From Vibrio marisflavi CECT 7928 (lineage in GTDB: Bacteria > Pseudomonadota > Gammaproteobacteria > Enterobacterales > Vibrionaceae), in assembly GCF_921294215.1 (NCBI RefSeq), contig NZ_CAKLDM010000001.1:1364001-1428000 (forward strand): DNA of 64,000 nucleotides, read 5' to 3'. The stretch's first letter is position 1. Each line of letters starts with the position of its first letter. The position numbers and the translations under genes are program-made. This document shows positions 1-64,000 of the stretch, in pieces. The notes beneath the pieces are model-generated. The model made no database searches, was not told where the DNA came from, and saw nothing but the letters and a program-made list of their open reading frames with translations.

Positions 1-1
1 A

Positions 2-850
2 AAAATCATCGTCTTCCCTGAAATGTGTGTTACTGGTTACTGGCATGTTTCGAAGCTTCAAAAGTCAGAGATCGATGATTTGTCCGAGTTCATCCCACAA
101 GGGGAAACGGCTCAACACTTGCTAAATATGTCTGAAAAATATCAACTTAGCATCGGTGCTGGTTTAATCGAAAAAGACAAGGACGGAAATCTCTATAACT
201 CTTACGTAATGGCAATGCCTGATGGTCAGATAGCCAAACACAGAAAGCTGCATACATTTGTCAGCGAACACATGGCTAGTGGCAATGAATATACTGTATT
301 TGACACTCCACACGGATGCCGTGTAGGGATTCTGATTTGCTGGGACAATAATTTGGTCGAGAATGTTCGAATCACAGCATTAAAAGGGGCCGATATCCTA
401 ATTGCTCCCCATCAAACAGGCGGAACGAACTCTCGCAGCCCCAATGCGATGGGGTTGATTGATCCCCAACTATGGCATAACCGTAAGCAAGATATAGAGT
501 CGATTCGTTCTGAAATGCAAGGCTCAAAAGGAAGAGAATGGTTAATGCGTTGGCTACCCGCGCGTGCTCATGACAATGGTATGTTCCTGATATTTAGTAA
601 CGGGGTTGGGGTTGATATGAATGAAGTCAGAACAGGCAATGCGATGGTGCTCAATCCTTATGGAGAAATTCTCGCGGAAACTGACAGCGTAGATAACGAT
701 ATAGTTATTGCAGATCTAAAAGCAAAAGAACTAGATATGTGTACAGGAAGGCGCTGGATCAGAGGCCGTAGACCTAACCTCTACCATCCTCTAACAGTTG
801 AAGGGAATGAATTGACTCCCTATCAGGCAAGGTTTTCAGAGTACAAATAG
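2..850 (+). CDS. Nitrilase-family carbon-nitrogen hydrolase (5' truncated by window edge)
   Basis: The reading frame is open to the first base, so the gene starts before the window; the first in-window ATG at 23 is internal. Upstream of it the frame reads KIIVFPEM, which supplies the catalytic Glu of the nitrilase superfamily. The Lys is seen in HRKLH and the nucleophilic Cys in ILICWDNN, so the Glu-Lys-Cys triad is complete. The family hydrolyses nitriles, amides or N-carbamoyl compounds in the cytoplasm; which substrate applies cannot be told. The C-terminal half (MFLIFSNGVGVD, then NPYGEILAE) is typical of aliphatic amidase/N-carbamoylputrescine-type members. A hairpin terminator follows directly. 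Confidence 0.9.
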   Translation, partial: KIIVFPEMCVTGYWHVSKLQKSEIDDLSEFIPQGETAQHLLNMSEKYQLSIGAGLIEKDKDGNLYNSYVMAMPDGQIAKHRKLHTFVSEHMASGNEYTVFDTPHGCRVGILICWDNNLVENVRITALKGADILIAPHQTGGTNSRSPNAMGLIDPQLWHNRKQDIESIRSEMQGSKGREWLMRWLPARAHDNGMFLIFSNGVGVDMNEVRTGNAMVLNPYGEILAETDSVDNDIVIADLKAKELDMCTGRRWIRGRRPNLYHPLTVEGNELTPYQARFSEYK

Positions 851-871
851 ATGAACAAACTTTTATGAACG

Positions 872-905
872 GTCGCCAATCTAATAATTTGTTGGCGACT
901 ATATT
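872..905 (+). terminator. Rho-independent terminator after the nitrilase gene
   Basis: Perfect 8-bp arms GTCGCCAA (872-879) and TTGGCGAC (892-899) with a 12-nt loop, followed by a T-rich tail. It sits 21 bases after the stop of the nitrilase gene. Confidence 0.75.
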
Positions 906-1100
906 GTTTTATAGAGAATCCCTAACTCGCTTTGTTGTGGCATTTCAGAGTTAACTAGACTACTTGCTCTGAGATGCGCAGAAACACGTTTCTATTTAGC
1001 CTAAAAGTGGTACAAAATTACTACCTTTATAAACTAAATCTCTACTACGTTACCCCTTGATAGTGATAAAATCTCCGCATCATAATTACCGAGAAACTCT

Positions 1101-1439
1101 ATGTTTATCCACCATGTTAATGGCATCGACTGGCTGGTGATTACCGCTTTTGAAGAACTGAAACCTATATTTATCGAAGACGCCGGGGCGATCCCTTCTT
1201 GCTTCTCTATCAACAGTGAATTGAGCCTGATTGATCAAGCCAAGCGCACTTATGGATACTTGCCTTCCTTCAGCGGTGTAGTCACCGATACCGGAACTTT
1301 TCAAAGCCCAGACAACGAAGAAGATTTGAACCCACAGCTTGCCTGCATAGTTGAGGGACGTGGCCGGGTGTTTATCTATCATGGCGGCTTTGTAGCTTTT
1401 GTGGATGACGAGCAAACCTTTATTACCCGAATGGACTGA
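1101..1439 (+). CDS. Hypothetical protein, 112 aa
   Basis: I do not recognise a family. The protein is acidic, cytoplasmic-looking (no signal or membrane segment), with a middle section rich in Ser/Pro/Asp (around residues 50-80) and a C-terminal RGRVFIYHGGFVAF stretch that looks like paired beta strands. ATG at 1101 is the only sensible start; no good Shine-Dalgarno is visible. The long antisense frame over it (1086-1415) is a shadow. It lies just before the cassette-like repeats and could be a former cassette gene itself, but no left-hand attC is visible. Confidence 0.6.
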   Translation: MFIHHVNGIDWLVITAFEELKPIFIEDAGAIPSCFSINSELSLIDQAKRTYGYLPSFSGVVTDTGTFQSPDNEEDLNPQLACIVEGRGRVFIYHGGFVAFVDDEQTFITRMD

Positions 1440-1562
1440 ATATTATTCAGTAAGTTGAAGTTGGTGAATTGGTAGCCCTAACCGCTCAACCGTAAGCACT
1501 TCGGTTATTGGTGATCAAACTAACTATTACGCCGTAATCACTAGGGTTGATTCAGAGCAAAA

Positions 1563-1603
1563 TTGCCAAGCGTTGCGAATCTGTCTTAAACGCTTTGTTA
1601 GGT
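1563..1603 (+). repeat. attC-like right half-site (degraded integron recombination site A)
   Basis: The segment starting TGCCAAGCGTTGCGAATCTG and ending in the R'-type core GTTAGGT (1597-1603) is a near copy of the right half of the sites at 2085-2126, 2701-2742 and 3597-3634. The left arm expected 80-130 bases upstream is not clear, so this copy is probably eroded. Confidence 0.6.
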
Positions 1604-1700
1604 ACAATTTTCCCGATATTGCTCCAGACCCCAAACTCTTCTTGGTTTGTTAGCTCATACCTGAGACAATCAGGCCGCAAACTATACTAGGCAAAATATT

Positions 1701-1940
1701 ATGAAACTTTTAGTCCGCAACCTAGCGCGAACCACAACAGAACACGAAGTTCGAGTTCTATTCTCTGCTCATGGTACTGTGACCCAATGTAATTTGGTTC
1801 TAGATCAGGAAACAGGGCAATCTAAGGGATTCGCTTTCCTTGAAATGCCAGATGAAAATGAAGCTAAGACTGCTTTAAACAGCTTAAACCTGACAAGTGT
1901 AGCCAAGAGCAAAATTCGAGTTAAGTACGCTCAAAGCTAA
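1701..1940 (+). CDS. RRM-type RNA-binding protein, 79 aa
   Basis: A single RNA-recognition-motif domain fills the protein. RNP2 is LLVRNL (residues 3-8) and RNP1 is KGFAFLEM (about residues 42-49), in the normal spacing of the beta-alpha-beta-beta-alpha-beta fold. Aromatic positions of RNP1 are partly kept (GFAF), so single-stranded RNA binding is likely. Small bacterial RRM proteins of this kind are common in Vibrio and cyanobacteria; roles are poorly known. The gene lies between attC-like sites A and B and ends in its own terminator, so it reads as an integron cassette gene in the plus orientation. Confidence 0.9.
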   Translation: MKLLVRNLARTTTEHEVRVLFSAHGTVTQCNLVLDQETGQSKGFAFLEMPDENEAKTALNSLNLTSVAKSKIRVKYAQS

Positions 1941-1951
1941 AACCAAAAAAA

Positions 1952-1980
1952 GGGAGCCAACTCAATGAGGCTCCTTTTTT
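1952..1980 (+). terminator. Rho-independent terminator after the RRM gene
   Basis: GGGAGCC, an 8-nt loop region, then GGCTCC followed by TTTTTT. The stem is GGAGCC/GGCTCC. It lies 12 bases after the RRM stop codon. Confidence 0.85.
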
Positions 1981-1996
1981 CAACTCTCCCGCTTTT

Positions 1997-2126
1997 ACCT
2001 AACGCCGCATTTGGTAGTGAGCAACGCTAACCATCTAGCCTAAACCATTGCACCTTAAACACTAAACCCAACGTTAGAGTGAAAAATGCCAAGCGTTGGG
2101 AACCTGTCTCAAATTCTTTGTTATGT
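1997..2126 (+). repeat. attC-like site B (Vibrio integron cassette repeat)
   Basis: Left core ACCTAAC (1997-2003) fits RYYYAAC; right core GTTATGT (2120-2126) is near GTTRRRY. The two halves are imperfect inverted repeats (GCAACGCT against AAGCGTTGG), and the 130-bp length matches the long attC sites found in Vibrio superintegrons. It separates the RRM gene from the next cassette-like gene. Confidence 0.7.
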
Positions 2127-2136
2127 TTTACTTTCG

Positions 2137-2634
2137 CTAATGTGACGTTTCAGAACTAGATGACGAAAAAAACACTTTATAATTATCCAGTTTCTCTAAT
2201 TTACTTTGGTAGTGAGAAACTATTGAAAATTCAATATAGTCTTCTGCTTCGATGCCCAGAGGTGATGGATTTGGGTAGATGATAGCTAACGCTAAATATT
2301 TCGATAAATGAGGCTCACTGTTCAGTAAAGCCGAAAGACGCCCCGAAAATTCTTCATGCCACTCTTGTACAGTCCATGCGTTGTTAATCGAAGTGCTAGT
2401 AATTTGTCTGTCAAATCTGGCTACATCCGCAATGCAATCGTGGAAGAATTTCCAAGGCCGATGATCAAATCCATCTAACCGAATGAAAATATTTGCTATT
2501 TTATCCAATTCATTAGTTTGGAAAGCATAAAGTCGTTCTACAACATGACTCTGGATGATATCCAAGCAACTTCCATACGCTCTTTCTTGAAGATCTAGTT
2601 CTGAATTTCCATCAAATGTATGGCTGACCATCAT
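2137..2634 (-). CDS. Hypothetical cassette protein, 165 aa
   Basis: No family recognised. The protein is soluble, rich in aromatic residues and Asp/Glu, and looks mostly alpha-helical, ending in a Ser-rich tail (FFSSSSSETSH). ATG at 2634 is followed by a second ATG, either of which could be used. The gene is on the minus strand between attC-like sites B and C, an orientation opposite to most cassette genes, which usually means it carries its own promoter. Its size and isolation are typical of integron cassette genes without known function. Confidence 0.6.
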   Translation of the reverse strand: MMVSHTFDGNSELDLQERAYGSCLDIIQSHVVERLYAFQTNELDKIANIFIRLDGFDHRPWKFFHDCIADVARFDRQITSTSINNAWTVQEWHEEFSGRLSALLNSEPHLSKYLALAIIYPNPSPLGIEAEDYIEFSIVSHYQSKLEKLDNYKVFFSSSSSETSH

Positions 2635-2658
2635 AAGTTACTCTTCAGTTGAATAAAA

Positions 2659-2742
2659 ACATAATGCTACATTAAGGTGTGAGCGGCGCTTGGCTATACT
2701 TGAGCCAAGAGTTGCGAATCACTCTTAAAGGACTTGTTATAT
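2659..2742 (+). repeat. attC-like site C
   Basis: Imperfect inverted repeat: left part ACATAAT...TTAAGG...GCGCTTGGCT, right part AGCCAAGAGTTGCGAATCAC ending in GTTATAT (2736-2742). The central arms CTTGGCT/AGCCAAG are perfect. The right half matches sites A and B. The stop codon of the GNAT gene on the minus strand lies inside the right core. Confidence 0.65.
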
Positions 2743-3516
2743 TTCTATATCTTTGCACCACACGCTGCGCACACCAACACTACTAAAACCAACTGATTTA
2801 CAATTCTTGCTACTAGTGCTTCTTGGCATTACATCAGTTAAAAGCACCTGCAAACCTAAAGATATTGCATCTGAGATTCGAGCTCTCAGTAACGCAGCTT
2901 GACACCCATTTGAACGATAGTTCTCTTGTGTATACGCATTGGCTAATATTGCAAATTCATTCTCGATAAAGCTCGTTGCCCAAGCACACGGCTCACCATT
3001 TATTTTTGCGATATAACAGCGAAATGTGTCAGTACAATAAAGTGAGCGCTTCTTATCCCAGATTTCATCCGAACACTCTATACCTGACGTTTTGAGTAAG
3101 GTTAGAAACGCATTGACATTTTCATGTGTCCATCGTTCTACTGTGACGTCGTCAGCTACTTCTTCAAGCGGTATGTAGTTTACCGCCCTTAGTTCGAGAA
3201 ACTCATGCTCATAAGCTGGGACGTAATCACGGTCTGATAGCCATACCTTCAACTCATTAGTTATTGCCTGTGGCTCGATAGCAATTTCAGGAGAAAAGCC
3301 ATGATTATACAAGTTCAAATAGCTCTCTAAGTCTCCTGTAGTACAAACACCATGGATGATTATCTGGTTATCATACTTCCTTGTTTTGTCTACAAAAACT
3401 GAGCACCCTCCAAACGTGGACGAAAAAAGTTCACTTTCTAAATCAGTGAAAAGAGTTCGCTCATTATTAAATTGAAAGTAAGAGCTATATACATCTTTTA
3501 CTCTTTTATCTTGCAT
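2737..3516 (-). CDS. GNAT-family N-acetyltransferase, 259 aa
   Basis: The C-terminal half has the GNAT fold: a beta strand AILANAYTQENYRSNG followed by CQAALLRARISDAISLG, which is motif A with the acetyl-CoA pyrophosphate loop (R/Q-x-x-G-x-x, here RSNGCQ) and helix. The N-terminal half (residues 1-120) has no clear motif and may be a second, degenerate GNAT-like domain, as in two-domain enzymes. A good Shine-Dalgarno (GAGGGAAC) precedes the ATG at 3516. It lies between attC-like sites C and D, so it is a likely integron cassette; GNAT enzymes are frequent cassette cargo. Substrate unknown. Confidence 0.8.
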   Translation of the reverse strand: MQDKRVKDVYSSYFQFNNERTLFTDLESELFSSTFGGCSVFVDKTRKYDNQIIIHGVCTTGDLESYLNLYNHGFSPEIAIEPQAITNELKVWLSDRDYVPAYEHEFLELRAVNYIPLEEVADDVTVERWTHENVNAFLTLLKTSGIECSDEIWDKKRSLYCTDTFRCYIAKINGEPCAWATSFIENEFAILANAYTQENYRSNGCQAALLRARISDAISLGLQVLLTDVMPRSTSSKNCKSVGFSSVGVRSVWCKDIEI

Positions 3517-3538
3517 CGTTCCCTCGATATTGAATGAA

Positions 3539-3634
3539 ATCTAACGCCGCAATAAGCGGTGACATACGCGTGCTATGTTTGAGCATTAGCGAGTTGGCAC
3601 GCGTATAGAATCCGACTTAAATGCTTTGTTAGGT
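3539..3634 (+). repeat. attC-like site D (best preserved)
   Basis: Left core ATCTAAC (3539-3545) fits RYYYAAC exactly and right core GTTAGGT (3628-3634) fits GTTRRRY exactly. The inner arms ATACGCGTGC and GCACGCGTAT are perfect 10-bp inverted repeats. Length is 96 bp. This is a convincing integron attC site. Confidence 0.85.
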
Positions 3635-3818
3635 GTATGATCACATGAGTCTATTGACAGTAACCAAAAACAAAATTGCTAAGATTAATACCAAGTTAGT
3701 TGTTGATGTAGACAATAGCAATTGAACTGACTCTATATACATTTTGACCTCCAGATTTGATGGAGAAATGTTAGCGTTATTCGGGTTCAATGCTAAGGAA
3801 AGTTACACAATTTATGGT

Positions 3819-4439
3819 TCAACAACTTTCCCTTCTTCTTTTAAGGAAGTTCCCAACGTTTTTTCTCGATAACTCGACATCCCAACTCGTAACGATTGCC
3901 ACTACATTGACAAAAACATCCGAGTTAGAAAGCTTAATATCATCACTACATTTATCTAAAAATACAAAAGTCCATGCATTGAATATTTTTTCCACAACAT
4001 TCTGCGATTTTGCTTTGATAAAGTGTGCGTGATACCCAGACTCCAACTCCGCTTTATCGGTTAACAAGTCTAGAAAATCTACTACAGATATGCAGTCAAA
4101 ATGCTTAAAGCCTTGAGAATCAGCTTTACATGGCTTTAAGCCCAAATCATTAGTGCCTATTTGCAAAGCTCGGTCCGTTTTTGCATCATGCCTTGCAACC
4201 AATTCCCGCAGTTTTTGGGTAGATTTAGCTATATCGTCAAAAAGCTCACGCATCTCTTTAGGGTAATTTGCCAGATTTTGAGTTAATTGAATTGAACCGC
4301 TTTCATCTATTGGCAGTTGTCCAAGTCCATCCAGTTGATATTCCAGGTTTTTTATTAGGTGAGTAAACTCCTTCACCGGCACTTGAAGAAGTGAGTTTAA
4401 TGAATCTAACTGATATTGACTTAGTTTATTTTCGACCAT
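3819..4439 (-). CDS. Hypothetical protein, 206 aa
   Basis: No family recognised. The first half (residues 1-100) is a run of amphipathic helices (Leu/Gln-rich, e.g. YQLDSLNSLLQ) likely to form a helical bundle or coiled coil, and shows similarity in style to phasin-like helical proteins, though I would not assign that. The second half is mixed, ending in a basic tail (KNVGNFLKRRRESC). No signal peptide or membrane segment. It stands alone after attC-like site D; whether it is part of the cassette cluster is unclear because no attC is seen on its far side. The plus-strand frame 3790-4032 over its end is a shadow. Confidence 0.6.
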   Translation of the reverse strand: MVENKLSQYQLDSLNSLLQVPVKEFTHLIKNLEYQLDGLGQLPIDESGSIQLTQNLANYPKEMRELFDDIAKSTQKLRELVARHDAKTDRALQIGTNDLGLKPCKADSQGFKHFDCISVVDFLDLLTDKAELESGYHAHFIKAKSQNVVEKIFNAWTFVFLDKCSDDIKLSNSDVFVNVVAIVTSWDVELSRKNVGNFLKRRRESC

Positions 4440-4829
4440 ACTTTACCAATACACTTAACATTCTTATTAACAAGCTGGCTCGTTTTGTCGCCAGCCTAAC
4501 TGTCAACCAATCTATCATAACTCTTTAAAAAACAAAGCATATTAACCTTGTCTTCCATTTAACCTTCACATGAAAACGAGCTGTCAGTTCCGACAAAACA
4601 AGCCACCTTTCCTTACTCAAGCACGGTTCAATTCCAATAAGCTCTATAAATACACAGATAAATGGGGGAGATAGCAAAATAATGGCCTTTTGTATCGACT
4701 CAAATTCACCATGAGCTAATCAATCGCAAACTTAGGGCATATTTGGAGTGGACAGCAAAACTGAGTAAATAGTCTAGATTATTTATGGGAATAAACGCGT
4801 TTAAGATTGAAAAAGATATAACCAGTACT
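4440..4829. other. Intergenic, 390 bases, no gene seen
   Basis: Both neighbours are on the minus strand. The segment is AT-rich with stop codons in all frames. I see no strong hairpin, no RNA gene and no attC core here. Confidence 0.5.
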
Positions 4830-6155
4830 TTAAGCTGGAATATGCCCACTCTCAGTATTTAAGGGGAGGATAATTGTAAACTCAACTCCCTCATTCAAGT
4901 TACTCACACACTTAATTGAGCCTTTTAAAGTTTGATTAATGATATTAAAGACTAGGTTAAGCCCTAACCCACTACTCCCGTTGCATCGATTGGTCGTGAA
5001 AAATGGGTCATAAATCTTGGGTAGCGTTGCTGCATCTATCCCTTTCCCAGAATCACGGTAAGTTAGGGTAATGTGAGTGTCCTGCTCGATGACGATTATT
5101 TCTATCTTTCCTTTTTCACATTCATCAAAGCCGTGGACTAGTGAGTTTTGCAATAGATTCGTTATCACTTGGGCAAAAGAACCTGGCTCGGAAAAGATGT
5201 TTAACTCTTTATTACAGGTAAGTGTAGTGGTGATTGATTGCCCATTAATTTGCGGGCCAAAAATCATAATTGTGTCAGTTAGGACATTATGTAAATTGAA
5301 TGTTTGGTGAACTGTATTACTTTGATCAATAGCCATACGTTTGAAACTTTTAATCAGATTAGCGGCGCGATCTAAGCTAGTTGCAAGTATTCGACAGCCC
5401 GATTCCGTAGCGATGATATGTTCTTTTAGCTCCTCCAATGTTAACTTTTCACCCTCAAGCTTACTCGCAATGGTATGTATTTCATCAGCGATATGACTAG
5501 TGGCGGTAATGCTGATGCCTAAAGGGGTATTCACTTCATGGGCGATACCAGCGACAAGCCCACCTAATGAAGAGTGCTTCTCAGATTCAATTAGCTGACT
5601 TTGGGTCTCTTTTAAATGATCTAAAGCTGCTTGTAAGTCCTTAGTGGCATCATTAACTCTGTCTTTCAGTTCGTCATTTAGGCGCAGTAATGCTTCCTTT
5701 GCTAATGTTTCCTCTGTTGTCTCTCTTGTGACTCCCATAAGCTTTATGACTTCACCATTCGCGTTTAGCATCGGTATAAAATTAGAAGCAAAGCTGCGTT
5801 TATCCAGCCCCACACCGACACTGAAATCGAAATTTGGAATCGGCTCACCTTGAATGGCTTTTTGTAATAGGGCTTGAATCCAATCTTGATTATCATCGCC
5901 CACAACGCTGGTATAAGGTTTGTCGACGACTTGGTCTTCGACTTCAAGCCCCATCATATTGAGGCCTGCTCGATTCATTTTTTTTAAGCATCCATCCAAA
6001 CCAATTTCATGAATACAAACGGGCGCATAGTTCACGAGATCGTGATAAGCGTTTTTCTCATCGACTTCCGCCGAAGAGAGCTTTTCAATATGTTGATCCA
6101 AAGGGCAATACTCACCTTGTGAGCCGTTATCTGATTTAGAAGTAGAAGACGTCAT
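4830..6155 (-). CDS. PAS-domain sensor histidine kinase, orphan
   Basis: Layout: short N-terminal region with CPLDQH, a PAS domain (about residues 38-155, starting YAPVCIHEIGLDG), a coiled linker of alternating Leu/Asp/Glu (160-190), HisKA-like dimerisation helix with the H box GIAHEVNTPLGI, then HATPase_c with N box (TNLLQNSLVHGF), G1 (DSGKGID) and G2 (GSSGLGL). The H-box sequence HEVNTPLG, rather than HELRTPL, marks the PAS/HWE-unrelated group of kinases often found without a membrane segment; no TM helix is visible, so it should sense a cytoplasmic signal. No response regulator is adjacent, so its partner is unknown. Confidence 0.92.
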   Translation of the reverse strand: MTSSTSKSDNGSQGEYCPLDQHIEKLSSAEVDEKNAYHDLVNYAPVCIHEIGLDGCLKKMNRAGLNMMGLEVEDQVVDKPYTSVVGDDNQDWIQALLQKAIQGEPIPNFDFSVGVGLDKRSFASNFIPMLNANGEVIKLMGVTRETTEETLAKEALLRLNDELKDRVNDATKDLQAALDHLKETQSQLIESEKHSSLGGLVAGIAHEVNTPLGISITATSHIADEIHTIASKLEGEKLTLEELKEHIIATESGCRILATSLDRAANLIKSFKRMAIDQSNTVHQTFNLHNVLTDTIMIFGPQINGQSITTTLTCNKELNIFSEPGSFAQVITNLLQNSLVHGFDECEKGKIEIIVIEQDTHITLTYRDSGKGIDAATLPKIYDPFFTTNRCNGSSGLGLNLVFNIINQTLKGSIKCVSNLNEGVEFTIILPLNTESGHIPA

Positions 6156-6484
6156 TGCAAGCCTATACCGTTGTATATTCTCTGGATTAGTATAGTTCTG
6201 ATTTTCGTATTTGCTTCATTTGCAACGGGGCATTGGTGTATGAGAAATAGGTCCCCGAAGGGCTAGAAAAGTGTGTATTTGTTAGCTTGGAGTAGCTTTG
6301 TTGCGCTAAAACCTCCAAGAGAAGTTGCACGGCTCAAACAAGCACTGCAGTACATGAGTCCTGTAGGTTATTGGACTTTGAGGTATCTGAACCTTGCCAC
6401 TTACAAAAAATAAGCGGCAAGGTTTTTACTAGCACGTGAACCTTTAGTTATAAGGTTCACAGTATTTTTTGCGCTCAGCGTTAT
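6156..6484. other. Intergenic between ppsA and the kinase, with two hairpins read on the plus strand
   Basis: Hairpin 1: CCTTGCC (6392-6398) and GGCAAGG (6416-6422) followed by TTTTT. Hairpin 2: GTGAACCTT (6436-6444) and AAGGTTCAC (6452-6460), followed after three bases by TTTTTT. The T runs lie on the plus-strand side of both, while both flanking genes are on the minus strand. They may serve as part of the ppsA 3' end, or end an unannotated plus-strand small RNA. Confidence 0.45.
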
Positions 6485-8857
6485 CTACTTAGGCGCAACT
6501 TCCCCTAATTTAAGCCAAGTATCGAGAACGGTGTCAGGATTTAGCGAAACAGAACTGATGCCTTGCTCCATTAACCATTCAGCAAGATCTTCATGATCTG
6601 ATGGTCCTTGACCGCAAATACCAACATACTTTCCAGCTTTTTTGGCCGCGTCTATCGCCATAGATAACATCGCTTTGACCGCCGGGTTCCGCTCATCAAA
6701 CAAATGGGCGACATCACCTGAGTCTCTATCTAACCCCAACGTGAGCTGAGTCATATCATTTGACCCGATGGAGAATCCATCGAAGTATCTGAGGAACTGT
6801 TCTGCAAGTACCGCGTTAGAAGGTAGCTCACACATCATAATCACTTTTAAGCCCTGATCGCCTCGACGCAAGTCGTACTTGGCGAGTAGATCAATGACTG
6901 AACTGGCTTCAGAAGGAGTACGTACAAACGGGATCATGATCTCCACGTTTTTAAAGCCCATCTCATTTCGTACCCGCTTAATCGCTTGGGTCTCTAGCTC
7001 AAAACATTGTTCAAAGGCAGGTGATATATAACGAGAGGCGCCACGGAACCCAAGCATTGGGTTCTCTTCATGTGGTTCATAAGCACTCCCACCAATCAGG
7101 TTGCTATATTCATTTGATTTGAAATCCGACATCCTTACAATCACTCGTTTAGGCCAGAATGCAGCGGCAATAGTAGCAATACCTTCCGTCAACTTGCTCA
7201 CATAAAAATCAATCGGGTTCTTGTAACCTCGTATGCGCTGATTAATCTCCTTTTTCAACTCATCGGTTTGCTGGTTAAAGTTCAGCAATGCTTTAGGGTG
7301 AATGCCGATCATTTTATTGATAATAAACTCCAGACGAGCAAGCCCTACTCCTTCATTTGGAATTTGGGCAAAATCGAACGCACGCTCAGGGTTCCCCACA
7401 TTCATCATCACCTTAGTCGGTAGCAGGGGCAATTCATCCACGGAAGAACGTTTCACCTCAAACTCAAGCTCACCACTATACACATAGCCCGTCTCACCTT
7501 CTGAGCACGACGCGGTGACTACACTGCCATCTTCCAATTTTGTTGTCGCATCCCCACAACCTACTATCGCAGGTATTCCAAGTTCCCGCGCAATAATGGC
7601 TGCGTGGCAGGTGCGACCACCACGATTGGTCACTATCGCGGAGGCTTTTTTCATAACGGGCTCCCAATCTGGGTCTGTCATGTCGGTAACTAAAACATCA
7701 CCATCTTGCACCAAAGACATCTGATCTAAAGAGTCAACCAAACGTACAGTGCCACCTCCTATGCGTTGACCTATCGCTCGGCCTTCAACTAACACATCTG
7801 CTTTGTTATTTAGTTCATAACGCTCTATGACATTTTGATCGCTCTGTGAGCACACTGTTTCTGGCCTTGCCTGAACAATGTACAACTTCCCATCGATACC
7901 ATCTTTTGCCCACTCTATGTCCATTGGACGTTGATAGTGCTTTTCTATAATAAGAGCTTGTTTCGCCAGCTCCTGAATCTCTGAGTCTGTTAATGAGAAC
8001 TGAGCTCGTTCATTATCAGTGGTATCAATAATACTGACTTGCTTGCCAATCTCTTGGTCATTGGAATAAACCATCTTGGTCATCTTGGAACCAAACGTCT
8101 TCTTTACAATTGGATTGTGTCCAGCTTCCAACATCGCTTTATGTACATAGAATTCATCTGGGTTGACAGCGCCTTGGACTACCATCTCACCTAAGCCCCA
8201 AGCCGAAGTAATAAACACCACTTGATCAAAGCCAGATTCAGTATCAAGGGTAAACATGACACCGGAAGATGCTTTGTCTGAACGCACCATTCGTTGAATA
8301 CCAGCGGATAGAGAAATACCACGGTGATCGAAACCTTGGTGAACACGATAAGAAATCGCACGATCGTTAAATAAGGAGGCATAGACGTGTTTTGTTGCTT
8401 CTAATACCGCATCGACCCCTTTGACATTAAGAAATGTTTCTTGTTGACCAGCAAAAGAAGCATCGGGTAAGTCTTCTGCTGTGGCAGATGAGCGCACCGC
8501 AACGGAGATCTCTTGATTGTCGTCAACCAACTCTAAATAATTGGTTCTAATATCTTGTTCGAGATCATCTGGAAAAGGTGCATCCATTACCCATTGACGA
8601 ATCATGGCACCCGTTTTGCGAAGCTCATCAACGTTATCAACGTCAAGTTCATCAAGCAGCTGATGGATACGCTCGTCAAGCCCACCAAAATCTAGAAACT
8701 GATTAAACGCATACGATGTTGTTGCAAATCCATTGGGCACGCTAACGCCCACACTCGAAAGGTTAGAGACCATTTCGCCTAATGAGGCATTTTTTCCGCC
8801 GACTTTATCGACATCTTGCATAGATAGGCCATCAAACCAGAGGGTATTCTTTTGCAT
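6485..8857 (-). CDS. ppsA: Phosphoenolpyruvate synthase
   Basis: ATP + pyruvate + water to PEP + AMP + phosphate, the first step of gluconeogenesis from pyruvate/lactate. Three domains in order: N-terminal pyruvate-kinase-type ATP-grasp ([12 protein letters not shown] near the start, then [20 protein letters not shown]), the swivelling phosphohistidine domain ([17 protein letters not shown], catalytic His in TCHAA), and the C-terminal PEP-binding TIM barrel ([41 protein letters not shown] with the catalytic Cys). Length 790 aa matches E. coli PpsA. The ATG at 8857 has a GGAG ribosome-binding site; the GTG at 8869 in the same frame overlaps that site and is rejected. Divergent from ppsR. Confidence 0.98.
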
Positions 8858-9026
8858 CTTTTTCTCCACACACAGTACAGTTTTATTTTATGGATAAAGC
8901 AAACGATTGCTTCACCCAAAACACATTATTTTATCAAGCTGTGGCAGGCGCAATTGCCAGCCGAGTTTTATTATCGGTATTATGGTGACCATCCTACTCA
9001 AACCAATTTTCATTGCTAAATAAAAT

Positions 9027-9860
9027 ATGCCAACTAATAGTCAAAGCCGTGATGTGTTCTATGTTTCTGACGGAACTGCTATCACATGTGAAACCCTAGG
9101 TCATGTAGTATTGGGGCAATTTCAGTTTGATGTGAACGAGAAGACTTTTCCATTTGTTGAAAGTGAAGACAAATTGTCCGATCTGCTAAAAGAAATTTCC
9201 AACTCATATAAAAACAAGGGGAATAAACCCCTAGTCTTCTTCTCTATTGTCATACCCGAACTAAAGAAAAAGCTACTAGACGCTCCAGCCCATTGCTACG
9301 ACGTCCTCGAAGATATCGTAAAAAAAGTTAAAAATGACATACAAATCGAACCAAAACCGAAGCTTCAGCGCTCACGTAGTGTCAGTAAAGACTCCAAGAG
9401 CTATTTCGACCGCATCAACGCCATCGAATACACTTTGGCTCACGATGACGGTATAAAGCTTACTAACCTAAATGATGCCGATATCATATTGCTGGGCGTT
9501 TCTAGAAGTGGCAAAACCCCGACTAGCCTTTATATGGCAATGCAATTTGGCCTTAGAGTGGTCAACTATCCTTATATACAAGAAGATATGAGTAGCTTAA
9601 AGCTACTGAAAGAATTCGAAGTACACCGACACAAGTTATTTGGCTTAACCATCTTACCCGAACGTTTAACGGAAATACGAGAGAACCGATTAGCAGGGAG
9701 CAAGTATGCCGATATAGAGCAATGCATTAGTGAAATAGAAAAAGTGGAGGCCTTATTTAGACGTGAAGCCATTCCATATATCAATACGTCATCTCTATCC
9801 GTAGAAGAAATTTCGGCTCGAATACTGGAAAGATCAGGCTTAAGACGACGGTTACTGTGA
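9027..9860 (+). CDS. ppsR: PEP synthase regulatory protein (kinase/pyrophosphorylase, DUF299)
   Basis: Bifunctional regulator that inactivates PEP synthase by ADP-dependent phosphorylation of a Thr next to the catalytic His and reactivates it by Pi-dependent dephosphorylation. The P-loop [11 protein letters not shown] (about residues 151-161) is the family signature; the N-terminus [15 protein letters not shown] and the middle RVVNYPY also match. At 277 aa it has the same length as the E. coli protein. It is divergent from its target ppsA across 169 bases, the conserved arrangement in enterics and Vibrio, which allows a shared promoter region. Confidence 0.97.
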
Positions 9861-9874
9861 TATTAATCTACTTT

Positions 9875-9905
9875 ATACCCCAGTGACTTCACGAAGTGGG
9901 GGTAT
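9875..9905. repeat. 31-bp palindromic intergenic element, copy 1
   Basis: Begins ATACCCC and ends GGGGTAT, with an inner arm pair ACTTC/GAAGT. It has the same length, the same ends and a similar inside (AGTGAC...CA.GA.G) as the element at 26190-26220. It follows the ppsR stop by 14 bases and probably folds as a terminator-like hairpin. Confidence 0.6.
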
Positions 9906-9922
9906 CTATTCGCCCCGTCATT

Positions 9923-10057
9923 ATGCCTAACCCGAGAACATGCGTCAGGGGCATTGCTTTGCGCACTCCTGAAAGAGATCCTTATGTTGATTATATCGGT
10001 TATGTATGGACAGATGGCATCACAGTCATTGCATCCAAAGATAAAGTAATTAAATAG
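9923..10057 (+). CDS. Small ORF, 44 aa, uncertain
   Basis: ATG at 9923 to TAG at 10055-10057, containing RTPERDPYVDYIGYVWTDGI. The amino-acid mix (Tyr/Asp/Trp/Val) looks protein-like rather than random, but no ribosome-binding site is visible and I recognise no family. It could be a fragment of a longer lost gene. Low confidence. Confidence 0.25.
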   Translation: MPNPRTCVRGIALRTPERDPYVDYIGYVWTDGITVIASKDKVIK

Positions 10058-10083
10058 CTTAGCTCACTTTGTAGTGATAAAAA

Positions 10084-10119
10084 CATTCCTATTTGTTCCA
10101 AAAACCTCAAATAGGAATG
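10084..10119 (-). terminator. Rho-independent terminator of the MBL hydrolase gene
   Basis: Perfect 12-bp arms CATTCCTATTTG (10084-10095) and CAAATAGGAATG (10108-10119). Read on the minus strand the stem is followed by TTTTT, so it ends transcripts coming from the MBL gene. Confidence 0.8.
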
Positions 10120-10198
10120 GAGGAAAGTCATGTTCGGAAAAATGCCTTTTCCGTAGCAGCTGCTACCCCAGATAAATTTTCCTGTTGGTGATATAACC

Positions 10199-11044
10199 CT
10201 ATATGGTCAGGCTTCGACCCGTTGGAAAGTATTCAAGTCGATCACCAAGCACGTTCTTAAGTATTCCGTACGCCTTTATCCCAGTGCAATGGCCTGTATA
10301 CAATTTATCTACGGGGTAGCTGAGCAATGTTTCTCCAATGGCTTCAATGTCATTTTTACTACCACCGATGCTATTAAATAAAGGAAGGCCGACCAAATGA
10401 AAGCCGCCCACAACAGCTTTGATCCTAGAACCTGGGAACAACTGAACTGTTGTCTCTAGCATATTAAGTACACCGTTGTGAGCACATCCGGTAAAGATCA
10501 CTATACCATCATCCTCTTTTACTATAAGTAGCAATTCATGCTTAAAGGTATCAGCGTGATAACCTGTATCACTTTGAGTAAAAAGATATTTATTTCCTTT
10601 GGGAAGAGAGTGCTTATTGCTTAACTCCGTAACAATAAAAATATCAGGGTATATTTCGGTTAAAGTGTCGACAAAAACGAATCTATTTGGGGACTGTTTC
10701 AGCACACCTTTATTGAAACCTACATTGTTCCTGAAGCCGAATGCCTTAAAAACGTATTCAATATTTTCACAATCCCGAATAAAAACTGGAGCAGTAGAGT
10801 TGAGCGAAAGGAAGTGAGTAACACCATTGCAGTGATCATTATGGTGATGTGAAATAACCGCAGCATCGACAGATTTCATATTGATGTTTAGTCGTTTTGC
10901 GTTGTCACAAAAAGCCTGACTATTACCAGCATCAAATAGTATTTGTTTACCCATTGTTTCTGCATGGAACGACAAACCTCTCTCTACTTTGAGATCGGGC
11001 CGATTGCCGAGCCGAGTATTTTCAACTAAAGCTGTCAGCAGCAT
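10199..11044 (-). CDS. MBL-fold metallohydrolase, COG1237 type
   Basis: Metallo-beta-lactamase fold with the metal motif HxHxDH in SHHHNDHCNG near residue 70, a second His in GCAHNGVLN, and a late His in GGFHLVG and in GHCTGI. This pattern (GCAHxG, GGFHL) fits COG1237, the group containing archaeal dihydropterin-aminobenzene-phosphate synthase-like enzymes; bacterial members are mostly uncharacterised. No signal peptide, so cytoplasmic. Start: two ATGs at 11047 and 11044 follow an AGAGGA ribosome-binding site; the spacing favours 11044. A TTG at 11059 is less likely. Stands alone with its own terminator. Confidence 0.88.
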   Translation of the reverse strand: MLLTALVENTRLGNRPDLKVERGLSFHAETMGKQILFDAGNSQAFCDNAKRLNINMKSVDAAVISHHHNDHCNGVTHFLSLNSTAPVFIRDCENIEYVFKAFGFRNNVGFNKGVLKQSPNRFVFVDTLTEIYPDIFIVTELSNKHSLPKGNKYLFTQSDTGYHADTFKHELLLIVKEDDGIVIFTGCAHNGVLNMLETTVQLFPGSRIKAVVGGFHLVGLPLFNSIGGSKNDIEAIGETLLSYPVDKLYTGHCTGIKAYGILKNVLGDRLEYFPTGRSLTI

Positions 11045-11443
11045 CATTTTCCTCTGCAATGAGTCAATTTGTAAATATTGGGTCTTCGGCTGATTATCCT
11101 CGATAAATATGAGTGGTTCTATGAACCAAACTCCAATTGTTCTGCACGATTAACTCCGCTTTAATTTTACTTGGGTATACACAGCGGTTTGTTGTCTTAT
11201 CCTGTGAAGCTTTGGTGCAAAATTGCCTTGAGATATTAAACGTGCTTCAAAAGCACTCGAGTTAACCAAATTAGCCTGAATAATATGTGCATTGATAAAC
11301 AACAATGGGGCAAATTTAGCGCGAAAAATCACAGACTATCGCTACATAAAATAAATGTTAGGCATTATTGATTGATCCGAATACCAATGCTGTATAGTAC
11401 TATTACCACCGATAGTCCCCCTAGTCCCAAGAGCAGGATCTAC
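11045..11443. other. Divergent intergenic region between MBL and Crp/Fnr genes
   Basis: 399 bases holding the promoters of the two divergent genes. A 60-codon minus-strand frame (11150-11332) crosses it but has no ribosome-binding site or recognisable content, so I do not call it. An in-frame ATG of the regulator exists at 11372 but see that entry. Confidence 0.4.
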
Positions 11444-12013
11444 ATGTCATACCCAAACTTCGATAATTTGCTGTTAGAGCTTGGCTTAAGTGCTCCCCAA
11501 ATTGAAAATTTACTGTTTAGTTTTAAAAGTGCACAGTTTAAGAAGGGACACCACATCCTGAATATCAACGAAGTATTTAGTCATGTATACCTACTAAGCG
11601 AGGGTTCAGTACGATTTTACTATCTTACTCCTGATGGAAACGAAGCTAACAAATTGTTTTTGTTTGACAAAGATGTGTTTTTCCCTGTTGCACCTATTGC
11701 GCGTAACCGCCCAAGCTTATTCGGCATTGTTACCTGCGAACAAACACACCTCCGATACATAGATTTCGACCAATTCAAGGAGCAACTTACCAGTCTCAAT
11801 ATTTGGGACAAATTCTACATGACGTACCTAGAGTGGTTAGCAGATGCCAAAGTTGATCGAGAGTATCGTCTATTAACCCTAGACAAGTCGGAGCTTATTC
11901 AACAACTTACCCTTAAAGAGCCCAAATTGTTTGAAAGAATCAGTGACTGCCATATAGCAAGTTATTTAGGAATGAGCCCTGTAACATTCTCAAGATTAAA
12001 ACACTCACCTTAA
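11444..12013 (+). CDS. Crp/Fnr-family transcription regulator
   Basis: N-terminal cyclic-nucleotide-binding-like beta-roll (FKKGHHILNINEVFSHVYLL-type pattern, then GSVRFYYLTPDG) and a C-terminal helix-turn-helix (ISDCHIASYLGMSPVTFSRL). There are no Cys clusters as in Fnr, and the Arg/Ser phosphate cassette of cAMP binding is not evident, so the ligand is unknown. I chose ATG 11444 because CAGGAT lies 8 bases upstream; the in-frame ATG at 11372 has no such site. It precedes the isochorismatase-like gene by 64 bases and may control it. Confidence 0.88.
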   Translation: MSYPNFDNLLLELGLSAPQIENLLFSFKSAQFKKGHHILNINEVFSHVYLLSEGSVRFYYLTPDGNEANKLFLFDKDVFFPVAPIARNRPSLFGIVTCEQTHLRYIDFDQFKEQLTSLNIWDKFYMTYLEWLADAKVDREYRLLTLDKSELIQQLTLKEPKLFERISDCHIASYLGMSPVTFSRLKHSP

Positions 12014-12077
12014 CATTTGATAATGCACTTCCTTCCCACCACATATAACCTTTTATTCCTTCGAATAAGAAGGACTA

Positions 12078-12695
12078 ATGATGGAAAAGCTAGATTTATT
12101 ACCAGCGCAGACTGCACTTGTTTTAATTGAATATCAGAACGAATGGGTAAGTGATTACGGTAGCCTGAGAAGCAAGCTTGTTTTAGATGAAGAGCAATTT
12201 GAGCAAGCAATTACTCACTCTAAAAGAGCTTTGTCTTTATCTAGAGAATTAGGGTTTACTGTTATTCACGTTCTCATGAAGCCCGACAAACAATACAAAG
12301 TTTTCGGACAAGCAGAATTTGGGCTAAGAAGTGCCATTTCCAAATCCAAACGATGGCAAGGATTTCAAGGGGAAATTCATCCCGATTTTCTGCCTCAAGA
12401 AAATGAACATACGGTCACAGAACGGGTAGGTGCTAGTGCTTTTTCTGGTAGTAACTTAGATTGCTTCTTAAGAAATAACGGTATTACGAATCTAATATTA
12501 GCTGGCTTTGCTACCCATGTATGTGTGGAGTCAACTCTGAGATCAGCTCATGACCTCGGATACAATACATTTGTTGTTACTGAAGCGACTGGGTCTTTTA
12601 CGAATATGCAAAAGTCGTATTTTAGTGAGCATGTTGTCCATCATTTTGGAAAAGAGATTCGCGTGTCTGATTTGTATTCGTTGTCATTCAATTAA
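12078..12695 (+). CDS. Isochorismatase/cysteine-hydrolase family protein
   Basis: Alpha/beta hydrolase of the isochorismatase-like superfamily, 205 aa. The nucleophilic Cys is in GFATHVCVESTLRSA, with the cis-peptide-type GFATHVC turn; a Lys or Arg is expected near RVGASAFSGS. The N-terminal strand is ALVLIEYQNEW, where most members have IDMQNDF, so the usual catalytic Asp is Glu here. Such enzymes hydrolyse amides or isochorismate. An AGGA site precedes ATG 12078 (a second ATG follows immediately). It is followed 11 bases later by a truncated RidA gene, a pairing seen in pyrimidine and amino-acid degradation clusters. Confidence 0.85.
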   Translation: MMEKLDLLPAQTALVLIEYQNEWVSDYGSLRSKLVLDEEQFEQAITHSKRALSLSRELGFTVIHVLMKPDKQYKVFGQAEFGLRSAISKSKRWQGFQGEIHPDFLPQENEHTVTERVGASAFSGSNLDCFLRNNGITNLILAGFATHVCVESTLRSAHDLGYNTFVVTEATGSFTNMQKSYFSEHVVHHFGKEIRVSDLYSLSFN

Positions 12696-12706
12696 AGGAG
12701 AATGTA

Positions 12707-12853
12707 ATGGTAGAACGGCAGTCTTATAAAAGCTTACCAAAAGCAATTGGGCCCTATGTACATGGAATCAAGCACAATGGCACACTTTATATCTCTGGGC
12801 TAACAGCTTATGGTACCGATGCTCAATCTAAGACACTGCTTACAATAGGGTAA
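12707..12853 (+). pseudogene. RidA/YjgF-family gene, truncated to 48 codons
   Basis: ATG 12707 has a strong AAAGGAG site. The product begins VERQSYKSLPKAIGPYVHGI and continues NGTLYISGLTAYGTDAQSK, which is the N-terminal third of the RidA fold. It then runs into TAA at 12851. Full RidA proteins are about 125-130 aa and need the later Arg and Glu of the active site (enamine/imine deaminase), absent here. No continuation is found in another frame downstream, so this looks like a deletion rather than a frameshift. Confidence 0.75.
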
Positions 12854-12866
12854 ACTAAACATTTTC

Positions 12867-12897
12867 GAACTCCAACCGACGGCTGGGGCTGGAGTTC
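12867..12897 (+). terminator. Hairpin after the RidA remnant
   Basis: Arms GAACTCCA (12867-12874) and TGGAGTTC (12890-12897). No clear T run follows, so it is a weak terminator candidate. The remaining 270 bases up to the small membrane protein hold nothing else I can support. Confidence 0.45.
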
Positions 12898-13171
12898 AAG
12901 TCTGTATTAGATATGCTAGGGGAAAGATGGTCACTGTAGTAAAAGTTTGCATTCAAACTTAACTTTGTTTTGGGCATAAGCTAACCATTCTGAGGGCGTA
13001 AAGACACCCCCTAAAGGGATGTTTACGATATCACTACCTAAATAGGCCTTAATGAAATCCTAGTCTTATAAAGTGGCTGATCAAAGAAAAAACCATTTTT
13101 GCAGCAACACCTTTTTCGCAAATATAGCCTCCCCCCACTTTCCCAAGCTTTTTTACGCGCGCTACACCTCT

Positions 13172-13288
13172 CTAGCCACCATTAATGGCTACTATCAGAA
13201 CAATGAAGGGGGCGATAAGTCCTAGAAGGGCAGCCCAGCCAAAGAAGTAGTAATACGAACGATCTAAGTTCATAAGATATTTCAACAT
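13172..13288 (-). CDS. Small single-pass membrane protein, 38 aa
   Basis: Starts MLKYLMNLDRSYYYFFGWAA and continues with one hydrophobic helix of about 22 residues (WAALLGLIAPFIVLIVAI), ending NGG. The ATG at 13288 is preceded by CGAGGAAA, a good ribosome-binding site. Small hydrophobic proteins with aromatic-rich juxtamembrane segments often act as regulators of larger membrane proteins. No family recognised. A strong inverted repeat lies 60 bases upstream. Confidence 0.6.
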   Translation of the reverse strand: MLKYLMNLDRSYYYFFGWAALLGLIAPFIVLIVAINGG

Positions 13289-13347
13289 TTGTTTTCCTCG
13301 TTACCTTAGTGACCTGATACCAGTTAGAGCACAAGCGTCATTTATCG

Positions 13348-13390
13348 CAAACTCTTAAACATTCATTTAGTATACATGTTTAAGAGTTTG
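13348..13390. promoter_or_regulatory. 15-bp perfect inverted repeat upstream of the small membrane protein gene
   Basis: CAAACTCTTAAACAT (13348-13362) and ATGTTTAAGAGTTTG (13376-13390), 13-base loop. No T run on either side, so an operator or an RNA hairpin in a leader is more likely than a terminator. Confidence 0.5.
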
Positions 13391-13560
13391 ATTCAACAGC
13401 ATGAGTCAGTAGCAAAAATTTCTTGATTACTACCTGATCTACAAAACTTTTCAGCTACTAGTGAGTTGGGAACTGCAAGGAGCCCACAGCCATTGTAAGA
13501 AACCAGATCTGCTTTGGATTGATACTCTACGGCTTGAATGATGTGCTTTTCTTCTAGTAT

Positions 13561-14331
13561 TTAGGGAGTAGTGGGTAATGTGTTAGCCTTGATATATTTG
13601 GATATAATTTTATCTCGAGTACCATCTTTTTCCATCTGTTTAAGAGTACTATCTAATTGTTTTAAAATAGCCCTATATTCTGATTTACGCCCTATTAGTA
13701 GTTTTAGATTCACTTGTTTTTTAAGGTCTGCCACTCTTGTTATCTGATGAATAAGATTATATTTCTTCAAGTTATAAAGCGTTACTATCTTTGAGCCGAC
13801 AATGATGTCCCCTCTTCTTTTAATAAGCTTTTGTAAGCTCACCAAAAGATCTTTTGAACCGTAATCTACTTCATGGTCAACCAAATTCTTCTTGGCCCAT
13901 CCGTTTCCCAAATATGAAATAATTTTATAAGGTTTTAAATCGTTAATAGTCTGAGCTTTTTCTAATGTAACTCGCTCCGGATGTGATGGATACGTAAAAA
14001 CCGCCACTTTTTCTATAATGATAGGTACTTCATTTGCAATGCTGTATTCCAATCGTTCCGATGTAGGTATTGTAATAAACCCATCGTCTATCCCTTTCTG
14101 CACATTCATCTGAGCTCTTGTCCAAGGATAGCTCTGAAACTTGATTGGTATATTCATACGAACTTCTATAGCCTCCTTGAGGATATCGACATATATCCCT
14201 TGAGACGCTTCCCCTTTCTCAGCCCAAACATACGGTTTAAAATAACTATGATTGATAGTTAACTCACTCTTAGTTTCTGAAAATACTAGAAATGGCATAA
14301 GCAATATCGAGAAAGCAAAGTTTCTGTACAT
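13561..14331 (-). CDS. Periplasmic solute-binding protein, SBP_bac_3 type
   Basis: Signal peptide (MYRNFAFSILLMPFLVFSE, residues 1-19). The mature part has the family-3 layout: GIYVDILKEAIEVRM near residue 50, FQSYPWTRAQMNVQKG, and a C-terminal half ending IISKYI. The residues WTRAQ and the length (256 aa) match the ABC-type amino-acid-binding or orphan YbgF-independent SBPs that occur without transporter genes in Vibrio and Shewanella, often as sensors of polar amino acids. No permease is adjacent. Minus strand, transcribed alone. Confidence 0.85.
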   Translation of the reverse strand: MYRNFAFSILLMPFLVFSETKSELTINHSYFKPYVWAEKGEASQGIYVDILKEAIEVRMNIPIKFQSYPWTRAQMNVQKGIDDGFITIPTSERLEYSIANEVPIIIEKVAVFTYPSHPERVTLEKAQTINDLKPYKIISYLGNGWAKKNLVDHEVDYGSKDLLVSLQKLIKRRGDIIVGSKIVTLYNLKKYNLIHQITRVADLKKQVNLKLLIGRKSEYRAILKQLDSTLKQMEKDGTRDKIISKYIKANTLPTTP

Positions 14332-14748
14332 ATCGTTTCCTATGAATTACAAAATAGATTTTTCCAATTTTTTAAGTCATAAAAACTTAAATCATCCAAT
14401 AGTATTAGTATGGCAGGCTTTAGATTGATGACTAATTAGAATTTTTACTTTAATCAGCCTAGTTAACTGGCTGTAGATGTTTACTGAAGTGAATTTGAAT
14501 GTGGAAAAATGGCACATAAAAATTAATGTTGGTAAATTATCAAGTCACTTTTCACTTATTTGTATCGCAAGATTCACCTAGGTGAAATTTTATTACCGTC
14601 CTAAAAAATGGAATAAATTGAATCAACTACAGTATGAGAAACCTAGGCAAGCAAACGGAAAAGCTGACCTCATCGTTTTCTTTTCAAACCATCACAGTAT
14701 GACTATAGATACCTCTGCAACGTATACTTTGCTAAACTCCGCCCTTTA
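14332..14748. other. Divergent intergenic region with a 14-bp palindrome
   Basis: 417 AT-rich bases between divergent genes. The perfect palindrome TTCACCTAGGTGAA lies at 14573-14586, midway, and could be an operator. No ORF or RNA gene seen. A related TTCACCT/AGGTGAA pair occurs at 18198-18217. Confidence 0.4.
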
Positions 14749-15180
14749 ATGAGTGAGGCCCCTAAAATGATGACTGACGAAGAAAGAATCGAACTGCAAC
14801 GGAACAACCCACTGCACGGGTTAAAGCTAGAAACTATGTTGCAAGAGTTGGTGGATTTTTATGGCTGGGACATTCTAGATACCGCAATGCGTTTTAATTG
14901 CTTCAATACTAAACCTTCAATTGCAAGTAGCGTGAAGTATTTAAAGAAAACCGATTGGGCGAGAGAGAAGTTAGAAAACTTTTATCTCTATCGCTTTAAG
15001 CGCATGCCCCGTGCGAGTGCAGAAGAATATGATTTACCACCGAGAGCTCGTACTTTCCCACATGGTCTAAAGCCTAAAGAGCCTATGCAACTAACCGTTG
15101 ATTCTATTCTCAAATCGCAAGCTAAAGCAGCATCTGCATTTAAAAAACGCTCTCCTCGTGGACGTCCTACGCGTCGATAA
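14749..15180 (+). CDS. VF530-family DNA-binding protein
   Basis: The core NPLHGLKLETMLQELVDFYG, WDILDTAM..F, KPSIASSVKYLKKTDWAREK and LENFYLYRFK matches the VF530 (DUF2132) family, first solved from Vibrio fischeri, a small helical domain proposed to bind DNA. This copy is longer than the usual ~75-90 aa because of a C-terminal extension (residues 85-143) that is basic and ends KKRSPRGRPTRR, AT-hook-like (RGRP), which supports nucleic-acid binding. Convergent with the helicase gene. Confidence 0.88.
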   Translation: MSEAPKMMTDEERIELQRNNPLHGLKLETMLQELVDFYGWDILDTAMRFNCFNTKPSIASSVKYLKKTDWAREKLENFYLYRFKRMPRASAEEYDLPPRARTFPHGLKPKEPMQLTVDSILKSQAKAASAFKKRSPRGRPTRR

Positions 15181-15202
15181 CACAACCCCTTAGAATGCAA
15201 TA

Positions 15203-15232
15203 AGCCTTGCTCGATATATTCTTAGCAAGGCT
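15203..15232. terminator. Bidirectional hairpin between VF530 and helicase genes
   Basis: Perfect 9-bp arms AGCCTTGCT (15203-15211) and AGCAAGGCT (15224-15232), between two convergent stop codons 68 bases apart. Confidence 0.75.
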
Positions 15233-15248
15233 CTATTGAACTTCTCTA

Positions 15249-16496
15249 CTAATTGCGTTTTTTCTTCTTTTTTCCTGTACCCGCAGGTTTTGCACGTGGT
15301 TTCATTGGCATGAAGTACGCTTCATTTTGGTCATCTTCCACTTCAAAGCCCTCTACCTGCTCACGGTCAAGCTTGAACTTATTTTTCTTTTCTATCACTT
15401 TAAAATGGTGATAGTCATCATAATCGATAAGCGATAGGCCTAGACCGACTTCACCTGCACGACCACTGCGCCCGATGCGATGCATATAGTCGGCGGGGCT
15501 ACGTGGAAGATCAAAGTTTATAACTACTGGTAGTTTTTCTATATCAAGACCACGTGCTGCGATATCAGTAGCGATAAGAACTTGAATCTCACCAGACTTA
15601 AAGCCATCGAGGACGCGAGTGCGAGCGCCTTGCCCTTTATCGCCATGGAAAACCTCGGCAGTGATACCACGTTTTGACAATTTTTGAGCTAGGTGGTTAC
15701 AGGCATTCTTAGCATTGACGAAAATCAACGTCTGTCGCCATTGATGCTGTTTGATTAGGTGCGCAAGTACCGCAGTCTTCTCACCTTTATTTACGCTAAA
15801 CACACGCTGAACCAAAGTGCTGGCTTCTGCGCTCTGCAATTGAACTTCAACTGGATCGTTGAGTAAGTGCTGAGCCAACGTCGTGACTTTTTCAGGGAAA
15901 GTAGCCGAAAATAGCAGCGTCTGTTTCTTCTCTGGCAGTAATTCAAGAATCTTATTCAGTTCGTCAGTAAACCCGAGGCTCAACATACGGTCAGCTTCAT
16001 CGAGGACGAGTGTTTTTACTTGATTTAGCTTGATAGCATTACTCGATACCAGATCAAGCAATCGACCCGGAGTAGCCACAATAATGTCACTGCCACCACG
16101 AAGTGCTAGCATTTGAGGGTTCACCGATACGCCACCAAATACTGCAACCGTTTTAACCTTATCTTTAAGGTGATAGGAATAAGATTTAACGCTGTAGGCC
16201 ACCTGTGATGCCAGCTCACGAGTTGGAACCAAAATCAGGTGAGAAACAAAATTACCACGACGACTATTCGATGCAGCTTGCTGAACAACTTTTTGCAGAA
16301 TTGGCAACGCAAAAGCAGCGGTTTTACCAGAACCGGTATTCGCGCCACCAACAATATCCCTACCATTTAGTACATCAGGAATGGTATGTGATTGAATTGG
16401 TGTCGGTTGGCTATATTCTAACTCTTCTAGTCGCTCGACTAAGGTTGGAATCAGGCCAAGGTCGGCAAATGTCGCTTGCTGTGTTTTATCTGTCAT
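15249..16496 (-). CDS. DEAD-box ATP-dependent RNA helicase (RhlE-like)
   Basis: All motifs are present in order: Q motif (FADLGLIP...PTPIQ), I (ANTGSGKT), Ia (PTRELASQ), Ib (TPGRLLDL), II (DEADRMLSLGF), III (SAT), IV (LIFVNAK), V (DIAARGLDI) and VI (HRIGRSGRAG). At 415 aa with a short basic tail (KKKKKRN), it fits the small RhlE-group helicases used in rRNA maturation and RNA decay at low temperature. The tail lacks a DbpA-type specificity domain. It acts in the cytoplasm. Monocistronic, convergent with VF530. Confidence 0.95.
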   Translation of the reverse strand: MTDKTQQATFADLGLIPTLVERLEELEYSQPTPIQSHTIPDVLNGRDIVGGANTGSGKTAAFALPILQKVVQQAASNSRRGNFVSHLILVPTRELASQVAYSVKSYSYHLKDKVKTVAVFGGVSVNPQMLALRGGSDIIVATPGRLLDLVSSNAIKLNQVKTLVLDEADRMLSLGFTDELNKILELLPEKKQTLLFSATFPEKVTTLAQHLLNDPVEVQLQSAEASTLVQRVFSVNKGEKTAVLAHLIKQHQWRQTLIFVNAKNACNHLAQKLSKRGITAEVFHGDKGQGARTRVLDGFKSGEIQVLIATDIAARGLDIEKLPVVINFDLPRSPADYMHRIGRSGRAGEVGLGLSLIDYDDYHHFKVIEKKNKFKLDREQVEGFEVEDDQNEAYFMPMKPRAKPAGTGKKKKKRN

Positions 16497-16737
16497 TACA
16501 ATGAGTGGCTCAAACTAAGTAAAGGCCGTGCATTTTATGCTATTTAGCGCGAGGATGTTAGCTGTAATGAGCCAAACTGAATTTTGGCGGTAGAATAATT
16601 AGTATTGATGACGTTTCTTTCGGCCAACAAAAACTCACAGTGTCAAGGCTACTTATATAACAAGCGAGCAAAGGAGACAGAAACGAGTCAACCACAACAT
16701 GTTGACTCTATAAGGAATAAGCTGTTCGTTTTGTATA

Positions 16738-17076
16738 TCAAACGTTAGCCGCCCTGGATTCAAACTCTACAAAACCATTTTCGATTGCCGGGAATATATC
16801 AACGATTTCAAAGTACGGCTCTGTAAAAACTTTAGTATCTCGCAATTCTTCAATTAAGTAGTAATAGTCTTGAATATTTTCTGTTTCGTATACGGCTATA
16901 TCACTGCATTTAGCGGTAAATGCTTCGGCATCGTACAGTCTAACGGAAACACTCGGATATCGAGAAAAAATCTCTTCCACTGTTTCGGAAAAATAGGTGT
17001 TTCTATCTTCTCTATCGAGAGATAACCAGTTTCTTGTTGCATTCATATGAACGAAAAACGAGTATTTACGCGCCAT
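16738..17076 (-). CDS. Darcynin-like small protein, 112 aa
   Basis: Begins YSFFVHMNATRNWLSLDRED, followed by RYPSVSVRLYDAEAF, CSDIAVYETENIQDYYYLIE and FTEPYFEIVDIFPAIENGF. This order (F.V.VN.T..WL.L, R..D.E.F....SD.....T.....Y....E.LRDT....PYFE....) is that of the darcynin family, a ferredoxin-like dimeric alpha/beta barrel-type protein without known function. Assignment is from memory of the motif layout. Cytoplasmic; isolated gene. Confidence 0.65.
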   Translation of the reverse strand: MARKYSFFVHMNATRNWLSLDREDRNTYFSETVEEIFSRYPSVSVRLYDAEAFTAKCSDIAVYETENIQDYYYLIEELRDTKVFTEPYFEIVDIFPAIENGFVEFESRAANV

Positions 17077-17252
17077 GCCAACCTCATAGTTTCTTTATTA
17101 TCAGTAATTTAGATTTTATTGCACCTAGCTCAACATTGGGTCGGTAGCCTTTGTCAACGAAATCTAAACTTGGTAATTAAAGTGGCGCAGGTACATGATT
17201 TAATAACATAGTCTTACGCCTCACAAGACCGTTGCTAGTCGGTTGGCAAAAA

Positions 17253-17657
17253 CTAAGTATCCTGACAAAACCTGAATAAGTAGCCATCTGGAGTTTGAAC
17301 TATAAATTGCTTTTGGATAGCGGTTATTTGACCACATTGATATGACTGCAACTCAAGAGCCAAGTAGATAGAGTCCTTAGCCCTTGTCTGAACCCTCTGA
17401 TATAGAGCCTCAATATCCACCACATCCCATTGAAAATTGATACCACGACCTAACGGCGCCTCTAAATCACCAGTCTTCCATTTTCGGCTATTTCCTGAAA
17501 TTCCTTCAAGCATTAAATCCACGCCATCGAGGGTAAGGTAAGCAAACTCTTGCTCTAAACGCTCATACTTAACGGAAAACCCTAATACACTAATAAAGAA
17601 AGATTTAGTGATTTCAATATCTAAACAATAAAGTTCAGGTACTACTCTTAATGCCAT
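17253..17657 (-). CDS. VOC-family protein (glyoxalase/bleomycin-resistance fold)
   Basis: Two beta-alpha-beta-beta-beta modules of the vicinal-oxygen-chelate fold. The first begins LRVVPELYCLDIEITKSFFI with FSVKYERLEQEFAYL; the second has INFQWDVVDIEALYQRV and ends FIVQTPDGYLFRF. The ending PDGYLFRF is typical of bleomycin-resistance-like proteins. I prefer ATG 17657, which has a GGGAAA site, over the in-frame GTG 17672. Substrate unknown; often drug binding or dioxygenase-like. Confidence 0.85.
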   Translation of the reverse strand: MALRVVPELYCLDIEITKSFFISVLGFSVKYERLEQEFAYLTLDGVDLMLEGISGNSRKWKTGDLEAPLGRGINFQWDVVDIEALYQRVQTRAKDSIYLALELQSYQCGQITAIQKQFIVQTPDGYLFRFCQDT

Positions 17658-17704
17658 GGTTTCCCTATTCACTATTTCAAGCCACTACAAGTTAAAGTCC
17701 TCGC

Positions 17705-18184
17705 CTAACATTGATTCAATGTTAGTTCTTGTATGTCGACAAGATCTACTTCCCTACCTAGTATCCGCTTGTATTCAATCAAGCGATGAACAGGAATGAC
17801 AGGCACTTTAATACCCTGATAGTCTTTCTTCACAGACTCCGAAAACTTAATTTCAAGTGGATACCAAGAACCATCTTGGTATGACTGTATCTTTGTATTT
17901 TTAGATAACCCAATTTCTATCTTTTGATCTTGGTAAACCAGTTGAAAATACTCTAGATCCCAGCCATGTTCAACGTAATGAGTTAAAGGTTTGGTTATAT
18001 ATTGCTCTACATGGAACAGCACTTTTTGAGCGTTAGAGTTATGAATATAAAGGTCGATATCTGCAATTGCACGACTACCTCCATGAATAGTGGCAGCTAG
18101 CCCGCCGACGATTTGATAGTCCGTACCCTCTGAGTCCAAGATTTCTTTTAGCCACTCCAAGGCTATCTTTACTTTCTCACTCAT
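17705..18184 (-). CDS. Nucleotidyltransferase-fold protein (MNT/AbiEii-like), 159 aa
   Basis: The segment YQIVGGLAATIHGGSRAIAD followed by IDLYIHN is the nucleotidyltransferase signature: GG...A...HG, then R..D.D. The two Asp (ADIDLYI) are the metal ligands. Such small proteins transfer a nucleotide to a substrate, as in aminoglycoside adenylyltransferases, or act in toxin-antitoxin pairs with HEPN or AbiEi partners. No partner gene is adjacent. A 20-bp near-perfect inverted repeat (18198-18217) lies just upstream of its ATG and could be its operator. Confidence 0.8.
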   Translation of the reverse strand: MSEKVKIALEWLKEILDSEGTDYQIVGGLAATIHGGSRAIADIDLYIHNSNAQKVLFHVEQYITKPLTHYVEHGWDLEYFQLVYQDQKIEIGLSKNTKIQSYQDGSWYPLEIKFSESVKKDYQGIKVPVIPVHRLIEYKRILGREVDLVDIQELTLNQC

Positions 18185-18197
18185 TTGACTTCCTTTT

Positions 18198-18217
18198 CAG
18201 GTGAAATTTTTCACCTG
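18198..18217. promoter_or_regulatory. Inverted repeat upstream of the nucleotidyltransferase gene
   Basis: Arms CAGGTGAAA and TTTCACCTG with a 2-base centre, 14 bases from the start codon of the nucleotidyltransferase gene (minus strand) and 30 bases after the MCP stop. The tiny loop suits a protein operator better than a terminator. Confidence 0.45.
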
Positions 18218-18246
18218 CTTATTACAGATTCTACGGGGAATATTTG

Positions 18247-19926
18247 TCACGCTTGCTTGGATATTTTAAAGTTCGCAACTGTTTCTTTCAGTTCATGGAC
18301 TAATTGGTTAGTTTTTTCCACTAGCTCGGCAGTGCTCTGAGAGCTGGTCAATACGCCTTCACTGGTATCACGAATTGATGTTAAGTTTTGATTTACGTCT
18401 TCTGCAGTGACTGATTGCTCTTCACTGGCAGTAGCAATTTGAGTACTCATTTCACTGATGTTAATCATTAGCTCGGTGAGAGTTTCAAACGATGCTCCCA
18501 TTTCTTTTGCCAGCACTAATCCTGTATTGGATGCATTAAAGCTGAGTTCGATTGTTTCCACAGAAGAGTCAGCGCTATTTTTAAGGTTTTCAATTAATGA
18601 GGCAATCTGGCCTGTTGACTCTTGGCTTCTTTGAGCGAGCGACCTCACTTCATCAGCAACAACGGCAAACCCGCGCCCTTGCTCGCCAGCTCTTGCGGCC
18701 TCGATGGATGCATTCAAAGCAAGCAAATTAGTTTGCTCTGCGATTTCATTGATTGTGTTGACGAAGTTAGAGATAGCTTCAGTATTGCCTTTTAGCTCAT
18801 TGATGACTTCTTTCGAGGCAGACATATTGGACACCAAGTTTTCTGCAGCACTGACATTCTTAGACACGATAGACTGGCTGCTTTCTATTTGCGATTCGGC
18901 TTGGTTTGCGGTGTCGCTGGCATTCGAGGTACTGCTCGCAACTTCCGTAATGGCGGAAGCCATTTCCATCATGGCTGCGGCGACTTGATCTGTTCGCTGG
19001 AACTGATCATCAACAACAATTGAATTTTGCTTCGACAAGTCAGCGACTTGGCTCATGGAGGTTTCAATGTGGCGAGTATTATTTAGAATTGTACTCACTG
19101 ATTGGCTAAGGTTTTTTGACATTGTCACCATCGCTTGAATCAACTCGCCTATTTCATCTTTGCCTCCAGATACAGAAAGTTGCGTGCTGGTAAAGTCACC
19201 TTGCGCCATTTTATTGGCTAGCTGCTTAGCACTAGTGAGCCTTGAGGTGATAAAGCTGCTTACTATCAAGCCGACACCTATTCCGATAAGTGCTGAAATT
19301 GAAGAGATGATAATCATCATTCTCAACGCTAATTTTTCTTCTGACTCGGTGAATAAGACGGTTTCTTCAGTCACCTTTTCTAACTCAACCAAAAAACTTT
19401 TGAGGTGTTCATTCACTCGAGTTTGTTCAGCCTCTAAGTTATCAATATCTACGCTTTCTCTATTTCCTGATGCCAGTTGTGACAAAATGGCGAAACCCTT
19501 CTGTTCATAGCTTTTGTGCTCAACAACAATGCTTTCGAGCTTATTTAACAGCACTTGCTCCTTTGCTTTCAGCTCTTCAGTAAAGGCATGGGAAATGGCA
19601 AGTTCCAGCAATTGCTTTGCTTCTACTATTTCCTTATCAACGCTTTGACTAAGTTGGTGAAACTTCTTATCAATGGCTTTGATTTCTTCTGCTGAGTTTA
19701 ACCGAAGGGCTTTCTCTATCAGAATGGCTGCTTCAAGCTGCTTGATAGTGATATCACTGACCAGTTGAACCAGCGGGATATTTTCACCTGCAATACCTTC
19801 TAGCTCGCTGCCAATGACGCTCATTTTGTAGGAGCTAAATGCAGAGGTGAGAATGAGGAGCAATAATAAAACCGATACTAAGCCTAGTATTTTTGCTTTG
19901 ATAGGGAGATCTTTAAACCATTCCAT
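18247..19926 (-). CDS. Methyl-accepting chemotaxis protein
   Basis: Layout: TM1 ([20 protein letters not shown], residues about 13-32), periplasmic four-helix-bundle sensor (33-205) of the 4HB/TarH type, TM2 ([20 protein letters not shown]), HAMP (about 225-280), and the cytoplasmic signalling coiled coil. The hairpin tip is intact: [20 protein letters not shown] followed by [20 protein letters not shown], which binds CheA/CheW. No C-terminal NWETF pentapeptide for CheR. Length 559 aa. It signals to the flagellar motor in response to an unidentified ligand. Confidence 0.95.
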
Positions 19927-20481
19927 AGTTTATGCCTCTTGACGCGAATACCTAAAACTTTAGGCAACATTTGATTTCATGACCAGTTGAGTTATATCAA
20001 CTGAAACTTATTACAAACATATTGAAAATCAATTATAAGATATTTGTTTCATATCAAAATGTTATCTAGCGTAAAGAATTTGAATGGGTTAACAACTCTA
20101 TTAACAATTGCACTCGCTCTCAGTCAAAAATCGATTCTAGAGAGTGAATGTATCAATATTTTTGTTGCATTTACTTTATGCGATCTTTATCAGGTTGCAT
20201 TTGTTTTAGGAATGAGAAAAAAGTGAATATTTCAAAATATTTCAAAATGTAACATTAAAAACACGGTTGGATTGAAAAAACACCACACACTAATTAATTG
20301 AAAATCCATTGTTTTATAAGATAATTTTCTTTTTTTGTCAGTTCGATGAATGGGTTGAAGTACAAAAATTGGCGTCATGAAAAGGTCATAAATCTTCCAC
20401 AATTCAAATTTATGCTGGCGAGCACTCATTGGCAGCTGAAATGGTTGCCATTTATTTGGAAGTAAATAGCTAGGATCTATT
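19927..20481. other. Divergent intergenic region upstream of the phosphoesterase locus
   Basis: 555 AT-rich bases between the MCP gene and the first phosphoesterase. The plus-strand frame 20044-20226 (60 codons) has no ribosome-binding site and is not called. A direct repeat ATATTTCAAA occurs twice at 20226-20245. A PhoB-box-like element is annotated separately at 20372-20389. Confidence 0.4.
20372..20389 (+). promoter_or_regulatory. PhoB-box-like direct repeat
   Basis: Two heptamers, GCGTCAT (20372-20378) and AGGTCAT (20383-20389), separated by 4 bases, giving the 11-bp period of the Pho box (consensus CTGTCAT-N4-CTGTCAT). It lies about 93 bases before the phosphoesterase start, a suitable place for activation. 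One half-site pair only, and each heptamer has one or two mismatches. Confidence 0.5.
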
Positions 20482-22035
20482 ATGACTAGGAAATTTAAGC
20501 CGACGCTCGTAGCGGCATCCCTTGCCTTTTCAATCATCTCTATGGCTGGTGGCTGCTCTTACCTACAAGCGAACTCAAACAGTGATCACGCGAAAGAGAC
20601 TAAAACTGAGCAGGCATCAGCGATACATACCCCATCTCAAGATAAAACGAAAACGCCAATAGAGCATATCGTTGTTATTTTTGATGAAAATATTTCGTTT
20701 GATCATTATTTTGGCACTTATCCTCATGCAACGAATCCAAAAGGTGAGCCGGCGTTCCATGCGAAACCAGATACGCCACCAGTAAATGGCTTAACCCCTG
20801 AGCTGCTACATCATAACCCTAATCGAGTGAATCCGTTTTTGCTTGCGCGAGATAAAGAGCCTTGCGACCAAGACCACGAATATGAAGCAGAGCAAGAAGC
20901 TTACAATGGTGGGCTTGTGAATCAATTTGTTAGCGCAACTGGTAACAAAAGCTCTAAAGAGTGCCAGCATGAAGTGATGGGGTATTACGACGGAAATACA
21001 GTGACCGCATTGTGGAATTATGCTCAGCACTTCTCTTTAAATGACAACTCTTACGGCACCATTTTTGGGCCGTCGACTCCGGGAGCGCTCAACCTAGTTG
21101 CTGGTACGACCGGTAAAGCATTTCCAACAGATGCGCCAGATATCGTAAACGGTAACCTTGTTGGCGATGTCGACCCACGTTTTGATGACTGTTCATACAA
21201 GAGCCCAGCTCAAGCCAAAGCAGGTGAGCAAGACGCAGCGAAAGATGGTGGTTTGGTTTATATCAAAGGTCAGAATATTGGCAACCTATTGAATGACAAG
21301 GGCGTGACTTGGGGTTGGTTTGAAGGTGGGTTTGACCCATCAAGCCGAACTAAATCAGGTATTGCACGTTGTGATAGCGTCAGCACAAACATATTTGGTG
21401 GGCAGAAGAAGGACTATATTCCTCATCACGAACCGTTCCAGTATTACAAATCTACATCTAACCCTCATCACCTCGCACCTAGTAGCATCGCAATGGTAGG
21501 CAAGACTGATAGAGCGAACCATCAGTACAGTTTGAAAACATTCTGGAAAGCCGCGGACAGTGGTCATTTGCCAGCTGTGAGTTTCCTTAAAGCCAAAGGT
21601 GTTGAAGATGCTCACGCTGGATACTCGAACCCACTGGATGAGCAGAAGTTCCTAGTACGTACCATTAACCGACTACAGAAGCTACCAAGCTGGAAGCATA
21701 CTGCGGTTATCATCGCTTATGATGATTCGGATGGTTACTACGACCATGTTATGCCACCGAAGAATCATTTCGCTAACGAAGAAGGCCGCGCGGGTTATGG
21801 TCCTCGCTTGCCTCTGTTGGTCATTTCTCCTTATGCCAAGCAAAACCATGTAGATCATACTCTGACTGATCAGGCGTCAATTATTCACTTTATTGAGAAG
21901 AATTGGCAGCTTGGCCACATCAAGCACTCAATGGATAAGCACTCAGGAACGTTAGAGAACATGTTTAACTTCCAGAAGCCAGATCTAGATCCGAAACTAT
22001 TCTTAAACCCTAACACTGGTGAAGTGGTTTCCTAA
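20482..22035 (+). CDS. Acid phosphatase / phospholipase C-type phosphoesterase, predicted lipoprotein
   Basis: Belongs to the phosphoesterase superfamily of Francisella AcpA and bacterial phosphatidylcholine phospholipase C. The metal and catalytic residues known from AcpA can be placed: Glu69-Asn70 (DEN in VVIFDENISFDHYFG), the Ser198 nucleophile (FGPSTPGALNL), and Asp414-Asp415 (AYDDSDGYYDH). It should cleave phosphomonoesters or phospholipid head groups. The N-terminus has a signal peptide with a lipobox-like AGGC (Cys25) followed by Ser, suggesting an outer-membrane-anchored periplasmic lipoprotein. Length 517 aa. It begins a same-strand group of five genes, but a strong terminator follows it. 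A Pho-box-like site is upstream, fitting phosphate-starvation control. Confidence 0.9.
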   Translation: MTRKFKPTLVAASLAFSIISMAGGCSYLQANSNSDHAKETKTEQASAIHTPSQDKTKTPIEHIVVIFDENISFDHYFGTYPHATNPKGEPAFHAKPDTPPVNGLTPELLHHNPNRVNPFLLARDKEPCDQDHEYEAEQEAYNGGLVNQFVSATGNKSSKECQHEVMGYYDGNTVTALWNYAQHFSLNDNSYGTIFGPSTPGALNLVAGTTGKAFPTDAPDIVNGNLVGDVDPRFDDCSYKSPAQAKAGEQDAAKDGGLVYIKGQNIGNLLNDKGVTWGWFEGGFDPSSRTKSGIARCDSVSTNIFGGQKKDYIPHHEPFQYYKSTSNPHHLAPSSIAMVGKTDRANHQYSLKTFWKAADSGHLPAVSFLKAKGVEDAHAGYSNPLDEQKFLVRTINRLQKLPSWKHTAVIIAYDDSDGYYDHVMPPKNHFANEEGRAGYGPRLPLLVISPYAKQNHVDHTLTDQASIIHFIEKNWQLGHIKHSMDKHSGTLENMFNFQKPDLDPKLFLNPNTGEVVS

Positions 22036-22042
22036 TTATTGG

Positions 22043-22072
22043 ATGCCGCAGCTGCAATGCTGCGGCATTTTT
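22043..22072 (+). terminator. Strong terminator after the first phosphoesterase
   Basis: Perfect 10-bp GC-rich arms ATGCCGCAGC (22043-22052) and GCTGCGGCAT (22059-22068) followed by TTTT. It should separate the first gene from the next four, at least partly. Confidence 0.9.
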
Positions 22073-22130
22073 CATACCCAAGCCATCTTATTGTCTGGTT
22101 GCTGACGTAGCAAAGATAGTTTGGGTATGA
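22072..22130. repeat. Inverted repeat flanking a 39-base spacer
   Basis: TCATACCCAA (22072-22081) and TTGGGTATGA (22121-22130) are perfect 10-bp arms. The arms share the ATACCCAAG-type ends of the 31-bp elements at 9875 and 26190, so this may be a larger or disrupted relative. Confidence 0.5.
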
Positions 22131-22152
22131 GCGCAATTGATGAGTCTTACAC

Positions 22153-23565
22153 ATGAGTTACTCAATACAAAAATCAAAGTATCAGTGGATGATAGAGAGA
22201 GCTTTCATACGGCTACGCAAGTTTATTCCGTTGATTCAGGTTTTGATGCTAGTTGCATTGGTAGCGCTGCTTATCGCTCCTCTATTTGGGTCATACCCGA
22301 AATTTCATTGGCAAACGCCCCTCAATAACGGCCAGTTGTTCAGTGAATGGGTTTTATGGGGATTGTGGTATCCCGGAACACTGCTCTCTGTATTGTTTGT
22401 TGGGCGTTTTTGGTGTGGTGTTTTATGCCCGTTAGGAGCGCTCAGCGAGTGGGCGAGCAAAGTGGGGGCTAAGTTCAATCCGCCAAAGTGGGTAAAGCAC
22501 CCACTTGCTCCTGCCGTGAGCTTTTTAATCGTCACTATTTGGGCGCAGACATTGGACGTCCGAGACGATTTAAGAACGGCTCTTCTGCTGTTTTCTATTA
22601 TCTTTGCCTTGGCGATAGCATGTGGCTTGTTGTTTGGTGCGAGAACAGGAGTATCGCGGAGAGTGTGGTGTCGTCATTTGTGCCCCATCGGTTCTGTATT
22701 GGGCGTTTTCTCTCGGCTTGGGGTCATGAGCTTAGAGTCTGCCAACAAAAATCAGCGCGTAGAAGGTTATCGAGATCAAGGGCTATGCCCGACAAGTATT
22801 GAGCTTCGCAGCAAGCAATCTGCACGACACTGCATTAAATGTGCCCGCTGCATCAAGCCAAACTCACGTGGTGGCTTAACGCTAGAATTGCGTCAACCCG
22901 CTATAGAAATTGAACAAATTGATAACCATGCACCGTGTGGCTCAGAGCTAGCATTTATATGGTTTGCTCCGGGGTTGGCTATATCTGGTTTTATCTGGAG
23001 CTCCAGCCCAATTTACGCGCAATTTAGACAGTTCATTGGTGAGTGGGCAATGAATCATCAATGGATGGGGGTGTTCACTCAGGGCCCTGTTTGGCTGATG
23101 AACCAAAATCCGTATATCGACCAGCACTATCTTTGGTTGGACTTCCTTTCAATTTCACTATTCATGCTGCTATTTGCAATTGTCATGGCGATCATTCTTG
23201 GTGGCCTGTCGCTAATTGGTGCAAGCATATTGAAAGCTGAGAAGCCATCTTCTCTAAGTCATCGTGTGACCATTTTGGGATACCAGTTTGCACCTTTGGC
23301 TATGCTGTGCATTTTGCTTGGGCTGGGCAGCACCTTGTTTAGCTCGCTGCATTCGTGGCTGGGGCACCATTTGGTGGTGAATATTGAGCTAGTCTTCGTG
23401 GTGATCTCACTCGCGTTCAACTTATTTATCGCCGCCCGCTGGATAAGAAAAAATCACATCAGCTGCTGGCGTCGATGGGCTAACGGATTGGTTATCACGA
23501 CAGGATGTTTTGTTCTCTCTACAGTGACACTGTGGAGCATTTTTCCAACGTTTAATTTGTTTTAA
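22153..23565 (+). CDS. Membrane polyferredoxin, FtrD/NapH-like
   Basis: A multi-pass membrane protein (at least six hydrophobic segments, e.g. FIPLIQVLMLVALVALLIAP near the N-terminus). It contains two CxxxCP motifs on membrane loops (CGVLCPLG and CRHLCPIG) and a ferredoxin-like cluster CIKCARC whose usual fourth Cys is missing at the expected place. This is the NapH/NosR/RdxA-type architecture; in iron uptake the FtrD subunit of FtrABCD has it and passes electrons from the quinol pool or cytoplasm to periplasmic partners. Here it is followed directly by two P19-type proteins (FtrA-like), which supports an FtrD-type role, but no FTR1-type permease (FtrC) or cupredoxin (FtrB) gene is present. 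Confidence 0.85.
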   Translation: MSYSIQKSKYQWMIERAFIRLRKFIPLIQVLMLVALVALLIAPLFGSYPKFHWQTPLNNGQLFSEWVLWGLWYPGTLLSVLFVGRFWCGVLCPLGALSEWASKVGAKFNPPKWVKHPLAPAVSFLIVTIWAQTLDVRDDLRTALLLFSIIFALAIACGLLFGARTGVSRRVWCRHLCPIGSVLGVFSRLGVMSLESANKNQRVEGYRDQGLCPTSIELRSKQSARHCIKCARCIKPNSRGGLTLELRQPAIEIEQIDNHAPCGSELAFIWFAPGLAISGFIWSSSPIYAQFRQFIGEWAMNHQWMGVFTQGPVWLMNQNPYIDQHYLWLDFLSISLFMLLFAIVMAIILGGLSLIGASILKAEKPSSLSHRVTILGYQFAPLAMLCILLGLGSTLFSSLHSWLGHHLVVNIELVFVVISLAFNLFIAARWIRKNHISCWRRWANGLVITTGCFVLSTVTLWSIFPTFNLF

Positions 23566-23583
23566 ATACCCTCGGAGTATTGA

Positions 23584-24081
23584 GTGAAGAATCGGTTATA
23601 TTTTCTTGTTTTTATTGCTATTTATTTATGGAGTGGGGGCGCGTTTGCACAGGTGGAGACGCTTGGTTCAAAAGACTTCGCGGGAATGCACCTTTCCAAC
23701 AGTATTCGTGCTCAGGGTAAACAGTACGTTTTGTATAGTCGCATGAACGCCAATGCGATGAATCCAAATGGGTTTATTACCAACGACTTTATTCCCTATT
23801 GCGTACTCACTTACCAAGTAAACAAAGTGGACAGTGACTGGCATACAAAGCTGCGTTCACCTATGCGTTTGACAGTAAAAGGGCCTGAGTATGGCGTTTC
23901 AAACCGACTCGATGGGCCAGGAAAATATCAATGGAAGGTCGAGTACTTGTCGCCGTATTATGGTGGGTTTTATCGTCATACCGATAAAGCGACGGGTGTT
24001 GCTCCTTGGTGGAAGCCTTTTGCTTTGAGTTACACATTTGTCGTTGCAAAAGATGGTTCTATTCAGGAGGAAAACTCATGA
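23584..24081 (+). CDS. P19/Tp34-family periplasmic protein, metal site degenerate
   Basis: Signal peptide to about residue 22 (IYLWSGGAFA). The conserved end LDGPGKY..., then GGFYRHTDKATGVAPWWKPF, identifies the P19/Tp34 (Fe2+ transport protein) family, immunoglobulin-like periplasmic dimers that bind copper and iron. Aligned by eye to the next gene, the His/Glu/His of the first metal motif are Val/Tyr/Asn, the Met is displaced, and the HYG His is Glu102; only His132 remains. GTG start with GGAG 7 bases upstream. Its stop overlaps the next start (ATGA), so the two are translationally coupled. It may be the non-metal-binding partner of a heterodimer. Confidence 0.82.
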   Translation: MKNRLYFLVFIAIYLWSGGAFAQVETLGSKDFAGMHLSNSIRAQGKQYVLYSRMNANAMNPNGFITNDFIPYCVLTYQVNKVDSDWHTKLRSPMRLTVKGPEYGVSNRLDGPGKYQWKVEYLSPYYGGFYRHTDKATGVAPWWKPFALSYTFVVAKDGSIQEENS

Positions 24082-24599
24082 AACGTTTGTTAGCTATTGG
24101 TTTTCTCTCTCTTGTCACTCACGCAGCGATGGCTATGAATGTGGTATTTGGCCCAGATATCGGCATTAACGGAATGAAAGTGGGTGCTAGCTTTATCCAA
24201 GGTGTCACCATGTCGCCGAAAATGAAAGGCATGCCAAAGCATCCAGATATTCACTTGGAGACAGATGTTCATGCTCTGCCGGGCAATCCTCAAGGTTTCC
24301 CGCCAACAGCATGGATAGCGGGGCTAAAAATACACTATATCGTTACTAAGCAAGGTAGTAGCTGGAAACGGCAAGGATATTACCTCGCGATGGTAGCACA
24401 AGGTGGTCCACACTACGGTATCAACCTCAAGCTTGATGGACCAGGCAAATACTTTGTGACCAATTACTATCAGCCGCCAACTGCAAATGGATATTTTGAG
24501 CACGATAGAGCGGGAGCCGGAGTCTATCCGTGGTGGAAACCTTTTACACGACACTATTCATTTGATTTTTTTGGAGCGGGAAAACATGGCGGTTATTAA
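24078..24599 (+). CDS. P19/Tp34-family periplasmic metal-binding protein, metal site intact
   Basis: Signal peptide ends near Ala19 (LVTHAAMA). The mature part follows Campylobacter P19 closely in layout: the motif PDIHLETDVHALPGNPQGFP (His59, Glu61, His65), YLAMVAQGGPHYG (Met105 and His112, seven apart), and GYFEHDRAGAG (His142) before WWKPF. These correspond to the copper/iron ligands of P19. P19-type proteins bind periplasmic Fe and Cu and hand iron to an FTR1-like permease or oxidise/reduce it. Overlaps the previous gene by four bases and the next by fourteen, so the set is a tight operon. Confidence 0.88.
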   Translation: MKRLLAIGFLSLVTHAAMAMNVVFGPDIGINGMKVGASFIQGVTMSPKMKGMPKHPDIHLETDVHALPGNPQGFPPTAWIAGLKIHYIVTKQGSSWKRQGYYLAMVAQGGPHYGINLKLDGPGKYFVTNYYQPPTANGYFEHDRAGAGVYPWWKPFTRHYSFDFFGAGKHGGY

Positions 24600-26040
24600 A
24601 AAGTTGGCAACGGCATTGGGTTTAATCCTTGTCTCAAACGTAAGTGTAGCCAAGCAACTTAAAGCGCCAAAGCCACATACTCCGATTAAGCACTTGGTGA
24701 TTCTAGTGCTTCAAGATCAAAGCTTTGATCGCTATTTTGGGGTTTACCCGCATGCAAAAAATGCGGCGGGTGAAAATGCTTTCCACGCCCTAAAAAACAC
24801 GCCTACGGTAGATGGGCTCACAAAAGCCTTGTTAGAGCACAACCCAAACCTAAATAATCCGTACCGAATGGCCCCACAGGAGCCCACTTGCGATAATGGT
24901 CATGGTGTTTACGCTGAAAAACGCTCTTATAATCACGGCAAAAATAACATGTTTATCTGGCGAGATTACGACATATCCAGTGGCATTAATGATGATGGCT
25001 GTTTTCCACAATCTGTCATGGGATACTATGACGGAAATTCAGTCACAGCACTGTGGAACTACGCGCAGCATTATGCCATGGCTGACCGCCTTTTCGCTTC
25101 TAACTACACCACGGAAGCTGGTGGAATGATTGATTTAATCGCAGGAACCAACAAAGGTGTTGTACCGAAAATGTCACCGGGTGTGAGCTTTCGTGACTCT
25201 CTCATTCAAGACAACCCGCCTCTTTACGATGATGCAAGTAAAGGGCGTTTTAAAGTCAGCTATACACGAAAAAATATTGGTGACCTGTTGAATCAGCATG
25301 ACGTAACGTGGGGTTATTTCGCTGGTGGCTTCGCTCCTTCCGCAAGATTATCATCAGGGAAAGCACAAGTGTCGACTCGCTCTTTGAATTCGCAAGGTTC
25401 CCTAATTGAAGATTATCAACCGATTAGCGATCCATTTCAGTATTTTAAATCGACCGCAAATCCACATCATCTAGCGCCGTCTTCTCTCGCAATGGTTGGA
25501 CACTCTGATCGAGCGCATCACCAATACGATATCAGTGAGTTTTGGAAAGCACTGAGGCATGGCAGCTTACCGTCCGTCAGCTTTGTTTCTCCAATTACGG
25601 GACAAAGTGGTCGAGTTGGGGTTTCATCACCGAAAGATGAACAGCGGTTTGTGGCAAGCACACTGAACAAAGTCATGCAATCACATCAGTGGAAGTCTAC
25701 AGCGGTAATGATCGTATGGAGCTACAACGATGGTTGGTATGATCACGTTACACCACCCAACAAACCCAAAGAAATGAATGGAATAGGCTATGGGCCTAGA
25801 CTGCCATTTTTGCTTATTTCACCTTGGGCTAAGCGCAACTACGTAGATAACTCAATGTTAGACCAAGGCTCAATACTACGCTTTATTGAACACAATTGGA
25901 GATTAGGAGAGCTAGGCAAGCATACTGCCGATCATTTCTCTCACTCTCTGCAAGGGATGTTTGATTTTAGTGGTACGCCTCATTCCACTCCGCTATTCAT
26001 TAACCCAAACACGGGTGAAGTAGAAAAGAAGGGTGCCTAA
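24586..26040 (+). CDS. Phosphoesterase-fold paralogue without catalytic residues (pseudoenzyme)
   Basis: 484 aa, exported (hydrophobic ATALGLILVSNVSVA then Lys), same fold and end (LFINPNTGEVEKK) as the first phosphoesterase, with long shared stretches such as MGYYDGN.VTALWNYAQH and NPHHLAPSS.AMVG. Yet every AcpA-type ligand differs: Glu-Asn is Gln43-Asp44 (LQDQSFD), the Ser nucleophile column is Glu177 (NYTTEAGG), and Asp-Asp is Ser379-Tyr380 (WSYNDGWYDH). It should not catalyse the AcpA reaction. ATG 24586 overlaps the end of the P19 gene; upstream in-frame starts lie inside that gene. No Cys lipobox, so probably soluble periplasmic. Confidence 0.88.
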   Translation: MAVIKKLATALGLILVSNVSVAKQLKAPKPHTPIKHLVILVLQDQSFDRYFGVYPHAKNAAGENAFHALKNTPTVDGLTKALLEHNPNLNNPYRMAPQEPTCDNGHGVYAEKRSYNHGKNNMFIWRDYDISSGINDDGCFPQSVMGYYDGNSVTALWNYAQHYAMADRLFASNYTTEAGGMIDLIAGTNKGVVPKMSPGVSFRDSLIQDNPPLYDDASKGRFKVSYTRKNIGDLLNQHDVTWGYFAGGFAPSARLSSGKAQVSTRSLNSQGSLIEDYQPISDPFQYFKSTANPHHLAPSSLAMVGHSDRAHHQYDISEFWKALRHGSLPSVSFVSPITGQSGRVGVSSPKDEQRFVASTLNKVMQSHQWKSTAVMIVWSYNDGWYDHVTPPNKPKEMNGIGYGPRLPFLLISPWAKRNYVDNSMLDQGSILRFIEHNWRLGELGKHTADHFSHSLQGMFDFSGTPHSTPLFINPNTGEVEKKGA

Positions 26041-26189
26041 TATAAAGGCTATCAGTGCGAGCATCTGCCTCGTTATTTGGGGCGGTTAATAAAACTTTTG
26101 CTAAGCCACTCTGGGACGTGTTGACCTAATCGAACCATTTGATATTTATTTCCTTATATCGCAAGGCCACGCGTCTTAGTCTCTACCTT

Positions 26190-26220
26190 ATACCCAAGTG
26201 ACCCCAAGATGCTTGGGTAT
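26190..26220. repeat. 31-bp palindromic intergenic element, copy 2
   Basis: Starts ATACCCAAG and ends CTTGGGTAT (perfect 9-bp arms), inner part TGACCCCAAGATG. It lies between convergent genes and may act as a terminator. Compare 9875-9905. Elements with these ends are common between Vibrio genes. Confidence 0.65.
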
Positions 26221-26223
26221 AGA

Positions 26224-27444
26224 CTATTTGGAAACGACTACCGAATTAGTGGATTCAAACTGTTTCACCCCACCAAGTGTTTTAATCAAAACAGCAGCCA
26301 TTACGACACTGATTAGCAAATAGAATGCGCCTACCGTTGATTGACTGGAGACCCACCATTTAACAATGTATCCACCAGCGATACCTGCTACCCCCATTTG
26401 TACAGCGCCCGTCAACGCAGAGACCGCGCCAGCTTGACGTTTGTGAGGTGCAAGCAACATGCTAATCGAAAGAGGGAATGATAAACCTTGTGCGACGGTT
26501 AGAAGAGTGAATGCGCCTATCAAATTAACCAGTGACATAGGTGTCAGAATTAGCCATACCCCTGAGAAAGCGATTAGGGTGATAGAGAATGATAGAAGCA
26601 ACCTAGTGGAGAAGTGGCGGCTCACAACATTCAACATCGTGCTTCCGAACATAAGACCAGCTGAAGGAATGATCATGTACATACCATACTGTTCGACAGA
26701 AATACCTAACTGTTTTTGCAGTAAAAATGGAAACACCGACACTGACACTACCGAAGCTAAATACGTGAGCCAATTATAGCTAGCACTCGAAATCACCTGT
26801 GGGTCTCGACATAATCGCCAATAGTTAGAAATTACTGCTCCAGAGTCGAAGCGTTTTTTCGCGTAAGGAAGCGTTTCTGGTAACAGTATTGAGCCTAACA
26901 AAAACATGACCAGTAAATAGATGAGAACGAAGCTGAACACCGACTGCCAGCCGATATGAAATGCTATCCACCCGCCTAATGCTGGAGAGAGTACCGGAAC
27001 AATGGACGCGGTCATTGCTAGGTAAGTCATTGATCGTGTTAAATGAGGCCCTTCATAACTATCACTTAAAACGCTGCGGCCTAACACCGATGCACTACCA
27101 GCCCCCAACCCTTGTAGTATGCGTCCAACCACCAGCCAGTGAAAATTATCGACAAATAGCACACACAATACTGTTCCTAGTAGGTAAACACCTTGACCAA
27201 GCATAAATACTGGCTTTCTACCAATCGCATCTGATAATGGCCCATAAAATAGCTGTGAGCCCCCAAAACAGACCAAAAATACCGTAACAAGTAGCTGTGT
27301 ATCTGACTGTGTTATCGATAATGTATCGCTAATCAAAGGTAATGAAGGTAAGTAAATACTCACACCAACCTGCCCCGTTGCGATAATCATCATCGCAAGG
27401 AGTAAAGGGGTTTTATTAAAACTATTTTGCTGTTCTCTTTTCAT
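26224..27444 (-). CDS. Bcr/CflA-family multidrug exporter (MFS, 12 TM)
   Basis: Twelve hydrophobic segments. The DHA1 signatures are visible: QVGVSIYLPSLPLISDTL in TM1, the motif-A loop GPLSDAIGRKPVF after TM2, GRILQGLGAGSASVLGRSVL in TM4 (with the Arg) and SVVPVLSPALGGWI-like motif C in TM5 (SIVPVLSPALGGWIAF). Likely exports drugs or small metabolites by proton antiport across the inner membrane. Divergent from a LysR gene 87 bases away, which probably controls it. Confidence 0.92.
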   Translation of the reverse strand: MKREQQNSFNKTPLLLAMMIIATGQVGVSIYLPSLPLISDTLSITQSDTQLLVTVFLVCFGGSQLFYGPLSDAIGRKPVFMLGQGVYLLGTVLCVLFVDNFHWLVVGRILQGLGAGSASVLGRSVLSDSYEGPHLTRSMTYLAMTASIVPVLSPALGGWIAFHIGWQSVFSFVLIYLLVMFLLGSILLPETLPYAKKRFDSGAVISNYWRLCRDPQVISSASYNWLTYLASVVSVSVFPFLLQKQLGISVEQYGMYMIIPSAGLMFGSTMLNVVSRHFSTRLLLSFSITLIAFSGVWLILTPMSLVNLIGAFTLLTVAQGLSFPLSISMLLAPHKRQAGAVSALTGAVQMGVAGIAGGYIVKWWVSSQSTVGAFYLLISVVMAAVLIKTLGGVKQFESTNSVVVSK

Positions 27445-27531
27445 AAAAACAGTTTATATTGTTAACCAATGAATGATAATGAATCATTTTGGAAACAAAT
27501 TATTTCCAAATAAGAACTAATAGAGTGATAT

Positions 27532-28419
27532 ATGGATTGGATTCAAAGTGTTCAGACCTATTTGAAAGTGGTCGAAGAAAAAAGCTTTAACGGGGCTGCG
27601 AGAAAGCTCAACACAACCAGCTCGGCCGTTAGCAAAAGAATTCATTGGCTAGAAGATAGAATTGGAGCGCAGCTCTTAAAACGCACTACCCGATCAGTCA
27701 CTCAAACTGAGGCTGGTGCCCTATTTTACCAGCGGGCAAAAGACCAACTAGATGGCTGGCAGTCGGTCGTCGATGAAACTCGCTCTGTCAACCAAACGCC
27801 TGTCGGACTTCTAAAGATAGGCGCAACCCTTTCTGTCGGCTCTAAGTTTCTCGTTCAGTATCTGAATGATTTTTTGCTTAAGTATCCAGATATTAGAATT
27901 CAACTAACGACAACCACTCCGGGTCAACTGCCAGAACTAAGCCTAGATGTCATTATTAGCCGAGAGCTAGAACAAATTAACTCATTGAGCTTTATCGCTA
28001 CACCTCTATACGATCACAAAGCGGGCTTTTATGCCTCCCCAAAATATATTGAAAAGTTTGGGAGTCCCACTTCTGTTGAAGAGCTACAAGAGCACAATGT
28101 ATTGATATGGGGAGAGCGCCCGCAACGTGAGATAAGGCTGTCTCAGGGTAAAAGAATCATGCTATCCGGCAACTTCTTTACCACCAACCCAGAGGCCATA
28201 TTCTACGCTGCCAAGCATGGGCTCGGTATTTTGTTGTCTGCCGATATGATGATCCAAGAAGAGCTAAAACAAGGAATACTGACGAGAGTTCTACCTGATA
28301 TCACCGCAGATGAAGCAACTGTCTATGCCTATTACCCCAAACTGGACTACAAGCACACTCGCACTCACTTGTTTCTAACTTATTTAAAAGAAAGGATAAA
28401 AGAAAACCCGAAAATGTAG
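27532..28419 (+). CDS. LysR-family regulator, divergent from the Bcr/CflA exporter
   Basis: N-terminal winged helix-turn-helix (FNGAARKLNTTSSAVSKRIH, then LEDRIGAQLLKRTTRSVTQT), followed by a LysR substrate-binding domain (about residues 90-290). This is the CrgA-like group with a short linker. Alone on its strand and divergent from the exporter; the 87-base gap should contain the shared operator. The effector is unknown. Confidence 0.92.
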   Translation: MDWIQSVQTYLKVVEEKSFNGAARKLNTTSSAVSKRIHWLEDRIGAQLLKRTTRSVTQTEAGALFYQRAKDQLDGWQSVVDETRSVNQTPVGLLKIGATLSVGSKFLVQYLNDFLLKYPDIRIQLTTTTPGQLPELSLDVIISRELEQINSLSFIATPLYDHKAGFYASPKYIEKFGSPTSVEELQEHNVLIWGERPQREIRLSQGKRIMLSGNFFTTNPEAIFYAAKHGLGILLSADMMIQEELKQGILTRVLPDITADEATVYAYYPKLDYKHTRTHLFLTYLKERIKENPKM

Positions 28420-28534
28420 CAAAAAAGTGCTAGCAAAATAGTACCAATAAAAAACAATTCACTAACCATATGAATCAATAAGGGATTTGATTCATATTCG
28501 CTCATACATACCAATTACGATTGAAATATATGCA

Positions 28535-28562
28535 ATATATACCATATTAATATGGTATATAT
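28535..28562. promoter_or_regulatory. 28-bp perfect AT-rich palindrome upstream of the GGDEF/EAL gene
   Basis: Both halves are exact complements over 14 bases each (28535-28548 against 28549-28562), with core CCATATTAATATGG. No loop. It lies 61 bases before the preferred start codon. A dimeric regulator site is likely; a cruciform is possible. Confidence 0.55.
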
Positions 28563-28622
28563 AAAATTATAAATAACGTGAACGGATTGGAATCAAGTTC
28601 ACACCAACGTGAGTTAACCACT

Positions 28623-30470
28623 ATGGCTAGTAAAATTAAGGTTAGCAGCGATATTATCAATTTTGGAACGATAAATAATATACTCCTCTTAGAAGGAAAG
28701 CCGTTGTTGGACGAAGTGACTAAAGTTCTGCACAAGCACTTTAAGACCTTTAGTACCGGCATCGTCGAAATTGATAAGCTGCACTATAACGCTCGGACTT
28801 TATCTTGCTGTTGCAAAGACGAAGCGTACTTTGAAGAGTCTTATCAACTTCAAGGAACACCTTGTGAGCACGTCGTGAAGTCCGAGCAGCTTTTCTTCCT
28901 TTACCCTTCCAATCTCAAGAATAATTTTCCTTACGATATCAGTATTACGAAAAATAATATTATGGCCTATCTTGGCATTCCACTGCGTGCAAGCTCTGGT
29001 GAAGTATTGGGTATCTTATCCTCTAAATTTCAACACCAGCTCATTGATGCAGAAGAGGTCATTCGCTATCACCAAATACTAGCCAATGTAGTTGTACATG
29101 GATTACGTATGAAATGGCTGATTGAGCGCTCAGATTTTCTGGTCAATCAACTAAGTTACGAAGTGTCCCATGACAATTTAACTGGGCTAATGAATCGTAG
29201 CTGCTTGTCAGATAAACTTGAAGCGCTAACAAGTTCTCCGCTCGATTTCTTTACTTTGGCGTACTTGGATATCGATAACTTCACCCACTTAAACGATGTC
29301 CATGGCAACTATATCGGTGACCAGATCATCAAATACGTAGCTAAAGTCGTCGTGCAGACAGTGCCAGAATCCCACTTAGTATTTCGTATCGCTGGTGACG
29401 AATATGCATTCATCACCTTTTCAAATGACCCACTAGAAGTCTGTACAAATATTAACAAACAGTTACAAGCTGGGTTTACAGACTCATCAAGAAACATTCG
29501 GCTTAGTGTGAGTTTCGGCCTCGCACGCAATACAGAAAAAAACAATACACCCGATCAACTGATCCTTAACGCCAGTCTTGCTCTTAAGTCAGCCAAGCAA
29601 TCTTCTACTAGCCGAGCTTGCTGCTACGACACTCAACTTAGCGCGCAATATTACCGCCGCACAATGGTGATTGATGCTCTAAGAAATGTGTTGGAAAAAC
29701 CTATTGCATCAAACAATGACATTTATGTAGCGATACAGCCAATAGTTAAAAGGCACGCGCAAAAATGGGAGCATTTTGAAGTATTAGCCAGATGGAAAAG
29801 CGAGTCGTTAGGAGGTATTCCACCTGTCGAGTTTATCGCTGCCGCTGAAGAATCTGGCCTTATTATTGACCTTGGCGAGAGAATTGTTGAGCTTGCCTGC
29901 CAATCCAAACAGCAAATGGAAGCAGAGCTTGGGCACAAAGTGATGTATAGCTTGAATTGCTCTGCGAATCAAATGAATGACTCTGACCGCTATTTGCAAC
30001 ACTTAACAGAAACAATAAAGCGGTACGGTTTCGTACCACAAGAATTTACCATTGAGTTAACAGAGACAGTGCTACTGACCAAAACCGATCAAGTAGAAGA
30101 GATATTGGCTAAGTTACGCTCTCTTGGCTTCCGAGTCGCACTAGATGACTTTGGTACAGGTTATTCGAGCTTAAATTATATTCACAGCTACCCGATTGAC
30201 TGTATCAAAATCGACGCAACTTTTGTCCGCAATATGCACAATAACGAAACATCAGAAAGGGTTGTCTGGCTTATTATCCAACTCGCTCAGCAGCTAAACG
30301 TTGACTTAGTTGCTGAAGGCGTCGAAGAACAAGAAACGCTAGAAAAGCTTTACTCGATGGGTTGCAAGCAGATACAGGGCTATTACTACTCGCCACCTAA
30401 GACCACAGAGGACATGATTGCTCAAATAATGCAAAAAAGCATCAATAAGCTGAAAGTCATTAATGGCTAA
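28623..30470 (+). CDS. GAF-GGDEF-EAL protein (cyclic-di-GMP turnover)
   Basis: Order: GAF-like sensor (about residues 20-165) with a Cys-rich patch LSCCCKDEAY, then GGDEF (about 185-330) and EAL (about 355-600). The GGDEF active site reads RIAGDEYAF, a conservative variant (AGDEY). The EAL side is complete: EVLARW, ELTE, DDFGTGYSS and EGVE, so phosphodiesterase activity is likely to dominate. No TM segments. I chose ATG 28623 (TMASKIKVSS); an in-frame GTG at 28578 has no ribosome-binding site. The GAF domain may sense a small ligand or redox state through its Cys residues. Confidence 0.93.
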   Translation: MASKIKVSSDIINFGTINNILLLEGKPLLDEVTKVLHKHFKTFSTGIVEIDKLHYNARTLSCCCKDEAYFEESYQLQGTPCEHVVKSEQLFFLYPSNLKNNFPYDISITKNNIMAYLGIPLRASSGEVLGILSSKFQHQLIDAEEVIRYHQILANVVVHGLRMKWLIERSDFLVNQLSYEVSHDNLTGLMNRSCLSDKLEALTSSPLDFFTLAYLDIDNFTHLNDVHGNYIGDQIIKYVAKVVVQTVPESHLVFRIAGDEYAFITFSNDPLEVCTNINKQLQAGFTDSSRNIRLSVSFGLARNTEKNNTPDQLILNASLALKSAKQSSTSRACCYDTQLSAQYYRRTMVIDALRNVLEKPIASNNDIYVAIQPIVKRHAQKWEHFEVLARWKSESLGGIPPVEFIAAAEESGLIIDLGERIVELACQSKQQMEAELGHKVMYSLNCSANQMNDSDRYLQHLTETIKRYGFVPQEFTIELTETVLLTKTDQVEEILAKLRSLGFRVALDDFGTGYSSLNYIHSYPIDCIKIDATFVRNMHNNETSERVVWLIIQLAQQLNVDLVAEGVEEQETLEKLYSMGCKQIQGYYYSPPKTTEDMIAQIMQKSINKLKVING

Positions 30471-30476
30471 CCGCAA

Positions 30477-31781
30477 TTAACTTTTTGCATTCGGACTGCT
30501 ATTTGAAGCCAACTGAAGCTGTTTCTGATTGAGCAAAGCGTCCAAGCGATTGCGCTGCGCAATGAAGTCCTTCATCTCTGACTTAGGAACTGAGTGTGCC
30601 ATCGGGATTTTAGCGGTAACTGCATTAACAGGGCGACCTTTAACAATCAACTCATAATGAATGTGAGGCCCAGTAACACGGCCTGTCCTTCCTGATAAGG
30701 CTATTTTCTGCCCTCTTTTTACTCTCTGTCCACGTTTCACCAGTATTTTACTCAAATGCAAATAGCGTGTTTTGTAGTTATTACCATGTTGAATAACCAC
30801 ATACTTACCAGCATAAGGGTGATTGCGGACCAATGTAACTATGCCATCGCCAGTAGAAACGATGGAAGTGCCCGTTGGTAGCGCCCAATCGGTGCCATTG
30901 TGAGGTGCGATTCTTCCAGTCACAGGATGACGACGTTTAGGATCAAACGACGAGCTCATACGATAACGACCAACGAACGGTTTACGTTGGAACGCACGCT
31001 CTAAACTGCGACCATCTTTATCGTAATACTGACCATCTTTATACAAGTAAGCGGTAATCACTTGCCCACGATTGAATACCTTAATCGCCTGTATTTCTTT
31101 GTTTCCGGTTGCTTTACCATCAACAAATTGACGAGCTTCGACAACCTCGAATTTATCGCCCGCCCTTAAATCACGCGTAAAATTGATTTTGTCGCCTAAA
31201 ACAGAAACTATCTGTTCTATTTCATTGTTGCCTATGCCTAGAGCATTTACAGATTTAGAGAAGCTACCTTGGATTGTGCCCGTAATCGCATAATCTTTCC
31301 AAACACCCGGCACCGTCACGTCGTCATAGCTATAACTGCCATCGTCTAAACGTGAGTATAGTGCTCGCTCTGCCAAGCTGAACTGCAGTTCCATTTTTTG
31401 CAAAAACTTATGATCGTCTGAGCGCCAGAACTTTAAGGTATCCCCTGGTTTTAGAGTGTCGAGTTTCAAGTAGTTTAAATCGGTCTCCATTATCTTCATC
31501 ATCTCTTTATAAGAAAAACCGAGTTTTTCAAATATCACACTGAGGCTATCGCCCGACTTAATCACATATTCATAGTCGGGAATATCAATTGGTGTTGCAG
31601 GAGCTGCGGAAGAGGGTTCTGGGTAGCTTACGCTAGGAACGGTAACAGAAACTGAAACGTGGGACAGGTTTTGATTTAAAGAGGTAAACACTACTCCAGC
31701 TACGATTGGTAAACTGGCAATAAATATCTTTTTCTGTTTTGAAAATGTAGCGAAACGTTCAGCAAACGACCTAGGTACCAC
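30477..31781 (-). CDS. M23-family peptidoglycan DD-endopeptidase (MepM/YebA-like)
   Basis: N-terminal membrane anchor (KKIFIASLPIVAGVVFTSL), a LysM-like/OapA region (YVIKSGDSLSVIFEKLGFSY), and a C-terminal LytM zinc domain with HNGTDWALPTGT (first His-x3-Asp) and GPHIHYEL (HxH). It should cut D-Ala-mDAP cross-links during wall growth. The start is uncertain: the frame has no ATG; GTG 31781 follows GGGAAG and is preferred, TTG 31817 is possible and would add a short hydrophobic segment. It overlaps nothing and is convergent with the GGDEF/EAL gene. Confidence 0.92.
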   Translation of the reverse strand: MVPRSFAERFATFSKQKKIFIASLPIVAGVVFTSLNQNLSHVSVSVTVPSVSYPEPSSAAPATPIDIPDYEYVIKSGDSLSVIFEKLGFSYKEMMKIMETDLNYLKLDTLKPGDTLKFWRSDDHKFLQKMELQFSLAERALYSRLDDGSYSYDDVTVPGVWKDYAITGTIQGSFSKSVNALGIGNNEIEQIVSVLGDKINFTRDLRAGDKFEVVEARQFVDGKATGNKEIQAIKVFNRGQVITAYLYKDGQYYDKDGRSLERAFQRKPFVGRYRMSSSFDPKRRHPVTGRIAPHNGTDWALPTGTSIVSTGDGIVTLVRNHPYAGKYVVIQHGNNYKTRYLHLSKILVKRGQRVKRGQKIALSGRTGRVTGPHIHYELIVKGRPVNAVTAKIPMAHSVPKSEMKDFIAQRNRLDALLNQKQLQLASNSSPNAKS

Positions 31782-31916
31782 AAGACTTCCCAATATTAAC
31801 GACACAATAAGCAGCAAAGATTAAGTGTTTATGCATAAAAAGTCACCCCCTATCTATTGAAAGCGCTCGCTAGATAAAGGTTTATGCATAGATAAAGGTT
31901 ATAAGAACAAAGACGC

Positions 31917-31939
31917 AAAAAGGCGCCAAGCGCCTTTTT
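31917..31939 (-). terminator. Terminator AAAAAGGCGC / GCGCCTTTTT
   Basis: Arms 31917-31926 and 31930-31939 with a 3-base loop, A/T tracts on both sides. It ends minus-strand transcripts from the isoamylase-like gene before the M23 gene. Confidence 0.9.
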
Positions 31940-31980
31940 ACAATAGGAATGCCTACACTTAGACATGTTACCAAATATTA

Positions 31981-32280
31981 TTATTGGTGAGTGGACACTA
32001 AACCATTGTCTTCACCCATTCCATTTGGCTTATACAAATCCGCTTGTGGGTCATTCAACCATTTCTCTTCATCAACTAAATAGCGAAACTCAAACTGTCC
32101 ATTTTTTGGTAAGCGAGTTTTGTATTTAAACGATTTTGTTTTAGCCACTTTTTTCATCTCAACAGGTTGCCAATCCAAAAAGTCTGCAACTAAAGAAATT
32201 GAACGGCCAACCTCTTCTGCTGGTATTTCAAAAGTGACCTCTACTTCATTTTTCGTTTTAAAGTAACGCTTACTGATCAT
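31981..32280 (-). CDS. Isoamylase early-set (CBM48/AMPK-type) domain protein, 99 aa
   Basis: The protein is a single immunoglobulin-like beta sandwich. Motifs: VEVTFEIPAEE, VADFLDWQPVEM (the DWQP/W turn typical of glycogen-binding CBM48), FEFRYLVDEEKWLNDPQADL, and NGLVSTHQ. Stand-alone copies of this domain are found in many Vibrio and related bacteria; a glycogen- or glucan-related role is suggested but unproven. No signal peptide. Confidence 0.88.
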   Translation of the reverse strand: MISKRYFKTKNEVEVTFEIPAEEVGRSISLVADFLDWQPVEMKKVAKTKSFKYKTRLPKNGQFEFRYLVDEEKWLNDPQADLYKPNGMGEDNGLVSTHQ

Positions 32281-32472
32281 CCTAATACTCCCTACAAGTC
32301 AATATATGTGAACTATGTCATATGTTAATTCAGAGTAGATAATAGGCAATTTGATTGCGTTCTACAATACAAACCTTGTATGTCAATAGTTTAACGACTC
32401 TAAAGCGAGTTAAAAGTAAACAATACTAGCTACCTATACCACTAAGTACCATTAAACTACGGGCTACATTTA

Positions 32473-33111
32473 CTATTCGTGTGGACGAATTTTAAGGGTG
32501 TTAAGTTGGTAGAACTCAGAAACCATCACAATAAATGAATGGGAATTCGCGGTCGACTTTGATGGTACAGCCCCACCAGTGACTTCCAAGTGAATTAAGT
32601 CGGCATTTGCTTCCACAGTATCAATAGCAAGGTCATACCCCAACCATTCACTATCAATGAGCTCCATAAACTCACTCTCATGGTCATAGCGGAAACTACA
32701 CAGGTAGTAGCTGTCACCCTCACTGCCATTAGACACAATCACAATAGCTGAATAAGCTTGCTCTTGACTAACTCCAAGGGGCAATACCGTATTGATATCC
32801 AACTTCACTGTGCCAATAGCCTCTGCGTCTTTGTATTGCCCCGACGCCATATTGGTTGAGAGGTCAACATCGCCTATATTTGCGCTAGTATCCTTATTCG
32901 GTACCGGAAGGATAAAAGGTTTGGAAGACTCGATACCAAACGTCTGGGTCAAGACTGAGCCTGCTGTTTGATGGTTCGTGGATTGAGTACTTGAAAGCTC
33001 TCGCTGCTCGACCACACGTTCATGGCGAATAATCGCTACGGCGACAGCAAAGACAAGAAAAGATGCAGACATAAGAACAAATGTCGATCTCGTTTTTTTG
33101 TTATTTTTCAT
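32473..33111 (-). CDS. Membrane-anchored hypothetical protein, about 212 aa
   Basis: One N-terminal TM segment (FVLMSASFLVFAVAVAII) followed by a periplasmic domain of mixed beta structure (e.g. IVIVSNGSEGDSYYLCSFRY). No family recognised. ATG 33111 (MKNNKKTRSTF, positive charges before the TM) is preferred over 33135. Ends KIRPHE. It stands between the CBM48-type gene and the decarboxylase terminator. Confidence 0.65.
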   Translation of the reverse strand: MKNNKKTRSTFVLMSASFLVFAVAVAIIRHERVVEQRELSSTQSTNHQTAGSVLTQTFGIESSKPFILPVPNKDTSANIGDVDLSTNMASGQYKDAEAIGTVKLDINTVLPLGVSQEQAYSAIVIVSNGSEGDSYYLCSFRYDHESEFMELIDSEWLGYDLAIDTVEANADLIHLEVTGGAVPSKSTANSHSFIVMVSEFYQLNTLKIRPHE

Positions 33112-33243
33112 TGTTCGCAACTGACAATTACACACTTAATGTAAGTGTATTCACGACATAAATGATTTGCACAATATGGATTAAGCTAAACTTGACGAAC
33201 ATTAAACTTTTTATGCCACTAGGCTTATATCGACAAAATAAAA

Positions 33244-33273
33244 CACCCTATCATCTTGTTTGAAGATAGGGTG
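33244..33273 (-). terminator. Terminator of the CoA/decarboxylase operon
   Basis: Arms CACCCTATC (33244-33252) and GATAGGGTG (33265-33273); on the minus strand followed by TTTTATTTT. It lies 43 bases after the decarboxylase stop. Confidence 0.85.
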
Positions 33274-33315
33274 CTAATCTCATCGTACTATTCACAATGC
33301 AGGCGCACTGCTATT

Positions 33316-35061
33316 TTATTTACGGTTGGTAGTACTCTTTCTCGTTTCCCAAGTTCTTCCGTCCTGCTCGAAATGTTGACCCGTAGCTCTAAAAACAAAA
33401 TCGGCACCTTGTGCAAGCTGATCTGCTGGCACAATGACTTCAATGTAAACACCAGTATCTGCTTCACTAGCCATTCCAAGAGCTTCGTCTAACTCTCCGA
33501 GGTTAGTGACTTGGCGGGATAGCCAGTTGCAGCCAAAAGCTTTAGGGAGTTCTGGATAATTCCAATTTGCCAAATCGTTATAATCTTCATCAGGGAAACG
33601 GTTAGTAATTCTTTCAAAAAAGTAACCACCATTGTTAACCACAATGTATATCGGTTTCACGCCATAGCGCTCGAATGTGCCCATCTCAGTGGCCGTCATT
33701 TGGTGCCCACCTTCTCCGCACACAATAATGCAGCGACGATCTGGTTCAGCAATACAGTTGCCTAATAGTGCTGCGGTTCCCCAACCTATAGCTCCCCAAG
33801 CGGTTTGCGCTTCAAGCTCAACCCCTTCAGGCAGATTTGCTCGGGCAGAAAAACACATTGACGCCATAGCTGTGTCTGAAACTACAATGTCATCTTTCTT
33901 AATAAATTGTTGAAGCCTTTCATAGAGTGGCTCGTAATCAATAACATCATCAGGTTTACCCGTTGGTAACCCTATTGCTACTTCTCCAGAAGCCAGTTCA
34001 GGACAACCTTGAGCAATCCCCTCTTTAAATGCTTCGGTTAAGTGAGCAAGCACATCAGCCATTTCAACATTCTCAAACACTTGATCGCCAATTAGCGTGC
34101 TATGAGGATTAATTTTAATCAAAGCACTTCTGTCGAAACCTAACGTATGAAAGCCATTATTAAAGTCGTGATTTTCTGTTGCTAGAGCAACGATACAGTC
34201 ACACTCTTCTACCCAGTCAGTAACCGCTGGATCGGCCCAACCAGTCCAATGACCATCGTAACCGCCAATATAATTTGGGTGTTGCATGGGTAGAACGCCA
34301 CGATCTTGATTTGGTAGGGCAAATGGCAAACCGGTTTTTTCGATGAAGCCTAAGGCGGAGTCAACAAGCCCATAACGACGAAGCGTATAACCCGGTAATA
34401 CGCAGGTTTGTTTAGCGTTGTTAAGTCGGACAAAAATCTCATTGACCACTTTGAGCAACGTTGCTTGGTTACTTTTCACGTTCGCCAATGGCACTTTTTT
34501 CTCATGTTCTGGGAATACGACAGGCTGGTTTGGAACATCACGAGGAAATGCCATATATATTGGTTTCGAGTAGTACTTCATTGCGGCTAAAACTCGTTGA
34601 GTTTCATAAACACAGTTTTCAGGTGTGATAACAACTGCACTGTTTTCTCCCGCGGTCAATGGACGAATCATATCCACAAACACTTCGTAACGAGGCTCTG
34701 TATCCCCCACCATATGGTGATAACGCGATTTTCCATCTTGTTCTCGCAGGCCCGGCATGCCCGCTAGCGCAATGACTTTTGAATTTTCTGCGTGTGCACC
34801 TGCTAATCCTCCAAATGTACATAGCTCGCCCGCACCGTATGTGGTCACCAGAACACTTGCTCCTCTAGTACGCGCATAACCATCCGCAGCATAGCTGGCA
34901 TTGAGTTCATTTGAACAACCTATCCATCGAATTTGCTCATCATCCATTACAGCATCGCAAACTGGATAGACGAAATCACCGGGTACACCAAACGCGTCAG
35001 TTACTCCTAACTCTTTTATTTGGCCCAATACATATTCAATTACTGTCATTTGTTTTTTCAT
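33316..35061 (-). CDS. Thiamine-diphosphate-dependent 2-oxo acid decarboxylase
   Basis: Family of pyruvate/indolepyruvate decarboxylases. Visible: GVPGDFVYPVCD, CSNELNASYAADGYARTRGA with the catalytic Glu that activates the cofactor, the His-His pair in YHHMVGD, the thiamine-diphosphate motif EGGHQMTATEMG...NNGG, and Mg2+ ligands there (GEGGHQ...N). It decarboxylates a 2-oxo acid such as pyruvate, oxaloacetate-type or phenylpyruvate to an aldehyde. It is the last gene of a same-strand operon with CitE-like lyase, CoA-transferase and hydratase, so it may remove the pyruvate or oxo acid made there. ATG 35061 has AAGG upstream. Confidence 0.9.
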   Translation of the reverse strand: MKKQMTVIEYVLGQIKELGVTDAFGVPGDFVYPVCDAVMDDEQIRWIGCSNELNASYAADGYARTRGASVLVTTYGAGELCTFGGLAGAHAENSKVIALAGMPGLREQDGKSRYHHMVGDTEPRYEVFVDMIRPLTAGENSAVVITPENCVYETQRVLAAMKYYSKPIYMAFPRDVPNQPVVFPEHEKKVPLANVKSNQATLLKVVNEIFVRLNNAKQTCVLPGYTLRRYGLVDSALGFIEKTGLPFALPNQDRGVLPMQHPNYIGGYDGHWTGWADPAVTDWVEECDCIVALATENHDFNNGFHTLGFDRSALIKINPHSTLIGDQVFENVEMADVLAHLTEAFKEGIAQGCPELASGEVAIGLPTGKPDDVIDYEPLYERLQQFIKKDDIVVSDTAMASMCFSARANLPEGVELEAQTAWGAIGWGTAALLGNCIAEPDRRCIIVCGEGGHQMTATEMGTFERYGVKPIYIVVNNGGYFFERITNRFPDEDYNDLANWNYPELPKAFGCNWLSRQVTNLGELDEALGMASEADTGVYIEVIVPADQLAQGADFVFRATGQHFEQDGRTWETRKSTTNRK

Positions 35062-35119
35062 AACTTGCACCTTACGGCAAGTGCTATCTGCACTTGCCTT
35101 CATTCATTTGTGTTGTTTG

Positions 35120-36184
35120 TTAGTAACCAGCTTTGTCGTAAGGGCCTTTGCCTTTGCGGTACACCAGTAAAGTTCGAGTAAATGACAGCACTTCGTTTTC
35201 ATCTTTATCAAAAGCTCGAGTTACTACTGTCACAATGCCTTGATCAGGGCGAGAATTTGATTCGCGTTTGTCGATAATCTCCGACGTTACCGATAGTTTC
35301 TCACCAGGGAACAACTCGCGATTTAGCTTCATGTCTTTCCAAGCTAAGTTAGCCACGACACGACCTAAAGCTCTTGTCGTACAAGCTGTCATAGCTCCCA
35401 TCCAATACGCTTCGGTAACTGGACAGTTTCCATCTTTACCTTGATCTGGGAAGTACTCGTTGTAATAGCTTGGATCAACGTATTTTGGGTTCCATTCCAT
35501 CGAACGCTGTGCGTGCTCTACAGCTTCTTCTGGACGAACAATCTTGTAGGCAGCGTGCTGATATGTTTCACCGGGCAATAAATCTTCAAAGTAGATGCCG
35601 ACGGTTTCTTTTAGTGCGCCGTCCTCCTCTAGCTTATAAGCAGAAAACTTAGCATCTGTTAGGTCGCAGTTAAGCTCAGCTTGACCGAAATAAGGGTGGT
35701 GACCTTGTTTATAGATACGGATGTTGTAGTTTACTTTCGTTACCACTTCACCCTTTTGGTTTACCCCGCGCGTTTGCACTGTGACTAGTCCGCACTCAGA
35801 GTCGCCTGTTGTATCTACGGACAGAATTTCGCTCTCTGCATACAATGTGTCGCCACCAAAAACTGGCCGAGTCATTGCTATGTTCGTGAATTCAACGATA
35901 CGATCTTTACGAGCAAACGTTTTCCAGCTACTGCCGATTACTTTTTGCAGTGTCATGGTGCTCACACCTAGGCACTGCCCCCATTCAGTTTGAGAGGCGT
36001 AGTGATGATCGTAGTGAAGCTGAGCAGAATTCATGGTGTCAGTAGCTTCGTCCACGTTGTCTTGTTGGCTTATAGTTATGCCGGGACGGTGACGAAACAC
36101 CTGACCTGGTTCAAACTGCTCGAAATCCAATCCAAACGTTTCACGATAAGTATTTTCTTCAATTTTTGCGTATGCACTAAACAT
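35120..36184 (-). CDS. Double-hotdog MaoC-like acyl-CoA hydratase
   Basis: Two hotdog domains in 354 aa. Domain 1 (about residues 1-165) has the hydratase-2 pattern D-N...H: QQDNVDEATDTMN then AQLHYDHHYA, and ends with VNYNIRIYK. Domain 2 (about 185-345) repeats the fold, with EDLLPGETYQHAAYKI and LFPGEKLSVTSEI, and lacks the clear Asp/His pair. The size and two-domain form match mesaconyl-CoA/2-methylfumaryl-CoA hydratases (Mch) and itaconyl-CoA-type hydratases. It hydrates an unsaturated dicarboxyl-CoA, product taken by the CitE-like lyase encoded two genes upstream. Good ribosome site GGGG. Confidence 0.85.
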   Translation of the reverse strand: MFSAYAKIEENTYRETFGLDFEQFEPGQVFRHRPGITISQQDNVDEATDTMNSAQLHYDHHYASQTEWGQCLGVSTMTLQKVIGSSWKTFARKDRIVEFTNIAMTRPVFGGDTLYAESEILSVDTTGDSECGLVTVQTRGVNQKGEVVTKVNYNIRIYKQGHHPYFGQAELNCDLTDAKFSAYKLEEDGALKETVGIYFEDLLPGETYQHAAYKIVRPEEAVEHAQRSMEWNPKYVDPSYYNEYFPDQGKDGNCPVTEAYWMGAMTACTTRALGRVVANLAWKDMKLNRELFPGEKLSVTSEIIDKRESNSRPDQGIVTVVTRAFDKDENEVLSFTRTLLVYRKGKGPYDKAGY

Positions 36185-36195
36185 GGCTTTACCCC

Positions 36196-37557
36196 TTATT
36201 TAATTAGACCCATTGCTTTTGCTTGTTCGGTTAAGTCATCTCTAAAGCTTGGATGGGCTAGACTGATTAGCGTTTTCGCACGTTGACTATTGGACATTCC
36301 GGCTAAGTTGGCGCAGCCGAATTCGGTAACCACATGTTGAACATCTGTTCTGGCTGTAGTCACAATATTGTTGAGGCGCGGCACAATTTTCGAGAGCTGA
36401 CCACCTTTAGCAGTAGATGCAGCAGCTAGGAAACTTTTCCCACCACGGGAGTTACTTGCACCACGAACAAAGTCAACTTGACCGCCTGTACCTGTGATCT
36501 GTTTCCACGCCACTGACTCAGAAGCCACCTGACCAAACAAGTCAATTTCAACAAATGAGTTAATTGAAACCATGTTGTCGATCTTCTCAATAACACTGGC
36601 GTCGTTAACATAAGAAGCGGGATAACAAAGCATGGAAGGGTTGTTATCTAACACGTCATAGTATTCTTGGCTTGGCAACATCGAGACATTAAATACCGTA
36701 TGGAATCGATGTAGGTTCTTCATCTTGTTTGTCACATTGCCGTTTCTGATCAAGTCGATCTGAGAACTACAAAGTAGCTCGGTATGAATGCCTAGGTCGT
36801 TCTTGTTCAGTAGGAATTTGCCTACTGCATCCGGCACTCCACCGATACCGAGTTGAATACATGCGCCATCTGGAATGTAGTTGATGATGTGCTCTGCAAT
36901 TGCATGATCGGTTTCTTTCGCTGGTTTATTGGGTAGAACCAAAAGATCGCTTGTATGTTCAACAATGGCATCGACTTCACTCACGTGCAGGATTCCATCA
37001 CCAAAGGTGCGAGGCATTTTTTCATTCACTTCAACGATTAGTCGTTTTGCTCGACGCGCTGCAGGAATAGAAAAGCTTCCATCTAGACCAAAACTGAAAT
37101 AACCGTGTTCATCCATTGGTGAAACTTGGAGCATGTGTACATCAGGATCGCCTTCTTGAGTAAGGAAGCCAGATTCCATATGACTAAAGTGACCGGGAAT
37201 ATACTCTGGGTATTGAACCTTACCCAGGTGGTTTCTCGCTGTTTTTAACAGCGTGCCTATCTCGCCGCCCATAAATGGCAGTTGCAAGTGGATAGTTTTT
37301 AATACTTCCGGGTCGTTAAAGTAGCTCACGACTTCAGCTGAGCTTCTAAACAAATATGTTTCAATAGGGTGGGTAAACAAGCCATCTTTGGCTGCTTCTG
37401 CGTATGCTTTACTCACGGAAACAGGAGTGCCCGCGTAGCAACCAAAAGTTACGAAATGAGCATCAGGCAAGAATTTGCGCACTGCTTCGTCTGCCGACAT
37501 CAGCTTTTCTTGGTATAGCTCTTGATCTCTGGTGACTTCTGTATTGACGTTATTCAT
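36196..37557 (-). CDS. Acetyl-CoA hydrolase/CoA-transferase family enzyme
   Basis: Family I CoA-transferase of the acetyl-CoA hydrolase/4-hydroxybutyrate-CoA-transferase group (453 aa). Signals: GTPVSVSKAYAEAA, ACIQLGIGGVPDAVGKFLL, ELLCSSQIDLIRNGNVTNKM, and the Gln-Val loop before SESVAWKQITGTGGQ, where a Glu/Ala-type catalytic residue is expected (EIDLFGQVASE). It should move CoA from a donor such as acetyl- or succinyl-CoA to the C4/C5 carboxylic acid. ATG 37557 with AGGAGC. Twelve bases from the hydratase gene, so co-transcribed. Confidence 0.88.
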   Translation of the reverse strand: MNNVNTEVTRDQELYQEKLMSADEAVRKFLPDAHFVTFGCYAGTPVSVSKAYAEAAKDGLFTHPIETYLFRSSAEVVSYFNDPEVLKTIHLQLPFMGGEIGTLLKTARNHLGKVQYPEYIPGHFSHMESGFLTQEGDPDVHMLQVSPMDEHGYFSFGLDGSFSIPAARRAKRLIVEVNEKMPRTFGDGILHVSEVDAIVEHTSDLLVLPNKPAKETDHAIAEHIINYIPDGACIQLGIGGVPDAVGKFLLNKNDLGIHTELLCSSQIDLIRNGNVTNKMKNLHRFHTVFNVSMLPSQEYYDVLDNNPSMLCYPASYVNDASVIEKIDNMVSINSFVEIDLFGQVASESVAWKQITGTGGQVDFVRGASNSRGGKSFLAAASTAKGGQLSKIVPRLNNIVTTARTDVQHVVTEFGCANLAGMSNSQRAKTLISLAHPSFRDDLTEQAKAMGLIK

Positions 37558-37566
37558 AATCTGCTC

Positions 37567-38433
37567 CTAGTATTCGCAACCGACTTTCTCGAGAATGGCT
37601 TGGCTTTTCTTTACAACGGGTACATCAAGCATTTTGCCTTTGTATTGGCATGCAGAACCGTTTGCTTGTTTGAAGGTGATAAGGATTTCTTTTGCCTCAT
37701 CAATTTCTTCTTCAGAAGGGAAAAAGACTTGGTTAATTGGCTCTAGCTGCGCAGGGTGAATCGCAATTTTTCCGTTGAACCCCATCGCTTTAATTTGTTG
37801 AGTTTCTTTGCGCAGCCCTTTTTCATCTTTAAAATCTAGATAAGGGACATCCCACGCTACTTTACCGGCATATTTGGCAGCTTGAACAACTCGAGCTCTA
37901 TATACGGCTGTGTTTTCAAAATCGAGCTCAACACCTAAATCGGCTGCCAGATCTGCGCCGCCAAAGCCAATTGCTACAACATCTTGGTGAGAGGCAATTT
38001 CATGTGCATTTTCAAGACCAACAGCAGTTTCGATAGCTGCGATAAACTGCACATGCTTCTCTCTACCTAAATTGAGTAGTTCGGAATAAAGCTCTACTTC
38101 TTGAACGTTTTGCACCTTTGGCAAGAATATGACATCTGGAACAACTTTCTCTCGCACAAGACAGACAATATCTTTCAGACCAGCCTGAGTGCTGATAGCG
38201 TTGATGCGAACTGCGGTAATCATTGGGTGGTCAGCTGGAATACTGTTATTTCGTTGCAAATAATCAATCAGTATTTCTCGCGCTTGATCTTTATATCTGA
38301 GGGACACTGCATCTTCTAAGTCAAGCACTACCATTTGTGCATTCTTGTTGCTAGCAGGTTTTTCAAATCTCTCAGGTCGATTGGCTGGTGTAAATAGCAG
38401 AGAATTGCAGCTCTCTGGTTTTAAGTTATTCAT
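37567..38433 (-). CDS. CitE-like HpcH/HpaI-family CoA-ester lyase
   Basis: TIM-barrel lyase with SLLFTPANRPERFEKPA (CoA-binding Arg), VVLDLEDAVS (metal Asp/Glu), the catalytic Arg in ITAVRINAI, FIAAIETAVGLENA (Glu metal ligand), and IGFGGADLAADLG. Closest in plan to citryl-, malyl- and citramalyl-CoA lyases (CitE/Mcl/RipC type), which split a hydroxyacyl-CoA to acetyl-CoA or propionyl-CoA plus pyruvate, oxaloacetate or glyoxylate. ATG 38433 follows AGGTGAG; a GTG at 38442 overlaps that site and is less likely. First gene of the operon. Confidence 0.9.
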   Translation of the reverse strand: MNNLKPESCNSLLFTPANRPERFEKPASNKNAQMVVLDLEDAVSLRYKDQAREILIDYLQRNNSIPADHPMITAVRINAISTQAGLKDIVCLVREKVVPDVIFLPKVQNVQEVELYSELLNLGREKHVQFIAAIETAVGLENAHEIASHQDVVAIGFGGADLAADLGVELDFENTAVYRARVVQAAKYAGKVAWDVPYLDFKDEKGLRKETQQIKAMGFNGKIAIHPAQLEPINQVFFPSEEEIDEAKEILITFKQANGSACQYKGKMLDVPVVKKSQAILEKVGCEY

Positions 38434-38649
38434 AGCACTCACCTATTTGATAGGAAATAAATTAGGACTCAATGGACGTGTTTTAATTTATTTCTTAGGC
38501 AGTACTTTAAACACAGATTAATTAAAAAAATCGGTTGCACGTTTTGCAACAATCAAATGAACCATGTTAAAACAAACAGTTAGATCTAAGATGATTTAAA
38601 ATCTGGAATTAAAGAATAGGAAAGTATAGTTTCTACAAATATTAGAAAT

Positions 38650-38689
38650 AATAAAGCCCTTATAAGAAAATACTTATAAGGGCTTTATT
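38650..38689 (-). terminator. Terminator of the outer-membrane protein gene
   Basis: A 17-bp perfect stem (38650-38666 with 38673-38689), core AAGCCCTTATAAG, 6-base loop, with T-rich sequence on both flanks. It lies 15 bases after the stop of the barrel gene and before the CoA operon. Confidence 0.9.
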
Positions 38690-38704
38690 TGGTGTTTCTA
38701 GATA

Positions 38705-39337
38705 TTATTTATATGCGTAGCGCACACCTACCATCATAGTAGTAACTGAAGGTACTGCTGCTTCAACATCTGACGTTGATATTGACGAGTCACCAACATA
38801 ATGAGTTACTGTAGCATCGATACCAAGTTGGTCGGTAATATTATAGCGGATACCAGCACCAACGAGCGGCGCAAAATCAGCATTGTCAGCATCGTAATAT
38901 TGATTATTTATTGATACTGTTTGATCGTAGGACGTGTCTGTGGTGAGAAGAGCCATACCTGCCTTACCAAACACAGTCCAATTTTTACTTAAATCGTAGT
39001 TTACTACGCCAGCTAAAGCCCAAGCATATGTTTTCTCATTTACTAAGCCATATGATTTAGTGTTATAAGTGGCTTCCCCTAAATAGTTATAGCTAAACTC
39101 TAAACCACCTGAGACTTTATTTTTTACATCACTAACATAACCATATGCAAAACGATAAGCCGATACAGCATCAGTTCCAGAAGCAGTGGTTGACGACGTG
39201 TTGTAGTAATTGCTGTCATGAAGTGCCATACCGGTAGCACCTTCAAAATAGCTATTACCCGCATAGGCAGAAGAAATACCTGCAGCCGATAAACTTGCGG
39301 CTAAGGCGATGCATTTAGTTAGCTTTTTCATATTCAT
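38705..39337 (-). CDS. Outer-membrane beta-barrel protein (OmpA/OmpW-like small barrel)
   Basis: Signal peptide KKLTKCIALAASLSAAGISS with AYAG cleavage. The mature 180 residues show alternating strands: RFAYGYVSDVKNKVSGGLEF, YAWALAGVVNYDLSKNWTVF, GKAGMALLTTD, FAPLVGAGIRYNITDQLGID and the final MVGVRYAYK, whose last residue after an aromatic is typical of outer-membrane barrels. Probably eight strands. ATG 39337 or 39331 follow each other; neither has a clear site, so I keep 39337. It has its own terminator and may be a porin or adhesin. Confidence 0.88.
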   Translation of the reverse strand: MNMKKLTKCIALAASLSAAGISSAYAGNSYFEGATGMALHDSNYYNTSSTTASGTDAVSAYRFAYGYVSDVKNKVSGGLEFSYNYLGEATYNTKSYGLVNEKTYAWALAGVVNYDLSKNWTVFGKAGMALLTTDTSYDQTVSINNQYYDADNADFAPLVGAGIRYNITDQLGIDATVTHYVGDSSISTSDVEAAVPSVTTMMVGVRYAYK

Positions 39338-39746
39338 GTTCGTATCACTCAAAAAGTAGTAAATAAAAGTGGTATTAGTGACGAGTGTCACACGTCTTTG
39401 TTGGAACAGAATACTATCACCAATTTTTAGTGGTCGGATGAGGATAACGGTCAGTTAATTGACAAAAAAGTCAGAAAAATGAAAATTATTGCCATAAAAA
39501 ACAAGTCAATAATTGACAAGAAAAATTAAATAAAATAAGGGAATGTTCCTAACAGGAAACCATACGATTTACTTAATCAACTTGGTGTACTGTAACCGAT
39601 AGAGTCGCCACTTGTTAGGGTATTAGCTAACATAAAAAAGGTTTAGCATAGGTTAAGGCCAACCAAAGTGGTGTGGGCGTCACCAATATATCGATTTCAA
39701 CAAACAACAGCCATGTTCGAATCAAAATACAATACTAGGACTCAAA
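39338..39746. other. Intergenic region with inverted GTCAATTA motifs
   Basis: 409 AT-rich bases between the divergent barrel and LysR genes. GTCAATAATTGAC, a near palindrome, lies around 39503-39515, and a related GTTAATTGAC lies near 39454. These look like operator half-sites, possibly for the adjacent LysR protein. No ORF or RNA gene seen. Confidence 0.4.
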
Positions 39747-40652
39747 ATGTTATCTATTGAATCACTACCCTACTTAATTTCTGTTGTCGAATGTGGAGGC
39801 TTTTCTGCTGCCGCAGATCAACTGAACTGTGCGACTTCAACCGTATCTAGACATATACAGCAACTAGAAAAAGATCTGAACTCTCCTCTTTTCACCCGTC
39901 ATACGAGAAAGTTAGCGCTCACAGAAGAAGGCCGAATTGTCTATGAAAGAGGCTTAGAGATCTGTTCACAGATCGACTTGATGGAAAGTGCCGTATTCAA
40001 TCGCCACCAAGAAATTAGTGGCTTGGTGAAAATCAGTGCACCGCATTGGATATCAGAAAACTACATTGCTCCCTGTATGGCCAAATTGCATCAGATGTGG
40101 CCCAAGCTACATATATCAACCACTTTTGAAGCGGGTTATGTCGATCCATACTTGGCAGAGCACGATATTTATATTTGCGTGACTAAGCCGAAAGATTCCT
40201 CTTTGATCATGAGACCGCTTAACTATCCAGAGTTTTGGTGTGTAGCCAGCCCAGAGTATTTGCAAGGCAAGCCACCTATTACCTCACCAAAAGACTTACA
40301 GAACCACGACATACTCGGCCTAAAGCGCTCAAATAAACATGCTACATGGAGTTTTGACCATAGAGACGGAGGGGAAACTGAAACGTATAACACTTCAGAT
40401 GCTTGGTTTACCTACGTGAGTACGAGTGTTGGACACAAAGTTTGCGTTAGTGGCGGGGGGGTATGCGTTATTCCAAAGGCACAAGCAGAATACGATGTGC
40501 GCCAAGGTAACTTACGTAGATTGCTAGTGCAGTATTCATGCAGCACTCTAGATGAGAATCAAAACTCATATATTGTCTACACAAAAGAAAGCTCCCAGAG
40601 TCCTCGAACTAAGGCCGTCATCGAACATCTTTTGAACAACATAAACAACTAA
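39747..40652 (+). CDS. LysR-family regulator
   Basis: Classical layout: helix-turn-helix GFSAAADQLNCATSTVSRHI, LEKDLNSPLFTRHTRKLALT, then a substrate-binding domain to residue 301. The domain contains ISAPHWISENYIAP and later FWCVASPEYLQGKPPITSP. It is divergent from the barrel gene and upstream of the YjiH-type transporter; it may control either, or the CoA operon 1.3 kb away. Confidence 0.92.
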   Translation: MLSIESLPYLISVVECGGFSAAADQLNCATSTVSRHIQQLEKDLNSPLFTRHTRKLALTEEGRIVYERGLEICSQIDLMESAVFNRHQEISGLVKISAPHWISENYIAPCMAKLHQMWPKLHISTTFEAGYVDPYLAEHDIYICVTKPKDSSLIMRPLNYPEFWCVASPEYLQGKPPITSPKDLQNHDILGLKRSNKHATWSFDHRDGGETETYNTSDAWFTYVSTSVGHKVCVSGGGVCVIPKAQAEYDVRQGNLRRLLVQYSCSTLDENQNSYIVYTKESSQSPRTKAVIEHLLNNINN

Positions 40653-40919
40653 CTTCTATCCAACATCCAGACTCTTTAACTAGTTAATAAAAACTTAGTT
40701 ACAAACATGAAACATTAATGTATAACGGAGTGCGCTTTGATAACTCATTAATATACTAGCAATTTTATCAACATGGTTCTTAATCATCTCAATAATTAAT
40801 AACAATTCATTTTTAGTGAATAATATTGCATTTATTAATGAAGAAAGTTAATATTTCTGAAATCATATTTTTCTGCAATCAGCGGCCTAAAAACCGGCTT
40901 AATAGCAATAGGAATTTTC

Positions 40920-42290
40920 ATGCAAGAAAGCACTCAAACTCTCGAACGGAATCTAGCTAAGAACAGCTTCTGGGTATTTCTGATCCCATCACTGCTTGGC
41001 ATTTTCCTATTTATGCTGCCAATACACTATGCAGGTCAATTAACGATTCCTGTCGCAGTGTTAGCTAAATTTGTTAAAACCCTCCTCGGCGATAGCATTG
41101 TAGCGATTACTACCGCTGTTATCGCGTTCACCTCGTTGGCTTCAATATTAACGAAATTGTTCAAGCCTTCTTTCGTGATTAACAATTCATTTCTGAATAA
41201 CCTACTGAACCCGACACCAGTATGGATGGCTGTGAGACTGATTGGTGGTGCAGCAGTCATCATGACGTTTTATCAAGTTGGCCCAGAAGCCGTTTGGAAC
41301 GAAAACACTGGCGGTTTGGTATTACACGATCTTTTACCGACTCTATTTGCTGTGTTTCTATTTGCAGGGTTATTGCTGCCACTACTACTTAACTTTGGCT
41401 TGCTAGAACTTTTCGGCGCGCTACTTAGTAAAGTCATGCGTCCATTGTTTAACCTTCCGGGACGTAGCGCAATCGACTGTATGACTTCTTGGTTGGGTGA
41501 TGGCAGCGTTGGGATATTACTAACAAGTAAACAATACGAGAATAAGGTATATACTCAACGTGAAGCAGCGGTTGTCGGCACGACTTTCTCTGCCGTATCT
41601 ATTACCTTCAGCTTAGTTGTGATTGCTCAAGTTAACTTAGAGCACTTGTTCGTACCATTTTATGGTGCTGTCTGCCTTGCTGGTGTTGTTGCCGCCATCA
41701 TCATTCCTCGTCTACCGCCACTGAGCAATAAAAAAGATACTTTTATCGATGGCACAACAAGAGATGAAGATGCAGATGCTTTACCTGAAGGCCATAGTAG
41801 CTTTTCATGGGGTATGGAGTTAGCACTACAAAAAGCTTCAAAAGTGACTTCATTCAAGCAGGTCGCGAAAGAAGGCTGCGGCAACGCTATCGACATGATT
41901 TTCGGTGTACTGCCTGTTGTAATGGCACTTGGTACGATTGCTCTTGTGATTGCCGAAAACACTTCAATATTTAGCGTACTGGGCCAACCGTTTATTCCAT
42001 TGTTGAAATTGCTAGGTGTTCCTGAAGCGGTTGCAGCATCAAAAACCATTGTTGTTGGTTTCGCTGACATGTTCATTCCATCTATTTTGGTTACCCCTAT
42101 CACTAGCGACATGACTCGATTCATTATTGCTGCTATGTCTGTAACTCAGCTGATTTACATGTCTGAAGTAGGCGCACTACTGCTTGGAAGCAAAATCCCG
42201 GTCAATGCTTTCGAGCTGTTTGTTATTTTCATCTTAAGAACTCTGATTACATTGCCTGTGATAACTGGCGTAGCGTACTTAGTTTTTTAG
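40920..42290 (+). CDS. YjiH-family membrane protein (nucleoside-gate domain)
   Basis: 456 aa with about ten hydrophobic segments (e.g. FWVFLIPSLLGIFLFMLPI near the start; FAVFLFAGLLLPLLLNFGL). The Gate-domain motifs are visible: CMTSWLGDGSVGILLTSKQY and GFADMFIPSILV. YjiH members are inner-membrane proteins of unknown substrate with the nucleoside recognition (Gate) domain, often next to amino-acid or nucleoside genes. A good AGGAA site precedes the ATG. Convergent with gltS. Confidence 0.85.
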   Translation: MQESTQTLERNLAKNSFWVFLIPSLLGIFLFMLPIHYAGQLTIPVAVLAKFVKTLLGDSIVAITTAVIAFTSLASILTKLFKPSFVINNSFLNNLLNPTPVWMAVRLIGGAAVIMTFYQVGPEAVWNENTGGLVLHDLLPTLFAVFLFAGLLLPLLLNFGLLELFGALLSKVMRPLFNLPGRSAIDCMTSWLGDGSVGILLTSKQYENKVYTQREAAVVGTTFSAVSITFSLVVIAQVNLEHLFVPFYGAVCLAGVVAAIIIPRLPPLSNKKDTFIDGTTRDEDADALPEGHSSFSWGMELALQKASKVTSFKQVAKEGCGNAIDMIFGVLPVVMALGTIALVIAENTSIFSVLGQPFIPLLKLLGVPEAVAASKTIVVGFADMFIPSILVTPITSDMTRFIIAAMSVTQLIYMSEVGALLLGSKIPVNAFELFVIFILRTLITLPVITGVAYLVF

Positions 42291-42315
42291 AGAAGTGTTA
42301 TAAAGAAGGTGAATT

Positions 42316-42339
42316 ACGGAGAGCAGAGTTGCTCTCCGT
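42316..42339. terminator. Bidirectional hairpin between YjiH-type gene and gltS
   Basis: ACGGAGAGCA (42316-42325) and TGCTCTCCGT (42330-42339), 4-base loop, between convergent stop codons. No strong T run, so the stem strength does the work. Confidence 0.7.
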
Positions 42340-42347
42340 GAATTGAG

Positions 42348-43574
42348 TTAGTGAATAAAAGAGATGTAACCCTGCAATACAATCAAGTTCATGATGTCAA
42401 TAAAAAATGCACCGACAATTGGAACAACTAAGAAAGCCTGAGGTGACGGGCCAAACCTATTGACCAAAGACCCCATATTCATAACCGCAGTTGGCGTAGC
42501 GCCAAGACCGAATCCACAATGCCCTCCTGAGATTACTGCAGCATCGTAGTTAGATCCCATCACTCTATATGTCACGAAATACGCGAAAAAGCCCATAATC
42601 ACCGACTGAATAACAAGAATGATCAGTAACGGCAATGCCAAGCTGAAGATATTCCATAGCTTTAAGCTCATCAAAGCCATAGCAAGAAACAGAGACAACG
42701 ATACTGTGCCAAGTATATCGACAACTTCTGCATCCACTTTACGAACTCTAACAATCTCAGAGACATTGGTAATAAACACACCAATGAAAAGTGCATAAAC
42801 AAAGTCTGGGATCATTAACCAGCGTACATGAAATGAATTGACGAAGTGTTGCAGATACTGCGCACCAGTGACGCAGATTAGCAATACAAAGACGCCTTCT
42901 ATCACTTTCTTGGCAGTAACGCGATCTTCCTCATTTTCGTTATAGGTAACGATCTCTGGGAACTTATCATGAGTATGATCAGAAGCGCCGTAGTCGGACG
43001 TGAGCCCATTTTTATTGATAAGCTTTTGCGCAATTGGGCTACCGATAATGCCACCTATAACGAGTCCGAAGGTCGCTGAAGCCATAGCAATACCTAAGGT
43101 GTTTGGTAGACCATATTGCTGAGCAAATGTTTGAGCCCAAGCCGCACCCGTCCCATGCCCACCAGACAAAGTGATGGAACCTGCCATCAAACCTAACATC
43201 GGGTTTAACCCTAGAGCGTTTGCCAATGTAACGCCTACACCATCTTGAATGATGATATACACTGTCGCGACCGCGAGGAATACAAAGACCTTTGCTCCTC
43301 CTTTCACTAACTGCTTATAGTTAGCGGCAAGGCCTACAGATGCAAAAAACATCAACATGAAGGTATTGGCGAGCGGCAGCCCGAAGTTTATATCTACTCC
43401 ATTAAAGTGTAAGGCCATAATGATTGTCGCAATAACGACACCACCAACGATCGGCTCTGGGATATTGTACTTTCTTAACACTGACACTTTAGCGTTTACT
43501 AGGTGACCAACAAACAAAACGCACAAAGCAATGAGAAAAGATTCAAATGGGCCTACTGAAATTACATGGTTCAT
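42348..43574 (-). CDS. gltS: Sodium/glutamate symporter
   Basis: 408 aa with about ten TM segments in two inverted halves. Signature pieces: GHLVNAKVSVLRKYNIPEPI near the N-terminus, SGGHGTGAAWAQTF in the first re-entrant loop and ISGGHCGFGLGATPTAVMNM in the second, which are the ESS-family motifs. It imports glutamate with Na+ across the inner membrane. AGAGGTTG precedes the ATG. It lies downstream of the qrr gene on the same strand but after the qrr terminator. Confidence 0.96.
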   Translation of the reverse strand: MNHVISVGPFESFLIALCVLFVGHLVNAKVSVLRKYNIPEPIVGGVVIATIIMALHFNGVDINFGLPLANTFMLMFFASVGLAANYKQLVKGGAKVFVFLAVATVYIIIQDGVGVTLANALGLNPMLGLMAGSITLSGGHGTGAAWAQTFAQQYGLPNTLGIAMASATFGLVIGGIIGSPIAQKLINKNGLTSDYGASDHTHDKFPEIVTYNENEEDRVTAKKVIEGVFVLLICVTGAQYLQHFVNSFHVRWLMIPDFVYALFIGVFITNVSEIVRVRKVDAEVVDILGTVSLSLFLAMALMSLKLWNIFSLALPLLIILVIQSVIMGFFAYFVTYRVMGSNYDAAVISGGHCGFGLGATPTAVMNMGSLVNRFGPSPQAFLVVPIVGAFFIDIMNLIVLQGYISFIH

Positions 43575-43856
43575 ACAACCTCTATTTCTTATTATTTAAT
43601 CCAGTTGTTAAAGCAACTTTGAACATTAAATCAATCAATTATGGACCAGTAGAATATCACTATTAACCATCCATTCACTGTTTTGAAATGCCCCAACCAG
43701 AAAACAAAGCGCATAGTAATAAAGATTTTTGTATGGTTTGTCGAGCACGAAATGACAATATGTGCTGACAATCATGTACAAACAAGGAGTGGAACAGTGA
43801 CAGTTGCATTCACTTTTGCAGATTGATGTAGAAAGGGCCAGACGAAATCTATAGAC

Positions 43857-43963
43857 AAAAAAATAGCCAATCGTAATGCACGATTGGCCTCTATAATATG
43901 TGAACAATATCATTCACTAACAACGTCAGTTGGCTAGGTGACCCTCGGCTTTAAGAAGGGTCG
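43857..43963 (-). ncRNA. qrr: Qrr quorum-regulatory small RNA
   Basis: About 107 nt. It contains the conserved Qrr core (43944-43913 read on the minus strand: GGGTCACCTAGCCAACTGAC then GTTGTTAGTGAA). Stem-loop 1 pairs GACCCT with AGGGTC; the core carries the unpaired target-pairing region; the 3' end is a hairpin GGCCAATCG/CGATTGGC followed by TTTTTTT. Known Qrr RNAs act with Hfq to repress luxR/hapR-type mRNA at low cell density and to control LuxMN and aphA. It has a sigma-54 promoter and LuxO sites upstream. I cannot say which of qrr1-5 it corresponds to. The plus-strand and minus-strand ORFs over it are spurious. Confidence 0.93.
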
Positions 43964-43973
43964 AACACTATAA

Positions 43974-43990
43974 TGCAGTATGCGTGCCAA
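43974..43990 (-). promoter_or_regulatory. Sigma-54 promoter of qrr
   Basis: On the minus strand: TTGGCACGCATACTGCA. It holds the -24 GG (TTGGCAC) and -12 GC (CTGCA) with the required 10-base spacing between them, and places +1 about 12 bases on, at 43963, at the start of the first Qrr stem. Confidence 0.9.
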
Positions 43991-44051
43991 CTTTTATAGA
44001 ACACAATATGTGACAATTCTAAGCAAAAATGTCCATAAAACGCCTCTTCAT

Positions 44052-44077
44052 TTGCATATTGCAATTGCATATTGCAA
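44052..44077. promoter_or_regulatory. Two abutting LuxO-binding sites upstream of qrr
   Basis: TTGCATATTGCAA occurs twice, at 44052-44064 and 44065-44077, with no gap. It matches the LuxO consensus TTGCA-N3-TGCAA. The pair lies about 90-115 bases upstream of the qrr start, where a sigma-54 activator is expected. A weaker ATGCGCAAT follows near 44081. Confidence 0.88.
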
Positions 44078-44236
44078 CCCATGCGCAATATGATAGTCAT
44101 CTTGTTTCTTATATGATTGTTATCTGAGCTGGGCAGCTCTATTCAAGTCATACGCTAGAGACGAGTCTGTTTTTATACTTTTTCCACAAATTAATTTGTA
44201 TACTGGCTCAATCAAGTCATTAAATTATGGAAATCA

Positions 44237-45160
44237 ATGAACTACTTATTTACCTTTCTAAAAGGGCTGGCGATGGGAGCTGCAGATGTCGTCCCGGGAG
44301 TTTCTGGTGGTACCATCGCATTTATCACTGGAATTTACGACCACCTCTTAGAAAGCATTCGCCGAGTAAACTTTAACCTATTAAAAGTCATTAAATCGCA
44401 AGGGTTAAAAGCAGCGTTCAACCATATCAATGGTGGCTTTTTAATCGCTCTTTTCGCTGGTATCCTGACAAGTATCGCTACATTAGCCAAGCTGATTTCA
44501 TGGCTTCTCACGACCCATCCGATACCAGTATGGTCATTTTTCTTCGGCCTAATATTGGTTTCCGTCTACCACATGTTTAGGCAAGTAGAACAAAAATCTC
44601 TTAGCCGATTCTTGACGCTTATTATTGGCGTGATTGCAGCTTATACCATTACGGTTCTCTCTCCTTCACAAGTCGAGCCAACAGCTATTAACTTGGTTTT
44701 ATCTGGCGCTATAGCAATTTGCGCAATGATTCTGCCAGGCATTTCGGGAAGCTTTATCCTGTTGCTCATCGGAATTTATACCCCGGTGCTTGATGCGGTA
44801 AAATCGCTCAATATTGATGTGTTAATATTGTTTGCAGGTGGCTGTGTCATTGGTCTACTGACATTTTCACATTTGCTCTCGTGGCTACTTAAGAACTTTA
44901 GAGATCTAACCATCACCTTCCTAATTGGGTTAATGATGGGCACACTGCCTAAAATCTGGCCTTGGAAAGAAACTTTGACTTGGCGAGTGAACTCTCACGG
45001 TGAGCAAGTGCCGCTACTTCAACACAACTTAATGCCTTTCGATTACCAAGCAATCACCTCTCAGCCAGATCGCTTTTGGCTGGCGCTCGTTATGATGGTG
45101 TTAGCGGTTGCTTTAGTTTTGGGACTGGAAAAATTCGCTGAACAAAGCAATCGTAGCTAA
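44237..45160 (+). CDS. DUF368 membrane protein, undecaprenyl-phosphate translocase (PopT-like)
   Basis: 307 aa with eight to nine TM segments. The family signature is repeated twice: GAADVVPGVSGGTIAFITGI near the N-terminus and AMILPGISGSFILLLIGIYT later. DUF368 proteins, including one in V. cholerae, were shown to flip undecaprenyl phosphate from the outer to the inner leaflet, recycling the lipid carrier for wall and glycan synthesis. Located just after the qrr regulatory region on the opposite strand. Ends in a clear terminator. Confidence 0.93.
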   Translation: MNYLFTFLKGLAMGAADVVPGVSGGTIAFITGIYDHLLESIRRVNFNLLKVIKSQGLKAAFNHINGGFLIALFAGILTSIATLAKLISWLLTTHPIPVWSFFFGLILVSVYHMFRQVEQKSLSRFLTLIIGVIAAYTITVLSPSQVEPTAINLVLSGAIAICAMILPGISGSFILLLIGIYTPVLDAVKSLNIDVLILFAGGCVIGLLTFSHLLSWLLKNFRDLTITFLIGLMMGTLPKIWPWKETLTWRVNSHGEQVPLLQHNLMPFDYQAITSQPDRFWLALVMMVLAVALVLGLEKFAEQSNRS

Positions 45161-45193
45161 GAATAATTATCATCAATACATTGCAAAAAATAT

Positions 45194-45217
45194 ATGGAGC
45201 CTGAAGGCTCCATTTTT
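45194..45217 (+). terminator. Terminator after the DUF368 gene
   Basis: ATGGAGCC (45194-45201), loop TGAA partly, GGCTCCAT (45206-45213), then TTTT. Confidence 0.9.
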
Positions 45218-45315
45218 GCGTGCCTCCACACTTTTCTCCTTTCGAGCTAACACTCTTTATACGCCGTGATAACATCACGCTTTTATTTTAGAGTCTGTAA
45301 TCTCAGGAAGTTAGG

Positions 45316-45744
45316 ATGCGAACAGCAATAAAGATAAGCACCATCATGCTTGCGCTACTAGCTGGGTTCTTCTTTCAACACTTTTTTGCTAGCACCGAAC
45401 ACTCAAGACCAACACTAGCCAAAGATAAATATTGCATGCTGTCTACTGCTCCATGCACCCAACATGACGTAACAATGAGCTTGAACAGCAACACCCCCCA
45501 TCCTTTGATGCCGGTTTTGCTAACTGTAGAGTGGCCAGCTACAACATCTAGTTCGTTGCTTCTAGAGCTAACTGGACTGGAAATGGAAATGGGTAAGCCA
45601 GTCTTTCAACTCAAGCAATTACGTCCGGGAGTATTTCAGGGAGAAGTGATTATGCCTGCATGTACTTCAAGCTCCATGACTTGGCTAGGTGAGCTATCCG
45701 ATGGTACACAGACCGTATACCCTGCAATTAGGACAACACGATGA
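45316..45744 (+). CDS. FixH-like membrane-anchored protein, 142 aa
   Basis: N-terminal anchor (ISTIMLALLAGFFFQHFF), then a periplasmic beta domain with two Cys (YCMLSTAPCTQHD) and a third (MPACTSSS), and the motif LTGLEMEMGKPVFQLKQLRP followed by GVFQGEVIMP. The middle resembles FixH/YtkA-type Cu-handling domains (hydrophobic strand, E-M-x-M, G.Y.G...). Met/Cys/His content suits copper. It starts a three-gene unit with SCO and PCuAC. Good GGAAG site. FixH assignment is moderate. Confidence 0.65.
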   Translation: MRTAIKISTIMLALLAGFFFQHFFASTEHSRPTLAKDKYCMLSTAPCTQHDVTMSLNSNTPHPLMPVLLTVEWPATTSSSLLLELTGLEMEMGKPVFQLKQLRPGVFQGEVIMPACTSSSMTWLGELSDGTQTVYPAIRTTR

Positions 45745-46358
45745 ATAAAAAGTGGATTCTATTTTTAGTAATAGCGTTTGCTGCTGGCATAGGCGCGAAT
45801 GCGCTCATCAATACACCCAAGACTGAACAACACACTGCTAAGCCAGTGAATGTTGCAGATACAACACTTTACGGCAAGGGAGACAAACCAGTCAAAATCT
45901 TCAATACCAACGATAAACGCATACGGATCGTTTATTTTGGCTTTACCCATTGCCCTGATGTTTGCCCGACTTCATTAGCTATGTTAGCTGGCGCACTCAA
46001 CCAACTTAGCAGCGAAACCAAGTCGGAGCTATGGCCTATCTTCATCACCCTTGACCCAGAGCGAGATACTTCCAAAGTGGTTAGCCAGTATGCCCAATAT
46101 TTCAATCCAATGATCGAAGGCTTAACTGCACCTCATAATGTCATAGAGGCTGTTGCGCATAAGTACGGGGTTATCTTCCACAAAACCGAACTACCGAAAT
46201 CTGAGCTGAAATACACTATCGACCACAGCTCCTATTTCTATATTTTGAAACCAGATGGAACGTTAATTACAAAAGTTCCGCACCTTCAATCACCTGCGCC
46301 ATTGGTGCAAGCAATTAATACTGTCGTCAGTCAATATCAGCAAGGAAACACAAAATGA
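45741..46358 (+). CDS. SCO1/SenC-family copper chaperone or thiol reductase
   Basis: One N-terminal anchor (WILFLVIAFAAGIGANALI), then a thioredoxin fold with the copper CxxxC, FGFTHCPDVCPTSLAML, and the distal His in YTIDHSSYFYIL. This is the full Cys-Cys-His set of SCO proteins, which load CuA of cytochrome oxidase or reduce its thiols. Overlaps its neighbours by four bases each (ATGA-type), so it is translationally coupled with the FixH-like and PCuAC genes. Confidence 0.94.
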   Translation: MNKKWILFLVIAFAAGIGANALINTPKTEQHTAKPVNVADTTLYGKGDKPVKIFNTNDKRIRIVYFGFTHCPDVCPTSLAMLAGALNQLSSETKSELWPIFITLDPERDTSKVVSQYAQYFNPMIEGLTAPHNVIEAVAHKYGVIFHKTELPKSELKYTIDHSSYFYILKPDGTLITKVPHLQSPAPLVQAINTVVSQYQQGNTK

Positions 46359-46816
46359 AATTAAAAGCGCTTTTAATCGCCAGCTTAGCCGTGGCGCCAA
46401 TCGCTTGTTTTGCTCAAGCTAAGAACGTAACAGAAATTAATCCTTACGCCCGAGCTACTCCACCACAAGCAACCAACAGCGCTGTGTTCACAGTGATAAA
46501 AAACTCAGGAGACAAAGATAGGTACATTGTATCTGCTTCTACTCCTGTTGCAGAAAAGGTCGAGCTACACAATGTAATTAAAGATGGCGACACCATGCAA
46601 ATGCGCGAAATAGAGAGACTAAAAGTGCCAGCACATGGTGAAGTCACATTGAAGCCGGGCAGCTTCCACTTGATGCTGTTGAATATCAAGCAACCATTAG
46701 TTCCAGGTGAAAACATTAAAGTGAAGCTGAAATTTGCAAATGGCGATACACAAACTTTTGAAGCACCTGTGAAGAAAGTCGAGTCAGGTATGAAGATGAC
46801 ACACCATCATCATTAA
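46355..46816 (+). CDS. PCu(A)C-family periplasmic copper chaperone
   Basis: Signal peptide (KLKALLIASLAVAPIACFAQ), then the PCuAC beta domain: YARATPPQATNSAVFTVI, VELHNVIKDGDTMQMREIER (Cu ligands His and Met), and KPGSFHLMLLN (His, Met). The H-M...H-x-M set is complete. C-terminal tail MKMTHHHH adds extra metal-binding residues. It hands Cu(I) to CuA or SCO in the periplasm. No oxidase genes are adjacent. Confidence 0.93.
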   Translation: MKLKALLIASLAVAPIACFAQAKNVTEINPYARATPPQATNSAVFTVIKNSGDKDRYIVSASTPVAEKVELHNVIKDGDTMQMREIERLKVPAHGEVTLKPGSFHLMLLNIKQPLVPGENIKVKLKFANGDTQTFEAPVKKVESGMKMTHHHH

Positions 46817-46825
46817 TAGCTGAAT

Positions 46826-46865
46826 AGTCATTGAGCAGTAGTGATTTGATTACTGCTTAATGACT
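46826..46865. terminator. Bidirectional hairpin between copper operon and Sel1 gene
   Basis: AGTCATT...AGCAGTA pairs with TACTGCT...AATGACT (46826-46840 with 46851-46865, one mismatch). It lies between convergent genes and overlaps the end of the Sel1 gene by nine bases. Confidence 0.7.
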
Positions 46866-48035
46866 CTTATCTATTGGTGACGAAGAAAAATCTAGTTTAC
46901 TCGTAATAATCTCGTCAGAGTCTTCCTCTGCTTTTTCCTCTTCGTTTGTAGTGATTTCAGTAAAAGGCACATCATTTTCTGTACCTGTATTACCTTCTTT
47001 GTCATTTGCTTGAAGCGGACTACCAAGTTCATCAACTAAAGGGATATTGCGCTTATATAATTTGTTTAACACCTTTATTATCGAATGCTTACTGACCGTT
47101 TTCTCTTCTATCTTCTTAAGCATTGGCTTCGCGAATGTTTGCAAGCCAACAATTGTATCTACACCAATTTCAGAGCCCACTTGGTCTCTCAAAGATTTAG
47201 CAGGCTCATACCCAAAGCTTGCCGACAGAAATAACCAAATATAGGCGATAGAGTTCCCGCTTGCGCCTCTATCTATCCATGCTTCACCAGCAAGGTACAT
47301 TGCTTTACTATCACCTTTTTCTGCTGCTCTCTCCAGCCAATAGACACCGCGATTATGATCTTGCGGCGATCCCAAGCCCTTTATGTAGCAATTACCTAGT
47401 TTGATTCGGCCTATATTACTTCTCAACTGAGCTGCTGTTTTATACCAAACTAAAGCTTCACGAGCATTTTTCTTAGGGTTCTGTGCCGATAAGTGCCAAT
47501 CTCCTAGGAATAAAATAGATTGGATGTGATTCTCATGCGCAGACTGCTGAATAAACTTCAATCCTTTTTGAATGTCTTTTGTCGTTCCTCTCCCATGAAA
47601 ATAAGCTAAACCAACATCATAATTCGCAGGCAAACTTCCCTCGGCTGCCTTGATTCGCAACTGCCAAAACCTAGCTCGCTCCTTAACTAAAGCATCTTGG
47701 TGAACTCGAGCGCTCACTCGAACGACTCCGTACATGCCAGTTACATTGTCTAATTCAGCCGCTTTGTTATACCAATACATGGCTTCTTTTAAGTTTTTGC
47801 GCTCAGCTTCTTTAGCTAAAAACAAAATCGTCGCAATATCACCGCCTTCAGCTTTACTTACTTTTTCCTGATGTTCTTGTTTTCTATCTTTCTCTAACGC
47901 CTTTCGGTAAGCTATTTCACGTTCTTTTTTTTCTTTTTCGAGACGTTTACGGCGCATAGATAACGACAACATCCACAAAAACACCAGTATCAGTGCTAAT
48001 CCAGTAACCCCTATCGCTATTCCAAAAATATTCAT
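46857..48035 (-). CDS. Membrane-anchored Sel1/TPR-repeat protein, 392 aa
   Basis: N-terminal TM (NIFGIAIGVTGLALILVFLW), a charged coiled coil (RKRLEKEKKEREIAYRKALE), then tandem Sel1-type repeats, for example LAKEAERKNLKEAMYWYNKA followed by AAEL, GLAYFHGRGTTKDIQKGLKF, LGNCYIKGLGSPQDHNRGVY and MYLAGEAWIDRG. Sel1 repeats bind proteins. The C-terminal 80 residues are acidic and probably disordered. ATG 48035 preferred over the TTG 48044. Function unknown; such proteins often organise envelope complexes. Confidence 0.85.
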   Translation of the reverse strand: MNIFGIAIGVTGLALILVFLWMLSLSMRRKRLEKEKKEREIAYRKALEKDRKQEHQEKVSKAEGGDIATILFLAKEAERKNLKEAMYWYNKAAELDNVTGMYGVVRVSARVHQDALVKERARFWQLRIKAAEGSLPANYDVGLAYFHGRGTTKDIQKGLKFIQQSAHENHIQSILFLGDWHLSAQNPKKNAREALVWYKTAAQLRSNIGRIKLGNCYIKGLGSPQDHNRGVYWLERAAEKGDSKAMYLAGEAWIDRGASGNSIAYIWLFLSASFGYEPAKSLRDQVGSEIGVDTIVGLQTFAKPMLKKIEEKTVSKHSIIKVLNKLYKRNIPLVDELGSPLQANDKEGNTGTENDVPFTEITTNEEEKAEEDSDEIITSKLDFSSSPIDKSH

Positions 48036-48261
48036 GTGCTTCAATCACTTCATTTCAATATCTTGCTATCGACACGATCTCATTAAGTTTTATTTAATTC
48101 ACTAAGTTTAGCTCACACAAACAAGTAAAATTAACCTAGAACCAAGGTAGAAAAACCTCTGAAGCTGACAGATTAACATTCAGAGGTTGGAGGCAGAATC
48201 CGCTAACGTAGGCAGCAATATCCTGACTGACTCATGATCAAAATAGTAAGCTGGCTACACT

Positions 48262-48657
48262 TCAACTATTTGTCTTAACACCCTGTAGGTCAACCACCTG
48301 TTTTTCAGGAGATGCATGAGTTTCACCAAGAAACTTGCCACCTTGCTCAATACTCAGATCGTCCGTATAGAGTGTCCCTGACACTTTTCCCATACTGAGT
48401 ATTTCAATACTTGCAGCATGGCAAGTACCTTCAAAACGGCCATTAACTAAAACTCGCTCAGCAAATATTTCACCTGAAATAAGGCCGGTTTCACTGATAA
48501 CAACCGTCTTCTCTGCATTGATTTGCCCCTCGATTGAACCGTCAACCTGCAAATCACTTTCTAACTTGAGTTGTCCTGTAACAGAACAGCCTTTTGCGAT
48601 GAGAGTTGTAGCTGACTGCTGACTCTCAGCTCGACGCGGTTTACTAAAGATTCCCAT
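48262..48657 (-). CDS. Bactofilin (CcmA-like cytoskeletal protein), 131 aa
   Basis: The beta-helical DUF583 core starts SATTLIAKGCSVTGQLKLES, DLQVDGSIEGQINAEKTVVI, GLISGEIFAERVLVNGRFEG and so on, with the roughly 17-residue turn period. Short flexible ends. Bactofilins polymerise without nucleotide and localise wall enzymes. GAGG precedes ATG 48657. Its first 97 bases overlap the end of the M23 peptidase gene in another frame. Confidence 0.93.
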   Translation of the reverse strand: MGIFSKPRRAESQQSATTLIAKGCSVTGQLKLESDLQVDGSIEGQINAEKTVVISETGLISGEIFAERVLVNGRFEGTCHAASIEILSMGKVSGTLYTDDLSIEQGGKFLGETHASPEKQVVDLQGVKTNS

Positions 48658-49508
48658 CGAATACCTCGTACCTTACTAAATATGATTTCAAAATTGTTCA
48701 CGCTCCAATCAACAAAGGGACGTGGATCCAGTGAACGTCCGACAAAACGGATCTCATAGTGAAGATGAGGACCTGATGACAATCCACTATTCCCTGAATA
48801 AGCGATTAAGTCACCTTTTTTAACAAAATCACCACTCTTAACCTTAAACTTATGCAAATGCGAATAAGAGCTTGAAAACCCGTAACTATGTTGCAAGCGA
48901 AGAAAGTTACCAGAACCCTTTTTGCTTGAACGTGCCACTTCTACTACCCCATCTGCTGGTGCATAGACAGGCGTACCTGTGTTGACCGCAAAATCTTGTC
49001 CTCGGTGCATTTTCACCGTTCCAGTAACTGGGTGCTTCCTTTTTCCATAGCCGGAAGAAATGCGTGCATTGATAACCGGAGCTCCACTTGGGATCTGAGT
49101 TAGCATCACCATCCGCACTGAAGAGTTTATTGCTGCCGTATCCAACCTTGTTTCCAATAAACCATTGCCTTCTTCCATCCCTAAGACTTTTTCTAAATCT
49201 CCCAATCGATCAGATACTGTGTTAATTCGCTCTTCTCTATCTAAAAGATCACTTTCCAAATTTGATTTCAACAGCTTCAAAGATTCCACTTCTTCTGTGA
49301 GAGTCATGGACTTTGTTTCCAACTCTTGCTGTTTCAGCTTTGCAAAGTCTACCTCTCCCATTAAATAGTAGATGACACACGCTATCGTCACGATTCCAGC
49401 CGCAACAAAATATCCAAACCCTTTCAGGAATTGGCGATACCATTTGTCGAGATGAAAATGCTTGGTTCCATGAATAGAAGAAACCGATACAACAACTCTT
49501 TCTTTCAT
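48561..49508 (-). CDS. Membrane M23 peptidase paired with bactofilin
   Basis: N-terminal basic region and TM (GYFVAAGIVTIACVIYYLM), coiled coil (about residues 60-110, KQQELETKSMTLTEEVESL), then a LytM domain with KMHRGQDFAVNTGTPV (His-x3-Asp) and GPHLHYEIRF. Such an M23 endopeptidase next to a bactofilin is the conserved pair used for cell-shape control in Helicobacter (Csd/CcmA), Vibrio and Caulobacter. ATG 49508 is preferred over TTG 49553. The last 97 bases overlap the bactofilin gene, so the two are tightly coupled. Confidence 0.93.
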   Translation of the reverse strand: MKERVVVSVSSIHGTKHFHLDKWYRQFLKGFGYFVAAGIVTIACVIYYLMGEVDFAKLKQQELETKSMTLTEEVESLKLLKSNLESDLLDREERINTVSDRLGDLEKVLGMEEGNGLLETRLDTAAINSSVRMVMLTQIPSGAPVINARISSGYGKRKHPVTGTVKMHRGQDFAVNTGTPVYAPADGVVEVARSSKKGSGNFLRLQHSYGFSSSYSHLHKFKVKSGDFVKKGDLIAYSGNSGLSSGPHLHYEIRFVGRSLDPRPFVDWSVNNFEIIFSKVRGIRWESLVNRVELRVSSQLQLSSQKAVLLQDNSS

Positions 49509-49922
49509 TAATTTATTTAAATAAAGAATGTAACTTACTCCAAAGTCTAGCAAAATCTATGCAAACCCTGATGCCACTTGCTTGAGAAACACGCTATTTG
49601 AACGAATCAAATAACGACAATGTGATACTGTGCGAAAACTACAAATAAGCATACGTTTCTATAAATCGCTATATTGCGGCTAATCAGCAAATTAATGTGA
49701 CACATATAACAAAAGTATAGTCTCTAGCATTAGAACAACCATATAGATCGCCCTAAGCAAAGACGAACGTCAGGCGCGTGTAAATATATGTAAATTATTC
49801 AGATAGTTATAAACAAAAACTGTCGAGTTCATTCATCATTGATTCATCGTAGGTTCGTTAGTCTTTATTCCGTACTAAAGATATCGACACAAATAAATAA
49901 ACAAACATATGAGGATATCAAT
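49509..49922. other. Divergent intergenic region
   Basis: 414 bases between the M23 gene and the small secreted protein gene. Several AT-rich -10-like stretches but no hairpin, ORF or RNA that I can support. Confidence 0.4.
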
Positions 49923-50255
49923 ATGAAAAAAATACTTATTTCTATGATTGCTCTTACAGCAGCTGCATCCAGTTTCGCATATGCCGCTGGCACAAATGAT
50001 GTCAATTTTCAGGTGATGCCAATGGGTCAATTTACAAGTGTCACCGTGTCAGAGAATGGGCAAGCACTAGCCAATACACCAATAACAGTAAAAGGTAAAA
50101 CAACATCTGAGGTTTACACAACAAACGCTGACGGTACTGTTTATCTGTCGAACGTTACCCACGCAAACAAACAGTACACTTTGCAAGTAACTGACAAAGC
50201 CGGTCAAAGCGTAAACCAAAATACGTTTATTCGAAGCTCTTCTTCTAATACTTAG
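49923..50255 (+). CDS. Small secreted protein with an Ig/CarboxypepD_reg-like fold, 110 aa
   Basis: Signal peptide KKILISMIALTAAASSFAYA, then a beta domain: FTSVTVSENGQALANTPITV, KTTSEVYTTNADGTVYLSNV, KQYTLQVTDKAGQ. The G..L.NTPITV...T..T..DGT..L pattern is that of small transthyretin-like carboxypeptidase-regulatory or Ig-like domains. The internal ATG 49923 fits a signal peptide; the frame upstream does not. Function unknown. Confidence 0.7.
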   Translation: MKKILISMIALTAAASSFAYAAGTNDVNFQVMPMGQFTSVTVSENGQALANTPITVKGKTTSEVYTTNADGTVYLSNVTHANKQYTLQVTDKAGQSVNQNTFIRSSSSNT

Positions 50256-50698
50256 TATTCTGTAAACCCTCTCTTTTCGTCCGCAATTGAGAGGGGCTAC
50301 CAATTTAAAATTGATATATTATTAGATAAGACAATTAATCATTCATTTGATAAATAATAAACAGGGCAGTTTCCCGAATTTAACTTATCAATATACCTCC
50401 CTACAAAGTACAAGGTAATATTTTTAAGTTTATTTTCATTAAACAATAATAAATAGTTATCAAAACGACGTTAAAAATAACAACATAAGCCATTGATATA
50501 TTGGCGCTTAGTGATTGCATCCCATTTATGTCAGTTCGTGATTATTTATTTCGTTAAAAGTTCCGAATAAATGAGTGACAATTTTGAAAAGTATGTATTC
50601 CAAATTAAATAAAGACATTTATTTTTTGAAATGGAATGCTGTAATCCAGCTCAATCCAATAACCAATTGAGAATAGTCAGTTATAAAGAGGCGTTCCT
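50256..50698. other. Intergenic region with one hairpin
   Basis: A hairpin CCCTCTC (50267-50273) / GAGAGGG (50289-50295) follows the secreted protein gene and may terminate it. The rest is AT-rich leader for the next gene; no other feature seen. Confidence 0.45.
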
Positions 50699-51322
50699 AT
50701 GAAAAAATATGTACCTTTGATAATTGCGCTAAGTGTAGTATCCAGCGCGACCTATGCTGCAACCACTACATCTAGCGAGAAAACTGCCGATTATCTACAA
50801 GTAAGACAGGGAGTCGCTTATCAAGTAAATCAGACTACGCCTTTTACCGGGAAGTATGTTGAGAAATACGACAACGGTCAATATGCGACTAAAGCTCAGT
50901 TCAAAAACGGCTTAGAGTATGGCCAAGAAACTAACTGGTTCGTAAATGGTCAGGTTGCATCTAAGATCAACTATGTGAAAGGTAAAATAGATGGCAAAGT
51001 TGAAGCTTGGTATCCAAATGGAGCTAAGAAAGCTGAGCTAGTATACACAAACGGTAAGCTAAACGGCCATGTGGAACGTTGGTATCCAAATGGTGAAAAA
51101 CGTCTAACTGCTAACTACGTTAAAGGTAAAGAGGATGGTACGTTCATTCACTACTACCCTAACGGCCACAAAGCGACCGAAGCAAAATACAAAGACGGCG
51201 CACTTAAAGATGGCACTGTGACTTGCTGGGATCCAGCAGGACAAAAAGTTGAGCAGTTAACATTTAGACATCAGAGGTTGATTTCAGAACAATCTTGGCT
51301 ACCAAGTAACTCACACAGCTAA
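50699..51322 (+). CDS. Secreted MORN-repeat protein of the YwqK/antitoxin-like group, 207 aa
   Basis: Signal peptide KKYVPLIIALSVVSSATYAA. Then about six MORN-variant repeats of 22-24 residues with the pattern YxNGxxxxxxxxxxGxxxG: KYDNGQYATKAQFKNGLEYG, YPNGAKKAELVYTNGKLNG, YPNGEKRLTANYVKGKEDG, YPNGHKATEAKYKDG and a last WDPAGQK. Intracellular relatives are annotated as YwqK antitoxins, but the signal peptide points to a periplasmic or surface role here. Confidence 0.82.
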   Translation: MKKYVPLIIALSVVSSATYAATTTSSEKTADYLQVRQGVAYQVNQTTPFTGKYVEKYDNGQYATKAQFKNGLEYGQETNWFVNGQVASKINYVKGKIDGKVEAWYPNGAKKAELVYTNGKLNGHVERWYPNGEKRLTANYVKGKEDGTFIHYYPNGHKATEAKYKDGALKDGTVTCWDPAGQKVEQLTFRHQRLISEQSWLPSNSHS

Positions 51323-51345
51323 TATCACAACTAGATAGCCTGTTT

Positions 51346-51369
51346 GAAGCCTAGCCATCGCTAGGCTTC
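51346..51369. terminator. Bidirectional terminator, MORN gene / MFS gene
   Basis: Perfect 10-bp arms GAAGCCTAGC (51346-51355) and GCTAGGCTTC (51360-51369). It overlaps the end of the MFS gene. Confidence 0.8.
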
Positions 51370-52547
51370 TTATTATAACGACAACGCAGCACCACACATA
51401 AAATAGGCACAAACAACGATGTGGCTACTCCAATCTCAGCCAACAACGAGTAATTCAAACCATCATTCCCTGATGCTAAAATCAAGCTACTGGAACTGCC
51501 AGCCAAAGCCATCGCTACATACTGTACTCCGCCTTGCGTCCCAACCATCAATGTTCTAAGTCCTTCACTTGCTTGGTGGAGAATATCGGTTTTCACGACT
51601 AATGTACGACTTGCACTGATCAATACAAACAAAATGAATGATGCCGCTGCGACATAAACCTGTTGTGAACAAAATACTAGAACAGCCAATACACTCACAG
51701 CCACAGAAGCGAGCAGTATGTTGCGGATAGGAAGAAAAGTATTCTGCTTTTTAGTATATCGGCGAACTGTAATGAAACAGCCTAAACCACCAATCACATA
51801 GCTAATACTCAATAGGTATGAAGGTATATGGAGCTGAGTAAGCAAAAATGTTGGCAGCTGGACTGAAAACAAAAAAGTACTGAATACACACATAAATATA
51901 GTCGAGCAACATAAAACAAAATCAAACCAACTTACTGGCTGTATCATCGGTGTTGTTGCTGGCGGTTCGCTGAATTCGACAGAAGCTGGAACTTGCCGAA
52001 AGAATACACTCACAAGACCCAATAACGTCAGCATTGCAAGCAGCTGAAGGGATACTCTCCAACCATAATTACCCGCAATAAAGATAAGTGGTGAAACGCC
52101 AATTGCCAGAGACAATGGATAACAGCTCAGCAGAGAGCCGATCTTTTTCTTTCGGTCGTCGACCTTGCTACGTGAAACAACGTCATTGAAATTCATCACC
52201 GATATTGCACCGCAGCAACATCCCATCAAACTCTGGTAAACAAACATAATTTCAAAGGATGTCGCTCGAGTGAACAAGAAAGTCAACACACTCAGAAGCA
52301 GTAAGAAAAATTTCATCAATGCCAGATCATGTGCTCTCTTTTGCCTGACCAAATAACTGGTCGCTAGCGCAAAAATGGATTTGCCACTAATTAGATAGCC
52401 AATCAGCGATGGCGAAAGTTGAGTATCTGGCAATATATATGCCGCCAGCGGGATAATAATCAGAGAGTTAAGAGCGACAACGAAGTGTACATAAATAGAA
52501 GCACTTTCAAATTGAGGATAGGGAAAGCTTCGCGTTTTCAGATTCAT
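51351..52547 (-). CDS. MFS transporter, 12 TM
   Basis: Twelve hydrophobic stretches (IYVHFVVALNSLIIIPLAAY at the start). Motif A is weak (SGKSIFALATSYLVRQKRAH). Probably an exporter or small-metabolite transporter of the DHA1/YNFM type. ATG 52547 follows TAGGAC; the TTG at 52568 is rejected. Divergent from a LysR gene 101 bases away, which probably regulates it. Confidence 0.85.
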   Translation of the reverse strand: MNLKTRSFPYPQFESASIYVHFVVALNSLIIIPLAAYILPDTQLSPSLIGYLISGKSIFALATSYLVRQKRAHDLALMKFFLLLLSVLTFLFTRATSFEIMFVYQSLMGCCCGAISVMNFNDVVSRSKVDDRKKKIGSLLSCYPLSLAIGVSPLIFIAGNYGWRVSLQLLAMLTLLGLVSVFFRQVPASVEFSEPPATTPMIQPVSWFDFVLCCSTIFMCVFSTFLFSVQLPTFLLTQLHIPSYLLSISYVIGGLGCFITVRRYTKKQNTFLPIRNILLASVAVSVLAVLVFCSQQVYVAAASFILFVLISASRTLVVKTDILHQASEGLRTLMVGTQGGVQYVAMALAGSSSSLILASGNDGLNYSLLAEIGVATSLFVPILCVVLRCRYNKKPSDG

Positions 52548-52648
52548 AATTAGTGTCCTAGTAAACAAAACACCAAGGTTATTAACTGTAACTAATGAGA
52601 TAAAGAAGCTAGAATGAGTTTCACTCTTTCATTTTTCGGGATAATAAG

Positions 52649-53578
52649 TTGAGCGGAAAAATTGACCATAATTGGTTACAGAGCTTCTATTGTGTATACC
52701 AGTGTAATAGCTTTGTCGGCGCAAGCGATCAACTTGGGATCCCAAGCTCGAATATAAGTCGTCATATCAGCTTATTAGAAAAACAATTAGGAACGCGATT
52801 ATTTGAACGAAGTACTAGGAAAATCTTCGTCACAGAAGCTGGTATTCAATTGTATGAAAGGACACGGCATCTAACTACCGCACTTGGCGAAGCATTCGAC
52901 GACATAAAATCCAACAACAGCACTGTCTCGGGGCACTTGAAACTTTTAACTCCAGATATACCTGTACTTGCCGAAACCTTGACGTCCTTTGCTGTTAGGT
53001 ATCCGTCAGTCTCCATCTCCTGTGATACTAGCTTGGATTCTAGGCTCACTTTGCAAGATGGTTTTGACGTAATTCTAAGCTTTAATCGAGGCCAACTAGC
53101 GGATAAAAACTGGATAGCAACTAAGGTAGCAAGCTGGAAAAGTGCGGTTGTTGCCAGCCCTGAGTTAATAGAAAAAGTAGGTTTGCCCAATTCGATAAAT
53201 GAACTAAGCAAGAGACCTTGCATCACGACTACAACGGCACTCAACGGAACGCCGTGGAAGTTTCACTCTGAAAAGAATGACGCCCCAATAACCCTAAGCG
53301 TGAACTCAAATTTTAAGGTAAACAGTGGCAGCATAGCGAAACAAGCAGCTATCGCAGGCTTAGGCTTCGCGATTCTGGCAGAGCAAGTATGCGAGCGGGA
53401 AATAAGAGACTCCAAGCTCCAAGTCATTCATTTAGACAAAAAGCCCCTTGAGCTCGATTTGTATGCTTACTATTCGACTAGAACGCTACAACCACCTAAA
53501 ATCGCAGCATTGTTAGAGCACCTGAAAGGGATAAACGTTAAAGCCAACGTTAGTGAACCTCAGCCTCAAATAAGTTAA
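52649..53578 (+). CDS. LysR-family regulator, divergent from the MFS gene
   Basis: Helix-turn-helix FVGASDQLGIPSSNISRHIS, LEKQLGTRLFERSTRKIFVT, then the substrate-binding domain (about residues 90-295). The start is TTG at 52649: no ATG in the first 100 codons, and the alignment of the HTH fits this start. Its stop overlaps a small hairpin (53577-53595). Confidence 0.9.
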   Translation: MSGKIDHNWLQSFYCVYQCNSFVGASDQLGIPSSNISRHISLLEKQLGTRLFERSTRKIFVTEAGIQLYERTRHLTTALGEAFDDIKSNNSTVSGHLKLLTPDIPVLAETLTSFAVRYPSVSISCDTSLDSRLTLQDGFDVILSFNRGQLADKNWIATKVASWKSAVVASPELIEKVGLPNSINELSKRPCITTTTALNGTPWKFHSEKNDAPITLSVNSNFKVNSGSIAKQAAIAGLGFAILAEQVCEREIRDSKLQVIHLDKKPLELDLYAYYSTRTLQPPKIAALLEHLKGINVKANVSEPQPQIS

Positions 53579-53595
53579 GCCACTCACAGTGGCTT
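53577..53595. terminator. Bidirectional hairpin after LysR and SDR genes
   Basis: AAGCCACT (53577-53584) and AGTGGCTT (53588-53595), 3-base loop, with flanking TTAA/TTAA. Confidence 0.6.
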
Positions 53596-53645
53596 CTTAA
53601 GAATCTAACGGCTTTAAAATCAACGCAATCGACTCGAAACTGAGG

Positions 53646-54413
53646 CTAGTTAATACTTAACCCAGCATCAACGATAAAATCTTGCCCGGTGCATCCAGCT
53701 GATTCATCAGAGGCTAAAAACAACGCCATACGTGCACAATGGCTGCTATCTAATCGCATTTTAAGAGCTTGTTGTTCAAGGAAGCGTTGTTCAGCTTCTG
53801 GATCTAGGCTTGCCCACATAGCCTCTTGTTTGGCCGTTTTGATAGCACCAGGAACCAAAGAGTTTACTCTAATGCCTTTTTCTCCAAGTTCGTGAGCCAG
53901 TGCCCGCGTCATTCCATGGATAGCAGCCTTTGCGATTGAATAGCACACTCGTCCAGGTTTACCGCGGCGCCAGATGATTGATCCCATATTGATAATTGAG
54001 CCACTGCCACCCTGTGCCATTACTGGCACTACCGACTGAATGGCGAATAGTTGGTGCCTTAGATTGATATTCATTAGCTCGTTGTATTCAAGCTCTGTTA
54101 GCTCATCAAGCTTGTGATGATCATCGCTGGCCGCGTTGTTTATCAAAACGTCAACGCCTGAAAACTTCTGATTTACTTCTTCTAACGTAAGCTTAAGCTG
54201 TTCGATATCGGTTACATCACAACAATAAAACTCTCCGTTGAGCTCTTTTGCTAACGCTAAACCCGCTTCCTCTTGAATATCTAAAATAGCAACTTTCGCA
54301 CCTTGACTTGCAAAGGCTCGAGAGAGCTCCTCACCGATGCCAGATGCCGCGCCAGTAATCACGACACGCTTTCCATGCAAGGAGTGATATTGCACGTTAT
54401 TAAGGTAATCCAT
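53646..54413 (-). CDS. Short-chain dehydrogenase/reductase, 255 aa
   Basis: Rossmann fold with the cofactor loop TGAASGIGEELSRAF, Asp-Ile of NAD preference (AILDIQEE), NNAASDD, catalytic Ser in INMGSIIWRRG, Tyr-x3-Lys in CYSIAKAAIHG, and the classical VPGAIKT. All catalytic residues are present. ATG 54413 (MDYLNNVQ) is preferred; the frame upstream lacks SDR sequence. Substrate unknown. Ends SIN. Confidence 0.94.
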   Translation of the reverse strand: MDYLNNVQYHSLHGKRVVITGAASGIGEELSRAFASQGAKVAILDIQEEAGLALAKELNGEFYCCDVTDIEQLKLTLEEVNQKFSGVDVLINNAASDDHHKLDELTELEYNELMNINLRHQLFAIQSVVPVMAQGGSGSIINMGSIIWRRGKPGRVCYSIAKAAIHGMTRALAHELGEKGIRVNSLVPGAIKTAKQEAMWASLDPEAEQRFLEQQALKMRLDSSHCARMALFLASDESAGCTGQDFIVDAGLSIN

Positions 54414-54575
54414 AAACAGGTTGCTCTTTATCAATACACAAGGTGCTCGGATCTTAGAGAAAAAGAAGGCAGCTTCCAAGGAGGACTTGCCTACTTAGAG
54501 TGGGATCTTTGATTTACATAATTTGCTGCACTGCTGGGGAAAATACCTAACTAAACGCCTTGATAGCTGTAATCG

Positions 54576-54983
54576 TCATTTTCCCGCCTCACTCAACTCT
54601 AGCAATGCTTCCATCGCTTCATCAGCTTTGTCTGAAGGAACATATACGTGATCATGGAAATAAGCAGCGACAACATTGGCACTTATTCCAACCGAGGCCA
54701 GTTTAGTAGACACCGCAGCTGTTAACCCTACCGCATCAAGACTTGAATGCACTTGCAATGTTATCTGCTTGAACTTTCCGTCAAAGGAAAGGTTTGCCTG
54801 CATTGCTTGCTGCACAGTAACAATAAGTGTTATGCCTTCTTTCTCCTGAAAGGTGCAAATAGGCTCCAGCAGTGCATATTGCGAGAAAGCCTGCTTAGGC
54901 ACTGAGCAAAAAACATACTCTTCTGCTTGAAGCTTCGGCGACATAGATTTAATCAAAAGGCTTAATTCTGTTATTCCGCTCAT
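54576..54983 (-). CDS. ACT-domain protein (ACT_7/CASTOR-like), 135 aa
   Basis: Two ACT-like halves: the second is QITLQVHSSLDAVGLTAAVS followed by LASVGISANVVAAYFHDHVY, the usual ligand-binding beta-alpha-beta-beta-alpha-beta. Members (formerly DUF2241/ACT_7) bind amino acids and are found singly in many proteobacteria. No enzyme domain. Function unknown. Confidence 0.85.
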   Translation of the reverse strand: MSGITELSLLIKSMSPKLQAEEYVFCSVPKQAFSQYALLEPICTFQEKEGITLIVTVQQAMQANLSFDGKFKQITLQVHSSLDAVGLTAAVSTKLASVGISANVVAAYFHDHVYVPSDKADEAMEALLELSEAGK

Positions 54984-55323
54984 TATTATCCTTCCATGTA
55001 GTTAGAGAAAAAGTGCTAAGTAAAGATACGTGAAACGTTTTCAGGCTAGACTAAAATCTCGTCTAGGACTTAGTGAGAAAATAGACAAAGCCCACTTATA
55101 ACAAGCTACAGAACCTATGAAATTAGAACATCTAGCCAACTGTCAATTATACAGAAAGCTTAACCTGAAGACGCATTTAATTATCGTAGAAATAAGTAGT
55201 GCACTATATAGAAACAGGTCGTTCAGATTTATTCGAAAGCCACTCGTCCAACTAAACACTAGCTTATAAAGCTAGACTTTAACGTTAGTTCATCGGCAAA
55301 GTAGACTGGTAAAACTATACACT
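54984..55323. other. Intergenic, 340 bases, no gene seen
   Basis: Region between two minus-strand genes, with scattered stop codons. No clear hairpin, repeat or RNA gene. Confidence 0.4.
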
Positions 55324-56229
55324 TTATAACCTGTTGCTAAAATGTTCTCTGAACCTGTCAAGAATAAGCTTCGAGTTGTTACTTAACGGTTTGGTACTGA
55401 GGTAAAACACTGAAAGCTCAAACTTCTCTAGCGGAGCGGATAACCGCATAAGCCTTCCAGACTCAACCTTATCCTTGACTAAAAACATTGGAACAATGGT
55501 CGCTGCTTTACCTTCCTCTGCAAGCGAAATTCTCGCGTGATTTAGGTCTATCTCATATGCAATATTGCTTTTCGCCTCAATGTCTTTGTAAGGTTTGAGA
55601 AACGCACTACACTGCAAGAAGCTCTCTGTAACTTGAGGCAATGCCCAACGATAGTCAGTAATATCTTCAAATTGCTGTGTTTCAGGGGAAATAACTGCCA
55701 CAATCTCTAAATCAATGAGTTTTTTAATGATCAATTGGTCGGTATGAGAAAAGAAACGATCTGCTTTGCTGTAGAGAATAAAAAAGTCTATCTCATCCTG
55801 TAAAAGCTTTTTGTACAGACCTTCCGGCCCATCATCTTGGATGGATAATTTTAGGTTAGGAAAGTGATTAGAAAACAATTCAGAAAGTAGCTGAGTAGCG
55901 ATCGGAGCAACGATTTTCCCAACACCTATTTTTATTTCACCATGATCACCTTTATGAATTACATCGACGGTGTTCCCCATCGTGGAAAACGCGAAACAAA
56001 TATCCTGAACTTTAGGGTATAAGGTTTTCGCAGCTTCAGTTGGGTGAATGTTTTGGGTATCACGATGAAACAAAGGTAAATCTAGCTGATTCTCAAAACT
56101 TTTAATACTCTTTGTAATCGCAGACTGCGTCACACCATGCGTTTTTGCAGCAAGTGAAATCCCACCTAACTCGTATACACTTATAAAATAACGTAAGTGG
56201 TTGATAGTTATAGTTTTGAGTTGCTCCAT
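55324..56229 (-). CDS. LysR-family regulator next to the AT-rich pair
   Basis: Helix-turn-helix GISLAAKTHGVTQSAITKSI, FENQLDLPLFHRDTQNIHPT, then a type-2 periplasmic-like effector domain (HGEIKIGVGKIVAPIATQLL). Divergent from the hydrolase gene at 56455 with a 225-base gap, so it is placed to control the AT-rich two-gene unit. No other clue to the effector. Confidence 0.92.
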   Translation of the reverse strand: MEQLKTITINHLRYFISVYELGGISLAAKTHGVTQSAITKSIKSFENQLDLPLFHRDTQNIHPTEAAKTLYPKVQDICFAFSTMGNTVDVIHKGDHGEIKIGVGKIVAPIATQLLSELFSNHFPNLKLSIQDDGPEGLYKKLLQDEIDFFILYSKADRFFSHTDQLIIKKLIDLEIVAVISPETQQFEDITDYRWALPQVTESFLQCSAFLKPYKDIEAKSNIAYEIDLNHARISLAEEGKAATIVPMFLVKDKVESGRLMRLSAPLEKFELSVFYLSTKPLSNNSKLILDRFREHFSNRL

Positions 56230-56454
56230 TACAGCCCTTACTGATACGTCATAGTACTGAATCGAAAAATTATACTAGAGTAATTCGAATATTTATACTT
56301 CTATATTAAAAATAAAGAATCAATTTCATTGTGAAAATTAAAAATACAAAAAACCAACAAGTCATAACAATACGGAATTAGTATATTCCTAATCGGAAAC
56401 AAAAGTATGTATACAATATATTAACTAACGTATTTTTATCTTAATTAAACACTT

Positions 56455-57834
56455 ATGAACAATCACGTAATTTTTTATTTTTGTGGGACGAATAAACATC
56501 ATGGAAGAAGCAAATATCAAAACTCGTCGAATATGGATAAATCAGAGGAATACATTCGAAATTATTTTAGGAAACTAACAGCAGAGAATCTTGACTATAA
56601 GTCTCGAATTGGGCCTGTCATATCATTCAATGGATGCAATAAGTTTGGTGGACCTTCTTTCCTTGAAAATGTACGTGGGTTAACCGCGCATGGTACTGGA
56701 GATAGAGCAAAGGTTGCTCTTAAACACATTAAATCTATTTTATATAATAAAGTCAGGCCTACTTTTAATCTAAATATTAATATAATCGCTCACTCTAGAG
56801 GCTGTATATCCGCATTGAAACTAATGGAATATATAGCCAATGAAAAAAAAGCGTTTCATGATAAACGTAGTTTGGCCGAGCGTGTTAATGTTTGTTTAGA
56901 CCTTAAGGATCCGGTGCCAGGTAACTTTGACTTTTCAGAAGAGATCGGTACTGCCGTTGCTAAACGCGTTAAGGATATGTCTAACTACGACTTTATAAAA
57001 ACAGCACACTTAACATATGCTCACAGAAATAGTAAATATGAAAGGTTTCACCTCCAAGGAAGAATAAATAAGCCGGGTTATGAGCCGATCATGCCACTAT
57101 TTAGCGATAAAACGAAAGTCGTTGTAGAGCCAATTGTAGGTATACATGGTTCAGTGATCAAGCCCGAGTCTAAATATCCCGGAGGCTACGAATTAGTAAA
57201 CGCAAACTCTCGGAAATTAATTTTAGATCATGTTGAAATTCACGATATCGAAGAGATAGATGATATCGAGAAAAAACAGTTAGCTGCATATAAAACAATG
57301 CTAGAACAATGGGAGTTGCGGAAGACAAAGACAATCGACAGAGTTTTTCACTTTGGCGGAAAGATAAGCACAACGGGATATAAAAGCCCTCCCAGTCTAA
57401 ATAATAATCATCTTGAACTGCAAACGAAATTCAACAAGAAGATAAAGAATGAACTTATAGCTCTAGAGGTCTATCCTCCACATTACAAACCTGGTTACTA
57501 TCCTTATTATGATGCTTTAACTCAACTTTCAAAAGGAAAATATTGGGCTAAAATAATAGACGATAAAGTATATAGCACTAAATATAAAAAGGTAGTATTA
57601 TCAAACATATTCGCAGATACTAGTTACAAATTATTTGGTAAAAAAGACGATATTTTAGACATATATTCATTAAGAAATATATTATCCGCAATGGTTAAGA
57701 TATATGTTTCCGATAGAGAGTTCAAAAATGAAGTCACAGATAAAAAAATTGAAAAATTCATAAAGATTATACTATCTGGGAGTAAAATGATAAAAATCAG
57801 TCATAATGACTTCCTTAAAGTATCTGGTAGATAA
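56455..57834 (+). CDS. Unknown Ser-hydrolase-fold protein, 459 aa, AT-rich gene
   Basis: I do not recognise a named family. The N-terminal half looks like an alpha/beta hydrolase: strand HVIFYFCGTN, then INIIAHSRGCISALKL with Ser114 in a nucleophile-elbow sequence (AHSRG), Asp152 in CLDLKDPVPGNFDF, and His231 in VGIHGSV. This Ser-Asp-His order and the HSRG / DPVPG / GIHG set resemble secreted phospholipase effectors such as T6SS Tle proteins and DUF2235. No signal peptide or TM. C-terminal 200 residues are Lys-rich and unassigned. Coupled to the next gene (11-base gap); more AT-rich than neighbours, suggesting transfer. No VgrG, PAAR or secretion gene nearby. Confidence 0.75.
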   Translation: MNNHVIFYFCGTNKHHGRSKYQNSSNMDKSEEYIRNYFRKLTAENLDYKSRIGPVISFNGCNKFGGPSFLENVRGLTAHGTGDRAKVALKHIKSILYNKVRPTFNLNINIIAHSRGCISALKLMEYIANEKKAFHDKRSLAERVNVCLDLKDPVPGNFDFSEEIGTAVAKRVKDMSNYDFIKTAHLTYAHRNSKYERFHLQGRINKPGYEPIMPLFSDKTKVVVEPIVGIHGSVIKPESKYPGGYELVNANSRKLILDHVEIHDIEEIDDIEKKQLAAYKTMLEQWELRKTKTIDRVFHFGGKISTTGYKSPPSLNNNHLELQTKFNKKIKNELIALEVYPPHYKPGYYPYYDALTQLSKGKYWAKIIDDKVYSTKYKKVVLSNIFADTSYKLFGKKDDILDIYSLRNILSAMVKIYVSDREFKNEVTDKKIEKFIKIILSGSKMIKISHNDFLKVSGR

Positions 57835-57845
57835 GGGCGCAACTA

Positions 57846-59381
57846 ATGTTATACCTATCATTTATAGAGCCTGAGAATGTAAATAGTGACTTCTTTTCTC
57901 CAAACATATACAATAACAACAACTTAAAACAGCACGTCATTAATAGTGAAAATTCGCGATATTTAACTGCATATGATATTGATATTTCTAATTTAGAAAA
58001 AACATCATTAATGCATTTAATAAAGAGAAGATGTATAGAAAACGCACTAAATAACTTATATCATTTATCACTTAAAGAAATAGAATACTTAAATTTGGAA
58101 AAGTATACTACATCTGTGGTGAGTTATTTCATTGGAGTGGTTTCTTTATATTTATACGAAATAAAAAAGTCGCGGATAAAATTTTTTGACATCAACAATG
58201 TTATGGGAAAGCAATCTCCAAACCCTGACAGAGTAGAGCAAGCTATAGATAAGAAAATACCTATTAATAATATATCAGGCTTTACTAGAGTTGATATGCA
58301 CTTCCCTTCGGGAAGGATAGTAGTAAATAGAACTCAAGATTTTAGCACTCGCGTATTAAAAGGAATCGTGAAAGAGAAGAACAAAGAGAAAAGTCAATTA
58401 CATTTATTTAAAAAAGAAATTAGTAAGTACTCAAAAAAAACTGAATTCAATGAGATCACTTTAGCTAAATACCCATTGCAAGTAGTTATACTAAAATCGT
58501 TGCTGCAAAAAAGAAAAAACATTGGAAATAAAACAACAACAGCAACCAAAATTCGATATCTTCTAAATCAGACAAAATTTAATTCGCTAAAGCAGAAAGT
58601 CACACCATCGTACGAGGAGGCACTAAAATACAGACACCTAAGAGCTTACGCTCTTGGCTTAAATCAATCGTATCACACTTCATTTACCGCTTTAGATTCT
58701 GCCTTAGAAAAAAAATTTAAAAAAGTAACTCCCAAAAAAGGTGCAGTGTTCATTCGAAGTTTTGATGAAATAACAACCTTAGTTAGAGCGAGAAACCCTA
58801 AGTGTATTGATGATATAACTACAAATCTAGCCTATAAAGGCATTACGAAAAAAAGAGGCGCATCTAGGGATGTCTATATAGTTAAATCAGAGGGCTTGGG
58901 ATTTAAGTTGTTTTACATCAAGCATTCGACCTGGAAGGAAAACACTACGTTAAACTTAGACCTTAGGTTAGATGAGGTTTATAAAAGCACAAAGTTTTAC
59001 GGTGGGCGATATAGCCATCTAGGTCAAAACGAAACACTATTTGTTGAAGGGAAATTTGTATCAGTATTTTATTTTATCGAGAATGCAATACCTTTAACTG
59101 ATATGCACAAAATCCCAGAAAGTGTTGTTCAAATGATGAGTGATGCAGGTTTCCCGTCGGCCGATTTTAAGGGAAGTAACTTTGCTGCAGTTCCTAATGA
59201 GTATGGCTTATGGGATTATGTTCCAATTGATTCAAAGTTTATTGGTAAGATTAGAAGTGATAGCTTAAGAACATCTGACGTTAATCATTACTATAACAGC
59301 ATTCCTGGTTGGTATGAAATGGCGAAATTATCAAGGCTTGATACCAAGGCACCAATATCGACTAAAAACCCTTTTAGATAA
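57846..59381 (+). CDS. Unknown 511-aa protein with possible kinase-like C-terminal domain, AT-rich gene
   Basis: No family recognised by name. Residues 1-300 are Lys/Asn-rich, largely helical, without TM or signal. The last 170 residues can be read as a divergent protein-kinase fold: Gly-rich loop region KRGASRDVYIVKSE (about 337-349), Lys359 in FKLFYIKHS, a Glu377 in LRLDEVYKS, catalytic loop DFKGSN (Asp440, Asn445), and Asp462 in YVPIDSKF as a DFG-like position, with 17 residues between the Asn and this Asp. Effector kinases such as OspG/NleH show similar reduced motifs. This is an inference. Likely an operon with the hydrolase gene and under the adjacent LysR. Confidence 0.7.
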   Translation: MLYLSFIEPENVNSDFFSPNIYNNNNLKQHVINSENSRYLTAYDIDISNLEKTSLMHLIKRRCIENALNNLYHLSLKEIEYLNLEKYTTSVVSYFIGVVSLYLYEIKKSRIKFFDINNVMGKQSPNPDRVEQAIDKKIPINNISGFTRVDMHFPSGRIVVNRTQDFSTRVLKGIVKEKNKEKSQLHLFKKEISKYSKKTEFNEITLAKYPLQVVILKSLLQKRKNIGNKTTTATKIRYLLNQTKFNSLKQKVTPSYEEALKYRHLRAYALGLNQSYHTSFTALDSALEKKFKKVTPKKGAVFIRSFDEITTLVRARNPKCIDDITTNLAYKGITKKRGASRDVYIVKSEGLGFKLFYIKHSTWKENTTLNLDLRLDEVYKSTKFYGGRYSHLGQNETLFVEGKFVSVFYFIENAIPLTDMHKIPESVVQMMSDAGFPSADFKGSNFAAVPNEYGLWDYVPIDSKFIGKIRSDSLRTSDVNHYYNSIPGWYEMAKLSRLDTKAPISTKNPFR

Positions 59382-60219
59382 TAATTAACACCACACTATA
59401 TTATTAATAGACAGCACGAGTTTGATACTATATTACATGTATCAAACTCCACTAAAGTAATTTAAAATTTATTTAATTATTGATAACGAAAGTTGCGATG
59501 TTTAAAACAATATCTTTACGCTATATCTATAACGAAATAAATCGATGTACTCTAGTTTCTTCCTTCCAATATTATATATTCCAAAAGACAATCAGAGCCC
59601 TGTGACAGCAGTCAACTCTTCCCCAGTAGATCCGAAATGAGTACACAGACTAAACATTCTACCGCAGTGCATGAAGGCCCACATTCGCTAGTATATCTTC
59701 TAAACTTTCAGATTCAGTAAAGAGGAAGATTTCTTCTTGTATATATTCCAGAAGTATATTTATAAAATGGACTACTAGGTGAATTTGTCTACTTAATTAT
59801 TAATTTCCACTATTTTCCACATTTGGTGTTACTGCTCTTTAAAGATTCGCAGAATAATTAAATTCTAGATTGACAATTATCTTCCTATTATATTTTTCTA
59901 CAAAGCTATTCAAATAATTGAATAGCTTATAAATACTTTTAGTTACCGATAGGTAAAATACATGTTTAATTTTTGAACAACTTCATTCACGACAAATAAC
60001 ATTCAATGTAATAGTGCAAATTTCACTCAAATAACTTAAATTACATTTTGAAATTACTTATAACTAAAAAATTTTAATATTAAATTGATGGCACAAAGCT
60101 AAGTTATTAATCTAACGTTGCAGCGTAAATACGCGCAATAAGTTTATGGAATGTAAACAAAATAACAAGTTTGTAAAATAAGTAAAATAATTTATATTAA
60201 ATCACAGGATAACTAATAA
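59382..60219. other. AT-rich intergenic region with an ORF remnant
   Basis: 838 bases of strongly AT-rich sequence after the effector-like pair. A minus-strand frame without start codon reads EYIQEEIFLFTESESLEDIL then ANVGLHALR and a stop (ends about 59660), which looks like the tail of a lost gene but matches nothing I know. No RNA gene or clear terminator seen. The 60219 end carries the leader of the permease gene. Confidence 0.4.
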
Positions 60220-61494
60220 ATGGATAGTGTGCTAGGAAGTCCTCCTCAACTTCAAGAAACCAAGCTCGACTCCACCGATTACGGTTGGATCGTGATGAGC
60301 ATTGGTATGGCTATTGGGGCTGGAATTGTGTTTCTACCCGTTCAAGTTGGTGTTAGCGGCATCTGGGTGTTTTTGCTTTCTTCAGCGATAGGCTACCCAG
60401 CCATGTATTTGTTTCAAAAGCTATTCATTAACACTTTGGCTGAATCTAAGCAGTGCACGGATTACACTGGCGTTATTTCTGGCTATTTGGGAAAAAACTG
60501 GGGAGCTCTATTAGGTGCATTGTATTTTATCATGCTCATAATCTGGGTATTTGTTTACGCATTAGCCGTCACTAACGATAGCGCATCCTACCTGCATACT
60601 TACCACATCACCGAAACAAACCTCAGCAATCACAGTGTTTATGGGCTAGTTCTGATTGGTGCGCTCGCTTATATCGCAACCAAAGGCGAGAAGGTTTTGT
60701 TTAAACTTTCGGGCACATTAGCAGTAACTGTATTGGCATTGGTCGCTTTGATGGGAGTTCTATTAATTCCACAATGGAACCTGAATCATTTGCCTCCTGT
60801 GGGCGACATCGGCACGTTAGTCAAAAACGCGATCATCACGTTGCCGTTCACTATTACGTCTATCTTGTTCCTGCAATCTTTAAGTCCAATGGTGATTTTC
60901 TATCGTTCGAAAGAAAAGTCTGTTGAAGTTGCGAGGGTTAAAGCACAAAGAGCAATGAAAATCTCGTTTGTAGTCTTGTTCGCCATCGTTTTCTTTTACG
61001 CAATTTCATTTACGTTAGCGATTTCCCAGCAGCAAGCGATACACGCTAAGCAAGACAATATCTCTGCTTTAGCTATTATTGCCTATTACTTCCCTGGTAG
61101 CTGGGCGACAATTGCAGGCATAGTTATCAACCTTTTTGCTGTCGTCAGCTCTTTTTTCGGTGTTTTTCTCGGGATTCAAGAAGCAAGCAAAGGCATCGTG
61201 ATGAACCTATTGCGTAGAAAGTACGATGATTCATCAATCAACAAAAAACTAGTGAATAACGCTGTTGTCGTTTTTGTTATTTTGCTTGCTTGGCTAGCCA
61301 TCTCTAGCAACTTCCCAATTCTGTCTTTTACTTCTATCTCAAGCCCTATCTTTGGCTTAGTAGGTTGCCTTATCCCTGCCTACCTAGTGTATAAGATCCC
61401 AACGCTACACAAGTACAAAGGCATGGCAACTAAACTGATTATTGTCACAGGTGTATTGCTACTCGTCTCTCCCTTCCTAGCTTTTGTGCAATAG
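60220..61494 (+). CDS. HAAAP-family amino acid permease (SdaC/serine-transporter type)
   Basis: 424 aa with 11 TM segments. The N-terminus YGWIVMSIGMAIGAGIVFLP is the helix-1 signature of the hydroxy/aromatic amino acid permease family, with the unwound GAGI. Related to SdaC, YhaO and YhjV, which bring in serine or related amino acids with protons. Inner membrane. Followed by its own terminator; long AT-rich upstream region. Confidence 0.9.
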   Translation: MDSVLGSPPQLQETKLDSTDYGWIVMSIGMAIGAGIVFLPVQVGVSGIWVFLLSSAIGYPAMYLFQKLFINTLAESKQCTDYTGVISGYLGKNWGALLGALYFIMLIIWVFVYALAVTNDSASYLHTYHITETNLSNHSVYGLVLIGALAYIATKGEKVLFKLSGTLAVTVLALVALMGVLLIPQWNLNHLPPVGDIGTLVKNAIITLPFTITSILFLQSLSPMVIFYRSKEKSVEVARVKAQRAMKISFVVLFAIVFFYAISFTLAISQQQAIHAKQDNISALAIIAYYFPGSWATIAGIVINLFAVVSSFFGVFLGIQEASKGIVMNLLRRKYDDSSINKKLVNNAVVVFVILLAWLAISSNFPILSFTSISSPIFGLVGCLIPAYLVYKIPTLHKYKGMATKLIIVTGVLLLVSPFLAFVQ

Positions 61495-61511
61495 GACAGC
61501 TGTCAAATACT

Positions 61512-61541
61512 TGCCTCAGCCAACGTTGCTGAGGCATGTTT
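61512..61541 (+). terminator. Terminator after the permease gene
   Basis: Perfect 9-bp arms TGCCTCAGC (61512-61520) and GCTGAGGCA (61528-61536), then TGTTTT. Confidence 0.85.
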
Positions 61542-62062
61542 TACCTGGCAAGAAAACTGGTTCATATCTGACCAATTACTCATTAGTTCCCATTTAATGC
61601 TAGAATACCCGCCTTTTGGATCTTGCTTCTAAAGAAGCATAAAAATGTTAATAAAATAAAATAAATATATTAATTTGAGACATTAAGCATGTTAAACACT
61701 GGTTGCAAGTGCTAGTGTTCTCGCCCAAATTATTTCGTGTTCTCGACATAATTTGCTGTGACTCAAGCAGTTTCATTTTCAATGAGACTATCATCGGCGC
61801 TCGTTTCACGAACATCACCGATAGCTTGATTCAGTTCGAGCATGTGTAATTGATAAATTTAAAATAGTACTCAGTGCTTACCGCTTGCCTGCTCTAACAA
61901 CGTCATTTGGGGCATTGGTAGCAACACGCTTACATACTAAGCATTTAAAATAATTATAAATTTTGTACTTTTACTAAGTAAAACAATACAAATAACCAGG
62001 CTCTACAAGCCCCTTCGCTAAGATATGGAGGCTTATAGATAGACGGTCATATAGGAGACTTG
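61542..62062. other. Intergenic leader region upstream of putP
   Basis: About 520 bases, AT-rich in its second half. Two GTGTTCTCG repeats (about 61717 and 61738) lie near the middle, flanked by an AATTATTTCG/ACATAATTTG stretch. No ORF with a start, no clear riboswitch. The shared core suggests regulator sites for putP, which is usually controlled by proline or nitrogen. Confidence 0.35.
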
Positions 62063-63547
62063 ATGTTAACTTTTTATATCGTTTTGGCGATTTATTTTCT
62101 AATTGTGTTCGCAATTGGCATTTTCGCCGCACGAGCAACCAAGAATAATTCAGATTATGTACTCGGCGGTCGCAGTTTGAGCCCAGCAATTACAGCTTTA
62201 GGTGCTGGCGCATCTGATATGAGTGGTTGGCTACTACTTGGTTTACCCGGAGCCGTGTTTGTATCAGGCTTAGATCAGCTTTGGCTACCCGTTGGATTGA
62301 CTATCGGTGCTTACCTCAACTGGCGCTTCGTAGCGAAAAAGCTCAGAATTTACACTGAAAATGTTGGTGATGCTCTAACTATTCCTTCCTATTTCGACGC
62401 TCGATTTGGCAACGGAAATCGAGTTCTAAGGCTAATGACTGCGGTCGTAATCCTGATCTTCTTCACTCTATATGCTGCGGCAGGATTTGTGAGTGGTGCG
62501 TTCCTTTTCCAAGCACTTTTCCACTTGCCTTATCATCAAGCGGTTTGGTTCGGTGCCATCTTCCTCGTGGCATACACAGCAATTGGCGGATTTCTTGCCG
62601 TTAACTGGGTCGATTTCTTCCAAGGCTCTTTAATGTTTTTCGCGCTGTTGATTACCCCTTTTACTGTTTGGTATCACTTAGATCACGCAACGGCTACCAC
62701 AGCTCTTCCAAGTCACTTCTTCTCTGCTGTAAGCTCTCACACTAGCACCATTGGAATTGTGTCACTGCTTGCTTGGGGCTTAGGCTATTTTGGTCAGCCA
62801 CACATTCTAGTGCGTTTTATGGCGATAAGAGACGTAAAAGGCATGCCAGTTGCGCGAAGAATCTGTATGAGTTGGATGATCGTGTCACTGCTTGGCGCAT
62901 TCGCAGTCGGCATCACGGGAGCAATGTACTATGCTACTCGTGGCCATAGCTTTGACAACGAAATGGTCTTTTTAGAGCTGGCGAAGGGGCTATTCCCAAC
63001 TTGGGTTGCTGCTATCCTATTCTCCGCAGTTCTTTCAGCGGTAATGAGTACAATCGCAGCGCAATTGCTAGCCTCTTCTAGTGCACTTACAGAAGATATT
63101 GCGCACTTTTTCCATATAGACTTATCTGAGAAATCCAAAATTTGGCTTGGCCGAGTCGCAGTTGTCGCGGTTTCTTTAGTGGCTATGATTTTTGCTAGCG
63201 ATCCGAAAAGCACCATTCTATCCATCGTAGGTAATGCATGGGCAGGTATGGGGGCAGCATTTGGGCCAGTGATTCTTTTCTCCTTGTTCTGGAGACGTTG
63301 TACAGCGAGTGGTGCTATCGCAGCAATGGTTGTCGGCGCTGCTGTAGTTATCGGCTGGATCTGGGCACATTCTACATGGCCAAACTCAACGCTATTTAGC
63401 CTATACGAGATCGTTCCAGGCTTTATCCTAGCTTCAATTGCTTTGGTTATTGTCAGCCTGAAAGGCGAACAACCTTGTGAGAAAACACTCCATCACTTCG
63501 ATGAAGTGTCACAGCACTGCTCAGAAGAAATGAGCGTACAAAAATAG
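62063..63547 (+). CDS. putP: Sodium/proline symporter
   Basis: 494 aa solute:sodium symporter with 12-13 TM segments. PutP signatures are clear: YVLGGRSLSPAITALGAGAS followed by DMSGWLLLGLPG (Na+-binding SDMSGW), GLTIGAYLNWRFVAKKLR, FTLYAAAGFVSGA and GYFGQPHILVRFMA. It imports proline with Na+ for nutrition and osmoprotection. ATG 62063 follows AGGAGA; the TTG at 62060 is not needed. Ends with its own terminator. Confidence 0.97.
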   Translation: MLTFYIVLAIYFLIVFAIGIFAARATKNNSDYVLGGRSLSPAITALGAGASDMSGWLLLGLPGAVFVSGLDQLWLPVGLTIGAYLNWRFVAKKLRIYTENVGDALTIPSYFDARFGNGNRVLRLMTAVVILIFFTLYAAAGFVSGAFLFQALFHLPYHQAVWFGAIFLVAYTAIGGFLAVNWVDFFQGSLMFFALLITPFTVWYHLDHATATTALPSHFFSAVSSHTSTIGIVSLLAWGLGYFGQPHILVRFMAIRDVKGMPVARRICMSWMIVSLLGAFAVGITGAMYYATRGHSFDNEMVFLELAKGLFPTWVAAILFSAVLSAVMSTIAAQLLASSSALTEDIAHFFHIDLSEKSKIWLGRVAVVAVSLVAMIFASDPKSTILSIVGNAWAGMGAAFGPVILFSLFWRRCTASGAIAAMVVGAAVVIGWIWAHSTWPNSTLFSLYEIVPGFILASIALVIVSLKGEQPCEKTLHHFDEVSQHCSEEMSVQK

Positions 63548-63559
63548 TACTTAATATCT

Positions 63560-63587
63560 GGTAGGGCTTCATGCCCTACCTTATCTT
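63560..63587 (+). terminator. Terminator after putP
   Basis: Perfect 8-bp arms GGTAGGGC (63560-63567) and GCCCTACC (63573-63580), then TTATCTTT. Confidence 0.85.
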
Positions 63588-63633
63588 TAGTATTTTGCCT
63601 TCCCCAACATCTTCCAATCGAGAAAGCTAATCG

Positions 63634-64000
63634 CTAGTGATTAAGCGGAACCACTAGCATGTCTACTGGTGAGCTATTAATAATTTTCTTAGCTGACGAA
63701 ATAAACTTGCTGACAAAGTTCTGGTGATGCCCACAAACTAGTAAGTCTACATTGTACTTCTCAATAGCCTGACTCAGCTCTTCATCTAAGTGCCCGCTGC
63801 CAACAAGTGTATGCTTCACTGGGTAGTCAGTCATATCAACTAATTTTTGCATTTCTGATTGCGAAGCTTCTTTTAGTTTCGCCTTGATATCTACAAATCC
63901 GATATAGGCTTCTGCATAGCTATCGTCAATGTGGATGAAGGACAACTTCGCATTCAGCGGATTTGCAAGAGCGATAGCTTTTTCTACTAATAAATGACTT
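63634..64000 (-). CDS. Universal stress protein UspA-family, partial (start outside window)
   Basis: The minus-strand frame is open to the window edge; before TTG at 63945 it reads SHLLVEKAIALANPLNAKLS, which is Usp sequence (HLLVEKAIxLA), so the gene starts beyond 64000. The last part has KYNVDLLVCGHHQ, KFISSAKKIINSSPVDMLVVPL, the usual adenine-nucleotide-binding end of Usp. The G2xG9xS/T motif is only partly kept (VCGHHQNFVSK), so ATP binding is uncertain. Convergent with putP across a terminator. Confidence 0.9.
   Translation of the reverse strand, partial: SHLLVEKAIALANPLNAKLSFIHIDDSYAEAYIGFVDIKAKLKEASQSEMQKLVDMTDYPVKHTLVGSGHLDEELSQAIEKYNVDLLVCGHHQNFVSKFISSAKKIINSSPVDMLVVPLNH

Follow-up and report, generated by a model that had tools for sequence, protein, structure and literature searches.

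Five genes on the forward strand occupy positions 20482-26040 of the 64-kb stretch of Vibrio marisflavi CECT 7928 DNA that was analysed (hereafter the window). The first, g1 (20482-22035, +), encodes an AcpA-like acid phosphatase of the PLC-superfamily phosphoesterases, and g2 (22153-23565, +) encodes a multi-spanning membrane polyferredoxin. These are followed by two P19 (FtrA-type) genes, the degenerate paralogue g3 (23584-24081, +), with a GTG start and a signal peptide recognised by eye, and g4 (24078-24599, +), and by g5 (24586-26040, +), a predicted pseudo-phosphoesterase of the AcpA/PLC superfamily that also has a signal peptide by eye. Among the Pfam profiles, PF04185 matched g1 (3e-84) and g5 (5e-65), PF12801 (Fer4_5) matched g2 (1.5e-11) and PF10634 (P19) matched g3 (7.5e-22) and g4 (4.8e-38); g1, g3, g4 and g5 were the only P19 and PF04185 matches in the V. 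marisflavi genome. A previous sequence-only reading of this DNA had described five same-strand genes of which the last four touch or overlap, and this arrangement was borne out: g2 and g3 are 18 bp apart, g3 and g4 overlap by 4 bp (ATGA), g4 and g5 overlap by 14 bp, and the gap between g1 and g2 is 117 bp. The starts used for g4 and g5 were 24078 and 24586; the listed ORF starts, 24006 and 24487, fall within the preceding gene. The locus start given in that reading, 20372, proved not to be a gene start; a Pho-box-like repeat (20372-20389) begins there.

The identical gene set, in the same order, was found at all seven cassette loci examined (two of which, L007 and L008, are near copies), in at least six species of Vibrio, Marinomonas and a Celerinatantimonas-like genus. 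Since gene set and order are constant in 7/7 loci, the five-gene association is conserved and not due to chance, and the co-occurrence of the five families that had been proposed as a check extends beyond Vibrio. Two phosphoesterase genes flank the P19/polyferredoxin module at each of these loci. By comparison, 22 non-cassette polyferredoxin loci had P19 in 20, FTR1 in 14 and both in 13, with a phosphoesterase beside none of them, and P19/polyferredoxin pairs lacking a permease exist also without phosphoesterases. Cassette polyferredoxins (9 rows) form a single group in the tree against 23 others, with a support of 100/100, and from the midpoint-rooted tree we infer one origin from an Ftr-type locus and transfer between bacteria. 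Plasmid carriage was rejected, as coverage of g2 stayed below 80% in all plasmid records (the best showed 43% identity over 71%), and so was phage origin, a PHROG scan of g2-g5 having returned one weak match of unknown function for g2 and none for g3-g5. No RNA family was found by Rfam at the gathering score in 19900-26300. PF00142, used to examine diazotrophy as a shared trait, gave weak matches and matched 14/14 control genomes too, which makes it uninformative.

Upstream of g1 lies a PhoB-like promoter region (20372..20416, +) made up of half-sites and a -10-like element. The half-sites GCGTCAT-N4-AGGTCAT span 20372-20389, with the first base 110 bp 5' of the g1 ATG, and the best combined reading consists of AGGTCAT...CTTCCAC (20383-20400) and a -10-like TATGCT (20411-20416). 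Scoring followed the pho promoter model, and the 10-bp spacing agrees with that of E. coli pho promoters. In the window the half-sites match at 10/14, equalled by 45/200 shuffles, and the combined score was 14/20 (p 0.024), the promoter p-values being optimistic because the 10-bp spacing was spotted on the same sequences ahead of scoring. For the Celerinatantimonas-like loci, 155/200 and 49/200 shuffles were as good in the half-site test. A combined score of at least 15/20 was reached in 5/7 g1 upstream regions versus 2/101 others from the same stretches, where the controls include spurious ORFs and all seven g1 are assumed to be among the 108. Genome-wide, the motif was found 26 times versus 29 for the reversed control in V. 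sinus, and 32/17, 27/13, 40/22 and 39/26 times in four others. These data are suggestive of a PhoB-like promoter 5' of g1, which is clear in V. sinus and Marinomonas and weak in the window; a role in phosphate limitation, raised in the sequence-only reading, gains some support from these sites.

A hairpin followed by a T run (22036..22072, +; -21.8 kcal/mol) lies between g1 and g2, and a hairpin is present at this position in 7/7 cassette loci. The best Pho-like promoter score 5' of g2 was 10-12 of 20. Because the terminator-like hairpin stands between g1 and the other four genes and 5' of g2 no Pho-like site was found, the PhoB-like promoter may govern g1 only. Fur regulation was also considered and rejected, the best Fur-box 5' of g1 not exceeding shuffles in 7/7 loci, where between 51 and 197 of the 200 shuffles scored equally well.

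The module between the phosphoesterases resembles the FtrABCD/FtrAPBCD systems of Bordetella, Brucella and Rubrivivax in that a P19 (FtrA) adjoins an FtrD-type polyferredoxin. The P19-type FtrA corresponds to g4 and FtrD to g2. The cassette differs in having no FtrC permease (FTR1) and no FtrB cupredoxin in the locus, in its doubled P19 with largely complementary decay and in its two added phosphoesterases. FTR1 (PF03239) had no match in the whole V. marisflavi genome (4/14 control genomes match) and none in the stretch examined around the cassette at any of the seven loci, and with our own small HMMs the 64-kb window yielded no frame of the FTR1 or FtrB type. An FtrB-type cupredoxin was likewise found by HMM neither in the window nor in the cassette loci, while it was clear in 8/22 non-cassette loci and weak in L070, counts in which the FtrB HMM was built from 3 of its 8 clear loci and both the FTR1 and FtrB HMMs score their own source loci. 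The absence of the permease and, within the locus, of the cupredoxin stated in the earlier reading is thus upheld, and the pattern that would have spoken for a chance neighbourhood, P19 and polyferredoxin always with FtrC and FtrB, is not the one observed. A permease-free cassette raises the question of what P19 and a polyferredoxin do alone.

One answer is conventional iron or copper handling, where P19 and the polyferredoxin would still serve metal uptake through a permease whose gene lies at another site, with the phosphoesterases as unrelated passengers or only co-regulated. Most non-cassette relatives are indeed Ftr-like, and FTR1 genes occur elsewhere in the cassette genomes other than that of the window (one in V. 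sinus, two in each of three Marinomonas, two and one in the Celerinatantimonas-like genomes). We nevertheless consider this explanation somewhat unlikely, given that the window's genome has no FTR1, that V. sinus carries a distinct FTR1-polyferredoxin-P19 locus (L074) in addition to its cassette, that phosphoesterases flank the module throughout, with g5 overlapping g4 in the window, and that a conserved dead paralogue such as g5 would hardly be expected of a passenger.

The polyferredoxin g2 is homologous to those of FtrA-(P)-B-C-D-like loci and is an FtrD homologue. Its cysteines C88, C92, C173, C177, C212, C227, C230 and C233 are invariant in 16 aligned relatives. With NapH/NosR-type membrane ferredoxins it shares CX3CP motifs and Fer4_5; its matches to NapH, NosR and CcoG are weak and all under curated cut-offs. 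A search by sequence returned no solved relative at E 1, and Foldseek with the AlphaFold model (pLDDT 78.9) gave no PDB match under E 0.001 (best E 0.95), a result that is uninformative on the novelty of the fold.

The two phosphoesterases were compared at nine active-site positions. Among solved structures g1 matches AcpA (2d1g, 1.3e-175) far more closely than the PLCs (1.2e-26 and weaker). A lipobox, AGGC, was recognised by eye in g1, and Marinomonas copies of g1 are without one. E43, N44, D386, H106, H287, H288 and H350 are presumably metal or catalytic positions of AcpA. S175 and D387 are active-site positions according to PMC2673038. All nine are kept by g1 in 7/7 cassette loci. In g5, which matches AcpA across residues 28-480 (1.9e-121), E43 was kept in 0/16 readable proteins and N44 in 1/16; among 17 distinct proteins (another comparison, of 16 rows, included 2 exact repeats) D386, D387, H287 and H288 were kept in none, S175 in three and H350 in 12. 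In contrast, E43, N44, S175, D386 and D387 were kept in 107/107 outside relatives among the matches listed. Hence g5 is a predicted pseudo-phosphoesterase, with its metal and most of its catalytic residues replaced. It sits on a long stem away from g1 in the tree and is therefore not a recent copy of it.

The phospholipase kinship could point to lipid renovation, in which g1 would work on membrane lipids as a phospholipase C in phosphate starvation, g5 a head-group binder and the P19 module a handler of the released metals. The family names matched do include a phosphocholine-specific PLC, below cut-off, and the PhoB-like site would fit. Yet this is a very improbable reading, for g1 is much nearer AcpA than any solved PLC, and authentic phospholipids are reported not to be substrates of AcpA (PMC2673038).

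We took the canonical P19 metal site as H42, E44, M88, H95 and H132, where H42 and H95 are assumed by us to be metal-site positions, H132 is presumably contributed in trans by the partner subunit of the dimer, and deposited mutants exist for E44, M88 and FtrA H151 (which corresponds to H132). All five were kept in 25/25 other P19s (20 loci and 5 database proteins). The 12 rows of g3 came from six loci and P0002, P0004, P0005, P0007, P0010 and P0011, of which L006 and P0007 are near copies; L008, P0001, P0003, P0006, P0008 and P0009 (same or near species) and the partial P0013 were omitted, as was L008 from the six g4 rows. In 12/12 rows g3 has lost H42, E44 and D46, has E in place of H95 and keeps H132, with the H132 loop intact. 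M88 is replaced by R in the ungapped alignment, although one inserted residue, as in the phmmer alignment to FetP, which moves M88 by one, would put the neighbouring M94 there. The phmmer alignment of g3 to FtrA agrees for E44, M88 to R, H95 to E and H132; it begins at E44, and the H42 and D46 positions are from MAFFT. Against solved structures g4 matched FetP (3.6e-33) and FtrA-P19 (7e-32). It keeps H42, E44, D46, M88 and H95 in 6/6 rows and has D92 changed to G and the H132 loop altered, with D134 of the loop lost in 6/6 and H132 lost in 4/6. The two Vibrio g4 proteins, those of the window and V. sinus, retain the histidine at H132 and hence all five site residues, contrary to a strict complementarity of g3 and g4. 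The largely complementary decay suggests that g3 and g4 may form a heterodimer, and it bears on how P19 proteins share a metal site. In the P19 tree both have long stems, which leaves their relative placement uncertain.

Related P19 proteins function in the FetMP and P19-cFtr1 systems of E. coli F11, Yersinia and Campylobacter. With these g4 shares the periplasmic P19 metal residues except D92; the cassette lacks FetM/FTR1 and has a polyferredoxin where the P19 system of C. jejuni is described as having DUF2318, ABC and thioredoxin genes (PMC6083913).

Judged by their residues, then, g3 and g5 are conserved degenerate paralogues, and g1 and g4 retain most or all functional residues. The sequence-only reading had the P19 proteins and polyferredoxin supplying or reducing a metal for both phosphoesterases. 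This does not hold for g5, in which no metal ligands remain, and g3 itself is without most P19 metal ligands. Confined to g1, metal loading is compatible with the operon-like arrangement, the intact AcpA metal ligands and the PhoB-like site. It is still quite improbable: the superfamily is large (7971 matches with g5 as query) and none of its members adjoins the 22 non-cassette loci, and EDTA is reported to cut AcpA activity by ~25% and to leave plant NPC4 unaffected (PMC9837106), so that a need for a metal chaperone is not obvious. Regulation by pseudoenzymes is another explanation; here g5 would serve g1, and g3 would serve g4, either as an inactive subunit or as an inhibitor, and phosphatase activity would track the periplasmic metal or redox state. 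Both families being present as a canonical and a degenerate copy argues for it, as does the AcpA likeness that g5 retains over residues 28-480; the long stem of g5 speaks against it, and we regard it as unlikely.

Iron and phosphate are mutually bound in sediments and seawater, and to our knowledge no system dedicated to the coupled uptake of the two has been described. Among the open PMC papers returned by our searches, none was recognisable as being about the five-gene set, and an association of an AcpA/PLC phosphoesterase with P19 and a polyferredoxin was not found. New here are the predicted pseudo-phosphoesterase g5, the largely complementary P19 decay and, suggestively, the PhoB-like promoter 5' of g1. 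A gene set that joins a phosphatase to Ftr parts and holds, for each of two protein types, a canonical copy beside an apparently inactive one hints at an undescribed link between phosphate acquisition and iron handling.

Our preferred reading, which we hold tentatively, is that an Ftr system gave rise to a cassette for phosphate starvation, which splits phosphate esters and deals with the iron bound to them by redox chemistry, the iron entering by Feo. Under phosphate limitation PhoB would switch on g1, which would cleave phosphate esters in the periplasm, while g5, whose phosphatase fold lacks the catalytic residues, could hold an ester or ferric-ester complex uncut. The complementary half-sites of a g3-g4 heterodimer would build one Cu/Fe centre trading electrons with g2, most simply for the reduction of iron released from its phosphate ligand. 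Phosphate and Fe2+ would both be set free, the latter for import via FeoB, which is present in 6/6 cassette genomes tested. The direction of electron flow in the cassette is our assumption; the step described for Ftr systems in PMC11966278, Fe2+ oxidation via FtrB or Cu-FtrA, runs opposite to it, and PMC7285068 proposes FetP as an Fe2+ binder and Fe3+ reductase. A more specific version, which we think doubtful, is joint uptake of phosphate and iron under PhoB control, in which the dead phosphatase would bind ferric organophosphate, the live one would cut it, and an obligate P19 heterodimer with one split Cu/Fe site, fed by the polyferredoxin, would alter the iron redox state and so allow the iron to leave; if true, an iron-uptake module would have been rebuilt to acquire phosphate. 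The conserved combination of phosphatase and Ftr redox genes makes iron-phosphate coupling testable.

Five genes, g1 to g5, occupy positions 20482-26040 of the window on the + strand. The first, g1, encodes an AcpA-like phosphoesterase with a lipobox judged by eye; g2 encodes a membrane polyferredoxin, g3 and g4 each encode a P19-type protein, and g5 encodes another phosphoesterase, its signal peptide likewise judged by eye. Pfam agrees. A gap of 18 bp separates g2 from g3, and the overlaps are 4 bp for g3/g4 and 14 bp for g4/g5. The flanks are ordinary, with a chemoreceptor and a helicase on the 5' side and an MFS transporter, a LysR regulator and a GGDEF/EAL protein on the 3' side. The sequence-only reading had described the locus as missing its iron permease, and this held genome-wide: the complete genome (4.78 Mb, 100% complete) contained no FTR1 match, and its P19 and PF04185 (phosphoesterase family) matches were the cassette genes only. 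Elsewhere in the window, both on the - strand, 16738-17076 encodes a Darcynin-domain protein of unknown function (PF17074, 7.5e-17) and 17705-18184 a 159-aa protein that looks by eye like a small nucleotidyltransferase and has no Pfam match at 0.001.

The combination of families first noticed in the window recurs elsewhere. In 7/7 loci read (the window, L005, L006, L007, L008, L081 and L082) the order phosphoesterase, polyferredoxin, P19, P19, phosphoesterase was found on one strand. The cassette is rare. When a one-genome-per-species collection was scanned, the polyferredoxin turned up in V. sinus, in Marinomonas flavescens and in two strains of M. spartinae; a further match, short and weak, came from a Syntrophomonas MAG (L009). 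An order-level survey of 394 genomes added two cassettes, G814 and G835, both from one Celerinatantimonas-like genus, and none of the 17 other polyferredoxin carriers in a class survey of 369 genomes had a cassette. Protein matches suggest that Dongshaea marina and Celerinatantimonas yamalensis carry a like cassette. P19 of any kind occurred in 25 of the 296 Vibrionaceae sampled, and more than one copy only in the window genome and V. sinus (G230); 3/48 Marinomonas carried the polyferredoxin. The flanks are unlike among the window, V. sinus and Marinomonas, and common, by eye, to both Celerinatantimonas-like loci. The gene set was not found described in the open papers searched.

The surroundings of 22 non-cassette g2 relatives (L056-L072, L074, L083-L086) were read. 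P19 lay within the stretch in 20, the exceptions being L071 and L083, both close to contig ends; FTR1 was present in 14 and an FtrB-type cupredoxin in eight, weakly in a ninth. Pfam confirmed 3/3 cupredoxins and 2/2 FTR1 proteins submitted, and no PF04185-like protein was found beside any of the 22. Given these neighbours, g2 is a homologue of FtrD. In the midpoint-rooted polyferredoxin tree, nine cassette proteins form one group (100/100, stem 1.19), neighboured (90/83) by a type found beside FTR1 that includes a second V. sinus locus. Within the tree, Marinomonas, a member of another order, groups with the Celerinatantimonas-like rows (100/97), Vibrio standing apart, so that transfer of the cassette between orders is likely.

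The permease-free state is not unique to the cassette. No FTR1 was found near the P19/polyferredoxin pairs of L056, L057, L084 and L085 or anywhere in their genomes (G417, G421, G799, G745), nor in genomes G608 and G766; the lack of a permease as such is therefore less novel. These four loci may represent another use of the pair without a permease. Their neighbours include an OprB-like protein below cut-off (L056), a thioredoxin-like protein (L084) and an NHL-repeat protein (L085). Other cassette genomes do encode FTR1 elsewhere (one in V. sinus, two in each of three Marinomonas, two in G814, one in G835). FeoB was found in 6/6 cassette genomes tested, of seven, and provides a ferrous route independent of FTR1.

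The two phosphoesterases differ in their active sites. Residues were numbered as in AcpA (2d1g), counted along the alignment, and beyond S175 and D387 we take E43, N44, H106, H287, H288, H350 and D386 to be active-site positions. All nine are intact in 7/7 g1 proteins. The g5 proteins (17 distinct sequences, one of them partial) have all lost H287, H288, D386 and D387; E43 is replaced by Q in 16/16, and N44 persists in 1/16, S175 in 3/17 and H350 in 12/17. Of 107 outside relatives (P0102-P0208, among the best 120 of 7971 matches), all retain E43, N44, S175, D386 and D387, 103 retain H287 and 102 H288. S175 and D387 are the residues named for AcpA in PMC2673038. The g5 proteins still match AcpA residues 28-480 and form one group on a long stem. 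On its residue losses, g5 is best described as a predicted pseudo-phosphoesterase. Less probably, g5 may be a phosphatase working metal-free, as PMC9837106 reports that NPC4, with metal ligands E23, N24, T158, D299 and E300, does not need metal; however, g5 has also lost the counterparts of the acidic residues that reportedly activate the NPC4 nucleophile. Beside the predicted pseudo-phosphoesterase g5 of L082, a Celerinatantimonas-like cassette, lies a third phosphoesterase (3972-5588, - strand), downstream and adjoining; it too is degenerate, reads EGSAHLGTD at the nine positions and falls on a long branch with g1.

Upstream of g1, two Pho half-sites were scored out of 14 against 200 shuffles, using an assumed promoter model. 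Scores were 12 in V. sinus (1/200 shuffles as good), 12 and 12 in the two M. spartinae (3 and 1), 11 in M. flavescens (5), 10 in the window (45), 10 in L082 (49) and 9 in L081 (155). When a -10 hexamer spaced by 10 bp was added to the score, five loci reached 15/20 and the window and L082 14/20 (p 0.003-0.024 against dinucleotide shuffles, the spacing having first been noticed on the same data). Seven of 108 upstream stretches of cassette loci reached 15, five of them g1 (Fisher 4e-6, provided that the 108 include every one of the seven g1; the caveat on spacing applies here too). Genome-wide, the half-site motif exceeded its reversed control in 4/5 genomes, at most about twofold; in V. sinus it did not. 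A hairpin lies between g1 and g2 in 7/7 loci, accompanied by a T run in the three Marinomonas loci and the window, as though g1 were produced in excess of g2-g5.

What the sequences themselves show is the gene content, how it is conserved, which residues were lost or kept, and the missing permease. In the mechanism we propose, PhoB would act as regulator, the P19 pair would form a heterodimer exchanging electrons with g2, g5 would bind a ligand, and phosphate and iron would be set free jointly. Any single functional reading of the cassette is at most tentative, and more probably wrong than right.

P0078 (706 aa) joins FTR1 and a Fer4_5 polyferredoxin domain in one chain, which supports the two working together. 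Small proteins directly precede FTR1 in the second V. sinus locus (L074:11185-11700, - strand) and in genome G588 (L062:6755-7219, + strand), both FTR1-polyferredoxin-P19 loci; they share, by eye, the stretch AYWDVYD..EIKYRSY, the V. sinus protein has no Pfam match above cut-off, and they are possibly a further subunit. In an FtrAPBCD-like locus, a protein with an OprB-porin match (L061:8995-10422, - strand) lies between P19 and FtrB, and a protein similar in look occupies the same place at L063:2838-4280 (- strand), the OprB match being that of L061; this OprB-type protein may be the 'P' component of FtrAPBCD.
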